Origin: Pseudomonadota bacterium
GTDB taxonomy: Bacteria; Verrucomicrobiota; Verrucomicrobiia; Limisphaerales; SXTU01
Length of the DNA: 64,000 bases
Direction: 5' to 3'
Assembly (NCBI GenBank): GCA_009922615.1
Contig: RFVF01000001.1
Coordinates: forward strand, 62,001 to 126,000
Shown here: piece after piece, positions 1 through 64,000 of the stretch
How the letters are laid out: each line of letters opens with the position of its first letter
How positions within the stretch are numbered: position 1 is the stretch's first letter
Made by a program: the position numbers and the translations under genes
The notes under the pieces: model-generated
Told to the model about the DNA's origin: nothing
The model's input: only the letters and a program-made list of their open reading frames with translations
The model's database searches: none

Positions 1-268
1 CACGGCGGCGGCGGTGGTGGGGTTGAAAATCGGTGGCAAGACCGGCACGGCGGAAGTCGAGCACGCCGGCAAGATCGTGGACAAGACCACGTGGTTCGCC
101 TCGTTCGCGCCGGTGGGCCAGCCCAAGTGGGCGGTCGTGGTGATGGTCGAGAGCGGGGCTTCGGGCGGCAAGACCTGCGCTCCCGTGGCGAAGAAAATTT
201 ACGAGGCACTACAGCAACGCGAGCGGGCCGGCCCGCCGAAGAATTCTGTTTTCGCCAGCTTGAACTGA
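1..268 (+). CDS. mrdA: Penicillin-binding protein 2 (peptidoglycan D,D-transpeptidase), C-terminal fragment
   Basis: Only the last 88 or so residues are in the window; the gene enters from the left edge in frame 2. The fragment holds the third transpeptidase active-site motif, KTGTAEV, followed by the usual 'WFASFAPV' strand of class B PBPs. The family cross-links peptidoglycan in the periplasm during cell elongation. rodA follows after a 3-bp gap, the standard mrdA-mrdB arrangement, which favours PBP2 over the division enzyme FtsI. The GTG at 14 reported by the ORF track is internal, not the true start. Confidence 0.9.
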   Translation, partial: TAAAVVGLKIGGKTGTAEVEHAGKIVDKTTWFASFAPVGQPKWAVVVMVESGASGGKTCAPVAKKIYEALQQRERAGPPKNSVFASLN

Positions 269-271
269 CGC

Positions 272-1426
272 ATGTTCGCCCGCCCCAACATCGCTGAAAA
301 GCCCGCCCGGATTGACTGGGTGATGATGTGCGCATTGCTGGGGCTGATGGTGCTGGGCGTGTTGTTCATTTACAGCGCGCGGCTGGTTACGGACTCGGAC
401 CTGCCGTGGTTCAGGCACCTGCACTTCAAGCAGATCATCTTCTATGTGCTCGGGCTGGCGGCCATGGCCGGCGTGTGCGTGATCCCGTATCAGACGCTGG
501 CGCGCTGGTCCTATGTTTTCTACTGGGCCAGCATTCTCCTGCTGCTGCTGGTGCTGATCCCGCATGTCGGGGCGATGCGGTTTATTGCCTTCATTCTCGC
601 GCTGGGAAATTTCCTCGCGCGGCCGCTGGATGAGCTGCGGCTCACGGGCAATTTCTGGAAGGCGCTCGGCATGTTGGGACTGCCGTTTGCGTTCATCCTC
701 GTGGAGCCGGACCTCGGCTCGGCGCTGGTGCTGATCCCGACGGGCTTCGTGATGATGTATGTCGCGGGCATTCCGGCGCGGTATCTGCGGCGCTTTCTCG
801 GCGGTTCGGCCATCGTCGTCCTCCTGCTGTTGGTGGATGTGCTCTTTGCTCCGCCGGGTTGGCAGTTGAAACTGCAAGACTACCAGCGCCGGCGTCTGCT
901 CGTGTATTTCGACATGGACGCCAAGTATTTTGCTCCGCCCAACGCCACGGCGGCGGAGCTTCAGAAGGCCCAAATCCAAAAGCGCAATGATGAATACAAC
1001 ATCATCCAAGCGCTCATCTCGGTCGGCTCCGGCGGGCTGACGGGGAAGGGCTGGCGGCAGGGCACCCAGAATGTATTGGGCTACCTCCCGCGCGCCGTGG
1101 CCCACAACGACTTCATCTTCTCCGTGCTTGCCGAGGAGAGTGGATTCGTCGGGAGCGTAGTTGTGCTCTCGCTCTATGCGGTGGTTCTGTTCGCCGGAAT
1201 CAGAATCGCCGGCCAGGCGCGCGACCGCCTGGGCAAAATGATGGCGGCGGGAGTGGTAGCACTCCTGTTCAGCCACATGTTCATCAATATCGGCATGAAC
1301 ATCCGTTTGATGCCCGTGACGGGCGTGCCACTGCCGCTGTTATCATACGGCGGGACTTCAGTGATCTGCACCCTGGTCGCTGCGGGCCTCCTCCAAAACA
1401 TCTACCTGCACCGCAGGTCTTACTAA
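272..1426 (+). CDS. rodA: Rod shape-determining protein RodA (SEDS peptidoglycan glycosyltransferase)
   Basis: This 384-residue polytopic membrane protein belongs to the FtsW/RodA/SpoVE family, which polymerises lipid II into glycan strands together with a class B PBP. Visible hallmarks are the N-terminal helix 'MVLGVLFIYSA', the 'VEPDLGSALVLIP' segment, the loop around 'QGTQNVLGYLPRAVAHNDFIFSVLAEE' in part, and the C-terminal 'GVPLPLLSYGGTSVI' motif. The length is normal for RodA. The ATG at 272 lies 3 bp after the PBP2 stop, so the two are probably translationally coupled and act as a pair in lateral wall synthesis. RNase G follows 6 bp downstream. Confidence 0.95.
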   Translation: MFARPNIAEKPARIDWVMMCALLGLMVLGVLFIYSARLVTDSDLPWFRHLHFKQIIFYVLGLAAMAGVCVIPYQTLARWSYVFYWASILLLLLVLIPHVGAMRFIAFILALGNFLARPLDELRLTGNFWKALGMLGLPFAFILVEPDLGSALVLIPTGFVMMYVAGIPARYLRRFLGGSAIVVLLLLVDVLFAPPGWQLKLQDYQRRRLLVYFDMDAKYFAPPNATAAELQKAQIQKRNDEYNIIQALISVGSGGLTGKGWRQGTQNVLGYLPRAVAHNDFIFSVLAEESGFVGSVVVLSLYAVVLFAGIRIAGQARDRLGKMMAAGVVALLFSHMFINIGMNIRLMPVTGVPLPLLSYGGTSVICTLVAAGLLQNIYLHRRSY

Positions 1427-1432
1427 ACCCAC

Positions 1433-3427
1433 ATGAGCAATCGTTTCTCCAATCGCCGCGGCACCCACCGCTTCCGCCCCACTGGTGGCCTCAACCCCAA
1501 CGCCAAGCCGGACCGCGCCGCGCTGCAAGCCCGCCTCGCCGCCACGGGGGGCGGCCAGGCCAGCGGGGACGAATCCGTCTTCGCGCGCGGCCGCGAGCAT
1601 GAAATCCGCCGCGCGGAAAACCTCGCCGCCGGCCTGCCCGCCGAGGGCGAGCATCAGCCCGCGCCTAAGCCCGCCGGCCGCCACGACTATCGCGAGCCGA
1701 ATCTCGAAGCGCCCGAGGAGGCCAACCCCGAGGAAGAGGGTGAGTTCAAGCCCGTCGAGGTCAAGGAACAGCGCAAAGGGCTGCTCGCCTCCATCAAACA
1801 CGCCGCACAAAAGGTCGTGACGAAGGTGAAGAAGCTGATGAAGCCCGAGGTGAAGGTTCACAAGGAAGTCATCATCAACGCCGAGTCGCTCGAGACGCGC
1901 GTGGCCGTGCTTGAGGATGGCCGGCTCGAGGAGTTCACCATCGAGCGCACCACTGAGGAGCGGCTGGTCGGCAGCATCTACAAGGGCAAGATTCGCAACT
2001 TGGAAGACGGCTTGAAGGCCGCTTTCGTGGACATCGGCTTCGAAAAGAATGCCTTCCTCCACTACTGGGACATCGTGCCCAGCAACCTCGACAGCGGCGT
2101 CGAAATCGTCGAGCGCGAGAAAAAGGGGCCGCCCAAAGAAAAGCCCGCTGACAAGCCCAAGGTCACGCAGAAGGACATCCCCAAGCTCTACCCCAAGGGC
2201 AGCGAGATCATCATTCAGGTCACCAAAGGCCCCATCGGCACCAAGGGCCCGCGCGTCACCACCCACCTCGCGCTCCCGGGCCGCTACCTCGTGTTGCTGC
2301 CCAACTCCGATCAATCCGGCATCTCCCGCAAGATTGAGGACCACGAGGAACGCCAGCGCCTCAAGAAATACCTGCGCAAGCTCAACCTCCCCGACGGCAT
2401 GGGCGTCATCATCCGCACCGCCGGCGAAGGCCAGCAGGAGCGTTATTTCACCCGCGACCTTGCCTTCTTACTCGAAGAGTGGAAGGCCGTGCAGGAACGC
2501 ATCGAGAAACAAGGTGCAGCCACCTGCGTCTTCCAGGAGCCCGACCTTATCGAACGCACCGTGCGCGACTTCCTCACCGAGGATGTCGAGCGCATCGTCA
2601 TCGACGACAGCAAGCAGTTCGAGCGCATGCAGACCATGATCGGCAAAATCTCCAAGCGCTCCATCGGCAAGGTGAAGCTCTACAACGAGCCGCAGCCCGT
2701 CTTTGACCGCTTCGGCATCTCCCGCCAGCTTGAGGCTGCGTTCTCCCGCCAGGTGCATCTCAAGAGCGGCGGTTACCTCGTCGTGGACGAGACCGAAGCG
2801 CTTGTGGCCATCGACGTCAACACCGGCAGCCACAAGAGCAAGGAACAGGATAAGGACAAGGAACAGACCATCACGAAGGTCAACCTCGAAGCCGCCGAGG
2901 AAATCTGCCGCCTCCTGCGCCTGCGCAATCTCGGCGGCCTCATCGTGCTGGACTTCATCGACATGCGCCATCGCCGGGACCAGCAGGCGGTTTACGGTCG
3001 TGTCAAAGACGGGCTGAAGCGGGACAAGGCCAAGACTCACATCCTGCCCATCTCCCAACTCGGCCTCATGGAGATGACCCGCCAGCGCCACACCGAGAGC
3101 ATCCGGGCCACCGTTTATCACGACTGCCCCTATTGCAAGGGCCGCGGCAAGGTTAAGAGCGCCTTGACCATGAGCGTGGAAATCCAGCGCAAGCTCCAGG
3201 AAATCCTCAAGAAACGGCCGCGCGACGAGAGCGACTTCCAGCTCCGCATCATCTCGCACCCGACCGTGCTGGATCGTCTGCGCAAGGAGGACGAGAAAAT
3301 CCTCATCGAGATGGAGAAGAAATTCTTCGGCAAGCTCACGTTCCGCGCCGACCCCGCGTTCCATGCGGAGCAATACAAAATCCTCAACGCCGTCACCAAC
3401 GAGGAGATGGCCTCAGTGGGCGGCTGA
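1433..3427 (+). CDS. rng: Ribonuclease E/G family endoribonuclease
   Basis: This 664-residue protein carries the RNase E/G catalytic core. The S1-like RNA-binding region starts near residue 150 ('VAVLEDGRLEEFTIE'). The metal-binding motifs follow: 'AIDVNTG' near 460 and 'LIVLDFIDM' near 505. The Zn-link-type 'CPYCKGRG' lies near 563. The C-terminus stops soon after, as in RNase G, with no long RNase E degradosome scaffold. Two features differ from E. coli RNase G: an N-terminal charged extension of about 145 residues, and an insertion of roughly 40 Lys/Pro-rich residues inside the S1 domain. The family processes rRNA and mRNA. It sits directly after rodA, a common position in mre/mrd clusters. 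The gene symbol could equally be written rne/rng. Confidence 0.92.
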   Translation: MSNRFSNRRGTHRFRPTGGLNPNAKPDRAALQARLAATGGGQASGDESVFARGREHEIRRAENLAAGLPAEGEHQPAPKPAGRHDYREPNLEAPEEANPEEEGEFKPVEVKEQRKGLLASIKHAAQKVVTKVKKLMKPEVKVHKEVIINAESLETRVAVLEDGRLEEFTIERTTEERLVGSIYKGKIRNLEDGLKAAFVDIGFEKNAFLHYWDIVPSNLDSGVEIVEREKKGPPKEKPADKPKVTQKDIPKLYPKGSEIIIQVTKGPIGTKGPRVTTHLALPGRYLVLLPNSDQSGISRKIEDHEERQRLKKYLRKLNLPDGMGVIIRTAGEGQQERYFTRDLAFLLEEWKAVQERIEKQGAATCVFQEPDLIERTVRDFLTEDVERIVIDDSKQFERMQTMIGKISKRSIGKVKLYNEPQPVFDRFGISRQLEAAFSRQVHLKSGGYLVVDETEALVAIDVNTGSHKSKEQDKDKEQTITKVNLEAAEEICRLLRLRNLGGLIVLDFIDMRHRRDQQAVYGRVKDGLKRDKAKTHILPISQLGLMEMTRQRHTESIRATVYHDCPYCKGRGKVKSALTMSVEIQRKLQEILKKRPRDESDFQLRIISHPTVLDRLRKEDEKILIEMEKKFFGKLTFRADPAFHAEQYKILNAVTNEEMASVGG

Positions 3428-3493
3428 GGCGCGCACCGGACGCTGAACGCAAATGCGATTGTCATGGCCGGCGGGGACGTTATCCTGCCGGCC

Positions 3494-3946
3494 ATGCGCT
3501 TTTTGACTGGTTGGATCGCCTTGCTGCTGGCTGTGAGCGTCACGCTCGCGCACGCTGTGGACGGCAAGATTATCAAGGTGCTGCCGCATTTTCTTGATCT
3601 CCAGGGCCGGCACTCGCTCTCGCCCAGCCTCTTTGAGCGCGATGCCTATCAGGCGCACCTGCGCAAAGCCCCGGCGGAAATCAGCAGTGTTCGCTTCGAC
3701 GTGGAGTGGAGCGCCCCGGGCACGGCGGCCAGCCCCCGGCTGCGCATCGAGTTGCGCGGAAAAAAGGCCGGCGCAAAGCCCGAGGTGGTGGAGAGTCCGG
3801 TGAAAGCCGGCTGGTTCGGAGGCACTTGGTCGGTCGTCAAACTGGACAAGGAAGTTTATCAACAGCTCGGTGGCATTGCCGCCTGGCGCATCACGCTCTT
3901 GGATGGTGAATCCAAGCTCGCGGAGCAAAAGTCGTTTCTGTGGTAA
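3494..3946 (+). CDS. Secreted hypothetical protein
   Basis: The ORF track starts at 3464, but the ATG at 3494 gives a clean signal peptide ('MRFLTGWIALLLAVSVTLAHA') and a 150-residue product. The mature part looks like one small beta-rich domain ('VRFDVEWSAPG', 'RLRIELRGKK', 'WSVVKLDKEVYQQLGGIAAWRITLLDGE'). I recognise no family. It lies alone between rng and pyrF with short gaps and probably acts in the periplasm or outer envelope. No cysteine pair or lipobox is visible. Confidence 0.75.
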   Translation: MRFLTGWIALLLAVSVTLAHAVDGKIIKVLPHFLDLQGRHSLSPSLFERDAYQAHLRKAPAEISSVRFDVEWSAPGTAASPRLRIELRGKKAGAKPEVVESPVKAGWFGGTWSVVKLDKEVYQQLGGIAAWRITLLDGESKLAEQKSFLW

Positions 3947-3989
3947 CGCAGGGCAGGGGAGTCCCGCCCGAACCATTTCATTCAGGAGC

Positions 3990-4712
3990 ATGAGCCAGCC
4001 GCGCAATCCCATCATCGTTGCCCTCGACGTGCCACACTTGGAGTCCGCCCTCACCTTGGTGGATCAACTGGCCCCGGTCGTCGGGGCCTTCAAGGTCGGC
4101 AAGGAGCTCTTCGTCGCCGCCGGGCCGGACATCGTGCGGCGCATCCGCGCCACCGGCGCGTCCGTCTTCCTCGACCTCAAGTTTCACGACATCCCGAACA
4201 CCGTCGCCAAGGCCGTCGAAGCCGCCGTGCGGCTCGACGTGCAGATGCTCACCATCCACACCAGCGGCGGGCTGACCATGATGCAGGCCGCACAGAAATC
4301 AGCGGAGGAAGCCGCCCTGCGCACGGGCAAATCCCAGCCCCTCGTGCTGGGCGTCACCGTCCTGACGAGCTTGAACACCAATGACCTCGCCGAAGTCGGC
4401 ATCCCGCACGACGTGGGCAATCAGGTCGAGCGGCTCGCGAGCCTCGCGGCGAAGGCGGGCTTGGGCGGGCTGGTCTGCTCGCCGCTGGAGATTGCGCGGC
4501 TCCGGCAAATTCTTCCCTCGCACGTCCAGTTGGTGACGCCCGGCATCCGCCCGGCCGACAGCAAGGCCGATGATCAGAAACGCACCTTGACGCTGCTCCC
4601 AATCCCCGCGCGGCAGCGGAGGCGATCCTCGCTTCACTGTGACCGAGGCCCGACTTGCGCCTTGCAGTTTGCCCGTTGGCCGGTAAGTTCGCCCGCGTGT
4701 CGAAACCGGTGA
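3990..4712 (+). pseudogene. pyrF: Orotidine 5'-phosphate decarboxylase, broken by an internal out-of-frame deletion
   Basis: PyrF makes UMP from OMP in pyrimidine biosynthesis. From ATG 3990 the N-terminal 200 residues are normal: 'IIVALDVPHLESALTLVDQL', 'KVGKELFVAAGP', the catalytic 'VFLDLKFHDIPNTV' and 'LVTPGIRP'. After 'DQKRTLT' (codon at 4590) the frame reads unrelated sequence to 4712. From 4592 the +2-shifted frame reads 'AAPNPRAAAEAILASL' and stops at 4642, the expected PyrF C-terminus. Between 4591 and 4592 about 20-25 codons plus a frame offset are missing. These normally encode the phosphate-binding 'GADYLVVGRPI'-type loop. The product as read should be inactive. An assembly error at this point is a real alternative. 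The upstream ORF start at 3870 is not used: it overlaps the preceding gene and has no PyrF homology. Confidence 0.85.
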
Positions 4713-4969
4713 AACAGACCAAGCCAGCCAAAGCCATCATGCTCGGCGTGGGGTTGGATTCCGACGGTCACAAACGCGTGACCAAGGGCGAGAACTTCGC
4801 CCTCGTCGGCGGCTCCAAGGACACTCACGAGCAGATGACCGAGAAGGCCATCAAGATCAACGAGAAGCTCAAGCAGAAGGGCAAGCAGCTCGAAGAAGTC
4901 TCGCGCGAGGAGTTCGACGACATCGCCCACTCCGTCGGCCTGCACCGGCACAACCCGCAGGCGAACTGA
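4697..4969 (+). CDS. Small conserved-looking hypothetical protein upstream of nuoA
   Basis: The frame opens at 4655, but the GTG at 4697 ('VSKPVKQTKPAKAIMLGVGLD') or the ATG at 4739 are likelier starts, since the earlier part overlaps the broken pyrF tail. The product is about 90 residues, soluble and highly charged, with a helix rich in Lys/Glu ('EQMTEKAIKINEKLKQKGKQLEEVSREEF'). I recognise no domain. It ends 6 bp before nuoA, so it may be the first gene of the complex I operon. A role in the complex is only suggested by position. Confidence 0.6.
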   Translation: MSKPVKQTKPAKAIMLGVGLDSDGHKRVTKGENFALVGGSKDTHEQMTEKAIKINEKLKQKGKQLEEVSREEFDDIAHSVGLHRHNPQAN

Positions 4970-4975
4970 TTTCTC

Positions 4976-5353
4976 ATGCCCGGCGACAAACATCCCTACC
5001 TCTTTCTCCTCGTCTTCTTCGTGATGGCGGTGGGCTTCGCGGTCGGGCCGCTCATCCTCGCGATGCTGTGGGCGAAACTCTTTTCCCCGGCAAAACCCGG
5101 CGAGATGAAGAACGCCACCTACGAGTGCGGCCTCGAATCCAAAGGCGACGCCTGGGTCGCCTTCAAGTCCGAGTATTACCTCTACGGCATCCTCTTCCTC
5201 CTCTTCGATGTGGAGACCATCTTTCTCCTGCCCTTCTGCGTGGCCTTCACGGGCCTGTCCGTGGGCGCCGTTCTGGCGATGCTCATCTTCGTGCTGCTGT
5301 TGGTCGAAGGCCTGGCCTGGGCGTGGGTGAAGGGAGTCCTTACATGGAAATGA
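4976..5353 (+). CDS. nuoA: NADH-quinone oxidoreductase subunit A
   Basis: This 125-residue membrane subunit of complex I has three predicted helices. It carries the family block 'YECGLESKGDAW' and 'YYLYGILFLLFDVETIFLLPF', which sits at the junction of peripheral and membrane arms near the quinone site. It is the first recognised gene of the nuo operon. Its TGA stop lies inside the first unit of a heptad-phased repeat (5349-5443) that fills the gap to nuoB. The last residues (GVLTWK) look normal, so the repeat seems to have landed on the gene end rather than within the domain. Confidence 0.97.
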   Translation: MPGDKHPYLFLLVFFVMAVGFAVGPLILAMLWAKLFSPAKPGEMKNATYECGLESKGDAWVAFKSEYYLYGILFLLFDVETIFLLPFCVAFTGLSVGAVLAMLIFVLLLVEGLAWAWVKGVLTWK

Positions 5354-5443
5354 GGAATGCCGAATTGCGAATGTGGAATGCTGCTCCCGACGCTCTCGGC
5401 CTGAACTTCCCCTTTCGACATTCGCAATTCGACATTCGCAACT
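5349..5443 (+). repeat. Heptad-phased inverted repeat between nuoA and nuoB
   Basis: The left arm (5349-5383) is five consecutive 7-bp units of the form AATGNNG / AATTGCG. The right arm (5416-5443) is four units, alternating CGACATT and CGCAATT, whose reverse complement (AATGTCG, AATTGCG) matches the left units. About 32 bp separates the arms. The first unit contains the nuoA stop codon. The region carries no gene. It is not a simple intrinsic terminator, since no T-run follows. Similar 7-bp phased elements occur at four other loci in this window. Confidence 0.8.
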
Positions 5444-5449
5444 GACCTC

Positions 5450-6058
5450 ATGGACGACGGACTCCGCAACGAACTCAGCAAGCAAGGCGTCGTGGTCGTG
5501 AAGCTCGAGGAGCTTTACAACTGGGGCCGCAAGAACTCCGTCTGGCCGCTCTCCTTCGGCCTCGCGTGCTGCGCCATCGAGATGATGGCCGCCAGCATGG
5601 CCCGCTACGACCTCTCTCGCTTCGGCGCGGAAGTCTTCCGCCCCTCCCCGCGTCAGGCCGACCTCATGATCGTTGCCGGCACCGTCACCAAGAAGATGGC
5701 CCCGCAAGTCGTGCGCCTCTACAACCAGATGCCGGAGCCGAAATACGTCATCGCCATGGGCGCGTGCGCCATCAGCGGCGGCCCCTTCAAGCAGGGCTAC
5801 AACGTCCTCAAGGGCATTGACCGATACATCCCCGTGGATGTCCACATCCCCGGCTGCCCGCCGCGGCCCGAGGCGCTCATCCACGCCTTCATGACCCTCC
5901 AGCGGAAGATCGACGCCCAGAAGCTCACCGGCCCCGACCGCGCGCGCCATCTGAACGCCGAACTCCCCAGCGAATTCCCCGTCCCCCTCTTCGGCGAGCA
6001 CGACCTCGTGCCGACCAAGAATCCGAACGTGTGGGAACCGGCAGTGGTGGTGCGGTGA
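5450..6058 (+). CDS. nuoB: NADH-quinone oxidoreductase subunit B
   Basis: This 202-residue subunit carries the terminal [4Fe-4S] cluster N2 that passes electrons to quinone. The four ligands are visible: Cys40-Cys41 in '[11 protein letters not shown]', Cys106 in 'MGACAISGG' and Cys136 in '[14 protein letters not shown]'. The length is normal. It begins 6 bp after the heptad-phased repeat and runs in the same direction as nuoA and nuoC. It is peripheral-arm, cytoplasmic side of the membrane. Confidence 0.98.
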
Positions 6059-6070
6059 ACTGATCTACTC

Positions 6071-6709
6071 GTGGAAACCTTGGAGCAAATCAAAGCCCGT
6101 GCCGAAGCCACCGTGCCCGGCGCGCAGCTTTCCGTCGTGAAAAACGACAGCCCGTGCGCGCAGCATTCGTTGCTCGTGGATGTCGAGCACGCCTACGTCG
6201 TCGCCCAGTTTCTGCGCGATGACCCGCAGCTCCGCCTCGACTATTGCTCGAACGTCACCGGAGTTGATTTCCTCGACGCCGAGCTGTCCGAGAAGGTGAA
6301 GGTCAAGAAGGTCGTGGACGGCGTGGAGAAAGAGGTCGAGGAAGTGAAGAAGACCAAGCGCGCCGGCTACCTCGAAGTGGTTTATCACCTCTACTCGATG
6401 TCGCTCAAGCACGGGCCGGTCATCCTCCGCCAGCGCACGCCGGGCCGCGCGGACCCGGTGAAGGTCGCGTCGCTCACGCCACTGTGGCGCAGCGCGGAGT
6501 TTCAGGAGCGCGAGGTGTTTGACCTTTACGGCGTGCTCTTCGACGGACACCCGGACTTGCGGCGGATTCTGATGTGGGATGGTTTCAAGGACTACCCGAT
6601 GCGAAAGGATTACCGGGAGCCGGATGATTACGAATACGAGCCGACGCCGCACGACGAGGTGCTGGAAAAGGCGAAGGCGCACTTGCCCAAGCAGGAGGTG
6701 AAGGCGTGA
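6071..6709 (+). CDS. nuoC: NADH-quinone oxidoreductase subunit C
   Basis: This 212-residue complex I 30-kDa-type subunit starts with GTG at 6071. The C-terminal signature '[26 protein letters not shown]' and '[10 protein letters not shown]' is diagnostic. The middle carries a Lys/Glu-rich insertion ('[18 protein letters not shown]') that looks longer than in E. coli. The stop overlaps the nuoD GTG by 4 bp (GTGA), which implies translational coupling. nuoC and nuoD are separate genes here, unlike the fused nuoCD of enterobacteria. Confidence 0.97.
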
Positions 6710-7926
6710 GCACTGATACTACCGCACCCGTGGACGGAACGCAGTTCATGACGTTCCACGACCTCGCCTACGACGCGGGGAAGACGGACTTTCAACGCAA
6801 GGCCGAGGTCATCGGTGTCGGACGCGAGGGCGAGTTGCTCGAAGTTGCGATGGGGCCGCAGCATCCGTCCACGCACGGCGTCTTCCGCATGGACGTGGTG
6901 CTCGATGGCGAGACAGTGGTGAAGCTTAAGCCGGTCTTCGGCTACCTGCACCGCAATCACGAGAAGATTGCCGAGAACACGAGCTACCTCGGCTCGATGC
7001 CTTACACGGACCGGCTGGATTACTTCTGCTCGCTCACAAACAACTGGGCTTACGCGCTGTCCGTCGAGAAGCTCGCCGGGCTGCAAGTCCCTGAGCGCGC
7101 GGAATACATCCGCCTCATTACCGCCGAGCTGACGCGCGTGCTGAACCACACCTGTCTCGCGGGCTTTCTGCTCCAGGACATGGGCGCGCTCGGCACGCCG
7201 CTGATGTATGCCTTCCGCGAGCGCGAGAAGATCCTCGATCTCATCGAGTCGCTCACCGGCGCGCGGATGATGTGCAACTACATGCGGTTCGGTGGCTGTC
7301 GGTGCGACTTGCCGGCGGGCTGGCTGGACGCGGCGAAGAAAGTCGTGGCTGAGTATCCGAGATTCCTCGACGAGTTTGAGACACTGCTCTCCGGCAACGA
7401 AATCCTCATGGCCCGCACGCAGGGCGTGGGCAAGTTGTCCGCCGAACTCGCCATCAATGCCGGTATCACCGGCCCGATGCTCCGTGCCAGCGGTGTGGAT
7501 TATGACCTCCGCAAGGTGGACAACTACGGCATCTACAGCCGCTACCCGTTCCGCGTCCCGCTCGGCAGCCACGGCGATGTTTACGATCGCTACATGATTC
7601 GCATGCTGGAGATGCGCGAGTCGCTGAAGATTCTGGAGCCGGCGCTGAAGGATATTCCCGAAGGACCGGTCGTGGACCCGAAGGCGAAGTTGCGCGGCTT
7701 CCGCCCGAAGGCCGGCGAGGCCTACGGCCGCATTGAGACGCCCAAGGGCGAGCTGGGCTTCTACCTCATCAGCGATGGCAGCCCGAACCCGTATCGCTAC
7801 CGCGTCCGCCCGCCGAGCCTCATAAACCTGACCATCCTCGAAGACATGTGCCTCGGGCAGACCGTGGCGGATGCGATTGTCACGCTGGGCAGCGTGGACA
7901 TTGTTTTGGGAGAGGTAGACCGTTGA
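6706..7926 (+). CDS. nuoD: NADH-quinone oxidoreductase subunit D
   Basis: This 406-residue 49-kDa-type subunit forms the quinone pocket with NuoB. It shows '[21 protein letters not shown]', the '[12 protein letters not shown]' segment, and the C-terminal '[16 protein letters not shown]' and '[13 protein letters not shown]' ending. The GTG start overlaps nuoC by 4 bp. nuoE, nuoF and nuoG, which follow nuoD in operons of the 14-subunit enzyme, are absent; nuoI comes next after 40 bp. Confidence 0.98.
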
Positions 7927-7966
7927 AATCTTGCTTCCGACGACGCGAATCTTGAAACTCAACTAA

Positions 7967-8644
7967 ATGCTCGGCACCGGAATACTCAAAGGCATGGTGG
8001 AAACGGCGAAGAACTTCGCCGGGAGCTACCACGACCCCGCGCGGCTCACCACCGTCGAGTATCCCGAGCAGCGCATCGCCTCGAAAGAGAACGCCCGGCA
8101 GTTCCCGATGCTCATCCACGACACCGAGGACCCGATGAAGGGCCTGCGCTGTGTGGCCTGCCAGATTTGCGAGAAGGAATGCCCGCCGCAGTGCATCTAC
8201 ATCGTCAAGAGCAAGGACAAGCGTGCGGACTACAAGGGCCAGATGCAGTTCTACCCGGCCACGTTCGACATCGACATCTCGGTGTGCATGAGCTGCCAGA
8301 TTTGCGTCGAGGTCTGCCCGTTCGAGTCCATCAAGATGAACACGGAGTTCGAACTCTCGAACACCGACCGCTTTGGCGGCCTGCTCATCCACAAGGAACA
8401 GCTCGCCAAGTCCAACGAGCATTACCGCAAGATTCACCCGACGGAAGCCGCTGCTTCCGATGCCGTGCTCGCCGCTGAAGTCGCCAAAGCACAGGCCAAG
8501 GCCAAGGCCGATGCCGAGGCGAAGGCCGCCAAAGCTGCGGCTGAAGCGAAAGCCAAGGCGGACGCCGCTGCCGCTGCCGCGACTCCGGCGGCCCCGAAAC
8601 CCTCTTCCCCCGCTGCGGCTCCGGCTGCGGCTCCCGCCGCCTAG
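7967..8644 (+). CDS. nuoI: NADH-quinone oxidoreductase subunit I with Ala/Lys-rich tail
   Basis: This ferredoxin-like subunit carries two [4Fe-4S] motifs, CVACQICEKECP (Cys62/65/68/72) and CMSCQICVEVCP (Cys107/110/113/117), the N6a/N6b clusters that relay electrons to NuoB. The core ends near residue 165. The remaining 60 residues are a low-complexity Ala/Lys/Pro tail ('AKAKADAEAKAAKAAAEAK'), unusual for NuoI. In the absence of nuoEFG this is the outermost cluster-bearing subunit encoded in the operon, so the tail may bear on docking of the electron donor. That last point is inference. Confidence 0.95.
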   Translation: MLGTGILKGMVETAKNFAGSYHDPARLTTVEYPEQRIASKENARQFPMLIHDTEDPMKGLRCVACQICEKECPPQCIYIVKSKDKRADYKGQMQFYPATFDIDISVCMSCQICVEVCPFESIKMNTEFELSNTDRFGGLLIHKEQLAKSNEHYRKIHPTEAAASDAVLAAEVAKAQAKAKADAEAKAAKAAAEAKAKADAAAAAATPAAPKPSSPAAAPAAAPAA

Positions 8645-8647
8645 CCC

Positions 8648-9874
8648 ATGGCCGAATTGTTCCAAGCCATCGACCAATTCCCGGTCATCCTGAAGCACTG
8701 GCTCATGAGCCACGCGGCAGGTGTGTTGCCGGAATGGGTGCTGCCGCTCTTATCGGCCGCGCTCTCCATTACGCCCATTCTCGCGGTCTTCCCGCTACTC
8801 TTTGCCCTCACCACCGTTGTCGAGCGCAAGGGCCTTGGCCGTATCCAAAACCGAATCGGCCCCAACCGCGTCGGTATCCCGCTCACGGACATTCGCCTCT
8901 ACGGCTTCGGCCAGTTCATCGCCGACGGCATCAAGTCGCTCATCAAGGAAGATGTCGTCCCGCGTGCGGCGGACAAGGTCGTGCACTTCCTCGCCCCCAT
9001 CGCGCTGCTCATCCCCGTATTACTAACATACTCCGTGCTGCCGTTCGGCAAGAACATGGTTCCGCTCGACCTGCCGCAGACGGGATTGCTCTTCTTCTTC
9101 GCCGTCGGTGCGAGCACGGAACTCAGCGTGTTCATGGCCGGCTGGTCCAGCCGCAACAAGTATTCCCTCCTCGGTGCCATGCGGGCCATCGCGCAGATGG
9201 TCTCCTACGAAATCCCGCTCATCCTCTCGTCGTTGACCGTTGTGATGATGGCTGGGACGCTGTCGCTCACGGGCATCGTGGAGAACCAAGCCACCGTTCA
9301 CTTTGGCTTCCTCCACGACTGGCATCTCTTCACCCCGTGGGGCTTCGTGGGTTTCTGCCTGTTTCTCACCGCCGCCGCCGCCGAGGCGAACCGCACGCCG
9401 TTCGACCTCCCCGAGGCTGAGTCGGAAATCATCGCCGGCTACTTCACGGAATACTCCGGCTTCAAGTTTGCCATCTTCTTCCTCGCGGAATACCTCGGCC
9501 TCTTCGCCATGTGCGGGTTGGGCATTACGCTCTTCCTCGGCGGTTGGCTGCCACCGTTCAAATTCCTCGGCTTCATCCCGTCATGGTGCTGGTTCCTCGG
9601 CAAGTTGGTCGCGCTTATCCTGCTGTTCATCTGGCTGCGCGGCACGCTGCCCCGCCTGCGCACCGATCAGCTGATGGGCTTTGCGTGGAAATTCCTGCTG
9701 CCGATGACGCTCATCAACCTCGTGGTCGCCGCGCTCTGGCACATGTCGGGTGGTGCAGTCCCTGTGCTCGTCCGCTGGGCGGTTGGGTTTGTCCTGCTCG
9801 CTGTTCCCTACTGGCTCCTCGGCCGCGGCTTCGAAGTCAAGTTCACCAAACGCGAATACCGCTTCGCCAACTAA
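8648..9874 (+). CDS. nuoH: NADH-quinone oxidoreductase subunit H
   Basis: This 408-residue polytopic subunit links the quinone site to the proton-pumping arm. Hallmarks are 'ERKGLGRIQNRIGPNRVG', 'ADGIKSLIKEDVVP', 'YEIPLILSSLTVVMMAGTLSL' in part, and 'NRTPFDLPEAESEIIAGYFTEYSG'. The length is on the long side for the family but shows no obvious fused domain. It starts 3 bp after nuoI and is followed by nuoJ after 19 bp. Confidence 0.98.
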   Translation: MAELFQAIDQFPVILKHWLMSHAAGVLPEWVLPLLSAALSITPILAVFPLLFALTTVVERKGLGRIQNRIGPNRVGIPLTDIRLYGFGQFIADGIKSLIKEDVVPRAADKVVHFLAPIALLIPVLLTYSVLPFGKNMVPLDLPQTGLLFFFAVGASTELSVFMAGWSSRNKYSLLGAMRAIAQMVSYEIPLILSSLTVVMMAGTLSLTGIVENQATVHFGFLHDWHLFTPWGFVGFCLFLTAAAAEANRTPFDLPEAESEIIAGYFTEYSGFKFAIFFLAEYLGLFAMCGLGITLFLGGWLPPFKFLGFIPSWCWFLGKLVALILLFIWLRGTLPRLRTDQLMGFAWKFLLPMTLINLVVAALWHMSGGAVPVLVRWAVGFVLLAVPYWLLGRGFEVKFTKREYRFAN

Positions 9875-9893
9875 TCGCTAAGCACTAATCCCT

Positions 9894-10391
9894 TTGACCT
9901 TCCCCTTCGCCATCATCGCAGGTTTGACCGTTGGCAGCGCCATCGCCGCAATGTCGCTGCGGAACATGGTGCATTGCGCGTTGAGCCTGGTGCTGACGTT
10001 TGCAGGGTTGGCCGGTCTTTACCTCCAGCTCAACGCCGAGTTCGTCGGCTTCACACAAATCCTCGTCTATGTCGGCGCGGTCTCGATTCTCATCGTCTTC
10101 GCCATCCTGCTTACCCGCAGCACGGAGCCGAAGGACGAACCAGCCACCGTCACCCCGTGGGTGGGCATCTCGGTGGCCGTCGGCGCGTTCCTCACGATGG
10201 CTCTCGCCGTTCTCGCCAGCCCCGTCGGCAAACGCCTCGCCGCTCCGGCCCCCGAAGTCTCCGTCAAGACGCTCGGCCAAAAGCTGATGACCGATTACGT
10301 GCTGCCACTGGAAGTCATGGCCTTGCTGCTCACGGCGGCGATGCTCGGCGCGGTCATCATCGCGATGAAGGACAAGGAGGGCCAGCGATGA
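9894..10391 (+). CDS. nuoJ: NADH-quinone oxidoreductase subunit J
   Basis: This 165-residue membrane subunit has five predicted helices. The family block 'FVGFTQILVYVGAVSILIVFAILLT' is clear. The best start is the TTG at 9894, since no ATG or GTG fits the N-terminus and homologous residues begin at once ('TFPFAIIAGLTVGSAIAAM'). The stop overlaps the nuoK ATG by 4 bp (ATGA). Confidence 0.95.
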   Translation: MTFPFAIIAGLTVGSAIAAMSLRNMVHCALSLVLTFAGLAGLYLQLNAEFVGFTQILVYVGAVSILIVFAILLTRSTEPKDEPATVTPWVGISVAVGAFLTMALAVLASPVGKRLAAPAPEVSVKTLGQKLMTDYVLPLEVMALLLTAAMLGAVIIAMKDKEGQR

Positions 10392-10699
10392 CCCAACTCT
10401 CCAGCTACCTCCTGGTCTCCGCGTTGCTCTTCTGCATCGGCCTCGCGGGCGCGCTCACGCGGCGCAACGCCATCATGGTGCTCATCGGCATTGAGCTGAT
10501 GCTCAACGCGGCCAACCTGAACTTCATCGCCTTCTGGCGCTTCAGCGAGAACCCCGAGACGATGACCGGCCTGATGTTTGCGCTGTTCAGCATCGCCATC
10601 GCCGCTGCCGAAGCCGCCGTCGGTCTTGCGCTCATCATCACGATTTACCGCCACTTCCGCACCGCGAACGTGGACAAAGTGGAGGAGATGAAGGGATGA
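10388..10699 (+). CDS. nuoK: NADH-quinone oxidoreductase subunit K
   Basis: This 103-residue membrane subunit has three helices and carries the conserved buried glutamates in 'MVLIGIELMLNAANLNF' and in the 'AEAAVGLALIITIYR' helix. The ORF track merges it into a longer frame opening at 9974; the real start is the ATG at 10388, which overlaps the nuoJ stop. Its own stop overlaps the ATG of the small ORF that follows. Confidence 0.95.
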   Translation: MTQLSSYLLVSALLFCIGLAGALTRRNAIMVLIGIELMLNAANLNFIAFWRFSENPETMTGLMFALFSIAIAAAEAAVGLALIITIYRHFRTANVDKVEEMKG

Positions 10700-11016
10700 G
10701 CGTGAAGAAAGAATCCCAACAGAATTACGAGCGCCTGAGTGCTGCCGTGAAGAAAACCGTGGTCGAATGGGACCCCATCGGAGTGTTGGCCGATGGGTCT
10801 TGGCCCGATGACGAATACGCACCCTACATTCCGTCCATCTGTTCGATTCTCATGCACTCGTCCGAGATTTCGACTCTTCAATCCAAGTTGAATGCAATTG
10901 TTGAATTGAACATGGGGTTACCGCCTCAGCATTCACGAAATGAAGTGTTTGCTGAGAAGCTTTGGAAACTGCGGGGACAATTGAGCATCGAGACCGCGTT
11001 GCCGCAGGCGAGTTGA
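10696..11016 (+). CDS. Small non-Nuo protein embedded in the nuo operon, possibly DUF1871-like
   Basis: This 106-residue soluble protein sits between nuoK and nuoL. Its ATG overlaps the nuoK stop by 4 bp and its stop is 1 bp before the nuoL ATG, so it is fully integrated into the operon. The central motif 'VEWDPIGVLADGSWPDDEY' resembles my memory of DUF1871-type proteins (W-D-P-hydrophobic-G followed by an acidic D-E-Y), but this is a weak resemblance. It has no transmembrane segment and no cofactor motif. Its base composition looks lower in GC than its neighbours, suggesting a late insertion. Function unknown. Confidence 0.75.
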   Translation: MSVKKESQQNYERLSAAVKKTVVEWDPIGVLADGSWPDDEYAPYIPSICSILMHSSEISTLQSKLNAIVELNMGLPPQHSRNEVFAEKLWKLRGQLSIETALPQAS

Positions 11017-11017
11017 C

Positions 11018-13104
<2,087 letters not shown>

Positions 13105-13108
<4 letters not shown>

Positions 13109-14511
13109 ACGGCCTGCCGCTCATCTCGATTCTGACCTTCCTGCCGCTGGTGGGGGCCGCGCTCGTCTTCGGCGTGGACCGCGAGCGCCGGCAGCTCGCG
13201 CGCGGTCTGACGCTGGCGGCCAACATCCTCGCCCTTGCGCTCGTTGCCGCGCTGTGGGTGAACACCAACCCGGGCGAAGGCGGAATGCAATTCACCGAGC
13301 GACACGTTTGGATTCCCTCGCTCGGCATCGAGTATCACGTCGGCCTAGACGGCCTCGGGCTGGTCATGCTGATGCTGGCCGCGCTCGTCATCCCGATGGC
13401 CGTGCTGGCCTCGGAGAAAATCAACGACAACGTCCCGCTTTACTGCGGCCTGTTCCTCTTCCTGCAAGGCGGGCTCTTCGGCGCGTTCACCGCGCTGAAC
13501 TTCTTCCACTGGTTCCTGTTCTGGGAACTCAGCCTCATTCCCGCGTTCTTCCTCATCAAGCTGTGGGGCACGAAGGCACTCGGCCCGGCGGTCGAGGCGA
13601 AGTTCGCGTGGCTCGGCTGGGGCGCGGGCAAGGCGTATCTGGTCCTCTTCATCGGTGCGCTGCTGGGCTTCGCGGTGAAGGTGCCGCTGTGGCCGTTCCA
13701 CACTTGGCTGCCGCTGACCTACTCGGAAGCGCCCACGCCCGTCTCGATGGCACTGACCGGCGTGATGTCGAAGCTCGGCGTGTATGGCTTCGTGCGGCTG
13801 CTGCTGCCCATCTTCCCCGAGCCGATGCATGCGCTGCTGACGCCGCTGCTCTGGCTGGCCGTGGCGACCATCGTCCTCTCCACCTTCGCCGCGTTCGCCC
13901 AGCGCGACCTCAAGCGCATCCTCGCCTACTCGTCCATTAACCACCTCGGCTACTGCCTGCTTGGCGTCTTCGCGGCCGCTAGCGCCACCGGGACGGCGCT
14001 CGACCGCACGGCGGCGCTCAATGGCGTGGTGCTCCAGATGTTTAACCACGGCATCACCGCGAGCCTGCTCTTCTGCTTCGTCGCCTTCCTTGAAGACCGC
14101 AGTAACGGCGCGCGCGGCCTGGAGGATTTCGGCGGGTTGCGGAAGGTCGCTCCGGTCTTCTGTGGGCTGATGGGCATCGCGCTGTTCTCCTCGTTGGGCT
14201 TGCCGGGCTTGAACGGCTTCATCGGCGAGTTCCTTATTTTCAAGGGTGTCTTCCCGCTCGTGCCGTGGGCGGCGGTGCTGGCGCTGCCGGGCCTGCTTGT
14301 CACCGCCATCTTCATTCTGACCGTCATCCAGAAGGTCTGGTGCGGCCCGCTCAACGAGAAGTGGGCGCGTCTGCCGGACCTGACCTACAATGAGGGCGCG
14401 GTGGTCTTCCCCGCGACGCTGCTGATGTTCGTGCTCGGCGTGTGGCCGCAGTTCATCATTGCCGTCATCAACCCGACGGTCGCGCACTGGGTGCGACAGT
14501 TGCCCTTCTGA
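13105..14511 (+). CDS. nuoM: NADH-quinone oxidoreductase subunit M, first copy
   Basis: This antiporter-like proton-pumping subunit is about 468 residues. The track gives GTG 13096, but the GTG at 13105 overlaps the nuoL stop as GTGA, like most junctions in this operon, and is the better start. Family motifs are 'NFFHWFLFWELSLIPAFFLIKLWG', 'LWPFHTWLPLTYSEAPTPVSM' in part, and 'DLKRILAYSSINHLGYCLLG'. It is one of two consecutive NuoM-type genes; this one ends 3 bp before the second. Confidence 0.95.
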
Positions 14512-14514
14512 GCC

Positions 14515-16011
14515 ATGCTCGCCTGGACCATTTACCTTTCCTTCGCCGGCGCTCTCGCGTGCCTGCTGATGCCGCGCGCCAACCCGCGCGCGACGCGGGC
14601 GGTGGCGCTGGGCACGGCGCTGGCCGGGCTGTTCTGCGCACTGGCGGGGGCACTCCAGTTCAAACCGATCAACGGGCTTGAAGTTGTCACCCACGTTCGG
14701 TGGATTCCCGCGCTGGGCATTGACTTCTCACTCGCGGCGGACGGCATCAGCGTGACGCTGGTGCTGCTCACGGGCATCGCGGCGGTGGCGGGCGTGCTCT
14801 TCTCGTGGAATGTCGAGCATCGCACCAACGAGTTCTTCGCCTTCTTCTTCGCGCTCATCGGCGGCGTGTATGGCGTGTTCCTCAGCCTCGACCTCTTCCT
14901 GCTCTTCGTGTTCTACGAGATCGCTATCGTCCCGAAATACTTCCTCATCGCCATCTGGGGTTCGACCCGGCGCGACTACGCGGCGATGAAGCTGGCGCTC
15001 TACTCGTTCATCGGCAGCGGCATGGTGCTGATTGGGATGCTGGCGGCTTATGCGGTGTCTGGCCTCGCCAGCTTCGACTTGCAGACGCTTGCGCAATTCT
15101 CCTTCACGCCAGAGTTCCAGCGCTGGGCGTTCCCGCTGGTGTTCGTCGGTTTCGCGATTCTCGCCGGCATGTGGCCCTTCCACACCTGGGCTCCGACCGG
15201 TCACTCCGCCGCGCCGACCGCCGCCTCGATGCTGCTGGCCGGCGTGGTGATGAAGCTCGGTGCCTACGGCTGCCTGCGCGTCGCGATGACGCTCTTCCCT
15301 GAGGGCCTCAAGATGTGGCAGCACGAACTCGCTGCGCTGGCCGTCACGGGCATTGTCTATGGTGCGCTCGTGGCGCTGGTGCAGAAGGACTTCAAGTTCG
15401 TCATCGGCTATTCGAGCGTGAGCCACATGGGCTTCGTGCTGCTGGGCTTGGCGGCGCTCAACATCGTCGGCTGGAGCGGGGCGGTGCTGCAAATGTTCTC
15501 CCATGGCATCATTGCGGGGCTGCTCTTCGGCGTCGTCGGCCGGATGGTCTATGACCGCGCGCACACGCGAGAGTTGGACAAGTTGGAGGGCATGGGGCTG
15601 ATGCGGGCGATACCCTTTGCCGCTGTGACTTTTGTCATCGCGGGCTTTGCCTCGATGGGCATGCCGGGCTTCAGCGGCTTCATTGCGGAGTTACAGGTGC
15701 TCATCGGTGCGTGGCAGGCGTTTCCGAAGCTCGCCATCCTCGCGGGCGTCGGCATCGTAGTCGGCGTGGTTTACACGCTCAAGACCACGGCCAAAGTCTT
15801 CTTCTCGGATAAAACGGAGGCTGCTGAATCTCACCATGACCATCATGCGCACGAGCTGGAACCCATTTCAGTCCAGGAACGACTCGGCGCGGCGTTGCTA
15901 ATCCTCTGCACCGTCATCGTGGGCCTGCACCCGCGGCTGCTGCTGGACCTCATCGTGCCGAGTTTCCAATCCCCGCTTTTCGACGGGCTGAGAAAGGCGG
16001 CGGGCCTGTGA
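14515..16011 (+). CDS. nuoM: NADH-quinone oxidoreductase subunit M, second copy
   Basis: This 498-residue protein is a second NuoM/antiporter-like subunit. It shows 'DLFLLFVFYEIAIVPKYFLIAIWG', 'MWPFHTWAPTGHSAAPTAASM' in part, 'DFKFVIGYSSVSHMGFVLLG' and 'GMPGFSGFIAELQVL'. It differs clearly from the first copy, so it is an old paralogue rather than a fresh tandem duplication. A short His-rich loop ('ESHHDHHAHELEP') lies near residue 440. Complexes with two NuoM-type subunits have been reported and are thought to pump extra protons. The GTG of nuoN overlaps the stop. Confidence 0.93.
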   Translation: MLAWTIYLSFAGALACLLMPRANPRATRAVALGTALAGLFCALAGALQFKPINGLEVVTHVRWIPALGIDFSLAADGISVTLVLLTGIAAVAGVLFSWNVEHRTNEFFAFFFALIGGVYGVFLSLDLFLLFVFYEIAIVPKYFLIAIWGSTRRDYAAMKLALYSFIGSGMVLIGMLAAYAVSGLASFDLQTLAQFSFTPEFQRWAFPLVFVGFAILAGMWPFHTWAPTGHSAAPTAASMLLAGVVMKLGAYGCLRVAMTLFPEGLKMWQHELAALAVTGIVYGALVALVQKDFKFVIGYSSVSHMGFVLLGLAALNIVGWSGAVLQMFSHGIIAGLLFGVVGRMVYDRAHTRELDKLEGMGLMRAIPFAAVTFVIAGFASMGMPGFSGFIAELQVLIGAWQAFPKLAILAGVGIVVGVVYTLKTTAKVFFSDKTEAAESHHDHHAHELEPISVQERLGAALLILCTVIVGLHPRLLLDLIVPSFQSPLFDGLRKAAGL

Positions 16012-17501
16012 ATACCACTGATTACTTCCAACTATTCTCCGCGCTCGCACCGGAAATCATCGTCGCGATCACAGCACTGCTGGTTCTCGCCGCTGATTTG
16101 CTTGGGCTGCAGGAGACCCCGCGCTCCTACCGCATGAGCATCGCGGCGGGGCTCACGACGGTTGGCTGCGCCGGGGCGGTGGCATGGATGTTCCTCAATC
16201 GGACAACCGGCAATTGGCACGGTGGAATGTTCGTCATCGACCCACTGAACGAAACCGTCAAGGCCGTCATCCTCCTGCTGACCGTGTTCACCGCGATGCT
16301 TTCGGTGGAGGCGAAGTTCACCCGGCATTGTGGGGAATACTTCGCGCTGCTGCTGCTCGCGACCGCTGGCATGATGTTCCTCGCCAGCACCGAGGACTTG
16401 CTGATGATTTTCGCCTCACTCGAACTGGTGAGCCTCTCGCTCTATGTCCTAGTTGCGTTCGACAAGTCCAGCCGGCAATCCGCCGAGGCGGCGCTGAAAT
16501 ACTTCCTTTTTGGCGGCATGAGTGCGGCTTTCCTGCTCTTTGGCTTCAGCCTGCTCTACGGCTTGACGGGCACGACGCACGTTCCGCGCATGGCGCACAA
16601 GCTGTTTACGCTCGGCGTGGACCCGCTCGGCACGGTTGCGTTGGTGATGGTCGTCGTTGGATTTGGGTTCAAGATTGCGGCGGTGCCGTTCCACCTCTGG
16701 GCTCCGGATGCCTATCAAGGTGCGCCGCTGCCGAGCTCGGCGTTCATCGCCAGCGGTTCGAAGGTCGCCAGCTTCTACGTCTTCGCCAAGGTGCTCCTCC
16801 TCGGCTTCAGCCAGCTTGGCTGGGGTAGTGACGACAGCGCCATGGGCGGGTGGATGCCGCTGCTGTCCATCGTGGCGGCGCTCTCGATGGTGCTGGGCAA
16901 CCTCGCGGCCATCCGCCAGACCAGCGTCCGTCGGCTGCTGGCTTACTCGGCCATCGCTCATGCAGGCTATATGCTGGTTGGCTTCCTCGCGCTGGGTGGT
17001 GAAGCGTTTGCCTCGCTGCTCTTCTACGTCACGACCTACGCGCTCACGACGGTCGGCACGTTCGGCGTGCTAGGGGTAGTCGAGGCACAGGTCGGAGGGG
17101 ATCAGCTCAAGGACTTCGCCGGTCTATCGCGTCGCGCGCCGGTGCTGGCCGCGTGCCTGATGGTATTCCTGCTGTCGCTCGCGGGCATCCCTCCGTTGGC
17201 CGGATTCTTCGGCAAGTTCTACCTCTTCGCCGCCGCGCTGAAGACGGAGGGGCAAAGCCTGCCCTTCCTCTGGCTCGTCATCCTCGGTGTCGCGATGAGT
17301 TGCGTCTCGCTTTACTACTACCTGCAAATTCTCAAGCAGGTGTTTGTCGTGGAGGCCGATGAGCGAGCCCGCCCGCTGGCCGTGCCGTTTCTCGCTCACG
17401 CCGTGGTCGTGCTGCTCGCGGCGGTCATCGTGTTGCTCGGTTGTGCGCCGACCTGGCTGCTGACGCCGTTGCAGGAAGCCATCGCCGAGCTGGGCTGGTA
17501 A
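16008..17501 (+). CDS. nuoN: NADH-quinone oxidoreductase subunit N
   Basis: This 497-residue antiporter-like subunit is the last gene of the nuo operon. Motifs include 'LLMIFASLELVSLSLYVLVAF', 'ALKYFLFGGMSAAFLLFG', 'VPFHLWAPDAYQGAPLPSSAFI' in part and 'RLLAYSAIAHAGYMLVGF'. It starts with GTG overlapping the second nuoM stop by 4 bp. No clear intrinsic terminator follows; the next gene starts 74 bp downstream behind an operator-like palindrome. Confidence 0.97.
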   Translation: MNTTDYFQLFSALAPEIIVAITALLVLAADLLGLQETPRSYRMSIAAGLTTVGCAGAVAWMFLNRTTGNWHGGMFVIDPLNETVKAVILLLTVFTAMLSVEAKFTRHCGEYFALLLLATAGMMFLASTEDLLMIFASLELVSLSLYVLVAFDKSSRQSAEAALKYFLFGGMSAAFLLFGFSLLYGLTGTTHVPRMAHKLFTLGVDPLGTVALVMVVVGFGFKIAAVPFHLWAPDAYQGAPLPSSAFIASGSKVASFYVFAKVLLLGFSQLGWGSDDSAMGGWMPLLSIVAALSMVLGNLAAIRQTSVRRLLAYSAIAHAGYMLVGFLALGGEAFASLLFYVTTYALTTVGTFGVLGVVEAQVGGDQLKDFAGLSRRAPVLAACLMVFLLSLAGIPPLAGFFGKFYLFAAALKTEGQSLPFLWLVILGVAMSCVSLYYYLQILKQVFVVEADERARPLAVPFLAHAVVVLLAAVIVLLGCAPTWLLTPLQEAIAELGW

Positions 17502-17552
17502 CGCATTCCCTTTCGCGCAGAAAATTTTGTGAGCTTCTGCTTGACGCATTAA

Positions 17553-17567
17553 CTCTGCAATGCAAAG
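17553..17567. promoter_or_regulatory. Operator-like near-palindrome upstream of the membrane protein / regulator pair
   Basis: The sequence ctctgcaatgcaaag is a 15-bp near-palindrome (arms CTYTGCA / TGCARAG). It lies 9 bp before the GTG at 17576. A TTGACG hexamer stands 11 bp upstream at 17541. A close second copy lies at 18599, just after the regulator gene. Both have the same offset from a TTGNNN hexamer and the same 'aactctgYaatgcaaa' core. I infer binding by the winged-helix regulator encoded in this operon. No good -10 box is visible at standard spacing. Confidence 0.45.
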
Positions 17568-17575
17568 CTTCCATC

Positions 17576-18220
17576 GTGCAACCGAACTGGGCTGAAGAAA
17601 ACCTTCAAGTCATCCGCACGCTGATGGAGCGCGCGGGGCTGTATCGGCGCGCTCTTGCGCCGGTGATGCTGGCTCTCGGTGTTCTCGGCGTGATTGGATG
17701 GGAAGTTGGAAAATGGTTCCGGATGGAATCGTTTGAATCCTTCACGACGCTGTGGTTCACGATTGCTGCCTTCGCGATCGCAATCGCCCTTCTAATCATC
17801 CGTAGGCAAGCGCTGAACTCTGTTGAGCCGTTTTGGACGGGGCCAACCAAGCGCGTCGCCTTTGCAATGTTGCCTCCGCTCACAGCGGGACTGATGCTTG
17901 TATTGGTTCAATTTGCTGCGCGTTCAAGCACGGGTTCCAGTGGCGGTTTGGAAATCGGATGGCCCTTGCTTTACGGATGTGCGCTTCATTCTGCGGGTCA
18001 GTTCATCTCGCGCGGAGTGCGACTGCTTGGCTGGGGGTTCATTTCCGCGTCCGTTGCACTTGCATACATTCAAATGCACATAGCCAGTGGGCTTGATGAG
18101 AAGGGCAAACTTCCCATTTGGGTTCAGCCGAACGCAATGATGGGCATGACCTTTGGGGGGCTTCACCTAGTCGCCGCTGCCTACCTCTACTTCACCGAAA
18201 AGCCGAATCCGACGCCGTGA
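17576..18220 (+). CDS. Integral membrane protein of unknown function, paired with a winged-helix regulator
   Basis: The track opens at 17441, inside nuoN; the GTG at 17576 ('VQPNWAEENLQVIRTLMERA') fits better, just downstream of the operator-like site. The product is about 214 residues with six or so hydrophobic segments after a short cytoplasmic N-terminal helix. No transporter or enzyme motif is visible. Its stop overlaps the start of the regulator gene by 4 bp (GTGA). In related genomes membrane proteins of this sort often precede small winged-helix regulators, from which a sensing or stress role might be guessed, but nothing in the sequence states a function. Confidence 0.75.
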   Translation: MQPNWAEENLQVIRTLMERAGLYRRALAPVMLALGVLGVIGWEVGKWFRMESFESFTTLWFTIAAFAIAIALLIIRRQALNSVEPFWTGPTKRVAFAMLPPLTAGLMLVLVQFAARSSTGSSGGLEIGWPLLYGCALHSAGQFISRGVRLLGWGFISASVALAYIQMHIASGLDEKGKLPIWVQPNAMMGMTFGGLHLVAAAYLYFTEKPNPTP

Positions 18221-18558
18221 ACGCCGAACCTTTTCTCCAGCTCGACCGCGTCATCCACGAGAAGGGACGTCTCGGCATCATGTCCGCCCTCGCCGCCGCG
18301 CCTGAGATGCCGTTCACCGAGTTGCGCGATCTGCTTCAGATGACCGACGGCAATCTCACCTCGCACATGAGGACGCTCCAAGAGGCTGGCTACGTCGCCG
18401 TCTCGAAGTCCTTCCATAACAACCGGCCGTTGACCACCATCTCGCTCACCAAGTCTGGCGAGAAAGCCTTCCGCAATTACGTCGCCCTCCTCGCCGAGAT
18501 CGTTGAGATCACTCGCGAGTTCGGCACTGTGCCCGCCAAAGTCCCCGCCACGAAATGA
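18217..18558 (+). CDS. Winged-helix transcriptional regulator (PF13601/MarR-ArsR-like)
   Basis: This 113-residue single-domain DNA-binding protein starts with GTG at 18217, coupled to the preceding membrane protein gene. It has the order helix ('LDRVIHEKGRLGIMSALAAA'), helix-turn-helix ('FTELRDLLQMTDGNLTSHMRTL') and wing ('YVAVSKSFHNNRPLTTISLT'), then a C-terminal helix, matching the small HTH_34-type winged-helix family. No metal or ligand site is visible. It most likely controls its own operon through the near-palindrome at 17553 and perhaps the copy at 18599. The track start at 18118 overlaps the upstream gene too far. Confidence 0.85.
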   Translation: MNAEPFLQLDRVIHEKGRLGIMSALAAAPEMPFTELRDLLQMTDGNLTSHMRTLQEAGYVAVSKSFHNNRPLTTISLTKSGEKAFRNYVALLAEIVEITREFGTVPAKVPATK

Positions 18559-18598
18559 ACTCCGCGTTTGAACGAAGTCTGGCGACTTTGGTCATGAA

Positions 18599-18630
18599 CT
18601 CTGTAATGCAAACCACAAGTCATTGCAGAG
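18599..18630. promoter_or_regulatory. Second copy of the operator-like palindrome, upstream of ispH
   Basis: ctctgtaatgcaaa (18599-18612) repeats the 17553 site with one change. It is followed at 18621-18630 by cattgcagag, the inverse of its first half, so the site is an extended inverted repeat. A TTGGTC hexamer stands about 11 bp upstream, as TTGACG does at the first copy. The site lies 40 bp after the regulator stop and 140 bp before ispH. It could control transcription toward ispH or be the remnant of a duplicated promoter. Confidence 0.4.
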
Positions 18631-18769
18631 CTTGGCTAACCAATGGAGAGCGGAGGCCCAAGTCCCCCGCCGCTGCCCACGCCCTTGTTGCGGAAGTGGG
18701 CGTCCGCGCTCCATCGCAGAACCTAGCCCCCTATTCCCCATTCCCCGTCACCCATCCCCTAACAAAGTT

Positions 18770-19648
18770 ATGAAACTCCTCCGCGCCTCCCATCTCGGCA
18801 TGTGTTTCGGTGTCCGCGACGCCATCGCCTACGCCACCGCTGAAGCCGCCTGTCAGCCGCTGACCATCCTCGGCGAGTTGGTCCACAACGAAACCGTCCT
18901 CGCCAGCCTGCGCGCTCGCGGCATCCGCTTCGCCCGCCAGCCGGACACGGGCGAGACCGACACCGTGATGGTCACCGCTCATGGCGCTTCTGAGGCCGCA
19001 AAGTCGCGCGCCCGCGAGCGCGGACTGCGCGTGCTGGAGGCCACCTGCCCACTCGTCCATGTCGCCCACCGCGCCGTGCTGATGCTTGTGCGCGAAGGCT
19101 TCCACCCCGTCATCATCGGCAAGTGCGACCACGTGGAGGTGCGCGGCCTCACTGAAGACCTCGCCGAGTGCGACATCGTGCTCACCGAGGCTGACGTGGC
19201 CGCGCTGCGCGAGCGCCCGCGCTTCGGCATCGCCGCGCAGACCACCCAGCCCATCGAGCGCGTGCGGCAACTCGTCGCGTTCATTCGCGCACGCTTTCCG
19301 CAGGCGGAAGTCCGCTTCGTGGACACCGTCTGCCAGCCCACCAAGCAGCGCCAGACCGCCGCCGAGGAACTCGCGCGCCAGTGCGATGTGGTCGTCGTCA
19401 TCGGTGGCGCGCACAGCAACAACACCCGCGAACTCGTCGCCACCTGCGCGCGCCACTGCCCGCGCGTGCATCATGTGCAAGGCCCCGACGACTTGCGCCC
19501 TGAGTGTTTCAGCCACGCGGAAACTGTCGGCCTCACCGCCGGCACCAGCACGCCGGACGCGACGATTGATGCGGTGGAGCAAGCACTGTGGCGCATCGCC
19601 AGCCAGCTCGAAAACCCCGTTGCTTCGACTGAGCCCTTGGCCGCTTAA
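18770..19648 (+). CDS. ispH: 4-hydroxy-3-methylbut-2-enyl diphosphate reductase
   Basis: IspH (LytB) makes IPP and DMAPP in the last step of the MEP isoprenoid pathway. From ATG 18770 the product has 292 residues with the three cluster cysteines: Cys12 ('LGMCFGVRDAI'), Cys93 ('EATCPLV') and Cys188 ('VDTVCQPTKQRQ'). Other family blocks are 'HGASEAAKSRARERG', 'VIGGAHSNNTREL' and 'LTAGTSTPDATIDAVE'. Details such as 'CFGV' and 'CQPTKQRQ' depart from the common 'CAGV' and 'CYATTNRQ', marking it as a divergent branch of the family. The track start at 18623 is too early. About 210 bp separates it from the regulator gene. Confidence 0.92.
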   Translation: MKLLRASHLGMCFGVRDAIAYATAEAACQPLTILGELVHNETVLASLRARGIRFARQPDTGETDTVMVTAHGASEAAKSRARERGLRVLEATCPLVHVAHRAVLMLVREGFHPVIIGKCDHVEVRGLTEDLAECDIVLTEADVAALRERPRFGIAAQTTQPIERVRQLVAFIRARFPQAEVRFVDTVCQPTKQRQTAAEELARQCDVVVVIGGAHSNNTRELVATCARHCPRVHHVQGPDDLRPECFSHAETVGLTAGTSTPDATIDAVEQALWRIASQLENPVASTEPLAA

Positions 19649-19661
19649 ACCACAACTCCCA

Positions 19662-19865
19662 ATGAAAACCCTCGCCCGGACTGGTGCTGTCCTCTCCTTC
19701 GGCTTCTTTTCCGTTCCCGGACTGGCGCTGATGGCACACGCCCATGGTGACACCGAGATGGGTGCCCTCAGCATCGGCTCTCTCTTCATCGGCATCGGGG
19801 TCTTCGCGGGCACGCTGCTCTGGCTGATGGTGGAGAGAATCGGCTCCAAGCCGGATGCGAAGTGA
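19662..19865 (+). CDS. Small membrane protein
   Basis: The track hides this inside a longer shadow frame (19086-19865). From ATG 19662 there is a 67-residue product with an N-terminal hydrophobic segment ('TGAVLSFGFFSVPGLALMAHAHG') that may be a signal peptide, and a second helix ('SIGSLFIGIGVFAGTLLWLMVERIG'). It begins 13 bp after ispH and ends 28 bp before the ferritin-like gene. No family recognised. Confidence 0.65.
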   Translation: MKTLARTGAVLSFGFFSVPGLALMAHAHGDTEMGALSIGSLFIGIGVFAGTLLWLMVERIGSKPDAK

Positions 19866-19893
19866 GATTTCAAACACCTCAACCCACCCTCCC

Positions 19894-20646
19894 ATGAACT
19901 ACGCCAAATGGATCTCCCACTTCCAACGCAACCGCGAAAACCGCCCGGAGCCGGATTGGGCTGCGCCGTTCGCCCTGCCGGAATCTGTCCTCCGGCCGCT
20001 GCACCCCTCGCTCGCCGAGTATCAGCTTGGCGATGGCGGTGGGCCGGCGTGCCTGATTGCGGGGGATGCGGAGCAGTTTCGCGGCAGCAGCGAGGCGATG
20101 CGGCAAATCGTGGACCTATGGTTCGCCGAGGAGCGCGAGCACTCGCGGCTGCTGGGCCGCGCCGTGGACCGCATCGGCGCGCGACGCGTCCATGAACACT
20201 GGAGCTTCACCGCCTTTCTGGCCTGTCGGCGCGCGATGGGTGTGCGCGCGGAACTGCAAGTCCTGCTGCTCGTCGAAATTGTCAGCACGGTTTATTACCG
20301 GCTGATTCGCCGTCACTGCACGGACCAGCCGCTGCGCGACATGTGCTCGCTCATCCTGCGCGACGAGGCGGGCCATGTGGCGTTCCACCGCGACCGGCTG
20401 GCGGCGGCGGGCGTGTCGAACTGGGGACTGGGCGGCACGCTGTGGGAACTGCAATTCCGCCGCTTTGGCCTCGCGGCGGCGGCGATGCTCTGGCTCAACC
20501 ACGGGCGCTGCTTGCGGGCGCTGGGCACAAGGCCGCTGGAATTCTGCCGGGAAATCCACCGTGAACTCTCTCGCTTCGTCTGGCGGCTGGGACGGACGGC
20601 GCAAGCCCCGGCTTGCGTGCGCTTGCCAATGCCGCAGCCTGCGTGA
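19894..20646 (+). CDS. Ferritin-like di-iron protein
   Basis: From ATG 19894 the product has 250 residues, mostly helical. Two ExxH-type motifs are visible, 'EEREHSRLL' (Glu80/His83) and 'RDEAGHVAFH' (Glu158/His161), with a further glutamate in 'LLLVEIVST' (Glu128). This pattern is that of a four-helix di-iron carboxylate site, so an oxidase, hydroxylase or iron-handling role is likely; the substrate cannot be read. The last residues ('AQAPACVRLPMPQPA') are encoded by a perfect short hairpin (20600-20617), probably a repeat that extended the gene end. The protein may be membrane-associated through its hydrophobic last helix. Confidence 0.75.
   Translation: MNYAKWISHFQRNRENRPEPDWAAPFALPESVLRPLHPSLAEYQLGDGGGPACLIAGDAEQFRGSSEAMRQIVDLWFAEEREHSRLLGRAVDRIGARRVHEHWSFTAFLACRRAMGVRAELQVLLLVEIVSTVYYRLIRRHCTDQPLRDMCSLILRDEAGHVAFHRDRLAAAGVSNWGLGGTLWELQFRRFGLAAAAMLWLNHGRCLRALGTRPLEFCREIHRELSRFVWRLGRTAQAPACVRLPMPQPA
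20600..20617. repeat. Short palindromic repeat in the 3' end of the ferritin-like gene
   Basis: cgcaagccccggcttgcg is a perfect 8-bp inverted repeat with a 2-base centre. It is inside the reading frame and encodes part of the C-terminal tail. It resembles the REP-like hairpins found elsewhere in this window (21171, 50776, 57074) in size and in its position at gene ends. Confidence 0.6.
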
Positions 20647-20661
20647 GAAGTTTTACAGCCG

Positions 20662-21170
20662 ATGTCACCAGACGACTTGTCCAAACTTCGCCATCTCCGT
20701 GCGTGGACGGCGTGCTTCATCTTCGGCCTCGTGGTTAGTGGGCTGACGGCGATTCCGCTGGAGACGGAGCTGGCGGTGATCGAGCGGCTGGCGGGCAGGG
20801 GACCGAGGGCTTCGCGGGCTGGATTCATCGCGTGGCCGAGGCGTTGCGCGAGACGAACACGAAGTTTCCATTCCTCGCCTATGGCACAGACTGGCTGGCG
20901 TTCGGGCACGTGGTCATTGCGGTCGCATTCATCGGCGCGTGGCGCGACCCGGTGCGGAACAAGTGGCTGTTCCAGTTCGGGATGATGGCGTGCGTGGCGG
21001 TGGTGCCGTGGGCGCTGGTATTCGGCGAGGTGCGCGGGATACCCTTGGGCTGGCGGTTGATTGACGGCGCGTTCGGCGTCGTGGGCTTCTTCCCGATGTG
21101 GTGGTGCTGGCGGCTGGCGAATGAGGTGGAAGGAGGTGTGTTGAAGCGCGATGTGCCGGGTCCACCGTAG
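20662..21170 (+). pseudogene. Membrane protein gene split by a frameshift
   Basis: Frame 1 from ATG 20662 gives 'MSPDDLSKLRHLRAWTACFIFGLVVSG' up to 'ERLAG' (about 20796) and then degenerates. The other frame reads 'QGTEGFAGWIHRVAEALRETN' from 20796 and continues to a stop at 21170 through several hydrophobic segments ('FGHVVIAVAFIGAW', 'LIDGAFGVVGFFPMWWCW'). Joined, they make one integral membrane protein of about 169 residues with four helices. The shift falls in gcgggcagggg, a run prone to indels. It may be a true pseudogene or a base-calling error. Function unknown. Confidence 0.7.
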
Positions 21171-21190
21171 GACAGCGCGGCTCGCCTGTC
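21171..21190. repeat. GTAGGACAG-type hairpin at a stop codon
   Basis: gacagcgcggctcgcctgtc is an imperfect inverted repeat that starts right after the TAG stop of the preceding gene; the stop itself belongs to the shared leader 'gtaggacag'. The same leader and fold recur at 57071-57092 inside the RND permease gene. The rest of the gap to 21337 shows no gene or clear promoter. Confidence 0.5.
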
Positions 21191-21337
21191 CTTCCAGTCA
21201 GAACATTCCGCTTGAGCGGCTTTGGGGGGAGAGATAATTCAGAAGTCAGGCTGGAAGCGCTGCCCTACTAGAGGCACGCGGCGAATTTCCTCCTGTCACG
21301 CCAGTCGAAACAGGGTATTTTCGCGCCACTGCATCGC

Positions 21338-23818
21338 ATGAATTTGATTGTCGTCATCGGAACGCTCGCCGCGTCCGCCACCGCGCTGGTCGGCGCGCCG
21401 GTGGATTACGGGAAGGAAATCCAGCCGTTGCTCGCGCAGAATTGTTACCAGTGCCACGGCGTGACGCAGCCGAAGCGCGGCCTGCGGCTGGACACGGCGG
21501 CGTTCGCGCTCAACGGCGGGCAGAGTGGTCCGGCCATCAAACCCGGCAAGTCGTCCGACAGTCTGCTGGTGCAGGTCATCTCCGGCACGCACAAGGACCT
21601 CACGCGGATGCCTTACAAGAAGCCGCCGTTGTCGGACGCGCAAATCGCGCTGGTGCGCCGGTGGATTGACGAAGGCGCAAGGGCCCCGGCGAACGAAGTG
21701 CCGGGGAGCAAGGTGCATTGGGCGTTTGTCGCACCGAAGCGGCCTGAAGTGCCGGAAATTCGCAATTCGCAATTCACAATTCGCAATTCCATTGATGCCT
21801 TCATTCTCGCCCGGCTCGCGAAGGAGAAGCTCACGCCTTCCCCCGAGGCCGACCGACCCACGCTCATCCGCCGGCTCTCGCTGGACTTGCTCGGCTTGCC
21901 GCCCAAGCCGGCGGAGGTGGACGCGTTTGTGAATGACACTTCGCCAGATGCTTACGAGAAGCTGGTCGAGCGGTTGCTCGCGTCGCCACACTATGGCGAG
22001 CGCTGGGGCCGCTGGTGGCTGGATGTGGCGCGCTACTCGGACTCGAACGGCTACTCGATTGACGCGCCGCGCAGCATTTGGCGCTACCGCGATTGGGTCA
22101 TCGCCGCGCTGAACCGCGATCTGCCCTTCGACCAGTTCACCATCGAGCAGCTCGCCGGTGACCTCCTGCCCAACGCGACCTTGGAACAGAAAGTTGCGAC
22201 TGGTTTCCATCGCAACACGCAAATCAACCAGGAAGGCGGCATTGACAAAGAGCAGTTCCGCCTCGAGTCCGTCGTGGACCGCGTGAACACGACGGGCGCG
22301 GCGTGGCTCGGGTTGACCATTGGCTGCTGCCAGTGCCACGACCACAAGTTCGATCCGCTTTTGCAGAAAGAGTATTACGGCCTCTTCGCGATGCTGAACA
22401 ACCAGGACGAGCCGGACTTGCCGCTGACGACGCCGGACGAGACGAAGCGCGTCGCCGACATCGAGGCGAAGGTGGCGGCCTACATTACCGACCTGTTCAA
22501 GAAGGACGCGGATGTCGTTGCGCGCGAGTTGAAGTGGGAGGCCAGCATGACGCCCGAGCAACGGCAGGCCATGCCGCAGCTCTGGCGCGAAATCTTCGAC
22601 GTGCCCGCCGCCCAGCGCACCGACGCGCAGAAGCTCGTGATGGTCACGTCGTTTGTGGAGAACGCACCGGAGAACAAGACGCATCAGGCCGCCATCAAGA
22701 AGTTCCGCGCCGAGAAGCCAAAGGTGGAAACCACGATGGTGCTGCGCGAGTCCGCCAAACCCCGCCGCACTTACCTCCACATCAAGGGCGACTTCACCCG
22801 CGACGGCGGCGATGTGAAGGCGCATTTCCCCGCCGCGCTGCACGCCGCCAAAGCTCCTGCCGACCGCGAGCCCAACCGCCTCGACCTCGCGCAGTGGCTT
22901 GTGGACGACGCGAACCCGCTGACCGCGCGCGTGCTGGTGAACCGCGTCTGGCAGCAGTATTTCGGCAAGGGCCTTGTGGACACCGAGAACGACTTCGGCA
23001 CGCAAGGCTCGCTGCCTTCGCACCCCGAGTTGCTCGACTGGCTCGCGGTCGAGTTCAAGCAACCGACCGCCAAACCCAATTCCCCTGCTCCCATTGCCTA
23101 TTCCCTGAAAGGCCTGCACCGCCTCATCGTCACGAGTGCGACTTACCGCCAATCCTCCGCGGCGCGCTCCGACCTTGCCCGCGTGGACGCGAATAACAAA
23201 CTCCTCGCCCGCCAGAACCGCCTGCGGCTCGACGCCGAAATCGTCCGCGACGTGAGCCTCACCGCCAGCGGCCTGCTCACGACCACGCTCGGCGGCCCTA
23301 GCGTGTATCCGCCCATCCCCAACGGCGCGTTGGACCTCGGCCAGCGCAAGCAACCCTGGCCCACCAGCACCGGCCCTGACCGCTACCGGCGCGGCCTTTA
23401 CACGTTCCACTTCCGCGCAACGCCGCCGCCGGCCATGAGCGTCTTCGACGCGCCGGACGGCTACAGCACCTGCACGCGCCGCATCCGCAGCAACACGCCG
23501 CTGCAAGCCCTCGCGCTACTCAACGACGCGGCTTACTTCGAGTTCGCCGAAGGTCTGGCCACGCGCGTGCTCAAGGAAGTTCCCGCCAGCGATTCGGCCC
23601 GTCTCGAACACGCCTTCCGCCTCTGCCTCGCGCGCAAGCCCAGTGCCGGCGAAGCCACGCGCCTCGGCGACTTGCTCAAAGGCGAACTCGCCGCCGTGAC
23701 TGATGCCGAAGCCAAATCCGTAAAAGCCCCAGCCGGTGTGGAGCCAAAGCAATTCGCCGCGTGGACGACCGTGGCGCGGGTGCTGTTGAATTTGGACGAG
23801 ACGATTACGAGGGAATGA
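21338..23818 (+). CDS. PSD1-type protein: cytochrome c, DUF1549 and DUF1553 domains
   Basis: This 826-residue exported protein has a signal peptide, then a Planctomycete-type cytochrome c motif CYQCH (Cys36/Cys39/His40), DUF1549 (around residues 145-350, with 'GERWGRWWLDVARYSDSNGY') and DUF1553 in the C-terminal half ('NRVWQQYFGKGLVDTENDFGTQG' in part, 'RRIRSNTPLQALALLNDAAYFEFA'). The family is abundant in Planctomycetes and Verrucomicrobia. It is almost always beside a DUF1501 gene, as here, and has been linked by context to polysaccharide use and extracytoplasmic electron transfer. A heptad repeat (21757-21790) lies in frame in the linker before DUF1549 and encodes 'IRNSQFTIRNS'. Confidence 0.93.
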   Translation: MNLIVVIGTLAASATALVGAPVDYGKEIQPLLAQNCYQCHGVTQPKRGLRLDTAAFALNGGQSGPAIKPGKSSDSLLVQVISGTHKDLTRMPYKKPPLSDAQIALVRRWIDEGARAPANEVPGSKVHWAFVAPKRPEVPEIRNSQFTIRNSIDAFILARLAKEKLTPSPEADRPTLIRRLSLDLLGLPPKPAEVDAFVNDTSPDAYEKLVERLLASPHYGERWGRWWLDVARYSDSNGYSIDAPRSIWRYRDWVIAALNRDLPFDQFTIEQLAGDLLPNATLEQKVATGFHRNTQINQEGGIDKEQFRLESVVDRVNTTGAAWLGLTIGCCQCHDHKFDPLLQKEYYGLFAMLNNQDEPDLPLTTPDETKRVADIEAKVAAYITDLFKKDADVVARELKWEASMTPEQRQAMPQLWREIFDVPAAQRTDAQKLVMVTSFVENAPENKTHQAAIKKFRAEKPKVETTMVLRESAKPRRTYLHIKGDFTRDGGDVKAHFPAALHAAKAPADREPNRLDLAQWLVDDANPLTARVLVNRVWQQYFGKGLVDTENDFGTQGSLPSHPELLDWLAVEFKQPTAKPNSPAPIAYSLKGLHRLIVTSATYRQSSAARSDLARVDANNKLLARQNRLRLDAEIVRDVSLTASGLLTTTLGGPSVYPPIPNGALDLGQRKQPWPTSTGPDRYRRGLYTFHFRATPPPAMSVFDAPDGYSTCTRRIRSNTPLQALALLNDAAYFEFAEGLATRVLKEVPASDSARLEHAFRLCLARKPSAGEATRLGDLLKGELAAVTDAEAKSVKAPAGVEPKQFAAWTTVARVLLNLDETITRE
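21757..21790. repeat. In-frame heptad repeat inside the PSD1-type gene
   Basis: Five tandem 7-bp units of AATTCGC (one with a change to AATTCAC, the last one short) run from 21757 to 21790, inside codons of the cytochrome/DUF1549 gene. The unit AATTCGC is the reverse complement register of the AATTGCG units between nuoA and nuoB. The frame stays open through it. Only one arm is evident here; no inverted partner was found nearby. Confidence 0.8.
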
Positions 23819-23819
23819 C

Positions 23820-25268
23820 ATGAACCAGTTGCCTGTGAACGAACCATTGCTCTCAAAGACCCGGCGTCAGTTTTTCAGTCAGTGCGGCATGGGCGTTGGC
23901 TCCATCGCGCTGGCGTCGCTGATGGCGGACAAGGCGAACGCCGTCGCGCCGAAGCTGGTGAATCCTTTCGCGCCGAAGGGCGGCCACGCCGAGGCGAAGG
24001 CCAAGCGCGTCATCTACCTGTTCATGGCCGGCGGGCCGAGCCAGTTGGAGCTGTTCGACTACAAGCCCAAGCTCGTCGAGTTGAACGGCCAGCCCATCCC
24101 GCAGAGCTACATCGAGGGCAAGCGCTTTGCGTTCATGGGCAGCAGCCACGGTGTGAAGTGCCTCGGCACTCGCAAGCGCTTCGATCGGCGCGGGCAAGCG
24201 GGCACATGGATCAGCGACATGCTGCCATACACCAGCGGCGTCGCCGACGACATCGCTGTGGTCACGACGTGCGCGACGAATCTCTTCAACCACGCGCCGG
24301 CCAAGCTGTTCATGAACACCGGGTCGGGGCAGTTTGGTCGCCCGAGCCTTGGCGCGTGGGCGACCTACGGCATCGGCAGCGAGGCGAATGACCTCCCGGG
24401 GTTCGTGGTGTTGCAGAGTGGCCCGCGTGGCCCGCGTGGTGGTGCGGTGAACTGGGGTAGCGGCTTCCTCCCGACAACGTTTCAAGGCGTGCCGCTGCGC
24501 GGGCAGGGCGAGCCGATTCTCAACCTCACCAGTCCCGCTGGCATCACCGCCGAGCGCCAGCGCCGCACGCTGGACGCAGTGCGCGACTTGAACCTCCAAC
24601 GGCTCGTCGCGACCGGCGACGACGAAATCAACACGCGCATTTCCGCCTACGAGATGGCGTATCGGATGCAGTCGAGCGCGCCGGAGCTGATTGATATTTC
24701 CGGCGAGAGCAAGGCGACGCTCGACCTTTACGGCGTGGACCCAGCTCGGCCGTCCTTCGCGCGGAACTGCCTGCTGGCGCGGCGGCTCATCGAGCGCGGC
24801 ACGCGCTTCGTGCAGCTCTACCACACAAACTGGGACAGCCACGGCGGCCCCGGCGAGACGCTGGAAGACGATTTCCCGAAGGTCGTGAAGGACGTGGACC
24901 AGGCCTGCGCCGCGTTGGTGAAGGACTTGAAAGTGCGTGGGCTGCTCGAAGACACGCTCGTCATCTGGGGCGGCGAATTTGGCCGCACGCCGATGGGCGA
25001 GAACCGGGACAAGACCGGGCGGAATCACCACATTGACGCGTTCACGATGTGGTTCGCCGGCGGCGGCGTGAAGGGCGGCCAAACCATTGGCGAGACTGAC
25101 GAACTGGGCTTCGGCCCCGCGCAGGACCGCTGCCACGTTCACGACTTGCACGCGACGATTCTCCACCTGCTCGGTCTCGACCACCTCAAGCTCACCTTCC
25201 GCTTCCAAGGCCGCGATTATCGGCTTACGGACGTGCATGGAGAGCTGATTCCCAAGCTGCTGGCATAA
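23820..25268 (+). CDS. DUF1501 protein with Tat signal
   Basis: This 482-residue sulfatase-fold-related DUF1501 protein has a twin-arginine motif ('KTRRQFFSQCGMGVGSIALASL') at the N-terminus, predicting folded export. Family blocks are 'RVIYLFMAGGPSQLELFDYKP', 'YTSGVADDIAVVTTC', 'NWDSHGG' and 'VIWGGEFGRTPMGE'. Its ATG is 1 bp after the stop of the PSD1-type gene, so the two are translationally linked and probably function as a pair in the cell envelope. The biochemical reaction is not known to me. Confidence 0.93.
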   Translation: MNQLPVNEPLLSKTRRQFFSQCGMGVGSIALASLMADKANAVAPKLVNPFAPKGGHAEAKAKRVIYLFMAGGPSQLELFDYKPKLVELNGQPIPQSYIEGKRFAFMGSSHGVKCLGTRKRFDRRGQAGTWISDMLPYTSGVADDIAVVTTCATNLFNHAPAKLFMNTGSGQFGRPSLGAWATYGIGSEANDLPGFVVLQSGPRGPRGGAVNWGSGFLPTTFQGVPLRGQGEPILNLTSPAGITAERQRRTLDAVRDLNLQRLVATGDDEINTRISAYEMAYRMQSSAPELIDISGESKATLDLYGVDPARPSFARNCLLARRLIERGTRFVQLYHTNWDSHGGPGETLEDDFPKVVKDVDQACAALVKDLKVRGLLEDTLVIWGGEFGRTPMGENRDKTGRNHHIDAFTMWFAGGGVKGGQTIGETDELGFGPAQDRCHVHDLHATILHLLGLDHLKLTFRFQGRDYRLTDVHGELIPKLLA

Positions 25269-25414
25269 GGGGCGCGGGTCGACGATTGGCAATCGCCGCG
25301 CCGGGACAGCGAATGTCGAGGAGCTGTGCTGCACCGATCTGCAAGCACGGTAGTTGCAAGGCATCGGCACAATTCCCTTGAGCCACTGGCGCGCTCAGGC
25401 TTGCATCGCGGCAC

Positions 25415-26599
25415 ATGCAAGCTGCGCCATCGCGAAACTTCCTCTGGGTGACCCTGAAAGTAGGCGGCGGTGTGGTGCTCTTATTGATGCTGTTGTTGGG
25501 CGGCCTGCTCACCTACGTCACGATGGAGAAGCGCAAATACGACCGGCTCACGGACACACACGACCTCCGGCAGCGTGCGAGCGAGATGGGCGCAGGCTAT
25601 TTGGCGGATCGCCCCAATGCCGCGCTGCTCATCGGCCTCACGCAGCGCGGCAAGCGTGCGGTGTTGGGAATGGGAAAAGTGAGTGCCACCAACGCGGCGG
25701 CCCCGGACGCACAGACGTTGTTTGAGATCGGTTCCGTCTCGAAGATCCTCACCGCCGTCACGCTGGTGCAGCTTGAACTGGATGGAAAACTGAAACTCAG
25801 CGATTCGTTGCGGGCCTCGCTGCCGGAGCGCGTCGCGTCGGTGAAGGATTTGGAGCCGGTCACGTTGTTGCACCTTGCGACGCACACGTCGGGCTTGCCG
25901 CGGCTACCGGCCAATCTGGATTCCTCGCCGGCCAATCTGGCCAATCCCTATGCGAAGTATCGGGCCGAGGAGCTTCACCGGTTTCTCGCCAGCGCCAAGG
26001 TCAACAATCCGCCCGGCAAGCTTGTTGATTATTCCAATGTCGGATTTGCCGTGCTGGGCCACGTGCTGTCGCTCAAGGCAGACAGGCCATACGAGGATCT
26101 GGTGCGCAGGGCGGTGCTGGACCCGCTGGGCTTGACGAATACGACGATCCGGCTCACCGACGGACAGCGCGCCCGACTTGCGTGCGGACATTCGCCGAAG
26201 GGCGAGGAGGTCTCCGGCTGGGATTTTGACGTGTTTGCTCCGGCCGGCGGGTTTCACTCGGATGCAACGGATATGCTGGCATTCATCGAAGCGAACCTGA
26301 CTCCGACCGATCGTCCCGTGGGGCTGGCGCTCGCGGCAGCGCAGCGCCGCCGGTCGGTGGGCGAGGCGGGCGAGTTGCCGGTGGGCTGGCAGCGCGAGGT
26401 GACGTGGCAGGGCGGGTTGGAGATCTATTGGCACAACGGTGGCACCGGCGGTTACGTCTGTTTCGTTGGCTTTCTGCGGCCACAGCAGCTTGGGGTCGTC
26501 GTCCTGTCCAATTATGGCGACGCGATGGCGGGCAAGTTCGACGTGGACCGCATCGGCATGGAATTGCTCAAGCTGGGGAGCAAGGTCTCGTTGGACTGA
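25415..26599 (+). CDS. Serine hydrolase of the beta-lactamase / class C family
   Basis: This 394-residue protein has one N-terminal membrane anchor ('VGGGVVLLLMLLLGGLLTYVTM') and then a penicillin-binding/AmpC-like fold. The catalytic SxxK is 'FEIGSVSKILTAV' (Ser107, Lys110), the Tyr-x-Asn is 'VDYSNVGFAVLG', and the third motif is 'YWHNGGTGGY' (HNGGTGG in place of KTG). This set is typical of the esterase/D-aminopeptidase/EstB-like group, so it need not be a true beta-lactamase. It acts outside the cytoplasmic membrane. It stands alone, 146 bp after the DUF1501 gene. Confidence 0.88.
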   Translation: MQAAPSRNFLWVTLKVGGGVVLLLMLLLGGLLTYVTMEKRKYDRLTDTHDLRQRASEMGAGYLADRPNAALLIGLTQRGKRAVLGMGKVSATNAAAPDAQTLFEIGSVSKILTAVTLVQLELDGKLKLSDSLRASLPERVASVKDLEPVTLLHLATHTSGLPRLPANLDSSPANLANPYAKYRAEELHRFLASAKVNNPPGKLVDYSNVGFAVLGHVLSLKADRPYEDLVRRAVLDPLGLTNTTIRLTDGQRARLACGHSPKGEEVSGWDFDVFAPAGGFHSDATDMLAFIEANLTPTDRPVGLALAAAQRRRSVGEAGELPVGWQREVTWQGGLEIYWHNGGTGGYVCFVGFLRPQQLGVVVLSNYGDAMAGKFDVDRIGMELLKLGSKVSLD

Positions 26600-26706
26600 G
26601 CGGCCACGGGTTGAAAGTTGGCGCTCAGGATTTTCCGTAGGAGCGAAATCGCCTTCCGTGCCGGTCGAAGCTTGACTGACAGCCGGAATTTAAGTGTCGT
26701 TTCGCC

Positions 26707-27708
26707 GTGCTTGGTCTCTTCAGCATCCAGTGTCCGGTCCGCTATAAAATCGTAAACAAGATTTTTGAAGGCGGCATGGGTGTGGTTTATGAGGCGGAGC
26801 AGCATGGGGCCAGCGGGTTCATCAAGCGTGTGGCCATCAAGGTGATTCGCCAGAGCTACGCCAACCAGATGTTGTTCAAGGAGAACTTCATCGGCGAGGC
26901 CAAGCTGGTGGCGGACCTCATCCACACCAACATCGTCCAGACCTACCATCTCGGCGAGACGGACGGGATGTTCTTCATCGCCATGGAACTGATCCGCGGG
27001 GCGAACGTAGAGCAGTTTCTGCAAAAGTGCACGGAACAGAGCCGGGTGTTGCCAAAGGAGCTGGCGGTGTTCATCGCCAGCCGCATCGCCCGGGGCCTCG
27101 CCTACGCCCATGCGAAGACCGACAAGGACGGCAAGCCCTTGGGCATCGTTCACCGGGACATCAACCTCAAGAACGTGATGATCGCGTTCGAGGGCGACGT
27201 GAAGATCACCGACTTCGGAATCGCGAAAGCCCGCGGCCTGTTGCAGGATCAGGAGGGCGAAGTCGTCGCCGGCAAGGTGGACTACATGAGTCCCGAACAG
27301 TCAAATTTCCAGATCACCGACAAGCGTTCGGACATTTTCTCCGTCGGCATCGTGCTCGCGCAACTGCTGCTTGGGCACAACATCTTCAAGGGCGCGAGTA
27401 TGACTGAATCTCGCGAACGGGTGCAAAACATGCCCATCCCGGACTTCCGCACCCTCGATCCGCGGATCGATGAACAGCTCAACAAAGTCCTGCACAAGTG
27501 CCTGGAGCGTGATCTGGCCCGCCGTTATCCCAACGCGGACGAGCTGCTCCACGATCTGGAGCACTACATCTACCATGCGGGCTACGGTCCCACGAATGAG
27601 ACGATGGGACGCTTCATCCGGCTGGCCTTCGGACAGGTGGATTACAAGCAGATACAAAACGCCAAGGGCAAGACGCAGCGCATCGAGCGCGTCGCGCGCA
27701 CAGCGTGA
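26707..27708 (+). CDS. Serine/threonine protein kinase (Hanks type), soluble
   Basis: This 333-residue eukaryotic-like kinase starts with GTG 26707. All core motifs are present: glycine loop 'FEGGMGVVYEA', the ATP lysine in 'RVAIKVI', the catalytic loop 'IVHRDINLKNVM', 'ITDFGIAKA', 'DYMSPEQ' and 'RSDIFSVGIVLAQL'. The asparagine at 'INLKN' follows the usual HRDxxxxN pattern. There is no transmembrane segment or PASTA/sensor domain, so the kinase is probably cytoplasmic. It overlaps a possible GTG of the amidase gene by 4 bp. Confidence 0.93.
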   Translation: MLGLFSIQCPVRYKIVNKIFEGGMGVVYEAEQHGASGFIKRVAIKVIRQSYANQMLFKENFIGEAKLVADLIHTNIVQTYHLGETDGMFFIAMELIRGANVEQFLQKCTEQSRVLPKELAVFIASRIARGLAYAHAKTDKDGKPLGIVHRDINLKNVMIAFEGDVKITDFGIAKARGLLQDQEGEVVAGKVDYMSPEQSNFQITDKRSDIFSVGIVLAQLLLGHNIFKGASMTESRERVQNMPIPDFRTLDPRIDEQLNKVLHKCLERDLARRYPNADELLHDLEHYIYHAGYGPTNETMGRFIRLAFGQVDYKQIQNAKGKTQRIERVARTA

Positions 27709-27719
27709 GGCAGGCGGCC

Positions 27720-28610
27720 ATGAAGCGTTCTGATACGACCGTCAGGCTCGGTTTGGTGCAGACCAGTTGCTCGGCCGACACCCGCGAGAATCTCCGCAAA
27801 ACCCTCGCCCAAGTTGAGCGTTGTGCGAAAGCCGGGGCGCAGATCATCAGCACGCAGGAGTTGTTCCGGTCCCAGTATTTTTGCCAGAACGAGGACCACG
27901 CCAACTTCAAGCTGGCCGAATCCATTCCCGGTCCCAGCACCGATGCCTTTTGCAAACTGGCAAAGAAGCACCGCGTCGTCATTGTCGCCTCGCTCTTCGA
28001 GAAGCGCGCCTCTGGCCTTTACCACAACACGGCGGCGATCATCGACGCCGACGGCTCGCTCCTGGGCATCTACCGTAAGATGCATATTCCGGACGACCCG
28101 CTTTTCTACGAGAAATTTTACTTCACCCCCGGTGACCTTGGATTCAAGGCTTGGCAGACGCGCTACGCGAAGATCGGTGTGCTGATCTGCTGGGATCAGT
28201 GGTATCCCGAAGCCGCCCGGCTTACCGCGATGCAGGGCGCGGAAATCCTCTTCTACCCGACTGCCATCGGTTGGCATCCGAGCGAGAAGGCGGAATACGG
28301 CGTGAACCAGCACGGCGCGTGGGAGACCATTCAGCGCAGCCACGCCGTCGCCAACGGCTGCTATGTCGCCGCCATTAACCGCATCGGCCTCGAACAACCC
28401 ATCGGCGGCGACGGCCTCGAGTTCTGGGGCCAAAGCTTCGTGGCCGGCACCAGCGGCCAAATTCTCGCGAAAGCCAGCGTGGACCGGGAGGAAAACCTCA
28501 TTGTCCCGATCGATCTCGCGAAGGTGGACGTAACCCGAACGCACTGGCCCTTCCTGCGCGACCGCCGCATCGACGCCTACGGTGATTTGACGAAACGCTT
28601 CTCGGATTGA
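27720..28610 (+). CDS. aguB: N-carbamoylputrescine amidase (nitrilase superfamily)
   Basis: This roughly 296-residue carbon-nitrogen hydrolase has the catalytic triad Glu47 ('STQELF'), Lys120 ('YRKMHIPDDP') and Cys157 ('LICWDQWYPEAAR'). The 'KMHIPDDPLFYEKFYFTPGD' region and 'FYPTAIGWHP' match AguB, which cleaves N-carbamoylputrescine to putrescine in polyamine synthesis from arginine via agmatine. The usual partner agmatine deiminase is not in the window. ATG 27720 is chosen; GTG 27705, overlapping the kinase stop, is possible. Confidence 0.92.
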   Translation: MKRSDTTVRLGLVQTSCSADTRENLRKTLAQVERCAKAGAQIISTQELFRSQYFCQNEDHANFKLAESIPGPSTDAFCKLAKKHRVVIVASLFEKRASGLYHNTAAIIDADGSLLGIYRKMHIPDDPLFYEKFYFTPGDLGFKAWQTRYAKIGVLICWDQWYPEAARLTAMQGAEILFYPTAIGWHPSEKAEYGVNQHGAWETIQRSHAVANGCYVAAINRIGLEQPIGGDGLEFWGQSFVAGTSGQILAKASVDREENLIVPIDLAKVDVTRTHWPFLRDRRIDAYGDLTKRFSD

Positions 28611-28646
28611 CCGCGTTCGGCGCGGGTGCGCGCCGTCTTGGCTAGC

Positions 28647-29501
28647 ATGAGCACTTCCCGTGTCTGGATCACCGGAGCCGGCGGTTTGCTGGGGAGTCAT
28701 CTGCTCACGACTGCGTCGCCAATGGCTCCGGAGTGGCAGCCGGTCGGATTGCGACGCCAGGAACTGGACCTCACTGATTTTAGGTCGGTCGCGGCGCGGT
28801 TTCGCGCAGATCGGCCGGCCGCGATCATTCACTGTGCCGCAATCGCGCATCCGCCGTTGTGCGAGCGTGAGCCGGCGATCGCCCGGAAGACGAACATCGA
28901 GGCCACCCGTTGCCTCGCCGAGCTCGCGGCAGAGATTCCGCTGATCTTCTTTTCCTCGGACCTCGTCTTCGATGGGCGGCGCGGCAGTTACGTTGAAACC
29001 GATGCGCCGAATCCCCTGAGCATCTACGCTGAGACCAAAGTCGCGGCTGAACAGATCGTCTTGGGGAACCCGCGTCACACCGTGCTGCGGCTCTCGCTCA
29101 ACTTTGGGAAATCCCCATCCGGCAATCGCGCCTTCAACGAAATGATCCGGAATGACCTCGCGGCGGGGAAGAGCCTGTCCGTGTTCACCGATGAGTTTCG
29201 TTGCCCGACAGCGGCCCGCGTCACCGCGCGGGCCAGTTGGGAGCTATTGCGGCACCGGGCCACGGGCTTGTTCCATTTGTGCGGTGCGGATCGGTTGTCG
29301 CGCTGGCAGATTGCGAACCTGCTGCTGCCACATTGGCCGGCCCTGCCGGGCAAGATTCAGCCCGATACTGTGAAGAATTATCACGGGCCACCGCGTCCGC
29401 CGGATTGTTCGATGAACTGCACAAAGGTTCAGCGCTGGCTCTCGTTTCGGCTGCCCGGCATGGCGGAAGCGTTGGCATCGCATCCGGGAGAATGCGTGTG
29501 A
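28647..29501 (+). CDS. RmlD-like NAD(P)-dependent sugar nucleotide reductase
   Basis: This 284-residue short-chain dehydrogenase of the dTDP-4-dehydrorhamnose reductase type has the Rossmann motif 'WITGAGGLLGSHLL', 'HCAAIAHPPLCEREP', and the catalytic Tyr-x-x-x-Lys in 'LSIYAETKVAAEQ'. The C-terminal substrate part is compatible with RmlD, but the exact substrate cannot be read; other rml genes are absent. An upstream GTG at 28626 is an alternative start. The stop overlaps gluQ, so the two are co-translated. Confidence 0.82.
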   Translation: MSTSRVWITGAGGLLGSHLLTTASPMAPEWQPVGLRRQELDLTDFRSVAARFRADRPAAIIHCAAIAHPPLCEREPAIARKTNIEATRCLAELAAEIPLIFFSSDLVFDGRRGSYVETDAPNPLSIYAETKVAAEQIVLGNPRHTVLRLSLNFGKSPSGNRAFNEMIRNDLAAGKSLSVFTDEFRCPTAARVTARASWELLRHRATGLFHLCGADRLSRWQIANLLLPHWPALPGKIQPDTVKNYHGPPRPPDCSMNCTKVQRWLSFRLPGMAEALASHPGECV

Positions 29502-30343
29502 GCCACGGCACAACCTATCGTGGCCGCCTCGCACCGTCGCCCACCGGCCTGCTCCATCTGGGCCACGCCCGGACGTTCTGGACGGCGCAAACGCGGGCGA
29601 GCGAGCAGGGCGGGGCGCTGGTGTTGCGCAACGAGGACTTGGATCGACAACGCTGCAAGCCGGAGTTCGTCTGCGCCATGCTCGAAGACCTGCGCTGGTT
29701 TGGGTTCCACTGGACAGAAGGTCCGGACGTGGGCGGGCCGCACGCGCCTTACACGCAAAGCGAGCGCATGTCGCTCTATCGCGCGGCGTTCGAGCAGTTG
29801 CGGGCCGGAGGTTCTCTCTTCTCTTGCACTTGCTCGCGGCAGGATGTGTTGCGCGCGCTGCAAGCGCCGCATCAAGGTGAGGACGAGCCGGTGTATCCAG
29901 GCACCTGTCGTAAGCATGTTTCGGGTTGCGAGCCCCCAGCGCCCAATGCGAAACCCTCTTGGCGCTTCCGGGTGCCGGACGGACGCACGATCCATTTCGA
30001 GGACGGCCGGCTCGGCCCGCAGACTTTCTTGGCTGGCGTGGATTTTGGCGACTTCGTGGTGTGGCGGAATGACGACCTGCCCGCCTATCAGCTCGCGTGC
30101 GTGGTGGACGATGCGGCGATGGGCATCACGGAAGTGGTCCGGGGCGCGGACCTGCTGGCCAGCACGGCGCGGCAGTTGTTGTTATACGAAGCGCTGGGCT
30201 TGCCTGTGCCGGCGTTCTTCCACTGCCCGCTGATGACTGATGAACGCGGGGTGCGCCTCGCCAAACGCCATGATGCCTTGAGCCTGCGCGCCTTGCGCGA
30301 GCGGGGGCTCTCACCGGCGAAGCTTCGCGAGCCGCCCGGCTGA
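29492..30343 (+). CDS. gluQ: Glutamyl-Q tRNA(Asp) synthetase
   Basis: This 283-residue truncated class I synthetase lacks an anticodon-binding domain. It glutamylates queuosine in tRNA(Asp). It shows 'GRLAPSPTGLLHLGHARTF' (HIGH motif), the Zn site 'CTCSRQD...YPGTCRKH', 'ITEVVRGADLLASTARQ' and 'RLAKRHDALSL' in the KMSKS position. The ORF track starts it far upstream at 29201; ATG 29492, overlapping the end of the reductase gene, matches the family length. Confidence 0.92.
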   Translation: MRVSHGTTYRGRLAPSPTGLLHLGHARTFWTAQTRASEQGGALVLRNEDLDRQRCKPEFVCAMLEDLRWFGFHWTEGPDVGGPHAPYTQSERMSLYRAAFEQLRAGGSLFSCTCSRQDVLRALQAPHQGEDEPVYPGTCRKHVSGCEPPAPNAKPSWRFRVPDGRTIHFEDGRLGPQTFLAGVDFGDFVVWRNDDLPAYQLACVVDDAAMGITEVVRGADLLASTARQLLLYEALGLPVPAFFHCPLMTDERGVRLAKRHDALSLRALRERGLSPAKLREPPG

Positions 30344-30398
30344 ATCTCACTGCCAGGTGGCACGTCGGTAGGACGTTCGTTCAACCAACACAATCGAA

Positions 30399-30932
30399 AT
30401 GAAACCCATCGCTCTGCTCGCCACGCTCATGCTCACCGCCTCCGCACTTACTGCCGGTTCCGTCTATGACGCGCCGGTGAAGGACATCAAAGGCAAGGAC
30501 ACTTCGCTCAAGGCTTTCGAAGGCAAAGTCATCCTCGTCGTCAACGTCGCCTCCAAGTGCGGCCTCACGCCCCAATACAAGGCGCTCGAAGCCACCTACG
30601 AGAAATACAAGGACAAGGGCCTCGTCGTCGCGGGTTTCCCGTGCAACCAGTTCGGCAAACAGGAGCCCGGCAGCAACGAAGAGATCGTCCAGTTCTGCTC
30701 CACCAAATACAACGTGACCTTTCCGCTCTTCGACAAGATCGAGGTCAACGGCCCCAACCGCCACCCGCTCTACAAGACGCTGATCGGCGAGGGCGGCAAG
30801 GACATTGCGTGGAACTTCGGCAAGTTCCTCGTCGGCCGCGACGGCAAGGTCATCAAGCGCTTCGAGCCCAAGACCACGCCGGATTCACCTGAGGTCACCC
30901 AAGCCATCGAGGCCGCGCTCGCCGCGAAGTAA
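30399..30932 (+). CDS. Exported glutathione peroxidase family protein (Cys type)
   Basis: This 177-residue thiol peroxidase has a signal peptide ('MKPIALLATLMLTASALTAG'). The peroxidatic cysteine is Cys54 in 'NVASKCGLTPQY', followed by 'GFPCNQFGKQEPGSNEEI' and the tryptophan of 'IAWNFGKFLVG'. The family reduces hydroperoxides, usually with thioredoxin rather than glutathione in bacteria. The extra cysteine in 'FPCNQF' is the usual structural position. A strong intrinsic terminator follows immediately, so the gene is a single transcription unit or operon end. Confidence 0.93.
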   Translation: MKPIALLATLMLTASALTAGSVYDAPVKDIKGKDTSLKAFEGKVILVVNVASKCGLTPQYKALEATYEKYKDKGLVVAGFPCNQFGKQEPGSNEEIVQFCSTKYNVTFPLFDKIEVNGPNRHPLYKTLIGEGGKDIAWNFGKFLVGRDGKVIKRFEPKTTPDSPEVTQAIEAALAAK

Positions 30933-30950
30933 GCTTCACTCCACGCCTTC

Positions 30951-30983
30951 GGCGCGGGCAGTTTGCTGCCCGCGCCCTTTTTT
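30951..30983 (+). terminator. Rho-independent terminator after the glutathione peroxidase gene
   Basis: A perfect 10-bp stem, gcgcgggcag / ctgcccgcgc, with a TTTG loop is followed by CC and six Ts. It starts about 18 bp after the stop codon. This is the clearest intrinsic terminator in the window. Confidence 0.9.
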
Positions 30984-31010
30984 CATCCAACCTCCAACTG
31001 ACCCAAGCCC

Positions 31011-31979
31011 ATGAAACTACCATTCGTCCTCACTGCTCTGCTCGCCGCCGCCTCGCTCGGTTTAGCCGCCGTCGCCAAGCCCAAGCCCGCCACCTATCTC
31101 ACCGAAGCCGAGGCCCGCGCCGCTGGCCCGGATTATGATCTGCAAGGCGAGTTCGCCGGCGACAAGCTCGGCGCGCAGGTCATCGCCCTCGGCAATGACA
31201 CCTTTCGCGTCGTCTTTCACCACGGTGGGTTGCCCGGCGCGGGTTGGGACAAGTCGGCCAAGACCGAGATCGAGGCCAAGCGCGATGGGGACAAGGTCGC
31301 GTTCGACAAGGACGGCTGGAAGGCGACCCTCACCAAAGACACTCTTAACGGTGAAGGCGGCGGTGCGAAGTTCGCGTTGAAGCGGGTTCACCGCGTCAGC
31401 CCCACGCTCGGCGCGAAACCCCCGGCCGGAGCCATCGTGCTTTTCGACGGCTCCAGCGCCGACTCCTGGGCCGGCGGCCATCTCGACGACCTCGGCCGCA
31501 AGCTCCTCGCCTCTGGCAGCAAGACCAAGCAGGCGGACTTCCAGAATTACACGTTGCACGTCGAGTTTCTGCTGCCCTTCAAGCCGCTCGGTCGCGGCCA
31601 GGACCGCGCCAACAGCGGGGTTTACATGCAGGACCGCTACGAGGTGCAGGTGCTCGACAGCTTCGGGCTCAAGGGCGAGAGCAACGAATGCGGCGGCATC
31701 TACTCCAAGACCAAGCCGGATGTGAACATGTGCTTCCCGCCGCTCGTGTGGCAGACCTATGACATCGACTTCACCGCCGCCAAATACGACGGCGATGGCA
31801 AAAAGACCAAGAACGCCGTCATCACCGTGAAGCACAACGGTGTGACGATTCACGACAAGGTCGAGATCGTCGGCCCCACGGGCGGCGGCAAGAAGGAAGA
31901 CCCAACCGGCGGGGCCATTCAACTCCAGGGCCACGGCAATCCGGTGTTCTATCAAAACGTTTGGATCGTGACGAAGTAA
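31011..31979 (+). CDS. Exported DUF1080 (3-keto-disaccharide hydrolase domain) protein
   Basis: This 322-residue protein has a signal peptide and a C-terminal DUF1080/PF06439 concanavalin-like domain from about residue 140 ('IVLFDGSSADSWAGG', 'NYTLHVEFLLPFKP', 'NSGVYMQDRYEVQVLDSFG', 'GGAIQLQGHGNPVFYQNVWI'). The N-terminal 110 residues are a separate beta-rich part. The family is heavily expanded in Planctomycetes and Verrucomicrobia and is thought to act on glycans outside the cytoplasm. The gene stands alone between the terminator and a long hairpin. Confidence 0.9.
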   Translation: MKLPFVLTALLAAASLGLAAVAKPKPATYLTEAEARAAGPDYDLQGEFAGDKLGAQVIALGNDTFRVVFHHGGLPGAGWDKSAKTEIEAKRDGDKVAFDKDGWKATLTKDTLNGEGGGAKFALKRVHRVSPTLGAKPPAGAIVLFDGSSADSWAGGHLDDLGRKLLASGSKTKQADFQNYTLHVEFLLPFKPLGRGQDRANSGVYMQDRYEVQVLDSFGLKGESNECGGIYSKTKPDVNMCFPPLVWQTYDIDFTAAKYDGDGKKTKNAVITVKHNGVTIHDKVEIVGPTGGGKKEDPTGGAIQLQGHGNPVFYQNVWIVTK

Positions 31980-32010
31980 CCGCCGGTCCGTCCGGCCAGT
32001 TATCCCATTT

Positions 32011-32061
32011 GGCCGCCACGGCCCCGGTCGGATTTTCTTCCGGCCGGGGCCGTTTGGCGGC
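32011..32061. terminator. Long GC-rich hairpin after the DUF1080 gene, possible terminator
   Basis: The arms 'ggccgccacggccccgg' and 'ccggggccgtttggcggc' pair with a small bulge around an ATTTTCTT centre. It begins about 32 bp after the stop codon. No T-run follows, so it may be a bidirectional stem or a repeat rather than a standard intrinsic terminator. Confidence 0.5.
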
Positions 32062-32100
32062 TTGGCTTGAATTTACAGCGGATTCCCGAATTATCCGCGC

Positions 32101-32778
32101 ATGGCGAATACGCAGAAGGAACAGGTGGCCGCGTTTTACGAGGCGCACCACAGCCGGGGAAAGTATGACTACCTCTACGGCGGCGAGGATCGCAAGCGGT
32201 TGTTTGTCCAGCTCGTGGGCACCGGCAAGAAGGTTCTGGAAGTGGGGTGTCGGGCCGGGAACTTGACGCAGCACTTCGCGGCCGGAAATCAGGTGACGGG
32301 CGTGGATATCGATCGCGCGGCGCTCAAACTCTTCGAGGAGCGGTTGGGCTGCAAGGGCCACTGGGTGGACGTGGATGATGAGCCGCTGCCGTTTCCGGAC
32401 AAATCCTTCGATGTGGTCGTGTTTTCGGAGGTCATGGAGCACGTGCGCTTCCCGCAGAAGGCGCTCGGCGAAATCCGCCGCGTGCTCAAGCTCGATGGCC
32501 GGCTCGCCGGGTCGGTGCCCAATGCCTTCCGTTTCCGCAACCGCCTGCGCTTCCTCATGGGCCGCCAATACGAGAGCGATCCTTCGCACCTGCGACAGTA
32601 TTCGCACTCGATTCTGCGGCGGGAATTGGAGCCGCACTTCCGGGAGGTGGAGATTCATCCGGTTTCCGGCCACCTCCTCGGGGGCGGCAGCACGGGCATT
32701 CCGGTCTTCCCCTGGCTGCCGTTCCGCGTGCGCGCGCTCTTTGCCTTGGATTTGGTCTTTGTGGGTTCGCCGAAATGA
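32101..32778 (+). CDS. Class I SAM-dependent methyltransferase
   Basis: This 225-residue protein has the SAM-binding motif 'KKVLEVGCRAGNLTQHFAAG' and acidic residue in 'VTGVDIDRAAL', then 'FPDKSFDVVVFSEVMEHVRFP', the Methyltransf_11 pattern. The two genes that follow are LPS-type glycosyltransferases and the first overlaps its stop by 4 bp, so modification of a sugar or lipid-linked glycan is a fair guess. The substrate is not readable. Confidence 0.88.
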   Translation: MANTQKEQVAAFYEAHHSRGKYDYLYGGEDRKRLFVQLVGTGKKVLEVGCRAGNLTQHFAAGNQVTGVDIDRAALKLFEERLGCKGHWVDVDDEPLPFPDKSFDVVVFSEVMEHVRFPQKALGEIRRVLKLDGRLAGSVPNAFRFRNRLRFLMGRQYESDPSHLRQYSHSILRRELEPHFREVEIHPVSGHLLGGGSTGIPVFPWLPFRVRALFALDLVFVGSPK

Positions 32779-33860
32779 AGCTGGCCTTGATCCGCCGACA
32801 GTTCTCCGCCACGGGCGGCGCGGAGCTTTATTTGCAGCGGCTCTTGCAAGCGCTTGTGCAGAGCGGACACGAACCGCACCTCTTCGCGGAATCGTGGGAG
32901 GGACACCTCGACGGCGTGCAACTCCACGCGGTCCCGGTGGACGGCGACCGGGCGGTGCGCCCGGTGCGCTTCGCCGATGCGGTGGCCACCGAACTGGCCA
33001 AGCACTCCTTCGACGTGACTTTCAGCCTGGAGCGCACGCATCAGCAGGACGTGTATCGGGCGGGCGATGGCGTGCACCGGGTCTGGCTGGAGCGGCGGCG
33101 GCACTTCGCGCCGTGGTGGCGACGGCCATTCGTGGGGTTCGGAGCCTTCCACCGGAACATGCTGCAATTGGAGGCGCGCACCTTTGATCCGGCCAGCACG
33201 CGCCACATCATCGTCAACTCCGAGATGGTGAAGCGCGAAATTCTCGAGCACTTTCACTTTCCCGCCGGCCGCATTCATCTCGTGCGCAACGGCATTGATC
33301 TCGCCCGCTACCGCCGCGGCCAGCGCAACGCGACGCGCGAGCGGTTTGGCATTAAGCCCGATGACACTCTCCTGCTCTTTGTCGGCTCCGGCTGGGAGCG
33401 CAAGGGGCTGCGGTTTGTCTTGCGCGCCTTTCACCGGCTCAAGGCCCCGCGCGTGAAGCTGCTCATTGTGGGCAAGGGCAAGCCTCCCTTCGCCGTGCCG
33501 GACGGGGCCATTTTCGCCGGCCCGATGAGTGACGTGGAAAACGCCTATGCCGCCGCCGATTTGCTGCTCTTCCTGCCCATCTACGAGCCGGCCTCGAACG
33601 TCGTTGCCGAGGCGCTGGTCTCCGATCTGCCCGTCATCACCAGCTCGCTTAACGGGGCGAGCGAGATCATCACGCCGCGCAAGAACGGCACGGTCATCGC
33701 TGATCCTCGTGACACCGAAGCTGTGGTGGAGGCCATCCGCTACTGGATTCTTCAGCGCGGCCAGGCCGAGATGCCGCCCAAAGAGGAACTTAGTCTCGAA
33801 CGCAACGTAGAGGAGACGCTCGCCGTGCTGGAAATGGCGGCGAAGGAAAAGCGCCGCTGA
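32775..33860 (+). CDS. Glycosyltransferase family 4 (WaaG/LPS-core type)
   Basis: This 361-residue GT-B enzyme has 'MKLALIRRQFSATGGAELYLQRLLQAL' at the N-terminus, 'IIVNSEMVKREILEHF' in the middle and 'LLLFVGSGWERKGLRFVLRAF' at the start of the C-terminal domain. The nucleotide-sugar end motif is 'IYEPASNVVAEALVSDLPVITS'. The 'RRxFSxxGGAE' opening and 'GSGWxRKGL' are typical of the WaaG group, which adds the first hexose to the LPS inner core. The ATG overlaps the methyltransferase stop. Confidence 0.88.
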   Translation: MKLALIRRQFSATGGAELYLQRLLQALVQSGHEPHLFAESWEGHLDGVQLHAVPVDGDRAVRPVRFADAVATELAKHSFDVTFSLERTHQQDVYRAGDGVHRVWLERRRHFAPWWRRPFVGFGAFHRNMLQLEARTFDPASTRHIIVNSEMVKREILEHFHFPAGRIHLVRNGIDLARYRRGQRNATRERFGIKPDDTLLLFVGSGWERKGLRFVLRAFHRLKAPRVKLLIVGKGKPPFAVPDGAIFAGPMSDVENAYAAADLLLFLPIYEPASNVVAEALVSDLPVITSSLNGASEIITPRKNGTVIADPRDTEAVVEAIRYWILQRGQAEMPPKEELSLERNVEETLAVLEMAAKEKRR

Positions 33861-33868
33861 CTCGCGCG

Positions 33869-34630
33869 ATGAAGATTTCCCTCTGCCTCATCACTCTCAA
33901 CGAGGAAGCCAACCTGCCGCGCTGCCTGAGCAGTTGCGCGGATTTGGCGGATGAAATCGTCATCCTCGATTCCGGGAGCACGGACGGCACCGCCGATATC
34001 GCGCGACAATTCGGCGCCCGCTTCGAGCACCAAGACTGGCTCGGCTACGTCGGGCAAAAAAACAAGGTGCTCTCTCTGGTGGGACACAAATGGGTGTTCA
34101 GCCTGGATGCCGATGAGGAACTTTCGCCTGCGCTGCGCGAGGAGGTGCGCGAATTGAAACGCCATCAACCCGCCGATGAATTAAGCGGTTTTTCCATGCC
34201 CCGCTGCGTGCTTTACGAGGGCCGGTGGATTCGTCACGGCGACTGGTATCCCGACCGCTTGGTGCGGCTCTTTCGCCGAGATCGGGCGCATTTCGCAGGT
34301 GGCAAAGTCCATGAGCGCCTCGAGCTCACCGGCCACACCCAACGACTGCGCAACGACCTGTATCACCACTCTTTCAAGGACGCCGCCGACCACTGGGCGC
34401 GCTGCGAAAAATACGCACGGCTCTGGGCGGAGACACAGTTCGAGCTGGGTCGCACCGCCTGGCCGCTCGCCCCTTTTACGCACTCTATCTTCCGGTGGTT
34501 TCGCGGCTACGTGATTAAACGGGGCTTCCTCGATGGTGCCCAAGGCTGGCGCATCGCCGGTTTCTGCGCCCGCGAAGTCGCCTTGAAATATCGGCTGCTC
34601 CGTGCACTCCACGCCCGCCCGCCGCGCTAG
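33869..34630 (+). CDS. Glycosyltransferase family 2 (WaaE/KdtX-like)
   Basis: This 253-residue enzyme of GT-A fold has 'MKISLCLITLNEEANLPRCLSS', the DxD-like 'VFSLDADEELSP' and 'PDRLVRLFRRDRAHFAGGKVHE', which together match the WaaE beta-1,4-glucosyltransferase-type group. It starts 8 bp after the GT4 gene, completing a methyltransferase/GT4/GT2 LPS-type operon. Its TAG stop shares the four bases CTAG with the stop of the convergent PfkB gene. Confidence 0.88.
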   Translation: MKISLCLITLNEEANLPRCLSSCADLADEIVILDSGSTDGTADIARQFGARFEHQDWLGYVGQKNKVLSLVGHKWVFSLDADEELSPALREEVRELKRHQPADELSGFSMPRCVLYEGRWIRHGDWYPDRLVRLFRRDRAHFAGGKVHERLELTGHTQRLRNDLYHHSFKDAADHWARCEKYARLWAETQFELGRTAWPLAPFTHSIFRWFRGYVIKRGFLDGAQGWRIAGFCAREVALKYRLLRALHARPPR

Positions 34631-35529
34631 AATCGCGCAAGCGCCTCCAGTTCTTTCACACGGAGGTCAATCGACTGGCGTGTCGCCCGCGTGGTGGCCA
34701 CGACGCCGAAGCCTTCGCAGCAGAACGACGCCGTCACCGTGCCGTGAATGATCGCGCGCCGGAGATTCTTTTCGAGATCGCCCTTTGCGCTGGCGAGATA
34801 GCCGATCATGCCGCCGACGAACGAGTCGCCGGCCCCCGTCGGGTCCACGACCTTCCTCAGCGGATACGCCGGAGCGATGAAAAAGCCGTTCGGCCCGGAG
34901 AGCACGGCCCCGTGCGAACCTTTCTTGATGATGATGTATTTCGGTCCCAGCTTATGGATCTTCTTCATCGCCGCGAAGACGTTGTCCTCCTTGGTGAGCT
35001 GGTGCGCCTCGCTTTCGTTGAGCACAAACGCATCCACGCGCTTCAGGAGTCGCAGCAGTTCCGGCAGCATGATGTTCATCCAGAGATCCATCGTGTCGGC
35101 GATGATGAACTTGGGCCGTTCGAGCTGATCGATGACCGCGTGTTGGATGGGCGGTGCGATGTTCGCGAGCAAAACATAGGGCGTCGTCTCGTAATCGCCC
35201 GGCAGCTTCGGTGACCAGTGCTCGATCACGCCCAGCACGGTGTTCAGCGTGCGGCGGTTGTTCATGTTGACCTCGTATTCGCCCGACCAGTGGAAGGTCT
35301 GGCCGTCCCTCACGTGTTCCAGGCCTTTGAGACAGATGCCGTGCTTCTGATACAGCTTCAGATACTTCGCCGGAAAGTCTCCGCCCACCACGCCGAGGAG
35401 CTTGGTCGGCGCAAAGAAACTTGCCGCGACCGCCGCGTGACTGGCGGAACCGCCCAGCAGACGCGGGTTTTCCGCCTTGGGGGTCTTGATGGAATCGAGG
35501 GCCGTGGTGCCGACAACGAGGACGCTCAT
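34627..35529 (-). CDS. PfkB-family carbohydrate kinase
   Basis: This 300-residue ribokinase-type protein starts at 35529 ('MSVLVVGTTALDSIKTPK'); the track start at 35655 is too early and overlaps the divergent sulfatase. The anion-hole and catalytic base motif 'VVDPTGAGDSFVGGMIGYLA' is intact, and the N-terminal 'LLGGSASHAAVAASFF' replaces the usual double-glycine motif. The substrate may be a nucleoside or a sugar; nothing nearby decides this. It is convergent with the GT2 gene, with both stop codons in one CTAG. Confidence 0.88.
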   Translation of the reverse strand: MSVLVVGTTALDSIKTPKAENPRLLGGSASHAAVAASFFAPTKLLGVVGGDFPAKYLKLYQKHGICLKGLEHVRDGQTFHWSGEYEVNMNNRRTLNTVLGVIEHWSPKLPGDYETTPYVLLANIAPPIQHAVIDQLERPKFIIADTMDLWMNIMLPELLRLLKRVDAFVLNESEAHQLTKEDNVFAAMKKIHKLGPKYIIIKKGSHGAVLSGPNGFFIAPAYPLRKVVDPTGAGDSFVGGMIGYLASAKGDLEKNLRRAIIHGTVTASFCCEGFGVVATTRATRQSIDLRVKELEALARF

Positions 35530-35649
35530 GAGATGATTGGTAAGGTTGACTAAGTTGCGCGGCGGAAAGTAGCTGTGGCCGTTCGCGTGAGCAAGATCAC
35601 CTTCAGCAAACGCTCGACGCATTCGTGAGCCGGTGGGTATTTTGCATCC

Positions 35650-37110
35650 ATGCATGCCTCCTCTGAACGGCCGCAGTCATCGGCGAGTCCCGCTTCCATC
35701 GCGAAACAGATTCTGCGTGGACTGGCGGTGTTGGTGACGTTGGTTTATTGGGCACAACCCGTCGTTGCCGCCCCGCCCAACGTGCTCATCGTCATCGCGG
35801 ACCAATGGCGGGCGCAGGCGTTCGGTTTCGCCGGCGATCCGAACGTGAAGACGCCGAACTTCGACCGGTTCGAGCGCGAGTGCGTGAACTTCACCCAGGC
35901 CGTCGCCGGGATGCCGGTCTGTTCGCCGACGCGCGCCTCGCTGCTCACCGGCCAGCGCCCGCAAACGCACGGCATCTTCATCAACGACGTGCCGTTGAAC
36001 ACCAACGCCGTCACCATCGCGAAGGAGCTTAAGGCCGCCGGTTACGACACCGGCTGCATCGGCAAGTGGCACGTGGACGGCCACGGGCGGCTCAACTTCA
36101 TCCCGCGCGAGCGGCGGCAGGGCTTCGATTACTGGAAAGTTTTGGAGTGCGCGCACGCCTACAACCGCTCGCCTTACTACGCCGATGGCCCGGAGAAATT
36201 GATGTGGGAAGGCTACGATGCGCTGGCTCAAACCCGTGACGCGCAGCAATACATTCGCGACCACGGCAAGCCGGGCAGCAAGCCGTTCCTGCTCTGGATG
36301 GCCTGGGGCCCGCCGCACAATCCCTACGAGACCGCACCGGAGAAGTATCGCGCGATGTATTCCGCCGAGAACATCAAGCTCCACCCAAACGTGCCGCCCG
36401 AGATGGCGAAGGTCGCGCGCGGCTGGTTTGCCGGTTACTACGCGCATTGCACGGCGCTGGATGAATACTTCGCCGACCTGATGAAAACACTCGAGGATAC
36501 CGGCCTCGCGTCGAATACCATCGTCGTCTTCACCTCCGACCACGGCGACATGCTCGGGTCGCACGCGCAGCAGCGCAAGCAGCGCCCGTGGGAGGAATCC
36601 GTGCGCGTGCCGATGCTCTGGCGCGTGCCGATGAGCCTCGGCATCAAGCCGCGCCGCGTCAACGGCACGATGAACACCGAGGATGTAATGCCCACGCTGT
36701 TGAGTCTGTGCGGGCGGAAGATTCCGCAGAGCGTCGAGGGCTTTGATTTTAGCGGCTATCTGCGTGGCGGCGCGGACCCTTCCGGCGGCGCGACGATCAT
36801 CCGCTGCACGTCGCCGTTCGGCGAATTCACGCGCGAGCGCGGCGGTAAGGAATATCGCGAGGTGCGCACGGCGCGTTATTCTTTCGCACGCGATCTCAAC
36901 GGCCCTTGGCTGCTTTACGACAATGAGAAGGACCCGTTCCAGCTCTACAACCTTGTCGGCAAACCCGAGCACGCAAAGTTGCAGGCCGAGATGGACGCGC
37001 TCTTGAAAAAGAAACTGGCTGAGCAGCACGACGAATTTCTGCCCGGCGCGGAATACATCAAGAAGTGGGGCTGGGTCGTGGATGCCAGCGGCACTGCGTC
37101 AACCAAGTGA
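35650..37110 (+). CDS. Sulfatase (Cys-type, exported), first of three
   Basis: This 486-residue alkaline-phosphatase-fold enzyme has a signal segment ('LRGLAVLVTLVYWAQPVVAA'). The sulfatase signature 'VCSPTRASLLTGQRP' has Cys91, the residue converted to formylglycine. Metal ligands include Asp51 of 'VIADQW' and 'FTSDHGDMLG' further on. Such enzymes remove sulfate from glycans in the periplasm or outside. The formylglycine-generating enzyme is not in the window. A second sulfatase follows 5 bp later, so they are probably one operon. Confidence 0.92.
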   Translation: MHASSERPQSSASPASIAKQILRGLAVLVTLVYWAQPVVAAPPNVLIVIADQWRAQAFGFAGDPNVKTPNFDRFERECVNFTQAVAGMPVCSPTRASLLTGQRPQTHGIFINDVPLNTNAVTIAKELKAAGYDTGCIGKWHVDGHGRLNFIPRERRQGFDYWKVLECAHAYNRSPYYADGPEKLMWEGYDALAQTRDAQQYIRDHGKPGSKPFLLWMAWGPPHNPYETAPEKYRAMYSAENIKLHPNVPPEMAKVARGWFAGYYAHCTALDEYFADLMKTLEDTGLASNTIVVFTSDHGDMLGSHAQQRKQRPWEESVRVPMLWRVPMSLGIKPRRVNGTMNTEDVMPTLLSLCGRKIPQSVEGFDFSGYLRGGADPSGGATIIRCTSPFGEFTRERGGKEYREVRTARYSFARDLNGPWLLYDNEKDPFQLYNLVGKPEHAKLQAEMDALLKKKLAEQHDEFLPGAEYIKKWGWVVDASGTASTK

Positions 37111-37115
37111 GGGAC

Positions 37116-38849
37116 ATGAAGCGTCAGCTGCTGCTCCTCCTGGCTTGCCTGCTTCCGGTGAGCCTTTGCGTCAAGGCTGGCGCGGCGGCATTGCGCCCGA
37201 ACATTCTCATCATTCTCGCCGACGATCTCGGTTGGTCTGATTTGGGCTGTTACGGTGGGGAGATTCGCACGCCGAATCTCGACGCGCTTGCGGCGGGCGG
37301 GTTGCGCTTCACGCAATTCTACAACTGCACTCGATGTTGTCCGTCGCGCGCGTCGCTGCTCACGGGGTTGTATCCTCATCAAGCGGGCGTGGGTTTGATG
37401 GCATCGGACCGCGCGGCGAAATTTCCCGGCGCAGGCGATCAGGGCGAGGCATTTCCCGGCTATCGCGGCGCATTGAACGAGCGGTGCGTCACGATCGCAC
37501 AGGTGCTCAAGCCCGCTGGCTATCGCACCGGCGCGCTCGGTAAATGGCACGTGGGTGATCAGGAATTACCCACGCGGCGCGGCTTCGACGAGTTCTACGG
37601 CTTCGTCAGCGGTTACGCAGTGGATTCGTGGGAGCCGCGTATGATGACGCGCCTGCCGGAGGGCAGACCGGAACGTCGTTACGCAGCGGGAGAGTTCTTC
37701 GCGACCGATGCGATCACGGATCACGCACTGGATTTTCTGAGCGACTTTCGCAAGTCCGTCGAGGCCCCGTGGTTTCTCTACGTCGCGTATCAAGCTCCGC
37801 ATTTCCCGCTGCAATCCAAGCCGTCGGACATGGCGGGCTACGCGGAGATTTACGCGCAAGGCTGGGACCAGCTTCGCGAGCAACGTCTTGCGCGGCTGAA
37901 GAAACTCGGCTTGGTGCCAGAATCCATTTCGCTCACGCCGCGCAGCAAGATTCCGCATCCCGTCGCCGCGAAGCGCCTCGGCTCGTGGACGGACGATGGG
38001 AAAAATCCGTCGTGGGATTCGCTGTCCCCTGAACGCCGCGCTGATCTCGCGCAGCGCATGGCCGTCTATGCCGGTATGGTCACGGGCATGGATCGCAACA
38101 TCGGGCGGCTCGTTGCGGACCTGCGCTCCCACGGCGAGCTGGACCGCACGTTGATCCTTTTCCTCAGCGACAACGGCGCGTGCGCGGAGTGGGAGCCGTT
38201 CGGGTTTGATCTGGCTGTCACCAACGCCCCCATGCGGGGTAGGGGAATCAATCTAGGCACGCAGGCCGCACCTAACCAATTGCGGCGTGGAGCCGAACTG
38301 GAAAAGCTCGGTGGCCCCGGCACGTTCATTGGCTATGGCAGCGGGTGGGCCAACGCGTGCAACACACCGTGGCGGCTCTACAAACATTACGGTCACGAAG
38401 GGGGCATTGGCACCCCGCTGATTGCGCACTGGCCCGCGCGCGTGAAAGCGAAGGGCGAATTGCGTCCACAGCCGGGACACCTCGTTGATCTCCTGGCCAC
38501 GTGCGTTGATGTCAGCGGCGCGAAGTATCCGACTGAACACGCCGGAGGCAAAATCCTTCCGCCCGAAGGCAAAAGCCTCGTGTCGGCGTTTGACAACAAG
38601 CCGTTAAGCCGGGATTTCCTCGCGTGGGAGCACGAGGGCAATCGCGCGCTGCGTGAGGGTGACTGGAAGCTCGTCTCCATCGCTGGCCAGCCGTGGGAGC
38701 TTTATGACATGGCACGGGACCGCACGGAGCTAAATGACCTCGCGTCGAGCGAGCCGGAACGCGTGAGCCGCATGGCTGCGAAGTGGACCGCGTGGGCGCA
38801 GCGCACGCAGGTGCTGCCGCGGCCGGGGGATTCCGTGCCGAGCAAGTAG
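37116..38849 (+). CDS. Arylsulfatase (Cys-type, exported), second of three
   Basis: From ATG 37116 this is a 577-residue protein with a signal peptide ('RQLLLLLACLLPVSLCVKAGA'). It has Asp36-Asp37 in 'IILADDLGWSDLGCYGGE', signature 'RCCPSRASLLTGLYPHQ' (Cys75) and 'LFLSDNGACAEW'. The arrangement 'DDLGWSDLGCYG' is that of the main arylsulfatase group. It is coupled to the preceding sulfatase and ends 6 bp from the convergent ABC permease gene, with no terminator between them. Confidence 0.93.
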   Translation: MKRQLLLLLACLLPVSLCVKAGAAALRPNILIILADDLGWSDLGCYGGEIRTPNLDALAAGGLRFTQFYNCTRCCPSRASLLTGLYPHQAGVGLMASDRAAKFPGAGDQGEAFPGYRGALNERCVTIAQVLKPAGYRTGALGKWHVGDQELPTRRGFDEFYGFVSGYAVDSWEPRMMTRLPEGRPERRYAAGEFFATDAITDHALDFLSDFRKSVEAPWFLYVAYQAPHFPLQSKPSDMAGYAEIYAQGWDQLREQRLARLKKLGLVPESISLTPRSKIPHPVAAKRLGSWTDDGKNPSWDSLSPERRADLAQRMAVYAGMVTGMDRNIGRLVADLRSHGELDRTLILFLSDNGACAEWEPFGFDLAVTNAPMRGRGINLGTQAAPNQLRRGAELEKLGGPGTFIGYGSGWANACNTPWRLYKHYGHEGGIGTPLIAHWPARVKAKGELRPQPGHLVDLLATCVDVSGAKYPTEHAGGKILPPEGKSLVSAFDNKPLSRDFLAWEHEGNRALREGDWKLVSIAGQPWELYDMARDRTELNDLASSEPERVSRMAAKWTAWAQRTQVLPRPGDSVPSK

Positions 38850-38855
38850 CGCCGC

Positions 38856-40067
38856 TCACTCGTAGCGGAGGGATTCGACGGGGTCGAGGTTTGCCGCTTT
38901 GATGGCCGGGTAGGTGCCGAACGCGATGCCGACGAAGGAGCAGATGCCCAGCGCGATCAACGCCCAGTCCAGCGGGAACACCGGCGGTAGCTTCAGGTAA
39001 TAGGCTCCGAAGTTGCCACCCGCCACGCCGAGCGCGATGCCAATGAGCCCGCCCACTTCGCAGATGACGACGGCTTCCATGATGAATTGCGTGAGGATGT
39101 TTCGCTTCTTCGCGCCGATGGCGCGGCGGACGCCAATCTCCCGCGTGCGCTCGGTCACGGAGACGAGCATGATGTTCATGATGCCGATGCCAGCGGCCAG
39201 CAGCGCGATGCTGCTGACGACGGCCACGCCGGCGCGGACCGCCAGCGTCAGCTCACGGAACTGCGCGATGAGCGAATCGTTGGAGGAGATTTCAAAGTCG
39301 TCAGCCTCACCGGGTGGGACCTTGCGGACTTTGCGGAGGACGCCGCGCACCTGCTCCACCGTGTCCTCCATCTCATCCTGATTGTTCGTTTGCACGTAGA
39401 GCGTGAGGCTGCGCCACTGCGCGCCGCCGAAGCGATTCAACCCGGTGGTGATGGGTATGAGGATGAAGTTGTCCTGCGCCTGCCCGCCGAAGCCGCCCTT
39501 GGGTTCGAGATAGCCGATGACCTGATAGTTCACGCCGCTGAACTTCACCGTCTCACCGAGTGCGCCGCCCTGCGGAAAAAGCTTCTTCATGATGGTGTTA
39601 CCCATCACGCAGACGTTGCGCGAGCCACCGAGATCGCCGGGCAGCAGCGCGCGGCCCGCCTCGATGATCCAGTTGCGGGCGAGGAAAGCCTCGGGCGTGA
39701 CGCCGTTGACGAATACGTCGGGGTTGGATCGCTCAAAGCGCGAGGCCAGTTCACCCACGGCGAAGGAGGTTTCCGCCGCCACGCTGCGAGCCCGTGTGGT
39801 CTGCTCGCGCAGCGCATGCCAGTGCTGGAAGGAGAGATTCTTGCGGCGACGGAACCGTTCCCAGCCGGAGGGCCCCTCGAAGTTGATGGCGGGCCACTTC
39901 TCGATGGTGAAGGTGTTGGCTCCGAGGCCGCTTAACTCCGTCTCGATGTTTTGTTGCAGCCCACGCATGACCGTCATCACGAGGATGATACTGAAGACGC
40001 CGACCGTGACGCCCACCAGCGTGAGCGCGGACCGGAGCTTGTGCGCGGCCAGCGCGGTCATCGCCAT
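38856..40067 (-). CDS. MacB-type ABC transporter permease, distal copy
   Basis: This is a 403-residue permease with one N-terminal helix ('LRSALTLVGVTVGVFSIILVMTVM'), a large periplasmic MacB_PCD domain, and three C-terminal helices in the FtsX fold ('[35 protein letters not shown]'). The track frame extends to 40373, but the upstream part is repeat DNA read through ('LSPSPRPSPAGRG'). ATG 40067 with a GGAGA 8 bp ahead is the best start; GTG 40082 is possible. It is the last gene of an adaptor-ATPase-permease-permease export system and is separated from the previous permease by about 360 bp of repeats. Confidence 0.88.
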   Translation of the reverse strand: MAMTALAAHKLRSALTLVGVTVGVFSIILVMTVMRGLQQNIETELSGLGANTFTIEKWPAINFEGPSGWERFRRRKNLSFQHWHALREQTTRARSVAAETSFAVGELASRFERSNPDVFVNGVTPEAFLARNWIIEAGRALLPGDLGGSRNVCVMGNTIMKKLFPQGGALGETVKFSGVNYQVIGYLEPKGGFGGQAQDNFILIPITTGLNRFGGAQWRSLTLYVQTNNQDEMEDTVEQVRGVLRKVRKVPPGEADDFEISSNDSLIAQFRELTLAVRAGVAVVSSIALLAAGIGIMNIMLVSVTERTREIGVRRAIGAKKRNILTQFIMEAVVICEVGGLIGIALGVAGGNFGAYYLKLPPVFPLDWALIALGICSFVGIAFGTYPAIKAANLDPVESLRYE

Positions 40068-40145
40068 GACAAAGCTCTCCACAACCTCGGCGCGGAGGAG
40101 GGCGAGGGCATTGGGGCGAGGACGGGGTGAGGTCACGGATGACGG

Positions 40146-40177
40146 GGTCCAAGGTCCACGAGTCCAAAGTCCAAAGT
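40146..40177. repeat. Heptad repeat, left arm of a nested repeat block
   Basis: Four copies of a GTCCA-containing unit at 7-, 8- and 7-bp spacing, the reverse complement of the TTGGACT units at 40399-40426. Together they form widely spaced inverted arms around a different palindrome (40231-40338). This is upstream of the distal permease start. Confidence 0.75.
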
Positions 40178-40230
40178 TGTGCGGACGAGGATGCCGGTTG
40201 GCGAAAGGACGCGATGAACTGAGTGGCCGA

Positions 40231-40338
40231 TCTCCCTCACTTCGGCCCTCGCCCGCTGGGAGAGGGACCAGCCGATTGAAACGACTGCGGGCTGACGTTC
40301 TCCCTCTCCCCGCGGGCGAGGGCCGGGGCGAGGGAGAA
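40231..40338. repeat. CCCTC-rich inverted repeat between two permease genes
   Basis: The left arm (40231-40267, containing ctgggagaggga) and right arm (40299-40338, containing gggcgagggagaaa) are imperfect inverses rich in CCCTC/GAGGG. The same arms occur at 57481-57620 inside the RND adaptor gene. The whole space from 40068 to 40428 is made of this element plus the heptad arms; no gene is supported there. Confidence 0.75.
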
Positions 40339-40398
40339 AGCACGGTTGAACCCACAAACCCCGACACGCCCACGCCTTGCGGCCTTGGTCAGTAGACC

Positions 40399-40426
40399 TT
40401 GGACTTTGGACCTTGGACTTTGGACT
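40399..40426. repeat. Heptad repeat, right arm of the nested repeat block
   Basis: Four tandem 7-bp units: TTGGACT, TTGGACC, TTGGACT, TTGGACT. The block ends 3 bp from the stop codon of the proximal permease gene. It pairs in inverted orientation with the units at 40146-40177. Confidence 0.85.
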
Positions 40427-40428
40427 CT

Positions 40429-41652
40429 TCATTCTGCCCTCAACGCTTCCACCGGGTTCAGCTTCGCCGCGCGCCAGGCAGGGAGGAAGCCGGCGATGAC
40501 GCCTGTCGCGATCGAGACGAGGAGCGCGATGCCCACGAGCGTGGCGGAGAGCGCGACCGGCATGAACCGGTCCATCACGAGCGTGATGGGATAGGCGAGC
40601 GCTAGGCCGAGCAATCCGCCCAGTAGGCAGATCAGCGCCGATTCGAGGAGGAACTGCGTGAGGATGGCACGGCGTTTCGCCCCGATGGCCTTGCGGATGC
40701 CGATCTCGCGCGTGCGCTCCGCCACGGTCACGAACATGATGTTCATGATGCCAATGCCCCCGACGAAGAGTGACAGGCTGGTGATGAACAGTCCCGCGCC
40801 AGCTACGACGGAGTTCATGCGCTCAAAGGTCTGGATAAACGCAGCCTGCTCGTTGATCGCAAAGTCATCGGGCATGCCGGGAGCCAGGTGGCGAATCTTC
40901 CGCATGATGCCCCGAATCTCTTCGCGTGCCTCGTCCATTTCCTTCAGGTCGCGCACCTTGACGCGAATGATGACGGGCGGGCGAAAGGAAAAGTCGGAGA
41001 CGAACTTGGTCACCGGGAGCATGACCTCATTGTCCAGGCTCGCCATGCCGAGAAAACTGCCGCGCTTTTCGAGCACGCCGATGATTTCCAGGTTCTGGTC
41101 CTCGACCCGGAGGCGTTTGCCCAGCGGGGATTCGAGGGGAAAGAAGTTGGCCGCAATGTCCGCCCCGACGACGCACACCGGACGCGCGCCTTCCACCTCC
41201 GCCGCCGAGAGGAAACGGCCCTCTTTGAGCATGAGCCCGCCAACTTCCGCCCCGCCCTCGGTGGTGCCGCTGACATTGACCCCGGTGGCGGCGAGGTCGC
41301 GGTAGCGCACGGTCATGCGCCGGCTGGCATCGATGGTCGTGGCGCGGGCGAAGGTCGTTTGACGAACGAGCGCACGGGCGTCGGCGAGCAGGATGGGGCG
41401 GCGATTGCGCATCTTCCACCACGGCTCGTCGCTGAACCACTGCCACGGTGCGATGAAAAACACATCCGTGCCGATGGCGGAGATGCTCTTGATGAACGCG
41501 GCGTTAAGACCGGCGAGCGCCGTGCCCATCAGGGTGACGGTCACGATGCCGATGACAATGCCAAGGGTGGTAAGCGCGGAGCGGAGCTTGTTCGCGCGGA
41601 GCGAATCCCAGGCGATGAACAAGCCCTCGCGGAGTTCGGAGAGGAAGTTCAT
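40429..41652 (-). CDS. MacB-type ABC transporter permease, proximal copy
   Basis: This 407-residue permease has the same layout as its downstream paralogue: N-terminal helix ('[23 protein letters not shown]'), MacB_PCD periplasmic domain, and C-terminal FtsX helices ('[33 protein letters not shown]'). Its ATG overlaps the ATPase stop by 4 bp. Two different permease genes suggest a heterodimer, in contrast to the MacB homodimer in which ATPase and permease are fused. Its substrate is unknown. Confidence 0.92.
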
Positions 41653-42416
41653 TGAAAACGGTCGAGGGGCGAGGGTCCAGAGTCTAGCGCAGGACTGGCT
41701 GGACCCTCGGCTTTCGACTCTCGACTTTCGACCCGCTTCACTGGCTCATCGCTCGCGATGTTCCCGTCCAGAATCCGCACGATGCGGCGGGCGTGGAGCG
41801 CGACTTTTTCCTCGTGCGTGACGACGATGATGGTGTTGCCCTTGCTCGCGAGTTCGTCGAACAGCGCGAGGATTTCCACGCCGGTTTTGGAATCGAGGTT
41901 TCCGGTCGGCTCATCCGCGAGCAGAATGGATGGCGAATTCACCAGGGCCCGCGCGACCGCGACGCGTTGGCGCTGGCCGCCAGACAGCTCGTTTGGCCGG
42001 TGATCTACGCGGTCGGCCAAGCCGACGGCGGCCAACGCAGCGAGCGCCTTCTCGCGCCGTTCATCCGGAGAGACGCCGGCGTAAACCATCGGCAGCTCGA
42101 CATTGCGCAGGGCCGTGGCGCGGGCGAGCAGGTTGAAGGTCTGGAAGACGAAGCCGATCTCGCGGTTGCGGATTTCGGCGAGCTCGTTGTCGTCACGATG
42201 GCTGACGTCCGTGCCGTTCAACTCGTAGGTGCCGCTCGTCGGCGTGTCGAGGCAGCCGAGGAGGTTCATCATCGTGGATTTGCCCGAGCCGCTCGGCCCC
42301 ATGATGGCGACGTATTCGCCGCGCTCGATGGAGAGCGAGACGCCGCGCAATGCGTGGACGGTCTCAGCGGCCATCTGGTAGCTGCGCCAGATGTTGTGGA
42401 GGTGAATGAGGCTCAC
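41649..42416 (-). CDS. ABC transporter ATPase (MacB/LolD type)
   Basis: This 255-residue nucleotide-binding protein has Walker A '[13 protein letters not shown]', signature '[15 protein letters not shown]' and Walker B '[16 protein letters not shown]', the LolD/MacB subgroup with the 'LGxLDxPTSG' block ('[17 protein letters not shown]' in part). The core ends near residue 225. The last 30 residues ('[14 protein letters not shown]...') are encoded by a heptad-phased inverted repeat, so the natural C-terminus seems to have been replaced or extended by repeat DNA. Confidence 0.92.
41661..41732. repeat. Heptad-phased inverted repeat at the 3' end of the ABC ATPase gene
   Basis: The left arm is four 7-bp units starting at 41661 (GTCGAGG, GGCGAGG, GTCCAGA, GTCTAGC). 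The right arm (41712-41732) is TTTCGAC, TCTCGAC, TTTCGAC, whose reverse complement is the GTCGA-unit register of the left arm. The whole element is translated as the last residues of the ATPase. Confidence 0.75.
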
Positions 42417-42429
42417 GGGGAGTTTCCTT

Positions 42430-42522
42430 TAGCCACGGATGAAACACGGATTGAACACGGAGAAGGAAACCAAGCGAGCGGGTTGCAGTTTCCGTGTTTC
42501 ATCCGTGTTTCATCCGTGGCTA
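42430..42522. repeat. 11-bp-phased inverted repeat between the adaptor and ATPase genes
   Basis: The right arm (42491-42522) is three units of 11 bp: TCCGTGTTTCA twice, then TCCGTGGCTA. The left arm (42430-42461) is its near-exact inverse, TAGCCACGGA followed by TGAAACACGGA-type units. The spacer is about 28 bp. It fills the gap between the stop of the adaptor gene and the start of the ATPase gene and carries no ORF. The 11-bp unit is distinct from the 7-bp units elsewhere but follows the same design. Confidence 0.85.
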
Positions 42523-42526
42523 GAAA

Positions 42527-43837
42527 TTACTTTCCGGTTTCCGCCGGCTTCTTCTCGTTGTCCACCTTGATTTGCTTGCCGTCTTCGAGCTCGCGGTTGA
42601 TGGCCTTGAAGCCTCCGGAGATGACCTCTGCGCCCTCGGTCACCCCTTCGATGATCTCCACGAAGTTGTCGTCGCTGATGCCGCGCTTGACGGGGACTTG
42701 CTTCACGGTTTCGCCTGTGCGCTGGAAGATCACCTCGATGGGCTTGGCCGGTTCGTCCTTCTTTTTGGCGGCGACGCTGTAGGTCTCCTTGGCATCGGCT
42801 TTTTCAGCCTTGGCTTTGGCTTCTTTTTCCTGGGCGCTCTTAGGCAGGCGCGTGGTGACGCTCTGGATGGGGACGCACAGGACATTGGTGCGATAGCGCG
42901 TCTCGACCTCGGCGGTGACACTCATGCCGGGCCGAAAGATTTCTTTTTCCTTCACGCGGATGCGGACCTCGAACTTCGTCGCCTCCTGTTGCGTTCCAAG
43001 GCCGCTGGCTTTGGCGGTGTTGGCGATCTCGGTAACTTCGCCGGTGAACTTGCGATCGCGAAATGAGTCCACTTCGAGCCGGGCGATCTGGCCGACTTGG
43101 ATTAGCACGATATCCCCTTCGCCGATGTCCACGCGCGCCTCCATCGTTTCGAGGTCGGCGATGGCCATCACCTCGGTGCCCGCCATGGTGGCGGTGCCGA
43201 CGACGCGCTCGCCCTTTTGCGAATTGAGTTTGCTGATGGTGCCATCTAACGGCGAGACGATGACTGTCTTCGCGAGATCATCCAGCGAGCGGTCGAGCGC
43301 GGCTTTGGCCACCTCGGTCTGGTGCTGGGCGGATTTCACCTGCGCCTGCGTGACTTCGTAACCTGTCTTCGCTTCCTGAAATTGCGATTCGGAGAGGAGC
43401 TTGCCATCGAAGAGCTTCTTGTTCCTCTCGAACTCAAGGCGCGCCTTCTCCAGGTTCGCCAGTGCAAGCGTGAGGCCGGCCTGGGAGGACTTGAAGTTCG
43501 CGTCTGCGGAGTTGGTGTTGGCGATGTAGAAGTCGGGTTTGATTTTCAACAGCAGGTCGCCTTTGCGCACGCGTTGGCCTTCCTTCACGGGCAGGTCGGT
43601 GATTTCGCCGCTGACCTCGGGGCTGATTTTGACGAGCGTGACGGGCTGGATTTTGCCGGTGGCGACGACGACTTCGGTGACGTTCCGGCGCGTGACTTTC
43701 TCGGTCTGGACGGTGACGAAGGCCGTTTTGTTTTTCTGATGCCACCACCAGCCACCACCGCCCGCGCCGCTGAGCAGTAACAACGTCAGGAACCAACGCA
43801 GGCCGGAGCGACGCTTGGGTTTGGGAGGCGCGGACAT
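42527..43837 (-). CDS. MacA-like periplasmic adaptor (HlyD family)
   Basis: This 436-residue membrane-fusion protein has an N-terminal anchor ('WFLTLLLLSGAGGGGWWW'). Its first half-lipoyl motif is 'VKISPEVSGEITDLPVKEGQRVRKGDLLLKI', followed by a coiled-coil hairpin around residues 110-190, and a second lipoyl half ('VSPLDGTISKLNSQKGERV'). An Ala/Lys-rich insertion ('QEKEAKAKAEKADAKE') lies near residue 350. It is the first gene of the minus-strand export operon with the ABC ATPase and two permeases. No TolC-like gene is in this operon; the one at 59 kb could be shared. Confidence 0.92.
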   Translation of the reverse strand: MSAPPKPKRRSGLRWFLTLLLLSGAGGGGWWWHQKNKTAFVTVQTEKVTRRNVTEVVVATGKIQPVTLVKISPEVSGEITDLPVKEGQRVRKGDLLLKIKPDFYIANTNSADANFKSSQAGLTLALANLEKARLEFERNKKLFDGKLLSESQFQEAKTGYEVTQAQVKSAQHQTEVAKAALDRSLDDLAKTVIVSPLDGTISKLNSQKGERVVGTATMAGTEVMAIADLETMEARVDIGEGDIVLIQVGQIARLEVDSFRDRKFTGEVTEIANTAKASGLGTQQEATKFEVRIRVKEKEIFRPGMSVTAEVETRYRTNVLCVPIQSVTTRLPKSAQEKEAKAKAEKADAKETYSVAAKKKDEPAKPIEVIFQRTGETVKQVPVKRGISDDNFVEIIEGVTEGAEVISGGFKAINRELEDGKQIKVDNEKKPAETGK

Positions 43838-43917
43838 AGTTGCAGAGCCAGACTGAGAGCTAAGAGTTTCACGAAAGGCCCGGCGAGTTCAACTGGGGAA
43901 AGCGGGTGTGTTGGCCC

Positions 43918-45810
43918 TCAAATCTCCACCTGCATGCCCAGCTCGACGACGCGGTTGGCGGGCAGGCCGAAATACGAGGTGGCGGTGGAGGCGTTGCGGG
44001 CCAGGACGGCGAAAAGCCACTTGCGCCAGCGCGAGAGCCTGGCTTTGCCGGTGTCGAGCACGGTCTCGCGGCTGAGGAAGAACGTTGTCTTCGGGATCTC
44101 GATGGGACCGCCGGTCACCGGCGCGTCCTTGAGCAGTTGGAGAATGTTCGGCTCTTCCATGAAGCCGTAGCGGCCCACGAGGCGCTGGAAGCCGCACGGC
44201 AACTGCTCGACCTGCACACGTTCGGCGGCGGGCACGTGTGCCACTTCGTCGGTGACGATGGTGAGCAGGATGTTGCGCTGGTGGAGGATTTTATTGTGCT
44301 TCAAGTTGTGAAGGAGCGCGACCGGCGTGCCGTTGGGATTGCCGGCCATGAAGATTGCGGTGCCGGAGACGCGTTGCGGCGGGTTGGCCTCGATGTCAGC
44401 GAAGAAGAGATCGCGTGGCAGCGTGGCATTTTGCATCCGCTCCCACACGAGGCGGCGGCCGGTTTTCCAAGTGGCCATCACGGTGAAGATGCCCGCGCCG
44501 ACGACGAGCGGGAACCAGCCACCGTGCGCGACCTTGATCAGGTTTGAGGCGAAGAATGCCAGCTCGACCGCGAGGAACACGCCGCACAGGGCCATGGCCC
44601 GTTTGCGCGGCCAGTTCCACAGCCTGCGAGCGGCGAAGAAGAACAGCATCGTCGTCACGAGCATGGTGAGCGTCACGGCGATGCCATAAGCGGCCGCGAG
44701 GTTGGAGGAATTCTTGAAGCCCAGCACCAGCCCGATGCACGCCAGCATCAACGCCCAGTTCACGTGCGGCATGTAGATTTGGCCGCGCTCGGCACTGCTG
44801 GTGTGGCGGATGACCATGCGGGGCAGGTAGCCGAGCTGGATCGCGTGCATCGTGAGCGAGTAAGCGCCGGAGATCAATGCCTGCGACGCGATGACCGTGG
44901 CGGCGGTGGAGAGGATGACCAATGGATACAGCGCCCAGGGCGAGGCCGGGGCCAGAAGGTAAAATGGATTCTCCACGGCCTTTGGATTGGTGAGCAACAG
45001 CGCTCCCTGGCCAAGGTAATTGATGAAGAGCGCGGGCAGGACGAGCGCAAACCACGCGAGCCGGATGGGCCGCACGCCAAAGTGGCCCATGTCCGCATAC
45101 AGCGCCTCACCGCCCGTCACGACGAGGAACACGGACCCGATGACGACAAAGCCCTGATAGCCTGCGGTGAACAGCAGATGCAGGCCGTGCCAAGGGTTGA
45201 TGGCGGCAACCACGGCGGGCTGCATCAGAATACCCTTGAGGCCCAGCAGCACGAGCACGGCGAACCAGACGATCATCACCGGGCCAAACATTTTGCCCAC
45301 GCGGCCCGTGCCCAGGCGCTGAATGCAGAACAAGCCGATGAGGATGACCACGGTGATCGGCTCGATGAACCCATCGAACACCTTCGTCGCCACGCTCAAG
45401 CCCTCCACCGCGCTCAACACCGAAATCGCCGGCGTGATCATGCCGTCGCCGTAGAGCAGTGCCGCGCCAAACACACCGCAGCCGATGAGGATGGCCCGCG
45501 AGCGATTGGGCTTGTCGCGCTCGGGGAACGCCAGCGAGAGCAGCGCGAGGATGCCGCCTTCGCCCTTGTTGTCGGCGCGCATGACGAAGCCGAGATACTT
45601 CACACTTACAATCATCACGAGCGACCAGAACATCAGCGAGAGCACGCCAAGGACATGCTCCGGAGTCGCTGTCAATGAATGCGGACTTTCCGGGTTGAAG
45701 CATTCCTTCAGCGCGTAGAGCGGGCTGGTGCCGATGTCGCCATAAACGACGCCCAAGGCGGCAAGGGTAAGTGCGGGCAACGCGGCGCGTTCCGTGGAAT
45801 GGCTTTGCAT
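43918..45810 (-). CDS. kup: Low-affinity potassium transport protein Kup
   Basis: This 630-residue K+ uptake permease of the KUP/HAK/KT family has 'LAALGVVYGDIGTSPLYALKECF' at the N-terminus, 'DNKGEGGILALLSLA' and 'LLYGDGMITPAISVLSAVEGL', then about 12 helices and a C-terminal cytoplasmic domain. The start at 45810 ('MQSHSTERAALPALT') matches the family length better than the track start at 45906. The gene stands 44 bp downstream of the Zn-ribbon gene on the same strand. Confidence 0.95.
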   Translation of the reverse strand: MQSHSTERAALPALTLAALGVVYGDIGTSPLYALKECFNPESPHSLTATPEHVLGVLSLMFWSLVMIVSVKYLGFVMRADNKGEGGILALLSLAFPERDKPNRSRAILIGCGVFGAALLYGDGMITPAISVLSAVEGLSVATKVFDGFIEPITVVILIGLFCIQRLGTGRVGKMFGPVMIVWFAVLVLLGLKGILMQPAVVAAINPWHGLHLLFTAGYQGFVVIGSVFLVVTGGEALYADMGHFGVRPIRLAWFALVLPALFINYLGQGALLLTNPKAVENPFYLLAPASPWALYPLVILSTAATVIASQALISGAYSLTMHAIQLGYLPRMVIRHTSSAERGQIYMPHVNWALMLACIGLVLGFKNSSNLAAAYGIAVTLTMLVTTMLFFFAARRLWNWPRKRAMALCGVFLAVELAFFASNLIKVAHGGWFPLVVGAGIFTVMATWKTGRRLVWERMQNATLPRDLFFADIEANPPQRVSGTAIFMAGNPNGTPVALLHNLKHNKILHQRNILLTIVTDEVAHVPAAERVQVEQLPCGFQRLVGRYGFMEEPNILQLLKDAPVTGGPIEIPKTTFFLSRETVLDTGKARLSRWRKWLFAVLARNASTATSYFGLPANRVVELGMQVEI

Positions 45811-45853
45811 GTCAGCGGGGTGGAGTTTGGCAATCGGGACCACGAAGGACGAA

Positions 45854-46108
45854 TCAAATCGGGAGCCAGCCAGTTGCTTGGGGAAGCTTCGCCCGCGCTT
45901 CAGCATCGGCGTAAAAGCGCGTCAAACCGCACTCCGCGCAGACCACCACGGTCAACTGGGCGAACGTCCCCGAGAAAAAAGTCCCCCACGAAATGGGACG
46001 TTCCAAGCCCGGCAATAGCACCGGACCATATCCGCCTCCGGAGTTGGTTGTCGTTCTGTGGAGCGACTCTGCACCGCACTCCGGGCACTTCGCCGATTCA
46101 TTTTTCAT
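45854..46108 (-). CDS. Small zinc-ribbon protein
   Basis: The track runs to 46387, but the ATG at 46108 gives an 84-residue protein starting right at a ribbon: 'MKNESAKCPECGAESLHR' (Cys8, Cys11) paired with 'VVVCAECGLTRFYADAEARAK'. The four cysteines should bind one zinc. The residues before 46108 in that frame look like untranslated DNA. Function unknown; it is upstream of kup and may be in the same transcript. Confidence 0.7.
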   Translation of the reverse strand: MKNESAKCPECGAESLHRTTTNSGGGYGPVLLPGLERPISWGTFFSGTFAQLTVVVCAECGLTRFYADAEARAKLPQATGWLPI

Positions 46109-46474
46109 ACGCGCACTCGGTTCGCCACAGCGTGACGTGGTGAAGCGTCGCGCCGCCCATCCAAACGGGACGGGTCGGTTTTCTACACGGGGTGAACGTG
46201 GGTGGCGCACGCGCGCTCCCAGAGGATCGCCCTTCCCCATGCCTGCGAGGTTAGCTGACGGGCTGGACCTGGAAAGTGGCCCCGGTGACCTCACCGTTCG
46301 CCCCGGTCCGGTTGTCCGGACGTTGGGTTCCCCGCTCGCGGCCTCGGGAAGGAGGCCGCGATTCGGCTGCGGGCGAAGCATTCGCACATTCCCACGGCTC
46401 TGTCAAATCGCTCGCCCAGCTCCTGACGCCTGCGATGTTCACGCCGACATGGGAAGAGGGACCGCCGTTTTTCT
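46109..46474. other. Divergent intergenic region, about 370 bp, no gene seen
   Basis: This lies between the minus-strand Zn-ribbon gene and the plus-strand hydrolase. The frames reported here (45993..46712, 46276..46533, 46291..46482) have no family features. I see no clear sigma-70 promoter, repeat of the types found elsewhere, or strong terminator. It should hold the two divergent promoters and perhaps the true upstream start of the hydrolase. Confidence 0.5.
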
Positions 46475-47365
46475 TTGCTCACCGTTGCCGCGTGGCTGCT
46501 GGTTTCTCAAGGAGTTATTCTGGCAGTGGATGAACCGAGGTCTGCCAAGTCCGATGCCGATTCTGACGGGATCCGCCTGCTGGCCGACGTGTCATACAAG
46601 CAGGGTGCCGTGCTCACCGAGTATGAACAGACGCGTTGCAAACTGGACGTGTATCTGCCGAAGCAGGGAAAGAACTTCGCCACGCTGGTCTGGTTTCACG
46701 GTGGCGGCCTGAAGACTGGCGACAAGCGGAAATCGAGGGAGGATTCAGTGCAGACGGAGGCCATCTCGCGCAGCTTGGCCAAGGGTGGTATCGCCGTGGT
46801 ATCGGTGAATTATCGCCTGAGTCCCAAGGCTACTTTTCCGGCTTATATCGAAGATGCCGCTGCCGCCGTGGCGTGGGCCCGGAACCATATCGCCGAGCAC
46901 GGCGGTGATGCCAAGAAGCTCTTCATCGGCGGCCATTCGGCGGGTGGTTACCTCACGCTCATGCTGGGCATGGATACCCACTACTTGATCGCTGTGGGAC
47001 TGAATCCAACAGACATCGCCGGGCTCATTCCGGTGAGCGGCCAGGTCATGACCCACTACACGGTGCTGGGTGAACGCGGCCTTGGGCGGTTCAACGTGAT
47101 GGCGGACAACGCGGCCCCCGTTCATTTCGTCCGAGCTGAAACGCCGCCGTTTCTCGTGCTCTACGCCGACCACGACATGGCGGCCCGCGCGGAGGAGAAC
47201 GCCTACTTCGTCGCGCTGATGAAGGGGGCCGGCAATAAATCCATCAACGGCCATATGATTGAAAATCGAACTCACGGGAGCATCGCGGGAAAGATCGTTG
47301 ATGAAGGTGATGCCGTACGAACGGCGATTCTGGACTTCATTCGCACAGTGAGCCAAAGGCGCTGA
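46475..47365 (+). CDS. Exported alpha/beta hydrolase (esterase, BD-FAE type)
   Basis: This roughly 296-residue hydrolase has a short signal peptide ('LTVAAWLLVSQGVILAV'). Its oxyanion-hole motif is 'LVWFHGGGLKTGD', nucleophile 'FIGGHSAGGYLTLML', then 'LVLYADHDM' and histidine in 'ENRTHGSI'. The set is typical of carboxylesterases acting on small esters or acetylated sugars. The TTG at 46475 is the only start that fits the frame here, so the exact N-terminus is uncertain. The next gene is unrelated. Confidence 0.82.
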   Translation: MLTVAAWLLVSQGVILAVDEPRSAKSDADSDGIRLLADVSYKQGAVLTEYEQTRCKLDVYLPKQGKNFATLVWFHGGGLKTGDKRKSREDSVQTEAISRSLAKGGIAVVSVNYRLSPKATFPAYIEDAAAAVAWARNHIAEHGGDAKKLFIGGHSAGGYLTLMLGMDTHYLIAVGLNPTDIAGLIPVSGQVMTHYTVLGERGLGRFNVMADNAAPVHFVRAETPPFLVLYADHDMAARAEENAYFVALMKGAGNKSINGHMIENRTHGSIAGKIVDEGDAVRTAILDFIRTVSQRR

Positions 47366-47458
47366 CTTGCGTGCCTCCGAGTTGGGATGTGACGGCTGGT
47401 GGATTGTTGCTTGCCAGCCCCGAAGCCGTCCGGCTTACTTCGCCGGAATTTTTGCGCC

Positions 47459-49261
47459 ATGCCCATCTCCGCTGAACAACTGAACAAAGCCAAGTCACTC
47501 GGCTTTTCCGACCGCCAAATCGCTCATCTCACCAGCTCCACCGAGGACGCCGTCCGCGCGGAGCGTAAGCGCCTTGGTCTTGTGCCCAGCTACCGGCTCG
47601 TGGACACCTGCGCGGCCGAGTTCGAGGCTTACACGCCGTATTATTATTCGACCTACGACCGTGGCGATGACGAGGTGAAGGGCAACACGGCGAAGAAGGT
47701 GATGATTCTCGGTGGCGGCCCGAACCGCATCGGCCAGGGCATCGAGTTCGATTACTGCTGCGTCCACGCGGCGTTTGCGCTCAAGGAAGACGGCTTCGAG
47801 ACCATCATGGTGAACTCGAACCCGGAGACCGTTTCCACCGACTACGACACGTCGGACAAGCTCTTCTTCGAGCCGCTGACGCTCGAGGACGTGCTGCACA
47901 TCTACGAACGGGAGAAGTGCTGGGGCGCCATCGCGCAGTTTGGCGGCCAGACGCCGCTGAATCTTGCGCTCGGCTTGCAGAAGAACGGCGTCAACATCAT
48001 CGGCACCAGCCCGCAGAGCATCGAAGTGGCCGAGGACCGCAAGCTGTTCGCGGCGATGTTGGACAAGCTCCAGATTCCGCAGCCGCCCAATGGCACGGCC
48101 ACGACCGTCGAGGAAGCCCTCGTCATTGCCAAGCGGCTGACTTACCCCGTGCTCGTGCGGCCGTCATTCGTGCTCGGCGGGCGCGCGATGCAAATCGTCT
48201 TCTCCGAGCAGGAGCTGCGCGATTACTTCCACCACAACGCCGCGCTGGAAATCTCCGCCGGTCGCCCCGTGCTCGTGGACAAGTTCCTCGAAGACGCGAC
48301 CGAAGTGGACGTGGATTGCATCACGGACTGCGGCCAGTTCCCGAACCCGGCGGATGGCACCATCGTCATCGGCGGGATGCTGGAACACATCGAGTTCGCG
48401 GGCGTCCACTCCGGCGACGCCGCGATGGTCCTGCCGCCGCACACGCTCTCGCAGTCTGTCATCGAAACCATCCGCCGTTACACGCACGCGATGGCGCGCG
48501 AGCTGCGCGTCATCGGCCTGATGAACGTGCAATACGCCGTGAAGGGCGAGACGGTCTATGTGCTGGAAGTGAACCCGCGTGCCAGCCGTACGGTGCCTTT
48601 CGTCAGCAAGTCCATCGGCAAGCCGCTCGCCAAACTCGCCGCGAAGGTGATGGCGGGGAAGACACTGAAGGAACTCGGCTTCACCGAGGAAATCTGGACG
48701 AAGTATTGGGCGGTGAAGGAATCGGTCTTCCCGTTCAACAAGTTCCACGGGCAGGACATTCTCCTCTCGCCGGAGATGCGTTCCACCGGCGAAGTCATGG
48801 GCCTGGACACCGACCTCGGCGTGGCTTACGCGAAGTCGCAGATGGCCGCGAACTCGCCGCTGCCGCTCAAGGGCAAGGTCTTTATCAGTGTCAGTGACGC
48901 GCACAAGGGATATGTCGCGGAAGTGGCGAAACAGTTTTCCGATCTGGGCTTTGAACTGATTGCAACCGGTGGCACGGCCACCGTGCTGGAAAAAGCGGGA
49001 TTGAAAGTGCAGCGGATTTACAAGCTCGCCGAGGGCCGACCCAACGCGATTGACCTGCTCAAGAACAAGGAAATCCAGCTCGTCATCAACACCCCCGCCG
49101 GCCAGTCCCCGCGCGCGGATGAAATTAAAATCCGCACGACCGCCGTTTACACCGGCACGCCCATCATGACGACGCTCTCCGGCGCACGCGCCGCCGCCCT
49201 CGGCATCGCCGCGCTGAAGAAGAGCGGCTACGCGGTTCGCACGGTGCAGGAGTATCACTGA
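47459..49261 (+). CDS. carB: Carbamoyl-phosphate synthase large subunit, C-terminal half only
   Basis: This 600-residue protein starts in the oligomerisation domain ('LNKAKSLGFSDRQIAHLTSS', 'VDTCAAEFEAYTPYYYSTY'). It continues through the second ATP-grasp unit ('KKVMILGGGPNRIGQGIEFDY', 'VLVRPSFVLGGRAMQIVF', 'NVQYAVKGETVYVLEVNPRASRTVPFVSK' in part) and ends with the MGS allosteric domain. The first synthetase half, about 430 residues with its own ATP-grasp, is missing. The ATG at 47459 sits exactly at the domain boundary and no remnant of the first half is upstream. This fits a split carB, as in Aquifex and some archaea, with the other half elsewhere. A truncation is the alternative. Confidence 0.9.
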   Translation: MPISAEQLNKAKSLGFSDRQIAHLTSSTEDAVRAERKRLGLVPSYRLVDTCAAEFEAYTPYYYSTYDRGDDEVKGNTAKKVMILGGGPNRIGQGIEFDYCCVHAAFALKEDGFETIMVNSNPETVSTDYDTSDKLFFEPLTLEDVLHIYEREKCWGAIAQFGGQTPLNLALGLQKNGVNIIGTSPQSIEVAEDRKLFAAMLDKLQIPQPPNGTATTVEEALVIAKRLTYPVLVRPSFVLGGRAMQIVFSEQELRDYFHHNAALEISAGRPVLVDKFLEDATEVDVDCITDCGQFPNPADGTIVIGGMLEHIEFAGVHSGDAAMVLPPHTLSQSVIETIRRYTHAMARELRVIGLMNVQYAVKGETVYVLEVNPRASRTVPFVSKSIGKPLAKLAAKVMAGKTLKELGFTEEIWTKYWAVKESVFPFNKFHGQDILLSPEMRSTGEVMGLDTDLGVAYAKSQMAANSPLPLKGKVFISVSDAHKGYVAEVAKQFSDLGFELIATGGTATVLEKAGLKVQRIYKLAEGRPNAIDLLKNKEIQLVINTPAGQSPRADEIKIRTTAVYTGTPIMTTLSGARAAALGIAALKKSGYAVRTVQEYH

Positions 49262-49349
49262 CGGCGTTTTTAGGCGGGCGTCACCTTCGCTTGCTCGCGC
49301 CGCCTCGGGGAGCATCTCAATGCTTTTGCCGATGCTCTCATTGATTCAT

Positions 49350-49378
49350 TTGATTTCCCCACCTTGGGGCACGATGAT
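49350..49378 (+). promoter_or_regulatory. Possible sigma-70 promoter of the glycine-zipper gene
   Basis: TTGATT (49350) and GATGAT (49373) are separated by 17 bp. The spacer contains a small palindrome around ccccaccttgggg. The start codon is 55 bp downstream. Each hexamer matches consensus at four of six positions, so this is only moderate support. Confidence 0.35.
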
Positions 49379-49432
49379 ACGTATGCACACGAATACGACG
49401 GCTGTGTGGCTGTCCAAACGAAAGACGCCAAT

Positions 49433-50086
49433 ATGAAAAAGCTGCTGATCCTCGGAGTTGCCCTTACGACCGTGTTGCCCATGCAGGCACAAATCCTCAA
49501 TGGCAGTTCGCTGGGAACGGCCGTGCTCGGAGGGGTGCTGGGTGGCGTAATCGGACACAACAACGGACATCGGACCGCCGAAGGGGCTGCCATCGGCGCG
49601 GGGGCGGGCTTGTTGCTTGGCGCATTGGCCAACGATTACCAGCGTCAGTCCAGCTATCCGGTCTACTCCTCCAGTCCGACCTATTACAGCGGGAATCCGT
49701 ATCCTTACACCACGTCGGGTGCGCTCATTGGCGGCATCGCCGGCGGCGTGATCGGACACAACAGCGGCCATCGGACGGCGGAGGGCGTGGCCATCGGCGT
49801 CGCTTCAGGTGCCCTACTAGGCGCGGTGGCAGACAGCAGCTTGCGGCAGCCTGCGACCACCTACTACGCAGCTCCGTCCTATTACTCGCGTTCGCCTTAC
49901 TACCCATACCCCTATCACCATCACCGCTTGGTGGCTCCAGTCATTGTGACCACGACCCCGGTTGTGAGTGCGCTGGTAACGACTCCCCAGCCAGTCGTCG
50001 CGCCCGTCCAGCCGCAGACTGTGATCATCAACAACTACTACGGGGGCAGCACTGGTGGTTCAGCCAACGCGTTGTTCGGTCGCTAG
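49433..50086 (+). CDS. Secreted glycine-zipper protein with a tandem internal repeat
   Basis: From ATG 49433 the product has 217 residues with a signal peptide ('MKKLLILGVALTTVLPMQAQ'). Two glycine-zipper units of some 33 residues follow, 'GGVLGGVIGHNNGHRTAEG' and 'GGIAGGVIGHNSGHRTAEG', clearly duplicated. A Tyr/Pro/Ser-rich segment and a Val/Thr/Pro-rich tail follow. Such 2TM glycine zippers insert in membranes, often the outer membrane. Role unknown. The track start at 49364 is too early. Confidence 0.82.
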   Translation: MKKLLILGVALTTVLPMQAQILNGSSLGTAVLGGVLGGVIGHNNGHRTAEGAAIGAGAGLLLGALANDYQRQSSYPVYSSSPTYYSGNPYPYTTSGALIGGIAGGVIGHNSGHRTAEGVAIGVASGALLGAVADSSLRQPATTYYAAPSYYSRSPYYPYPYHHHRLVAPVIVTTTPVVSALVTTPQPVVAPVQPQTVIINNYYGGSTGGSANALFGR

Positions 50087-50138
50087 CCTAACCTCCTTGT
50101 TGCATCCGGAAGTGAATCTCCGCACGCTCCCCACGCAT

Positions 50139-50765
50139 ATGAAAATAGAAAATTGCCGTTTGAACTTCTCCCTCGCCTTGGCTGCCAGCCTGTTGGCTGG
50201 CTGCGCCACTGGCGTGCAAAACCCGAGCGGTGTCTCCGTCACCGAGATGCGCCCGGACGAACGCGGCTTCGTCGCTGGCACCGGCGTCGAGTCTCAAGAC
50301 CTCGTGCGCGTGGCCGACAAAATGGCGCGCGGCATCGTGGGCATCCCGCAAGTCCTCCGCGCGCAGGGCACTCCGCGCGTCGTGCTCGACCCCGTGGTGA
50401 ACGAGACGCGTTTCCCCATCAACAAGGACATCTTCCTCACCCGCATCCGTGCGCAGCTTAACTCACAGGCCGCCGGCAAGGTCATCTTTCTCGCCCGCGA
50501 CCGCATGACCGCCCTCGAACGAGAGCGTGACCTCAAGCGCTCCGGTCAGGTCACCAGCGGCAGCGACCCGAACGTCGTCGAGTTCAAGGGCGCGGACTTC
50601 TTCCTCACCGGCAAACTCTCCAGCCTCACCACGCGCTCCTCGAAGGGCGTGAGCGACTACGTGCTCTACACCTTCCAACTCATTGACGCGCGCACCAGCG
50701 ACATCATCTGGGAAGGCTTCGAGGAGATTAAGAAGCAGGGGCTGGAGGACGCGGTGTATCGTTAG
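50139..50765 (+). CDS. LpoB-family lipoprotein (penicillin-binding protein activator)
   Basis: From ATG 50139 this 208-residue lipoprotein has lipobox 'LLAGCATG' (Cys22). The mature part matches the LpoB/PF13036 pattern ('PRVVLDPVVNETRFPINKDIFLTRIRAQLNS' in part, 'FKGADFFLTGKLSSL', 'YTFQLIDARTSDIIWEGFEEIKK'). In E. coli LpoB is an outer-membrane lipoprotein that activates PBP1B. The genes for a TPR-type lipoprotein and a YcfL-like lipoprotein follow, a grouping seen in other Gram-negatives (ycfL-lpoB). Confidence 0.88.
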   Translation: MKIENCRLNFSLALAASLLAGCATGVQNPSGVSVTEMRPDERGFVAGTGVESQDLVRVADKMARGIVGIPQVLRAQGTPRVVLDPVVNETRFPINKDIFLTRIRAQLNSQAAGKVIFLARDRMTALERERDLKRSGQVTSGSDPNVVEFKGADFFLTGKLSSLTTRSSKGVSDYVLYTFQLIDARTSDIIWEGFEEIKKQGLEDAVYR

Positions 50766-50775
50766 GCCGTGGAGC

Positions 50776-50791
50776 GCGGACTTCAGTCCGC
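50776..50791. repeat. Short hairpin between the LpoB and TPR lipoprotein genes
   Basis: gcggacttcagtccgc is a near-perfect inverted repeat (7-bp arms, TC centre) 10 bp after the LpoB-family stop. It has no T-run. It may be a REP-like element or a weak terminator. Confidence 0.5.
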
Positions 50792-50860
50792 TTCAACATC
50801 CGTATGTCCAAAGTGCTTCCCACTCAGCGCAACGGCGACTTTCTGTTCGTGGAGAGTTTC

Positions 50861-52030
50861 GTGCTGAAGCCAACTAAAGCCCGCGCTCTGCTAGCGTTGT
50901 GGTTTCCCGTCGCGATGTTGGCCTTCTCCACCGGTTGCGCCACCTACTCCGATGGCCCCGTCGCCAACTCCACTTCTTCCGCCGCACCAGCCACCCCCGC
51001 CGTCCCCCGCCGCGACCAAGTCCTCTGGAACTACCGCAATGCCGCCCTGGCCATGCGTGCGGGCCGTTTCGACCAGGCCAAGACCGAACTTGAGGAAGCA
51101 CTCTCCCGCCTCGGCGGCATTTACGGTCCCGATAAAGCCGCCGCCAGCGCCCGCCGCCTGTTCAATGAGGAGTCCAAAAAGAACTTCATCGGCGAGCCTT
51201 ACGAGCGCGTGATGGCCTACTTCTATCGCGGTATTCTCTACTGGATGGACGGTGAGCCTGACAACGCTCGTGCCTGCTTTCGCACCGGCCAGCTCCTCGA
51301 CAGCGATACCGAAAATAAAACCTACGCCGGCGACTGGTCGCTGCTTGATTACCTCGACGGCCTCGCCTCCGTGAAGCTCGCAGCCGACGGCTCCGACGCC
51401 TTCGCCCGCGCCCAGACCCACACGCGCGCCACACCGCTCCCGCCCTACGCCCCGCGTGCTAACGTCCTTTTTTTCATTGAGTATGGCAACGGGCCATTGA
51501 AATACGCCGCCGGTCAATATCGTGAGCAGCTTCGCTTCCGTGAGGGCCATCCCGGCACGAAGACGGCCCTCGTTCGCGTCGCGGGGCAGGCCTGGCCGGC
51601 GCCTCCCTACGACGACCTGTATTTTCAAGCCTCCACGCGTGGCGGCCGCGTCATGGACTACATCCTCGCTGGCAAAGCGCAGTTCAAGGGCGCGGCGAAC
51701 TCCGTCGGCGACGCCGCCATCATCAGCGGTGCCGTGCTCGCCAACACCCAGCAACGCCGCCACAACGCCGGTGACGAAATCGGGGCCGGCCTCATGCTCT
51801 TCGGCCTCGCCAGCAAGCTCGTCTCCGCCGCCACCACTCCGACCGCCGACACACGCTGCTGGGACAACCTGCCGGGCTACCTTAGTTTCACCGCGATAGA
51901 GTTGCCGCCCGGCGAACACACCGCCGCCGTCGAATTTCAAAATGCTGCCGGCACAACCACCCGCGTGAAGACCGCCACCTTCACTGTGCAACCCGGCCGC
52001 GACACCGTCGTCTTTCTCAGCGACCACTGA
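50861..52030 (+). CDS. TPR-type lipoprotein (COG3014-like)
   Basis: This lipoprotein is about 389 residues. The track starts at 50804, but GTG 50861, with GGAGA 6 bp ahead, gives a compact lipoprotein signal ending 'AMLAFSTGCATYSD'. The next part is TPR-like ('YRNAALAMRAGRFDQAKTELEEAL', 'MAYFYRGILYWMDGEPDNARACFRTGQ'). The C-terminal half is a separate beta-rich domain ending 'LPPGEHTAAVEFQNAAGTT'. It resembles the COG3014 lipoproteins that accompany LpoB and YcfL. It probably sits in the outer membrane and takes part in wall synthesis control. Confidence 0.8.
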   Translation: MLKPTKARALLALWFPVAMLAFSTGCATYSDGPVANSTSSAAPATPAVPRRDQVLWNYRNAALAMRAGRFDQAKTELEEALSRLGGIYGPDKAAASARRLFNEESKKNFIGEPYERVMAYFYRGILYWMDGEPDNARACFRTGQLLDSDTENKTYAGDWSLLDYLDGLASVKLAADGSDAFARAQTHTRATPLPPYAPRANVLFFIEYGNGPLKYAAGQYREQLRFREGHPGTKTALVRVAGQAWPAPPYDDLYFQASTRGGRVMDYILAGKAQFKGAANSVGDAAIISGAVLANTQQRRHNAGDEIGAGLMLFGLASKLVSAATTPTADTRCWDNLPGYLSFTAIELPPGEHTAAVEFQNAAGTTTRVKTATFTVQPGRDTVVFLSDH

Positions 52031-52039
52031 GCCATGAAT

Positions 52040-52118
52040 TTTTGCCGCGAAAGAACGCGAAGAATGCAGAAGGGAAAAATCCTCTTTGTGCTCTCTGCGT
52101 CCATTCACGGCTAAAAAC
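52040..52118. repeat. Imperfect inverted repeat between two lipoprotein genes
   Basis: The left arm (about 52040-52072, gccgcgaaagaacgcgaag...) and right arm (about 52083-52118, ...tgcgtccattcacggcta) pair imperfectly over some 28 bp, with GCG/TGC units at 10-11-bp spacing. It fills the gap before the YcfL-like gene. It is a further example of the phased inverted repeat design. Confidence 0.6.
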
Positions 52119-52130
52119 AGAAATCAATCC

Positions 52131-52541
52131 ATGAAAACCATCCTCACCCTGTCCCTCCTCGCGGCGACGTTCGCCCTTACTGGCTGCCAGCACGGCGGCG
52201 CGTATGAAGCCCGCAACGCGCAGCGCTACGACCTCGAAAACAAGGCACCCTTCGCCCTGATGGACTCGATGGTGCAGCGCTCCGTGACCAGCTCCGGCAT
52301 CCAGAAGCAGACCTTGGAGGACGGCCGCCTGCGCGTCGTCGCCAACGTGCGCAACCGCGAGGCCCGCCGCATCCAGGTGCAGATTAGCTGCGTGTTCAAG
52401 GACGAGGGCGGCGCGGCCACCGGCGACGAAACCCCGTGGACCAACCTCATCCTCACCGAGAGCGCGCAGGAAGCCGTCGAGTTCGTCTCGATGAACAACA
52501 AGGCCAAGAACTTCACCATCCGCGTGCGGCAGGCGCATTGA
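52131..52541 (+). CDS. YcfL-like lipoprotein (DUF1425)
   Basis: From ATG 52131 this 136-residue lipoprotein has lipobox 'FALTGCQHGG'. The mature region 'DGRLRVVANVRNREARRIQVQISCVFKDEGG' followed by 'TPWTNLILTESAQEAVEFVSMNNKAKNFTIRVR' is typical of YcfL. In E. coli ycfL is next to lpoB, as here. The protein is expected on the inner face of the outer membrane. Its biochemical function is unknown. Confidence 0.82.
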   Translation: MKTILTLSLLAATFALTGCQHGGAYEARNAQRYDLENKAPFALMDSMVQRSVTSSGIQKQTLEDGRLRVVANVRNREARRIQVQISCVFKDEGGAATGDETPWTNLILTESAQEAVEFVSMNNKAKNFTIRVRQAH

Positions 52542-52571
52542 GTTGCGACTGCCATGACGCGGCTTGCGCAA

Positions 52572-52859
52572 ATGAAAAACCGGCGAAAGCGAGTCTTCCA
52601 ATGGCCAGCCAAGAACCATTGGATGGAAATGGCGACAACACTTGTGGTGTTGGTTTGCGCCGCACTCGTTCTGCATTTCGTGTTCAAGTGCCCTTGGCCT
52701 GTTGTGGGAGGGCTTGGAGTAGCGTTCTTCGTGGCAGCGGCATTGAACGTGTTTCTTGCTGAGTTCGAAAACGATTTGCCTGGTGGGTTCAACAACCCCC
52801 ACCCGACCAGGCCAACACCGGATTCCAGTTCGGACTCGCAAAATGAGCACTCAGCTTGA
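52572..52859 (+). CDS. Small membrane protein
   Basis: The frame opens at 52554; ATG 52572 ('MKNRRKRVFQWPAKNHW') is the better start by position and gives 95 residues. There are two adjacent hydrophobic helices ('MATTLVVLVCAALVLHFVF', 'PVVGGLGVAFFVAAALNVFLA') and a conserved-looking acidic/Pro tail ('EFENDLPGGFNNPHP'). I do not recognise a named family. Confidence 0.65.
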   Translation: MKNRRKRVFQWPAKNHWMEMATTLVVLVCAALVLHFVFKCPWPVVGGLGVAFFVAAALNVFLAEFENDLPGGFNNPHPTRPTPDSSSDSQNEHSA

Positions 52860-52972
52860 CACGAATCTTGCTTCCCCTCCGCTCATGCCGAGGTCGGCGT
52901 TTGCGCCTTCGCGAGCCATTTGATCCACAGCCAACAACGCTTTGACGGCTTCAACCAGCCGCCGTTCCAAAC

Positions 52973-53968
52973 ATGAAAACTACACTCCTCCTCACCGCCC
53001 TCGCCCTCCCGCTCGCCGCGTTCGGTCAGGCCAAAGCCCCTGCCGCGCCGCCTGCGAATGCCCCGGTGCCCGTCACCACCGCGCCCGCCGTGCCCGGCGC
53101 GACGCCCGGCACTTACGTGTATGAGCAGAAGCCCATCACCGGCTTGCCGCAGCTCATCACGCCGCAGCAGGCGCAGACCGTCATCGAGAAGTTCAAGGCC
53201 GCCTATCCCAAGCTCGGCAGCCCGCGCTTCCTCATCCACGTGAACCGCGACCTCGTGGACGAGAAGACCGGCGCGCGCCTCACCTCCCGCAACGAGCGCA
53301 CCGAGACCACGCGCACGACGATTGACTCCACCATCGCCGCGCCCCCCAACGCCGCGCAGCCCATCAACACCGTCACCATCAATGCTGGCGGCGCGGTCAC
53401 GTTGCCCGCCGGCACGCTGCAAAGCCAAGTTCCCCAAGGCCCCGGCAAAATCACCACCACCAACGAGCGTCAGACCCGCGACAACCGCTTCACCGACACC
53501 GCCCGCCCCGAGCCGACGCTCGCCGACAAGCAGACCGCCCGCGACGTCGAGCGCCTCTTCGGTCGCCCCTTGCGCTTGGGCGGCGCTTCGCTTGCCGACC
53601 AGCGCGTGGCCACGCAGCTCATTCCCAGCCGTTCACTCGACGAGATTCTCAAAGACACCAACGGCGAGGCCGCCCGCAAGGACCGCGAAGCCCTCGCGAA
53701 GGTTGCCGACGTGGCGCTCGAAGTCCTCATCTCCAGCCGCCAGCTCGTCATCCGAGAAGTCTCCGGCGACAAGGTCTATCAAGTCCCCGACATTCAGGTC
53801 AGCGCCATCCGCTTTAAAGACGCCGCCATCCTCGGCCAGGCCAGCGCCTCCGACATCCTCGGTCGTGACCGCTACGCCGGTCGCATCGTCACCACCTTCG
53901 ACGTGCGCGAAATCACCGAAGCCGTCGCCCTCGCCCTGATGGAGGACATGACGCTGACGGTGAAGTAA
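52973..53968 (+). CDS. Secreted hypothetical protein
   Basis: This 331-residue protein has a signal peptide ('MKTTLLLTALALPLAAFGQA') followed by a Pro/Ala-rich stretch. A first region ('YPKLGSPRFLIHVNRDLVDE') and a last region ('LEVLISSRQLVIREVSGDKVYQVPDIQVSAIRFKD' in part) resemble the alpha/beta repeats of periplasmic assembly lipoproteins such as LpoB/CsgG, but not well enough for a family call. It follows the LpoB cluster and may be part of the same envelope system. Confidence 0.7.
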   Translation: MKTTLLLTALALPLAAFGQAKAPAAPPANAPVPVTTAPAVPGATPGTYVYEQKPITGLPQLITPQQAQTVIEKFKAAYPKLGSPRFLIHVNRDLVDEKTGARLTSRNERTETTRTTIDSTIAAPPNAAQPINTVTINAGGAVTLPAGTLQSQVPQGPGKITTTNERQTRDNRFTDTARPEPTLADKQTARDVERLFGRPLRLGGASLADQRVATQLIPSRSLDEILKDTNGEAARKDREALAKVADVALEVLISSRQLVIREVSGDKVYQVPDIQVSAIRFKDAAILGQASASDILGRDRYAGRIVTTFDVREITEAVALALMEDMTLTVK

Positions 53969-54222
53969 GCGCCAGAGCTCTGCCCATGAATCTGTCTGGC
54001 GTCGCTGGGCGAGGCTTCGGCAAACCAATCGGGGGACGAAGTCGCGCGCCGCGCTGCCCTATTGGATTCAGGGGCTAAATCGCGATTCCACGTTGCTAGG
54101 CAAGGCCTGCTGGCGGGTTCCGTTCGTTCCCCGGGACTGCTGTCAGGGTGGTGACTGTGCAAAAATTCGCCACACTTCCCGCCTTGTAACACTCCGGCCT
54201 CCCCCACAGTCTTTTGCCCTGC
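53969..54222. other. Intergenic region upstream of the RND efflux operon
   Basis: About 250 bp without a supported gene. It contains a small palindrome (cagagctctg near 53975) and otherwise no repeat of the kinds seen elsewhere. The promoter of the efflux operon should be here, but I see no pair of hexamers I would defend. Confidence 0.4.
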
Positions 54223-57200
54223 ATGAATTTGGTCCGCCTCGCCCTCCGCCGCCCGCTCTCGGTCGTGGTCGGTGTCATTGCCATCGCGCTCGCAGCGTGG
54301 ATCGGGCTTCAGCGCATGACGCGCGATGTCTTTCCGCCGCTGGGCATCCCGACCATTTACGTCGCGCAGCCCTTCGGCGGCATGGACCCCGCGCAGATGG
54401 AGGGGTTCATCACTTACTACTACGAATACCACTTCCTCTACATCACGGGCATCGAGCACGTGGAGTCCAAGAGCATCCAAGGCGCGAGCATCATGAAGCT
54501 CCAGTTCCACCCGGGCACGGACATGTCATCCGCGTTGTCCGAGGTGGTCGCCTACGTGAACCGCTCGCGGGCCTTCATGCCGCCGGGCACGCCGGGGCCG
54601 TTCATCACGCGCTTCGACGCCGGCAGCGTGCCGGTCGGCTACCTCGTGTTCTCGACGACCAACGCCAACCGCACGGTCGGCGAGATGCAGAACGCCGCGT
54701 TGAATCAGGTGCGCCCGCTCTTCGCACCGTTGCCGGGCGTGTCCGCACCGCCGCCGTTCGGCGGCAGCGCGCGGACCATTCTCATCAACCTCAAGCCTGA
54801 CCGGCTTCGCAGCTACGGCGTGTCCGCCGATGAAGTGGTTTCCGCCATCAGCGCGGCGAACACCCTCAGCCCGTCCGGCAATCTCCCACTCGGCGACAAG
54901 TATCCCTTCGTCCCGGTCAACGCGGTGGTGAAGAACATTCAAGACCTCGCTGCCGTGCCCATCCGCACGGGCACCGGCGTGGGCGGCGGCTCCGTCTTCG
55001 TGCGCGACCTCGGCGACGTGGCCGACGGCGCGGACATCGTCACCAGCTACGCGCTCGCGAATGGCAAGCGGACCGTTTACATGCCCGTCACGAAGCGCTC
55101 GGACGCCAGCACGCTATCGGTCGTCGAACTGGTGAAGAAGAACATCCCCGAGTTCAAGAAGGTGCTGCCCGACGACATTGAGGTTACCTACGAGTTCGAC
55201 CAGTCGCCCTACGTAGTGCGCGCCATCCGCGACCTCGTGAAGGAAGGCGCGCTCGGAGCCGTGCTGACGGGCCTGATGGTGCTGCTCTTCCTGCGTGACT
55301 GGCGCAGCGCGTTCATCGTGGTCATCAACATCCCCATCGCGCTGCTGGCCGGGACGTTCGCGCTGTGGATGAGCGGGCAGAACATCAACCTGATGACGCT
55401 CGGCGGCCTCGCGCTGGCCGTCGGTATCCTCGTGGATGAAGCGACGGTGGCAATTGAGAACATCCATGTGCATCTGGCACGTCGTCGCCCACTCGCCCGT
55501 GCCGTCCTTGACGCCACAGTGGAAACCACCGGCCCGCGACTGCTCGCAATGCTGTGCGTGCTCGCTGTCTTCATCCCGGCGTTCTTCATGCAAGGCGCGG
55601 CTAAGGCGCTCTTCACCCCGCTCGCACTGGCCGTGGGTTTCTCGATGGTCGCAAGCTTCGTCCTGTCGAGCACCTTGGTGCCAGTCTTGAGCGTTTGGTT
55701 TCTGCGCGGGCACGAATCAGACGTAGCAGAAGAAAAGGGTTCGTCCGCTTACGTTGCATTGCTTCGTCCGCTCCTCGCCGCTCGCTGGCTCGTTACGCCC
55801 ATTTACCTCGCCGTCGCCCTCGGCGGCCTCTGGCTGCTCGCGCCGCGCCTCGGCACCGAGATTTTCCCCAAGGTGGACGCCGGACAAATCCAGCTCCGTC
55901 TCCGCGCCACGCCCGGCACGCAGCTCGAAAAGACCGAGGCCATCGCCCTCCGCGTGCTCGACCTCATCAAGCGCGAGGCCGGGGCGGACAACGTCCAGAT
56001 GAGCATCGGCCTCGTCGGCGTCCACGCGGCAAACTACCCGGTCAACCTCATCCACCAGTGGAACGCGGGCCCGGAGGAAGGCGTGCTGCAAATCCAGTTC
56101 AAGCCCGGCTCCGTCCGCACCGAACCGCTCAAGGAAAAGCTCCGCGCCACCTTCAAGGCAGAGTTGCCCGACGTGCTCGTCAGCTTCGAGCCGAGCGACA
56201 TTGTCGAGCGCGTGATGAGCTTCGGCGCGCCGACGCCCATTGAGATTGCCGTGCAAGGCCAGAGCCTCGCCGCGAGCAAGGAATTTGCCGACAAACTCCG
56301 CGAGCGGCTGGCGAAGATTCCTTCGTTGCGCGATCTCCAGTTCGCCCAAGTCCTCGACTACCCGACGCTAGACGTGAACATCAACCGCGAGCGCGCTGGC
56401 CTGCTTGGCGTGCGGATGAGCGATGCCACGAAATCGCTCGTTGCCAGCACCGCGAGCAGCCGTTTCACCGTGCCGAACTACTGGGCCGACCCGGCGAGTG
56501 GTATCGCTTTCAGCGTGCAGGTGCAGGTGCCGCAAGGCCGCGTGAGCACGGTCGAGGAATTCAAGAACACGCCCGTCACCACCGCTGGCGGCAAGGCCAC
56601 GCTCCTCCGCAACATCGCCAACCTGAGCGAAGGCACCGCGCCGCAAACCTACGAGCGCTACAACCTAATGCGCGTCGTCTCGCTCACCGCAAACATTCAC
56701 GGCTCCGATCTCGGCAGCGTTGCGAAGGCCATTCACGCCGCCATCAAGGAAGTCGGCGCGCCGCCCGCCAAGACAAGCGTCGCCGTCCGTGGGCAGATTC
56801 CGCCGATGGAGGAGATGTTCAACGGACTCCGCACCGGCCTGTTGCTCGCCCTGGTCGTTATCTTCCTGCTGCTCATGGCGAACTTTCAGTCCGTGCGACT
56901 CGCGCTCGTGGTCGTGTCCACTGTGCCCGCCGTGCTCGCGGGCGTTGCGCTCACGCTCTGGCTTACGCACACAACGCTGAACATCCAAAGCTTCATGGGG
57001 GCCATCATGGCCGTGGGCGTGGCCGTGGCGAACGCCATCCTGCTCGTGACCTTCGCCGAGCGCGCCAGAGTAGGACAGGCTTCCAGCTTGTCATCCATTC
57101 AGAACTCCCCCGCCCAAACGGCGAACGCGGCCGATGGAAAAAGTCAGAAGTCAGGCAAGCTGTCTGACCTACTTGGAGCCTCCCTCACCGGCGCGAACTC

Positions 57201-57456
57201 CCGCCTTCGCCCCATCCTGATGACGAGCTTCGCGATGATGGCTGGCATGTTGCCCCTCGCCCTCGGCCTCGGTGACGGCGGCGACCAGACCGCGCCCTTG
57301 GGCCGCGCCGTCATCGGCGGCCTCGCCGCCGCGACGCTCGCCACCCTTTTCATCCTTCCATCCGTCTTCGCCGTAGTGATGACCGGCAAGCACACCCGCT
57401 CCGCCAGCCTCGACCCGGACGACGCGAACAGCCCGCAGTTCAATGCCGCCAAATGA
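54223..57456 (+). CDS. RND efflux permease (AcrB/HAE superfamily)
   Basis: This inner-membrane proton-driven exporter has about 1077 residues from ATG 54223. It has the N-terminal helix ('RPLSVVVGVIAIALAAWIGL'), the first porter domain, the TM4 block 'LGGLALAVGILVDEATVAIENIHVHLARR' in part with acidic residues at the proton relay position, and the second half from about residue 530. Near residue 950, between 'LLVTFAERARVG' and 'GANSRLRPILMTS', about 35 low-complexity residues (Ser/Gln/Ala) are inserted; a short hairpin (57074-57092) encodes part of this. The stop overlaps the adaptor start by 4 bp. Confidence 0.95.
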   Translation: MNLVRLALRRPLSVVVGVIAIALAAWIGLQRMTRDVFPPLGIPTIYVAQPFGGMDPAQMEGFITYYYEYHFLYITGIEHVESKSIQGASIMKLQFHPGTDMSSALSEVVAYVNRSRAFMPPGTPGPFITRFDAGSVPVGYLVFSTTNANRTVGEMQNAALNQVRPLFAPLPGVSAPPPFGGSARTILINLKPDRLRSYGVSADEVVSAISAANTLSPSGNLPLGDKYPFVPVNAVVKNIQDLAAVPIRTGTGVGGGSVFVRDLGDVADGADIVTSYALANGKRTVYMPVTKRSDASTLSVVELVKKNIPEFKKVLPDDIEVTYEFDQSPYVVRAIRDLVKEGALGAVLTGLMVLLFLRDWRSAFIVVINIPIALLAGTFALWMSGQNINLMTLGGLALAVGILVDEATVAIENIHVHLARRRPLARAVLDATVETTGPRLLAMLCVLAVFIPAFFMQGAAKALFTPLALAVGFSMVASFVLSSTLVPVLSVWFLRGHESDVAEEKGSSAYVALLRPLLAARWLVTPIYLAVALGGLWLLAPRLGTEIFPKVDAGQIQLRLRATPGTQLEKTEAIALRVLDLIKREAGADNVQMSIGLVGVHAANYPVNLIHQWNAGPEEGVLQIQFKPGSVRTEPLKEKLRATFKAELPDVLVSFEPSDIVERVMSFGAPTPIEIAVQGQSLAASKEFADKLRERLAKIPSLRDLQFAQVLDYPTLDVNINRERAGLLGVRMSDATKSLVASTASSRFTVPNYWADPASGIAFSVQVQVPQGRVSTVEEFKNTPVTTAGGKATLLRNIANLSEGTAPQTYERYNLMRVVSLTANIHGSDLGSVAKAIHAAIKEVGAPPAKTSVAVRGQIPPMEEMFNGLRTGLLLALVVIFLLLMANFQSVRLALVVVSTVPAVLAGVALTLWLTHTTLNIQSFMGAIMAVGVAVANAILLVTFAERARVGQASSLSSIQNSPAQTANAADGKSQKSGKLSDLLGASLTGANSRLRPILMTSFAMMAGMLPLALGLGDGGDQTAPLGRAVIGGLAAATLATLFILPSVFAVVMTGKHTRSASLDPDDANSPQFNAAK
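57074..57092. repeat. GTAGGACAG-type hairpin inside the RND permease gene
   Basis: gacaggcttccagcttgtc folds with 8-bp arms and one G-T pair. It is preceded by 'gtag', as is the related hairpin at 21171. It lies in frame and encodes part of the Ser/Gln-rich insertion of the permease. Confidence 0.6.
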
Positions 57457-59069
57457 ACGCACCCATGAAAGCTCAACCTGTTCTCCTTCACCCTCACCCT
57501 CTTTCGCTGGGAGAGGGAACAGCCCCGCGCACGCTTGATTTTTCCCCGCGCACAGTTCCGCTCTACCGCTGGTTGCGATTCACCCTCTCCCAGCGGGAGA
57601 GGGTCGGTGTGAGGGAGAAAGTGTTGCTAGGTTTGAGTATAGCGGTTGCGCTGTTGAGCACTGCCTCTTGCTTGGCTCAGACAACTTACTCGGGCGCGGG
57701 CGCGAGCGGTGGCAGTAGCGCTCCCACCGTCCGCGTCGCCACGCCCACGCGCGGCGATGTCCACCGCTTCGTCGCGCAGCCCGGGACCATCCGGCCGCTC
57801 CAGCAGGCCACGCTCTACGCACGCCTGCCTGGCTACGTCAAACGCATCGCGGTGGACAAGGGCGACGCCGTCAAGGCCGGCGCGCTCCTCGCCGAACTCG
57901 ACGCGCCCGAGTTGGCCCTCGACCTCGCCCGCGCGCGCGGCGAGTTCGCCAAGGCCAGAGCTGACGTCGCGCGCGCTAGCGCGGAACTCGCGAAATCCCA
58001 GGCCGACATTGCCCGAACGCATGCCGAGGTCGCGCTCGCTAAGGCCGGCGCGCACAAGGCCGAGGCCGAGTTGCACGCGGCCATCGCCGTCGCCGCACGC
58101 GCGCAGGCGGAACTGCCCAAGGCTCAAGCCGAGGTGAATGTCGCCCGGCTTGACTACGACCGCCTCACCGAGGGGCGCCGCAAGGCCCCCGACCTCGTCG
58201 TGCCCGCGCAAGTGGACGCGGCGAAGGCACGCCTCGACACCGCGACCGCGCAAGTCGGCGTGCTCCGCGCCGCTGCCGAGGCTGCGGCTGCCGAAGCCGA
58301 GGCCGCGAAGGCTCGGCGCGCCGGAAGCGAGGCCAGCATCCAAGCCGCGAGTGCCCAGGCCGAAGCCGCGAAGGCCAGCCACGAGGCTGCGCGCGCCGTG
58401 GTCGGAGCATTTGAGGCGGCCGTGGAAGTGGCGCAGTCCGCGATGCAACGCACTAGCACGCTCGCGGACTTCACGCGCCTCACTGCGCCGTTTAGCGGCG
58501 TCGTCACCGCGCGCTTCGTGGACCTCGGCGCGTTTGTCCCCGCCGCCACGGCGGGCAACGCCGCGCAGAACGCGGCTGTCGTCACGCTCATGGACTTCGA
58601 CACCGTGCGCGTGCAGGTGCCGATGACGGAGCTTGAGGCCGGCTTCGTCGCGAAGGGCCAGCCGGTGAAGGTCGCGCTCGACGGCCTGCCCGGCAAAATC
58701 TTCGAGGGCACGGTCACGCGCTTCGCCGGCGCGCTGGATGAGGCCACGCGCACGATGCTCGTCGAGGCCGAGCTGCCGAATCCCGGCCACGCGTTGCGCC
58801 CCGGGATGTATGCCACCGTGCGCGTGGGCGTGGAGAAGCACACGAACGTCCTGCTCGTGCCGAGCGAGGCGCTGGTGATGGAGAAAGCGAACGCGTTTGT
58901 CTTCTTGGCAGATGGCAGCAAGGCGAAGAAGACGCCGGTAAAGATTGGCTTCAACGACGGGGCGAAGGTGGAAATAGTCTCCGGTCTCGCGGAGACGGCG
59001 AAGGTGATTCTCATTGGGAAGATGACCTTGGCGGATGGGCAGGTGGTCAACGTGCAGGAGGGCAAGTGA
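57453..59069 (+). CDS. RND efflux periplasmic adaptor (HlyD/AcrA family) with repeat-derived N-terminal insertion
   Basis: This 538-residue membrane-fusion protein links the RND permease to the outer-membrane channel. Lipoyl halves are visible ('QATLYARLPGYVKRIAVDKGDAVKAGALLAEL' in part, and 'RLTAPFSGVVTARFVDLGAFV'). Between them is an unusually long Ala-rich coiled-coil hairpin of about 200 residues. The N-terminus 'MNAPMKAQPVLL' is cut off from the signal helix 'VLLGLSIAVALLSTASC' by about 44 residues encoded by an inverted repeat. The ATG overlaps the permease stop, which argues that translation does start here, unless an internal start is used. Confidence 0.9.
   Translation: MNAPMKAQPVLLHPHPLSLGEGTAPRTLDFSPRTVPLYRWLRFTLSQRERVGVREKVLLGLSIAVALLSTASCLAQTTYSGAGASGGSSAPTVRVATPTRGDVHRFVAQPGTIRPLQQATLYARLPGYVKRIAVDKGDAVKAGALLAELDAPELALDLARARGEFAKARADVARASAELAKSQADIARTHAEVALAKAGAHKAEAELHAAIAVAARAQAELPKAQAEVNVARLDYDRLTEGRRKAPDLVVPAQVDAAKARLDTATAQVGVLRAAAEAAAAEAEAAKARRAGSEASIQAASAQAEAAKASHEAARAVVGAFEAAVEVAQSAMQRTSTLADFTRLTAPFSGVVTARFVDLGAFVPAATAGNAAQNAAVVTLMDFDTVRVQVPMTELEAGFVAKGQPVKVALDGLPGKIFEGTVTRFAGALDEATRTMLVEAELPNPGHALRPGMYATVRVGVEKHTNVLLVPSEALVMEKANAFVFLADGSKAKKTPVKIGFNDGAKVEIVSGLAETAKVILIGKMTLADGQVVNVQEGK
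57481..57620. repeat. CCCTC-rich inverted repeat inside the adaptor's signal-peptide region
   Basis: The left arm (57481-57517, containing ctttcgctgggagaggg) and right arm (57580-57620, containing ccctctcccagcgggag) are inverses. They match the element at 40231-40338 in arm sequence (TTCTCC...CCCTC...GAGAGGG). The spacer carries two direct copies of ccgcgcac. The element is in frame with no stop codon. Confidence 0.8.
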
Positions 59070-60421
59070 ATTTTTCAGTTTTCAGTTTTCAGTTTTCAGT
59101 GACGGAATGCCGGCGACTGCCGGTTGCTGTGCTGCTTGGCTTTGCCCTAACAACGAGGGCCGCGACAAACCAGCCCATTGACCTCCCCACCACGCTCAAG
59201 CTCGCCGGCGCGCAAAACCTCGATGTGCAAATCGCCCGCGAGCGGTTGCGCGAGGCGGAGGCACAGCGGGATGAGGCCATCTACAACTTCTTCCCGTGGG
59301 TAACGCCCGGCGTCGGCTATCGGCGGCATGACGGCCGGATTCAGGACGTGACCGGCAATCTCTTCGACACGAGCAAGCAGCAGCTCACGCCCGGCGTGAA
59401 TGTGGAGGCGCGGCTGGATTTGGGCGATGCGTGGTTCAAGGCGCTCGCCGCGAAGCAGCTCGCCAAGGCCGCCGATCACGCGGTCGCGGCGCAGGAGCAG
59501 GACACCACCACCACCGCCGCGCTTGGTTACTTCGACCTCGTCAAGGCTCGCGCGACCGGCGAGGTGGCGGAGGAGGCGACGCGGGTTGCCACGGCTTACG
59601 CGGATCAACTTCAACAGGGCGTGGCGCTTGGGCTCATCTTCAAAGGCGACGCCCTGCGAGCGCGCGGTCAAGCCGAGCGAAACCAACTCGCCCTCGAGCA
59701 AGCTCGCGAACAGCAGCGCATTGCCGCCGCCCGCCTCGCGCAAGTGCTCCGGCTCGACCCAGCCGTGAACCTCACGCCTGCCAACAGCGAACTGTTGCCG
59801 CTCACGCTGATCGCCACCAACGCCGCGCTGGATTCACTCGTGGCACAGGCGCTGAGCGCGCGGCCGGAGTTGAAGCAGGGCGCAGCACTGGCGAATGCCG
59901 CCGCAAAACAGCGTGACGCCACGACGGTCGGACCGTTGATTCCCAGCCTCGGCGCGCAGGGTTTCGTGGGGGCGCTGGGGGGCGGGCGGAACAACGACCT
60001 GGACAATTTCGGCGGTAGTTCAAGCGTCGCGCTCACGCTCGGCTGGCGCTTAGGCCCCGGGGGCATCTTCGACTCCGCGCGCGAGCGGACGGCGGATTCG
60101 CGTCTGCGTGCCACGGCCCTCGCCAACGACAAATTGAAGGACGACATCATCCGGCAAGTGGTCGAGGCGCACACGCGGGTGCATTCGCTGCGCGACCAGC
60201 TCGCGACGTTGCGTCGCGCGCTGGTGACGGCGGAGGAAGCGTTCCGGCTGACGCGTGAGCGCAAGGAACGCGGCATCGGCGTGGTGCTGGAGAACATTTT
60301 TGCGGAACAGGATTTGACCCGCGCACGCACGGACTTTCTCGCCGCCGTGGCGGAGGCGAACAAGGCGCAGTTCCTTTTGCTCCGCGCGCTAGGGCAGCCC
60401 GGGCTTGCGGCTTCGCCCTGA
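59066..60421 (+). CDS. TolC-like outer-membrane efflux protein
   Basis: This 451-residue channel protein closes the tripartite efflux operon. It has two OEP repeats ('LKLAGAQNLDVQIARERLREAEAQRDEAIYNFFPWVTPG' in part; 'ALSARPELKQGAALANAAAKQRDATTVGPLIPSLGAQGF' in part). The GTG at 59066 overlaps the adaptor stop as GTGA. The first dozen codons, 'NFSVFSFQFSV', are encoded by a heptad repeat of TTTCAGT; the signal helix 'RRLPVAVLLGFALTTRA' follows. The repeat thus extends the N-terminus just at the translational junction. Confidence 0.92.
   Translation: MNFSVFSFQFSVTECRRLPVAVLLGFALTTRAATNQPIDLPTTLKLAGAQNLDVQIARERLREAEAQRDEAIYNFFPWVTPGVGYRRHDGRIQDVTGNLFDTSKQQLTPGVNVEARLDLGDAWFKALAAKQLAKAADHAVAAQEQDTTTTAALGYFDLVKARATGEVAEEATRVATAYADQLQQGVALGLIFKGDALRARGQAERNQLALEQAREQQRIAAARLAQVLRLDPAVNLTPANSELLPLTLIATNAALDSLVAQALSARPELKQGAALANAAAKQRDATTVGPLIPSLGAQGFVGALGGGRNNDLDNFGGSSSVALTLGWRLGPGGIFDSARERTADSRLRATALANDKLKDDIIRQVVEAHTRVHSLRDQLATLRRALVTAEEAFRLTRERKERGIGVVLENIFAEQDLTRARTDFLAAVAEANKAQFLLLRALGQPGLAASP
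59073..59100. repeat. Heptad repeat at the start of the TolC-like gene
   Basis: Four exact tandem copies of TTTCAGT cover 59073-59100, starting 4 bp after the GTG start codon's overlap with the previous stop. They are translated in frame. No inverted partner was seen nearby, as at 21757. Confidence 0.9.
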
Positions 60422-60506
60422 TCAATCAAGCGATGTCCGCTTTCGTTTGGTGCGGTCAAATCCCGATGGACGCAGAGCGTTGCGGACGGCTAGGGTGCGC
60501 TTGCGT

Positions 60507-60932
60507 ATGAAGTTCACCGGGCAGGAAAACCGGACCCTCGCCGAATGCACGCTGATGTTGATCGTGTTGGGCTGGCTGGATTATGTGACTGGCTATGAGT
60601 TCGGAGTGTTCGTGTTTTACTCCCTGCCCGTGGGCTTGGCGGCGTATCGCGTCGGGCTGCGGTCGGGCTTGGTGATGGCGCTGGCCTCTACGGCAATCTG
60701 GCTCTACGCGGACCGGCTCACGGGGCAGCGCTACTCATCGAACTTCATGTTCTGGTGGAACAGCGCGGTGCGCTGCGGCTGCTTCGTCATCAACGCTGTG
60801 AGCATGGTGAAAATCCGGCAGCACGTGGAGGCGCGGCGCAAGTTGGAGCAGGAACTGGCCGCCGTTCGCGCTGAAGCTGAAGCGTTGCGCCGTGAACTCG
60901 CCTCCCGGGGTCCGGGACAACCGGTTCCTTAA
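60507..60932 (+). CDS. Small integral membrane protein with C-terminal coiled coil
   Basis: The track opens at 60405, but ATG 60507 ('MKFTGQENRTLAECTLMLIVLG') gives a 141-residue protein with four hydrophobic segments ('FGVFVFYSLPVGLAAYRVG', 'LVMALASTAIWLYAD'). A Glu/Arg-rich helix of about 40 residues follows ('ARRKLEQELAAVRAEAEALRRELAS'). This looks like the membrane sensor part of a histidine kinase or cyclase ending in its coiled coil, without an output domain. Function unknown. Confidence 0.75.
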   Translation: MKFTGQENRTLAECTLMLIVLGWLDYVTGYEFGVFVFYSLPVGLAAYRVGLRSGLVMALASTAIWLYADRLTGQRYSSNFMFWWNSAVRCGCFVINAVSMVKIRQHVEARRKLEQELAAVRAEAEALRRELASRGPGQPVP

Positions 60933-61041
60933 CAGCAGGAGGAGGGGAACGTCGCGCCCGAGGTGGCTGAATACGTCCCTCAGCACTCAGGCCGCGTTAA
61001 TCCAAGCGCGGTAGTAGCTCGATGCGGATGACCGTCGGGCT

Positions 61042-62517
61042 TCAGAAAACCGGGATGGGGTCCGACTTTTTTACCGGCAGGCCTTCCCAGATGACTTCTT
61101 CGGTCACCGGGTCGTAAGTGAGGATGCGGTGTAGGCTGCCGGGTGCGGGCGGAAGGTCCTTCTTCGGCAACCACTTCGCGAGGTCTGCCTTCGTCTTCAG
61201 ATACATCGGCGCGGTGGCGAGATTGTCCCACTCGTTTGGATCGCGCACCAGATCGTAAAGCTCCTCGGAACCGTCGGCGTAACGGATGTAGCGCCATTGC
61301 TCGGTGCGGACGGCGTGGTTGCCTTGATTGTGCGTGGTGAGTGCGGGCCATTCGCGCGGCGCGGCGGCATGCTTGAGTTGAGGGACGAGGCTGTGCCCCT
61401 CCAGCTCCGGGCGCTTGGGGAAGCCGGCGAGTTCCAACAGAGTGGGAAAAATGTCCAGCAACTCGGCAGGCCGTCCGCACTTCGCCGCCTTTGCGATGCC
61501 CGGCCCGGCAAAAATGAGTGGCACCCGTGTGCTGCGATCCCAAAGCGTGTTCTTCCCCGTGATGAGTTTCTCGCCGAGATGCCAGCCGTGGTCGCTCCAC
61601 AGCACGATGATCGTGTCATTGGCCCGGCCGGTCGCTTCGAGGGCGGCGAGCACGCGGCCGACTTGCGCGTCCATGTAACTGGTGCTGGCGAGGTAGGCGC
61701 GCACGAGCGGTCGCCACTCGTCGCGCTCCTCCAACGTGACGAGGCGCGGCTCGGGCAGCTTCCAGTGCAAATACCACGAGAAGCGCGGGGTGTCGTCGCG
61801 GTCGTCACGCTTGACCGGCGGCATCTTCAACGTCGCTTCGGGATACAACTCAAACCATTTCGGCGGGGCAAAGCACGGGACGTGCGGGAGCCGGAAACCG
61901 CAGCCGATGAAGAACGGCTTGTCCTTTGGCGCCCGTTGCAAGGCATCGATGGCAGCGCTCGCGATTTTGTAATCACCACCGTCCTCGTCGCGCTCAGGAA
62001 ACGGGCCCCAATCCATCGCCGGATGTTGGGGAGGCTTGAGTTTGTTGAGCCGTTGCGCGGGCTTGCCGGGACCGGGCGCGGGGCCCCACTCGTTGAACTC
62101 GGCGGCGTGATCCTTCGGCTTCACCGAGCCGTCGTGATAAATTTTGCCGCAGGTGTAGGTGAAATAGCCGTCGCGCGTGAAGGTCTGCGGCAGCGTGACG
62201 TGCTGCTTCGTGAGGTCCACGTCGCGAATTCCCGGCGCGAGGCCGTAGATGCCCGTGGACGATGGCCGCAAACCGGTGAGCAAACTGGAGCGCGACGGAT
62301 TGCACAACGGCGCCTGACAGTGTGCGTTCGTGAACAACGTGCCGCGTTTCGCCAGCCCGTCGATGTGCGGTGTCTTGACCTGCGGATGCCCGCCCAGACA
62401 GCCGATCCAGTCATTCTGGTCATCAATGGCGAGAAACAGGACGTTCGGCTTGGCCGCCGCAGCGGCCGGAAGCACGAGCGCACCCAACAAGGCGAGAACT
62501 AGGATACGACGGTTCAT
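61042..62517 (-). CDS. Sulfatase (iduronate-2-sulfatase-like, Cys type), third of three
   Basis: This 491-residue exported enzyme starts at 62517 ('MNRRILVLALLGALVLPAAAAA'). The track start at 62967 runs into the neighbouring gene's antisense. Active-site motifs: 'LFLAIDDQNDWIGCLGG' (Asp32-Asp33), 'QAPLCNPSRSSLLTG' (Cys72), 'VLWSDHGWHLGEK'. The 'DDxNDWxGxLGGHPQ' and 'SDHGWHLGE' forms are those of the iduronate-2-sulfatase-like branch, acting on sulfated glycans. It is the only sulfatase on the minus strand and is not in an operon with the pair at 35.6-38.8 kb. Confidence 0.93.
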   Translation of the reverse strand: MNRRILVLALLGALVLPAAAAAKPNVLFLAIDDQNDWIGCLGGHPQVKTPHIDGLAKRGTLFTNAHCQAPLCNPSRSSLLTGLRPSSTGIYGLAPGIRDVDLTKQHVTLPQTFTRDGYFTYTCGKIYHDGSVKPKDHAAEFNEWGPAPGPGKPAQRLNKLKPPQHPAMDWGPFPERDEDGGDYKIASAAIDALQRAPKDKPFFIGCGFRLPHVPCFAPPKWFELYPEATLKMPPVKRDDRDDTPRFSWYLHWKLPEPRLVTLEERDEWRPLVRAYLASTSYMDAQVGRVLAALEATGRANDTIIVLWSDHGWHLGEKLITGKNTLWDRSTRVPLIFAGPGIAKAAKCGRPAELLDIFPTLLELAGFPKRPELEGHSLVPQLKHAAAPREWPALTTHNQGNHAVRTEQWRYIRYADGSEELYDLVRDPNEWDNLATAPMYLKTKADLAKWLPKKDLPPAPGSLHRILTYDPVTEEVIWEGLPVKKSDPIPVF

Positions 62518-62582
62518 GCGAAGTGCCGCGAGTGTCACGGAGGAAGCCAGAAAGCAAAGCCGAAAACCCGGTTCGAAATGCG

Positions 62583-63470
62583 CTATTTCCTGGCTCCCAA
62601 TACCAGCGCGATCGCTGCCATCATCAGCGCCGCGCCCGCCAGCCGCCAGCGCAACACGCTCGGAGGCAGATGCTGCTCGCGGTTGCTGAACCAGTGGCCG
62701 ATGGCCCACACCGCCACCACGCTCCACAGCCCGCGCGAACTGTAGATCACGTTCGCAGTCGCCGCGTTGCCGAAGTGTGCGATGCCACTGACGAAGATGA
62801 CCGATTGCAGACCAATGAACCCGCAACCGCCCAGCAGCCAGCGCCACGCCGCAGATGGCACCGTGTGCAGCGGAGCGTGGAAAAACGGCACGAACGCAAC
62901 ACTGAACAATGCGGTGAATCCCAGCATCACCGGCAGGAACCGCCCCAGTCCCCAAGCTGGCGACCACTTCTGCACCAGCACATCGAAGAGTGCGAACATC
63001 GCCGCCGAGCTGCCGGCGTAAAGAATCGTCCGGCCGACGTGATGGTGCGGCGTGCTGTCTGTGCGGTTGAGCAGCATGATGGCCAGCGAGCTGAGGCCGG
63101 CCGCGATCCAGAGTTTTTGCGAAACGCCGGACGTGAGCAGCACCGTCGTGAAGACCGCCACGAGGATGATCTTCAAGCCCATCACCGGCGTGGCCACCGA
63201 GACGTCACCGTGCTGTAGCGCGAGGAAGTTGAGCAACTGCCCGAGCAGGTAAAACACCGCCACCAGCGCCGGTTGCCAGAGCAAGTCGGCGTGGAGCGTG
63301 CCGCCGAAGGGCAGCAGCAGCGCGAACAACGTGGCGGAAACGAAATTGGAAACGAAAGCCGTCCGCCAGATGCCCACGCCGAGTTCCGCCGACCGCTTGG
63401 CCAGCAAGGCTCCCACGACATAAATCATCGCCGCCAGGAGCGGGAGGACAATGGGCAATGCGTCGTTCAT
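62583..63470 (-). CDS. EamA-family (DMT) transporter
   Basis: This 295-residue ten-helix membrane protein starts at 63470 ('MNDALPIVLPLLAAMIYVVGALLAKRSAE'). It has two inverted EamA repeats; the second ends in 'IYSSRGLWSVVAVWAIGHWF' followed by the last helix. The long track start at 63671 has no support. Its substrate cannot be told. It lies 66 bp upstream of the sulfatase gene on the same strand. Confidence 0.85.
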   Translation of the reverse strand: MNDALPIVLPLLAAMIYVVGALLAKRSAELGVGIWRTAFVSNFVSATLFALLLPFGGTLHADLLWQPALVAVFYLLGQLLNFLALQHGDVSVATPVMGLKIILVAVFTTVLLTSGVSQKLWIAAGLSSLAIMLLNRTDSTPHHHVGRTILYAGSSAAMFALFDVLVQKWSPAWGLGRFLPVMLGFTALFSVAFVPFFHAPLHTVPSAAWRWLLGGCGFIGLQSVIFVSGIAHFGNAATANVIYSSRGLWSVVAVWAIGHWFSNREQHLPPSVLRWRLAGAALMMAAIALVLGARK

Positions 63471-63615
63471 CGCGAGACCGTAGCATCCGCGGCAAGCCGG
63501 CTCAGGCGAAATCCGTCCGGCTCCGCGATCACCTAGCGTCCCGGTGTCGGCTGCGGCCTGCTTCCCCGCAATCCGGGTTGAAGTTATGCCTGGCCGGGGC
63601 GCGTCAAATCGCGCC

Positions 63616-64000
63616 ATGCCATCACGTGTTCCAAGCTGGTTGAGCTCATTGCTCGCAATCGTTTCAGTCATCGCTCCCAGCCTCTATTCGTCGGCCGCAG
63701 ACTTGCCCGAGACTCCACCGGAGTTTGCCTGGGCAGTGCGAGCCGGGGGCAAACTCCACGACAAGACCCGCTGTCTCGCCGTGGACCCGCGCGGTAACAT
63801 TTTTCTCACGGGCGAGTTCGCCGGCACGTCGCAGTTCGGCGCGCACACGCTGACCAGCGCGGGCGAAATGGATTTCTTCGTCGCCAAGTGTGACCCGGAC
63901 GGGAAGTTTCTCTGGGCCCACAGCGGGGGCGGCAGCGGCATTGATCGCGGCTATGGCGTCGCGACCGATGCTGCCGGGAACGCCTACGTCACCGGCCATT
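63616..64000 (+). CDS. Secreted beta-propeller repeat (SBBP-type) protein, N-terminal part
   Basis: This frame is open to the right edge and is missing from the ORF track. From ATG 63616 it reads a signal peptide ('WLSSLLAIVSVIAPSLYSSAA') and then 'LAVDPRGNIFLTGEFAG' and 'GVATDAAGNAYVTGH', two blades of the SBBP beta-propeller repeat. The spacing of the two blades is about 50 residues. In related bacteria such proteins are long and surface-exposed. Only 128 codons are seen. Confidence 0.85.
   Translation, partial: MPSRVPSWLSSLLAIVSVIAPSLYSSAADLPETPPEFAWAVRAGGKLHDKTRCLAVDPRGNIFLTGEFAGTSQFGAHTLTSAGEMDFFVAKCDPDGKFLWAHSGGGSGIDRGYGVATDAAGNAYVTGH

Follow-up and report, generated by a model that had tools for sequence, protein, structure and literature searches.

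A conserved duplicated operator flanks a membrane protein and winged-helix regulator gene pair beside ispH

Introduction

Is the near-palindrome that stands on both sides of a membrane protein/regulator gene pair, and whose second copy faces ispH, an operator through which the regulator controls isoprenoid synthesis as well as its own operon? The question arises from a stretch of 64,000 nucleotides (the window, by which the whole of the analysed DNA is meant), and an initial annotation of it had proposed such a dual control, with the membrane protein as the possible sensor. Little is known of transcriptional control dedicated to the synthesis of isoprenoid precursors in bacteria. In the open-access subset of the literature that we searched, no published description of this module was found and, for this phylum, no described regulator of ispH or of HMG-CoA synthase. 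In the present work, the operators, their conservation, their linkage and their co-occurrence with ispH2 (a short second copy of ispH) and with HMG-CoA synthase were read from the sequences of the window and of related genomes.

Results and Discussion

The gene pair and its flanking palindromes

The first gene of the pair (17576–18220, forward strand) is an open reading frame with a GTG start for a membrane protein of 214 aa with six predicted helices, which belongs to a conserved family (A1) and is a candidate sensor. Pfam and NCBIfam gave no match for the protein. Its AlphaFold2 model (pLDDT 86) also contains six helices, and nothing similar to the predicted fold was found in the PDB. The regulator gene (18217–18558, forward strand) likewise starts with GTG, and its start overlaps the stop of the membrane protein gene in the tetranucleotide GTGA (18217–18220). 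Its product is the sole HTH_34 match in the genome (PF13601, 89 bits; cut-off 27) and has no conserved cysteine. The regulator model (pLDDT 86) fits 1ub9 and winged helices of the MarR/ArsR type, 1ub9 being the nearest structure (TM 0.76/0.85). This entry is PH1061, a solved structure that has the HTH_34 domain (PF13601) and the fold in common with the window regulator and whose title gives no function; PF13601 or HTH_34 is not mentioned in the open-access literature searched.

The first palindrome, operator O1, reads CTCTGCAATGCAAAG (CTYTG-N5-CARAG; 17553–17567, forward strand), overlaps the presumed promoter and ends 8 nt before the GTG start of the membrane protein at 17576. The second, operator O2, reads CTCTGTAATGCAAAC (18599–18613, forward strand); in the window it lies about 40 nt behind the regulator stop, and it faces ispH, which starts at 18770, the distance to the ispH ATG being 156 nt in the window's genus. 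Each palindrome is preceded by a −35-like hexamer on the forward strand, as the initial annotation had noticed: TTGACG of the membrane protein/regulator operon (17541–17546) is 12 nt 5′ of O1, and TTGGTC (18588–18593), whose GGTC is kept in near relatives, is 11 nt 5′ of O2. The positions of both palindromes held when the sequence was checked; however, the copies differ at two of their 15 positions (C6>T and G15>C) rather than by the single change reported at first. The added inverted half behind the second copy was also found. This third half-site, TCATTGCAGAG, is an inverted CTCTGCAATGA (18620–18630, reverse strand) and represents a genus-level extension of O2, which is kept in all six close relatives (L022–L027), five of which have CAGAG and the sixth CAAAG.

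Conservation of the two operators

Within the window by itself the repetition is only modestly unusual, with six matches at three or fewer mismatches against 1.9 expected, a number that 4 of 100 shuffles reach. Exact matches to ACTCTGYAATGCAAA occur twice in the whole genome, at the places of O1 and O2 only. Meanwhile, the looser core CTYTG-N5-CARAG is found genome-wide at background frequency (10 sites, versus 9 for the reversed pattern); none of the other core sites inspected in this genome has the look of an operator within a promoter, and no wider regulon was found there. The initial annotation was to be abandoned if the motif was absent elsewhere and the regulator did not bind it: inside this genome the motif is indeed absent elsewhere, but across species it is present.

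We collected 80 relative loci from other genomes, mostly metagenome assemblies, through similarity of the regulator alone. Of the 80 loci, 77 have the complete core (10/10) 5′ of the membrane protein, and the three exceptions (L027, L036, L045) begin too near the regulator. Within the 130 nt 3′ of the regulator stop, a site matching at least nine of the ten core positions is present in 74 of 78 loci, where shuffled sequences give 1.1 on average and at most 6 in 200 trials; for complete sites the numbers are 66 of 78 loci and 0.045 expected. Chance similarity of the operators is ruled out by these shuffles. The consensus across the relatives is ACTTTG-N5-CAAAGT with much less conserved flanks, and in the window's genus the right half of O2 is CAAAC. 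Because both copies recur at the same places in 80 loci of other genomes, we conclude that the repetition of the operator is genuine and highly conserved. The conserved palindromes adjoining the regulator gene are its putative binding sites, and the same putative control site and gene pair are kept in more than 100 related bacteria. Four of the relative loci (L024, L035, L073, L077) come from records titled Klebsiella pneumoniae or Akkermansia muciniphila, which are evidently other Verrucomicrobia bins.

Promoter geometry

The sequence TTG[A/C]C is near-invariant 12–13 nt 5′ of O1 in 77 relatives, and from the first T of TTGAC/TTGCC to the start codon there are 34–36 nt in 61 of 68 measured cases. 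A spacer of 16–17 nt would place the −10 element at CAAAGT, which is the right half-site plus a T; this T is conserved in 95% of the sequences at O1 and in just 56% at O2. The candidate CAAAGT is far from the sigma-70 consensus, and a scan for consensus sigma-70 promoters gave no site. At O2, the position frequencies among the relatives show a conserved GGTC at −9 to −6 before the operator and point to no clear −10 element of the O2 promoter. The GGTC/TTGGTC element is also present at an unlinked ispH (L278). No RNA element was found with Rfam.

This geometry suggests that the O1 transcript probably begins at or beside the start codon, and the near-fixed 34–36 nt from TTGAC to the start points to a leaderless mRNA controlled from a repressor site. 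A repressor would use an operator in such a position, over the spacer and the −10 region. The regulator might instead activate ispH2 and its own operon, considering that some MerR type activators bind between −35 and −10, and that promoters with no sigma-70 consensus −10 may need help. However, operators over the −10 and start region are typical of MarR/ArsR-fold repressors, and the operator here overlaps the presumed −10 and start region; moreover, TTGAC is a good −35 element, and the 16–17 nt between it and the presumed −10 are a usual spacing. We therefore regard activation as unlikely, and repression is retained as the preferred reading.

The two ispH copies

The ispH gene downstream of O2 (18770–19648, forward strand; PF02401 253 bits; TIGR00216 239 bits, cut-off 188) is the short one of two in this genome, the long one being located outside the window at contig position 41307–42335. 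The long type is present in all 11 genomes of the genus. The pair and the short ispH are found in the same seven genomes; two others (G001, G006) have neither, and G009 and G010 contain only fragments of ispH. In an alignment with long IspH copies and, as a guide only, an E. coli IspH sequence, the short protein retains the three cluster cysteines and is therefore probably active. An accessory enzyme of this sort has a precedent in LytB1 of Mycobacterium tuberculosis, a second functional IspH in the isotuberculosinol operon that is presumed to raise isoprenoid flux (PMC3470408). In both cases an extra IspH exists beside another; however, LytB1 belongs to a terpene biosynthesis operon, whereas the short ispH stands behind a regulator pair with an operator. 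Among the 80 relative loci, ispH follows the pair in 73, and the seven in which it was not found are mostly at contig ends.

HMG-CoA synthase in mevalonate users

A profile of the membrane protein was used to search 388 genomes of the phylum. The pair with its operators and ispH exists also in other orders of the class (L219–L231), and the pair occurs in more distant classes too. In eight genomes of the distant classes, HMG-CoA synthase directly follows the regulator; three of these enzymes were tested and score 410–436 bits with TIGR01835 (cut-off 360). The operator is located between the regulator and HMG-CoA synthase in six of the eight, and in the other two the sole site is before the membrane protein. 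No ispH was found in the genomes with HMG-CoA synthase behind the pair, which is expected because they are mevalonate users. In addition, we picked 30 HMG-CoA synthase loci by score and not by presence of the pair: the operator is present in three of the five with the pair and in none of the 25 without it. Hence what looks like one control module stands at the final reaction of one route to isoprenoid precursors and at an early reaction of the alternative route. Some pairs (L222, L226, L239, L240, L242, L245) have other or unknown genes downstream.

Operator-like sites at other genes

A search of 196 genomes of the order for the promoter-operator pattern of the O1 type gave 126 sites, spread over 101 of these genomes, versus 15 sites for the reversed control; the pattern with a wrong N5–6 spacing, which serves as a negative control, gave eight sites over the whole order. 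Among 91 sampled sites, 63 are at the beginning of the membrane protein gene. Recurrent among the other targets are two B12/radical SAM families, an ankyrin protein and small membrane proteins, one of which resembles the product of the window's gene at 19662–19865. Several of these other targets probably belong to the same regulon, while in some genomes paralogous regulators may be behind the motif and some sites are due to chance.

These targets bear on what the module may respond to. Since IspH is an oxygen-sensitive iron-sulfur enzyme and a B12/radical SAM gene follows some of the unlinked operator sites, in two cases one of the BchE type, the module could be a response to iron-sulfur status or oxygen instead of isoprenoid supply. 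On the other hand, HMG-CoA synthase has no iron-sulfur cluster, the regulator offers no conserved cysteine, and other unlinked targets are small membrane proteins, so that we give this explanation little credence compared with tuning of isoprenoid supply.

Individual targets outside the pair include an orphan bchE behind an O1-type operator in two Verrucomicrobia genomes (L159 and L182, in G175 and G144), the L159 protein scoring 531 bits with TIGR02026 (cut-off 481). A photosynthesis cluster was looked for beside the BchE-type targets and none adjoins them. A small membrane protein (MNTIWFKR...; L166, L180) and an ankyrin-repeat protein (L123, L208) each stand behind an O1-type operator twice, in different genomes.

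What O2 goes with

For a count of O2 against ispH we used the 132 non-redundant pair loci in which 1 kb or more of downstream sequence was present. A complete O2 (10/10) is present in 102 of the 110 pairs with ispH, and in most of the other eight a 9/10 site takes its place; among same-class pairs without ispH, O2 is missing in eight of ten. Four genomes (G123, G376, G449, G504) contain an unlinked short or divergent ispH with two operators upstream, one of the two in G123 having the GGTC element, and the pairs of these genomes have O1 only. A site is also located upstream of an unlinked ispH from a more distant class (G256, L264). At the long ispH loci, in the window's genome and in the others examined, the operator is absent. 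O2 thus stays with ispH and not with the pair, so it appears to serve more than the regulator operon: as judged from these loci, it is ispH that O2 tracks rather than the regulator.

O2 might nevertheless be an auxiliary operator of the regulator operon, acting for example through a DNA loop to O1 at a distance of about 1 kb, with ispH as an incidental neighbour. The interval between the regulator stop and O2 hardly varies (about 40 nt), while the one between O2 and ispH can be as short as 3 nt or as long as 829 nt, and O2 is present in a few pairs without ispH (L222, L226). However, pairs whose genomes have ispH elsewhere have no O2 (L047, L179/L215, L228, L232, L233), the unlinked ispH copies bear operators instead, and HMG-CoA synthase takes the place of ispH in genomes that have none; we consider a purely auxiliary role improbable. 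That the motif is a promoter element of an alternative sigma factor is more improbable still: a TTGAC at a fixed place before O1 with the start codon 34–36 nt on, and similar sites before many unlinked genes, would fit it, but the motif is palindromic with both half-sites invariant, tracks the regulator pair, is rare in the genome, lies at a variable distance from the start behind O2, and is absent at HMG-CoA synthase genes without the pair.

The view of the initial annotation, in which the regulator may control isoprenoid synthesis together with its own operon, gains strong support from these comparisons, because the operator goes with ispH even where this gene is unlinked from the regulator, and because the pair and operator precede HMG-CoA synthase where ispH is absent.

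Some operator-bearing genes depart from the usual form. The IspH-like proteins of L280 and L281 (G504 and G449), paralogues from another family that are encoded behind two operators, have lost all three cluster cysteines, which rules out an ordinary reductase as the target at these loci. In G045, a stop close to the end of a contig breaks the reading frame of an operator-bearing ispH-like gene (L146/L282) that is unlinked from the pair L212.

A model for the module

We propose, with good though not full confidence, that the pair forms an autoregulatory module in which the regulator represses its own operon and ispH2 through palindromes in their promoters, and the membrane protein senses a signal and relieves the repression. 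A regulator dimer would bind the CTYTG-N5-CARAG palindromes inside the promoters: occupation of O1 would repress its own, probably leaderless, operon, and occupation of O2 would repress ispH2, which encodes a second version of the enzyme that completes the MEP pathway. The membrane protein would sense a membrane or isoprenoid-related signal and relieve repression, perhaps by retaining the regulator at the membrane. In this scheme we infer the binding, the repression rather than activation, the leaderless mRNA, the membrane sensing and the signal. The presence of the same module at HMG-CoA synthase in mevalonate lineages suggests that its job would be tuning of isoprenoid precursor supply.

A broader and more tentative reading, which we consider possible but rather doubtful, is that the pair is a phylum-wide switch for isoprenoid homeostasis, with IspH2 as its target where the MEP pathway is used and HMG-CoA synthase where the mevalonate pathway is. 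The membrane protein would then sense an isoprenoid lipid or the state of the membrane, the HTH_34 repressor would set the precursor supply, and the module would have followed the need and not the pathway. The logic would resemble that of the eukaryotic SREBP/SCAP system, in which the transcription of HMG-CoA synthase and other isoprenoid enzymes depends on membrane-linked sensing. However, the proteins and the mechanism are unrelated, and the logic would be alike only if the membrane protein of the pair is a sensor. If the proposed module is right, it would provide a function and an operator for a regulator and a membrane protein family so far without either, and an example of a single control module that serves one or the other of two unrelated pathways leading to one product.

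The nearest working analogy for the pair is SdpR/SdpI of Bacillus subtilis, an autorepressor and a polytopic membrane receptor that relieves repression by sequestering the repressor at the membrane (PMC1626106). Both are two-gene operons of a small autorepressor, as presumed for the window regulator, and a polytopic membrane protein, which makes a sensor role of the membrane protein plausible, although sequestration is here only proposed. Differences also exist. The window regulator reaches 12.9 bits with the SdpR model NF033789, below its cut-off of 100, and the window membrane protein is in no SdpI-type family known to Pfam or NCBIfam. In addition, the gene order is reversed, and isoprenoid enzymes are concerned here versus toxin immunity there.

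Genes downstream of ispH

A membrane protein beginning MNEKKCWLVVAVFAMAMAWVESSVV..., which has no family match, is encoded directly 3′ of ispH in L042 (4291–5034) and also in L066, L072, L085 and L086. In the window, an AurF/ferritin-like protein is encoded at 19894–20646, two genes past ispH (PF11583, 18.6 bits, below the cut-off), and its relatives come after ispH in L026 and L055. Between the two, ispH is followed by a gene for a small membrane protein of 67 aa (19662–19865, forward strand); proteins similar to it, as judged by eye, are encoded behind an operator of their own elsewhere, in G059 and G175 (L161, L157).
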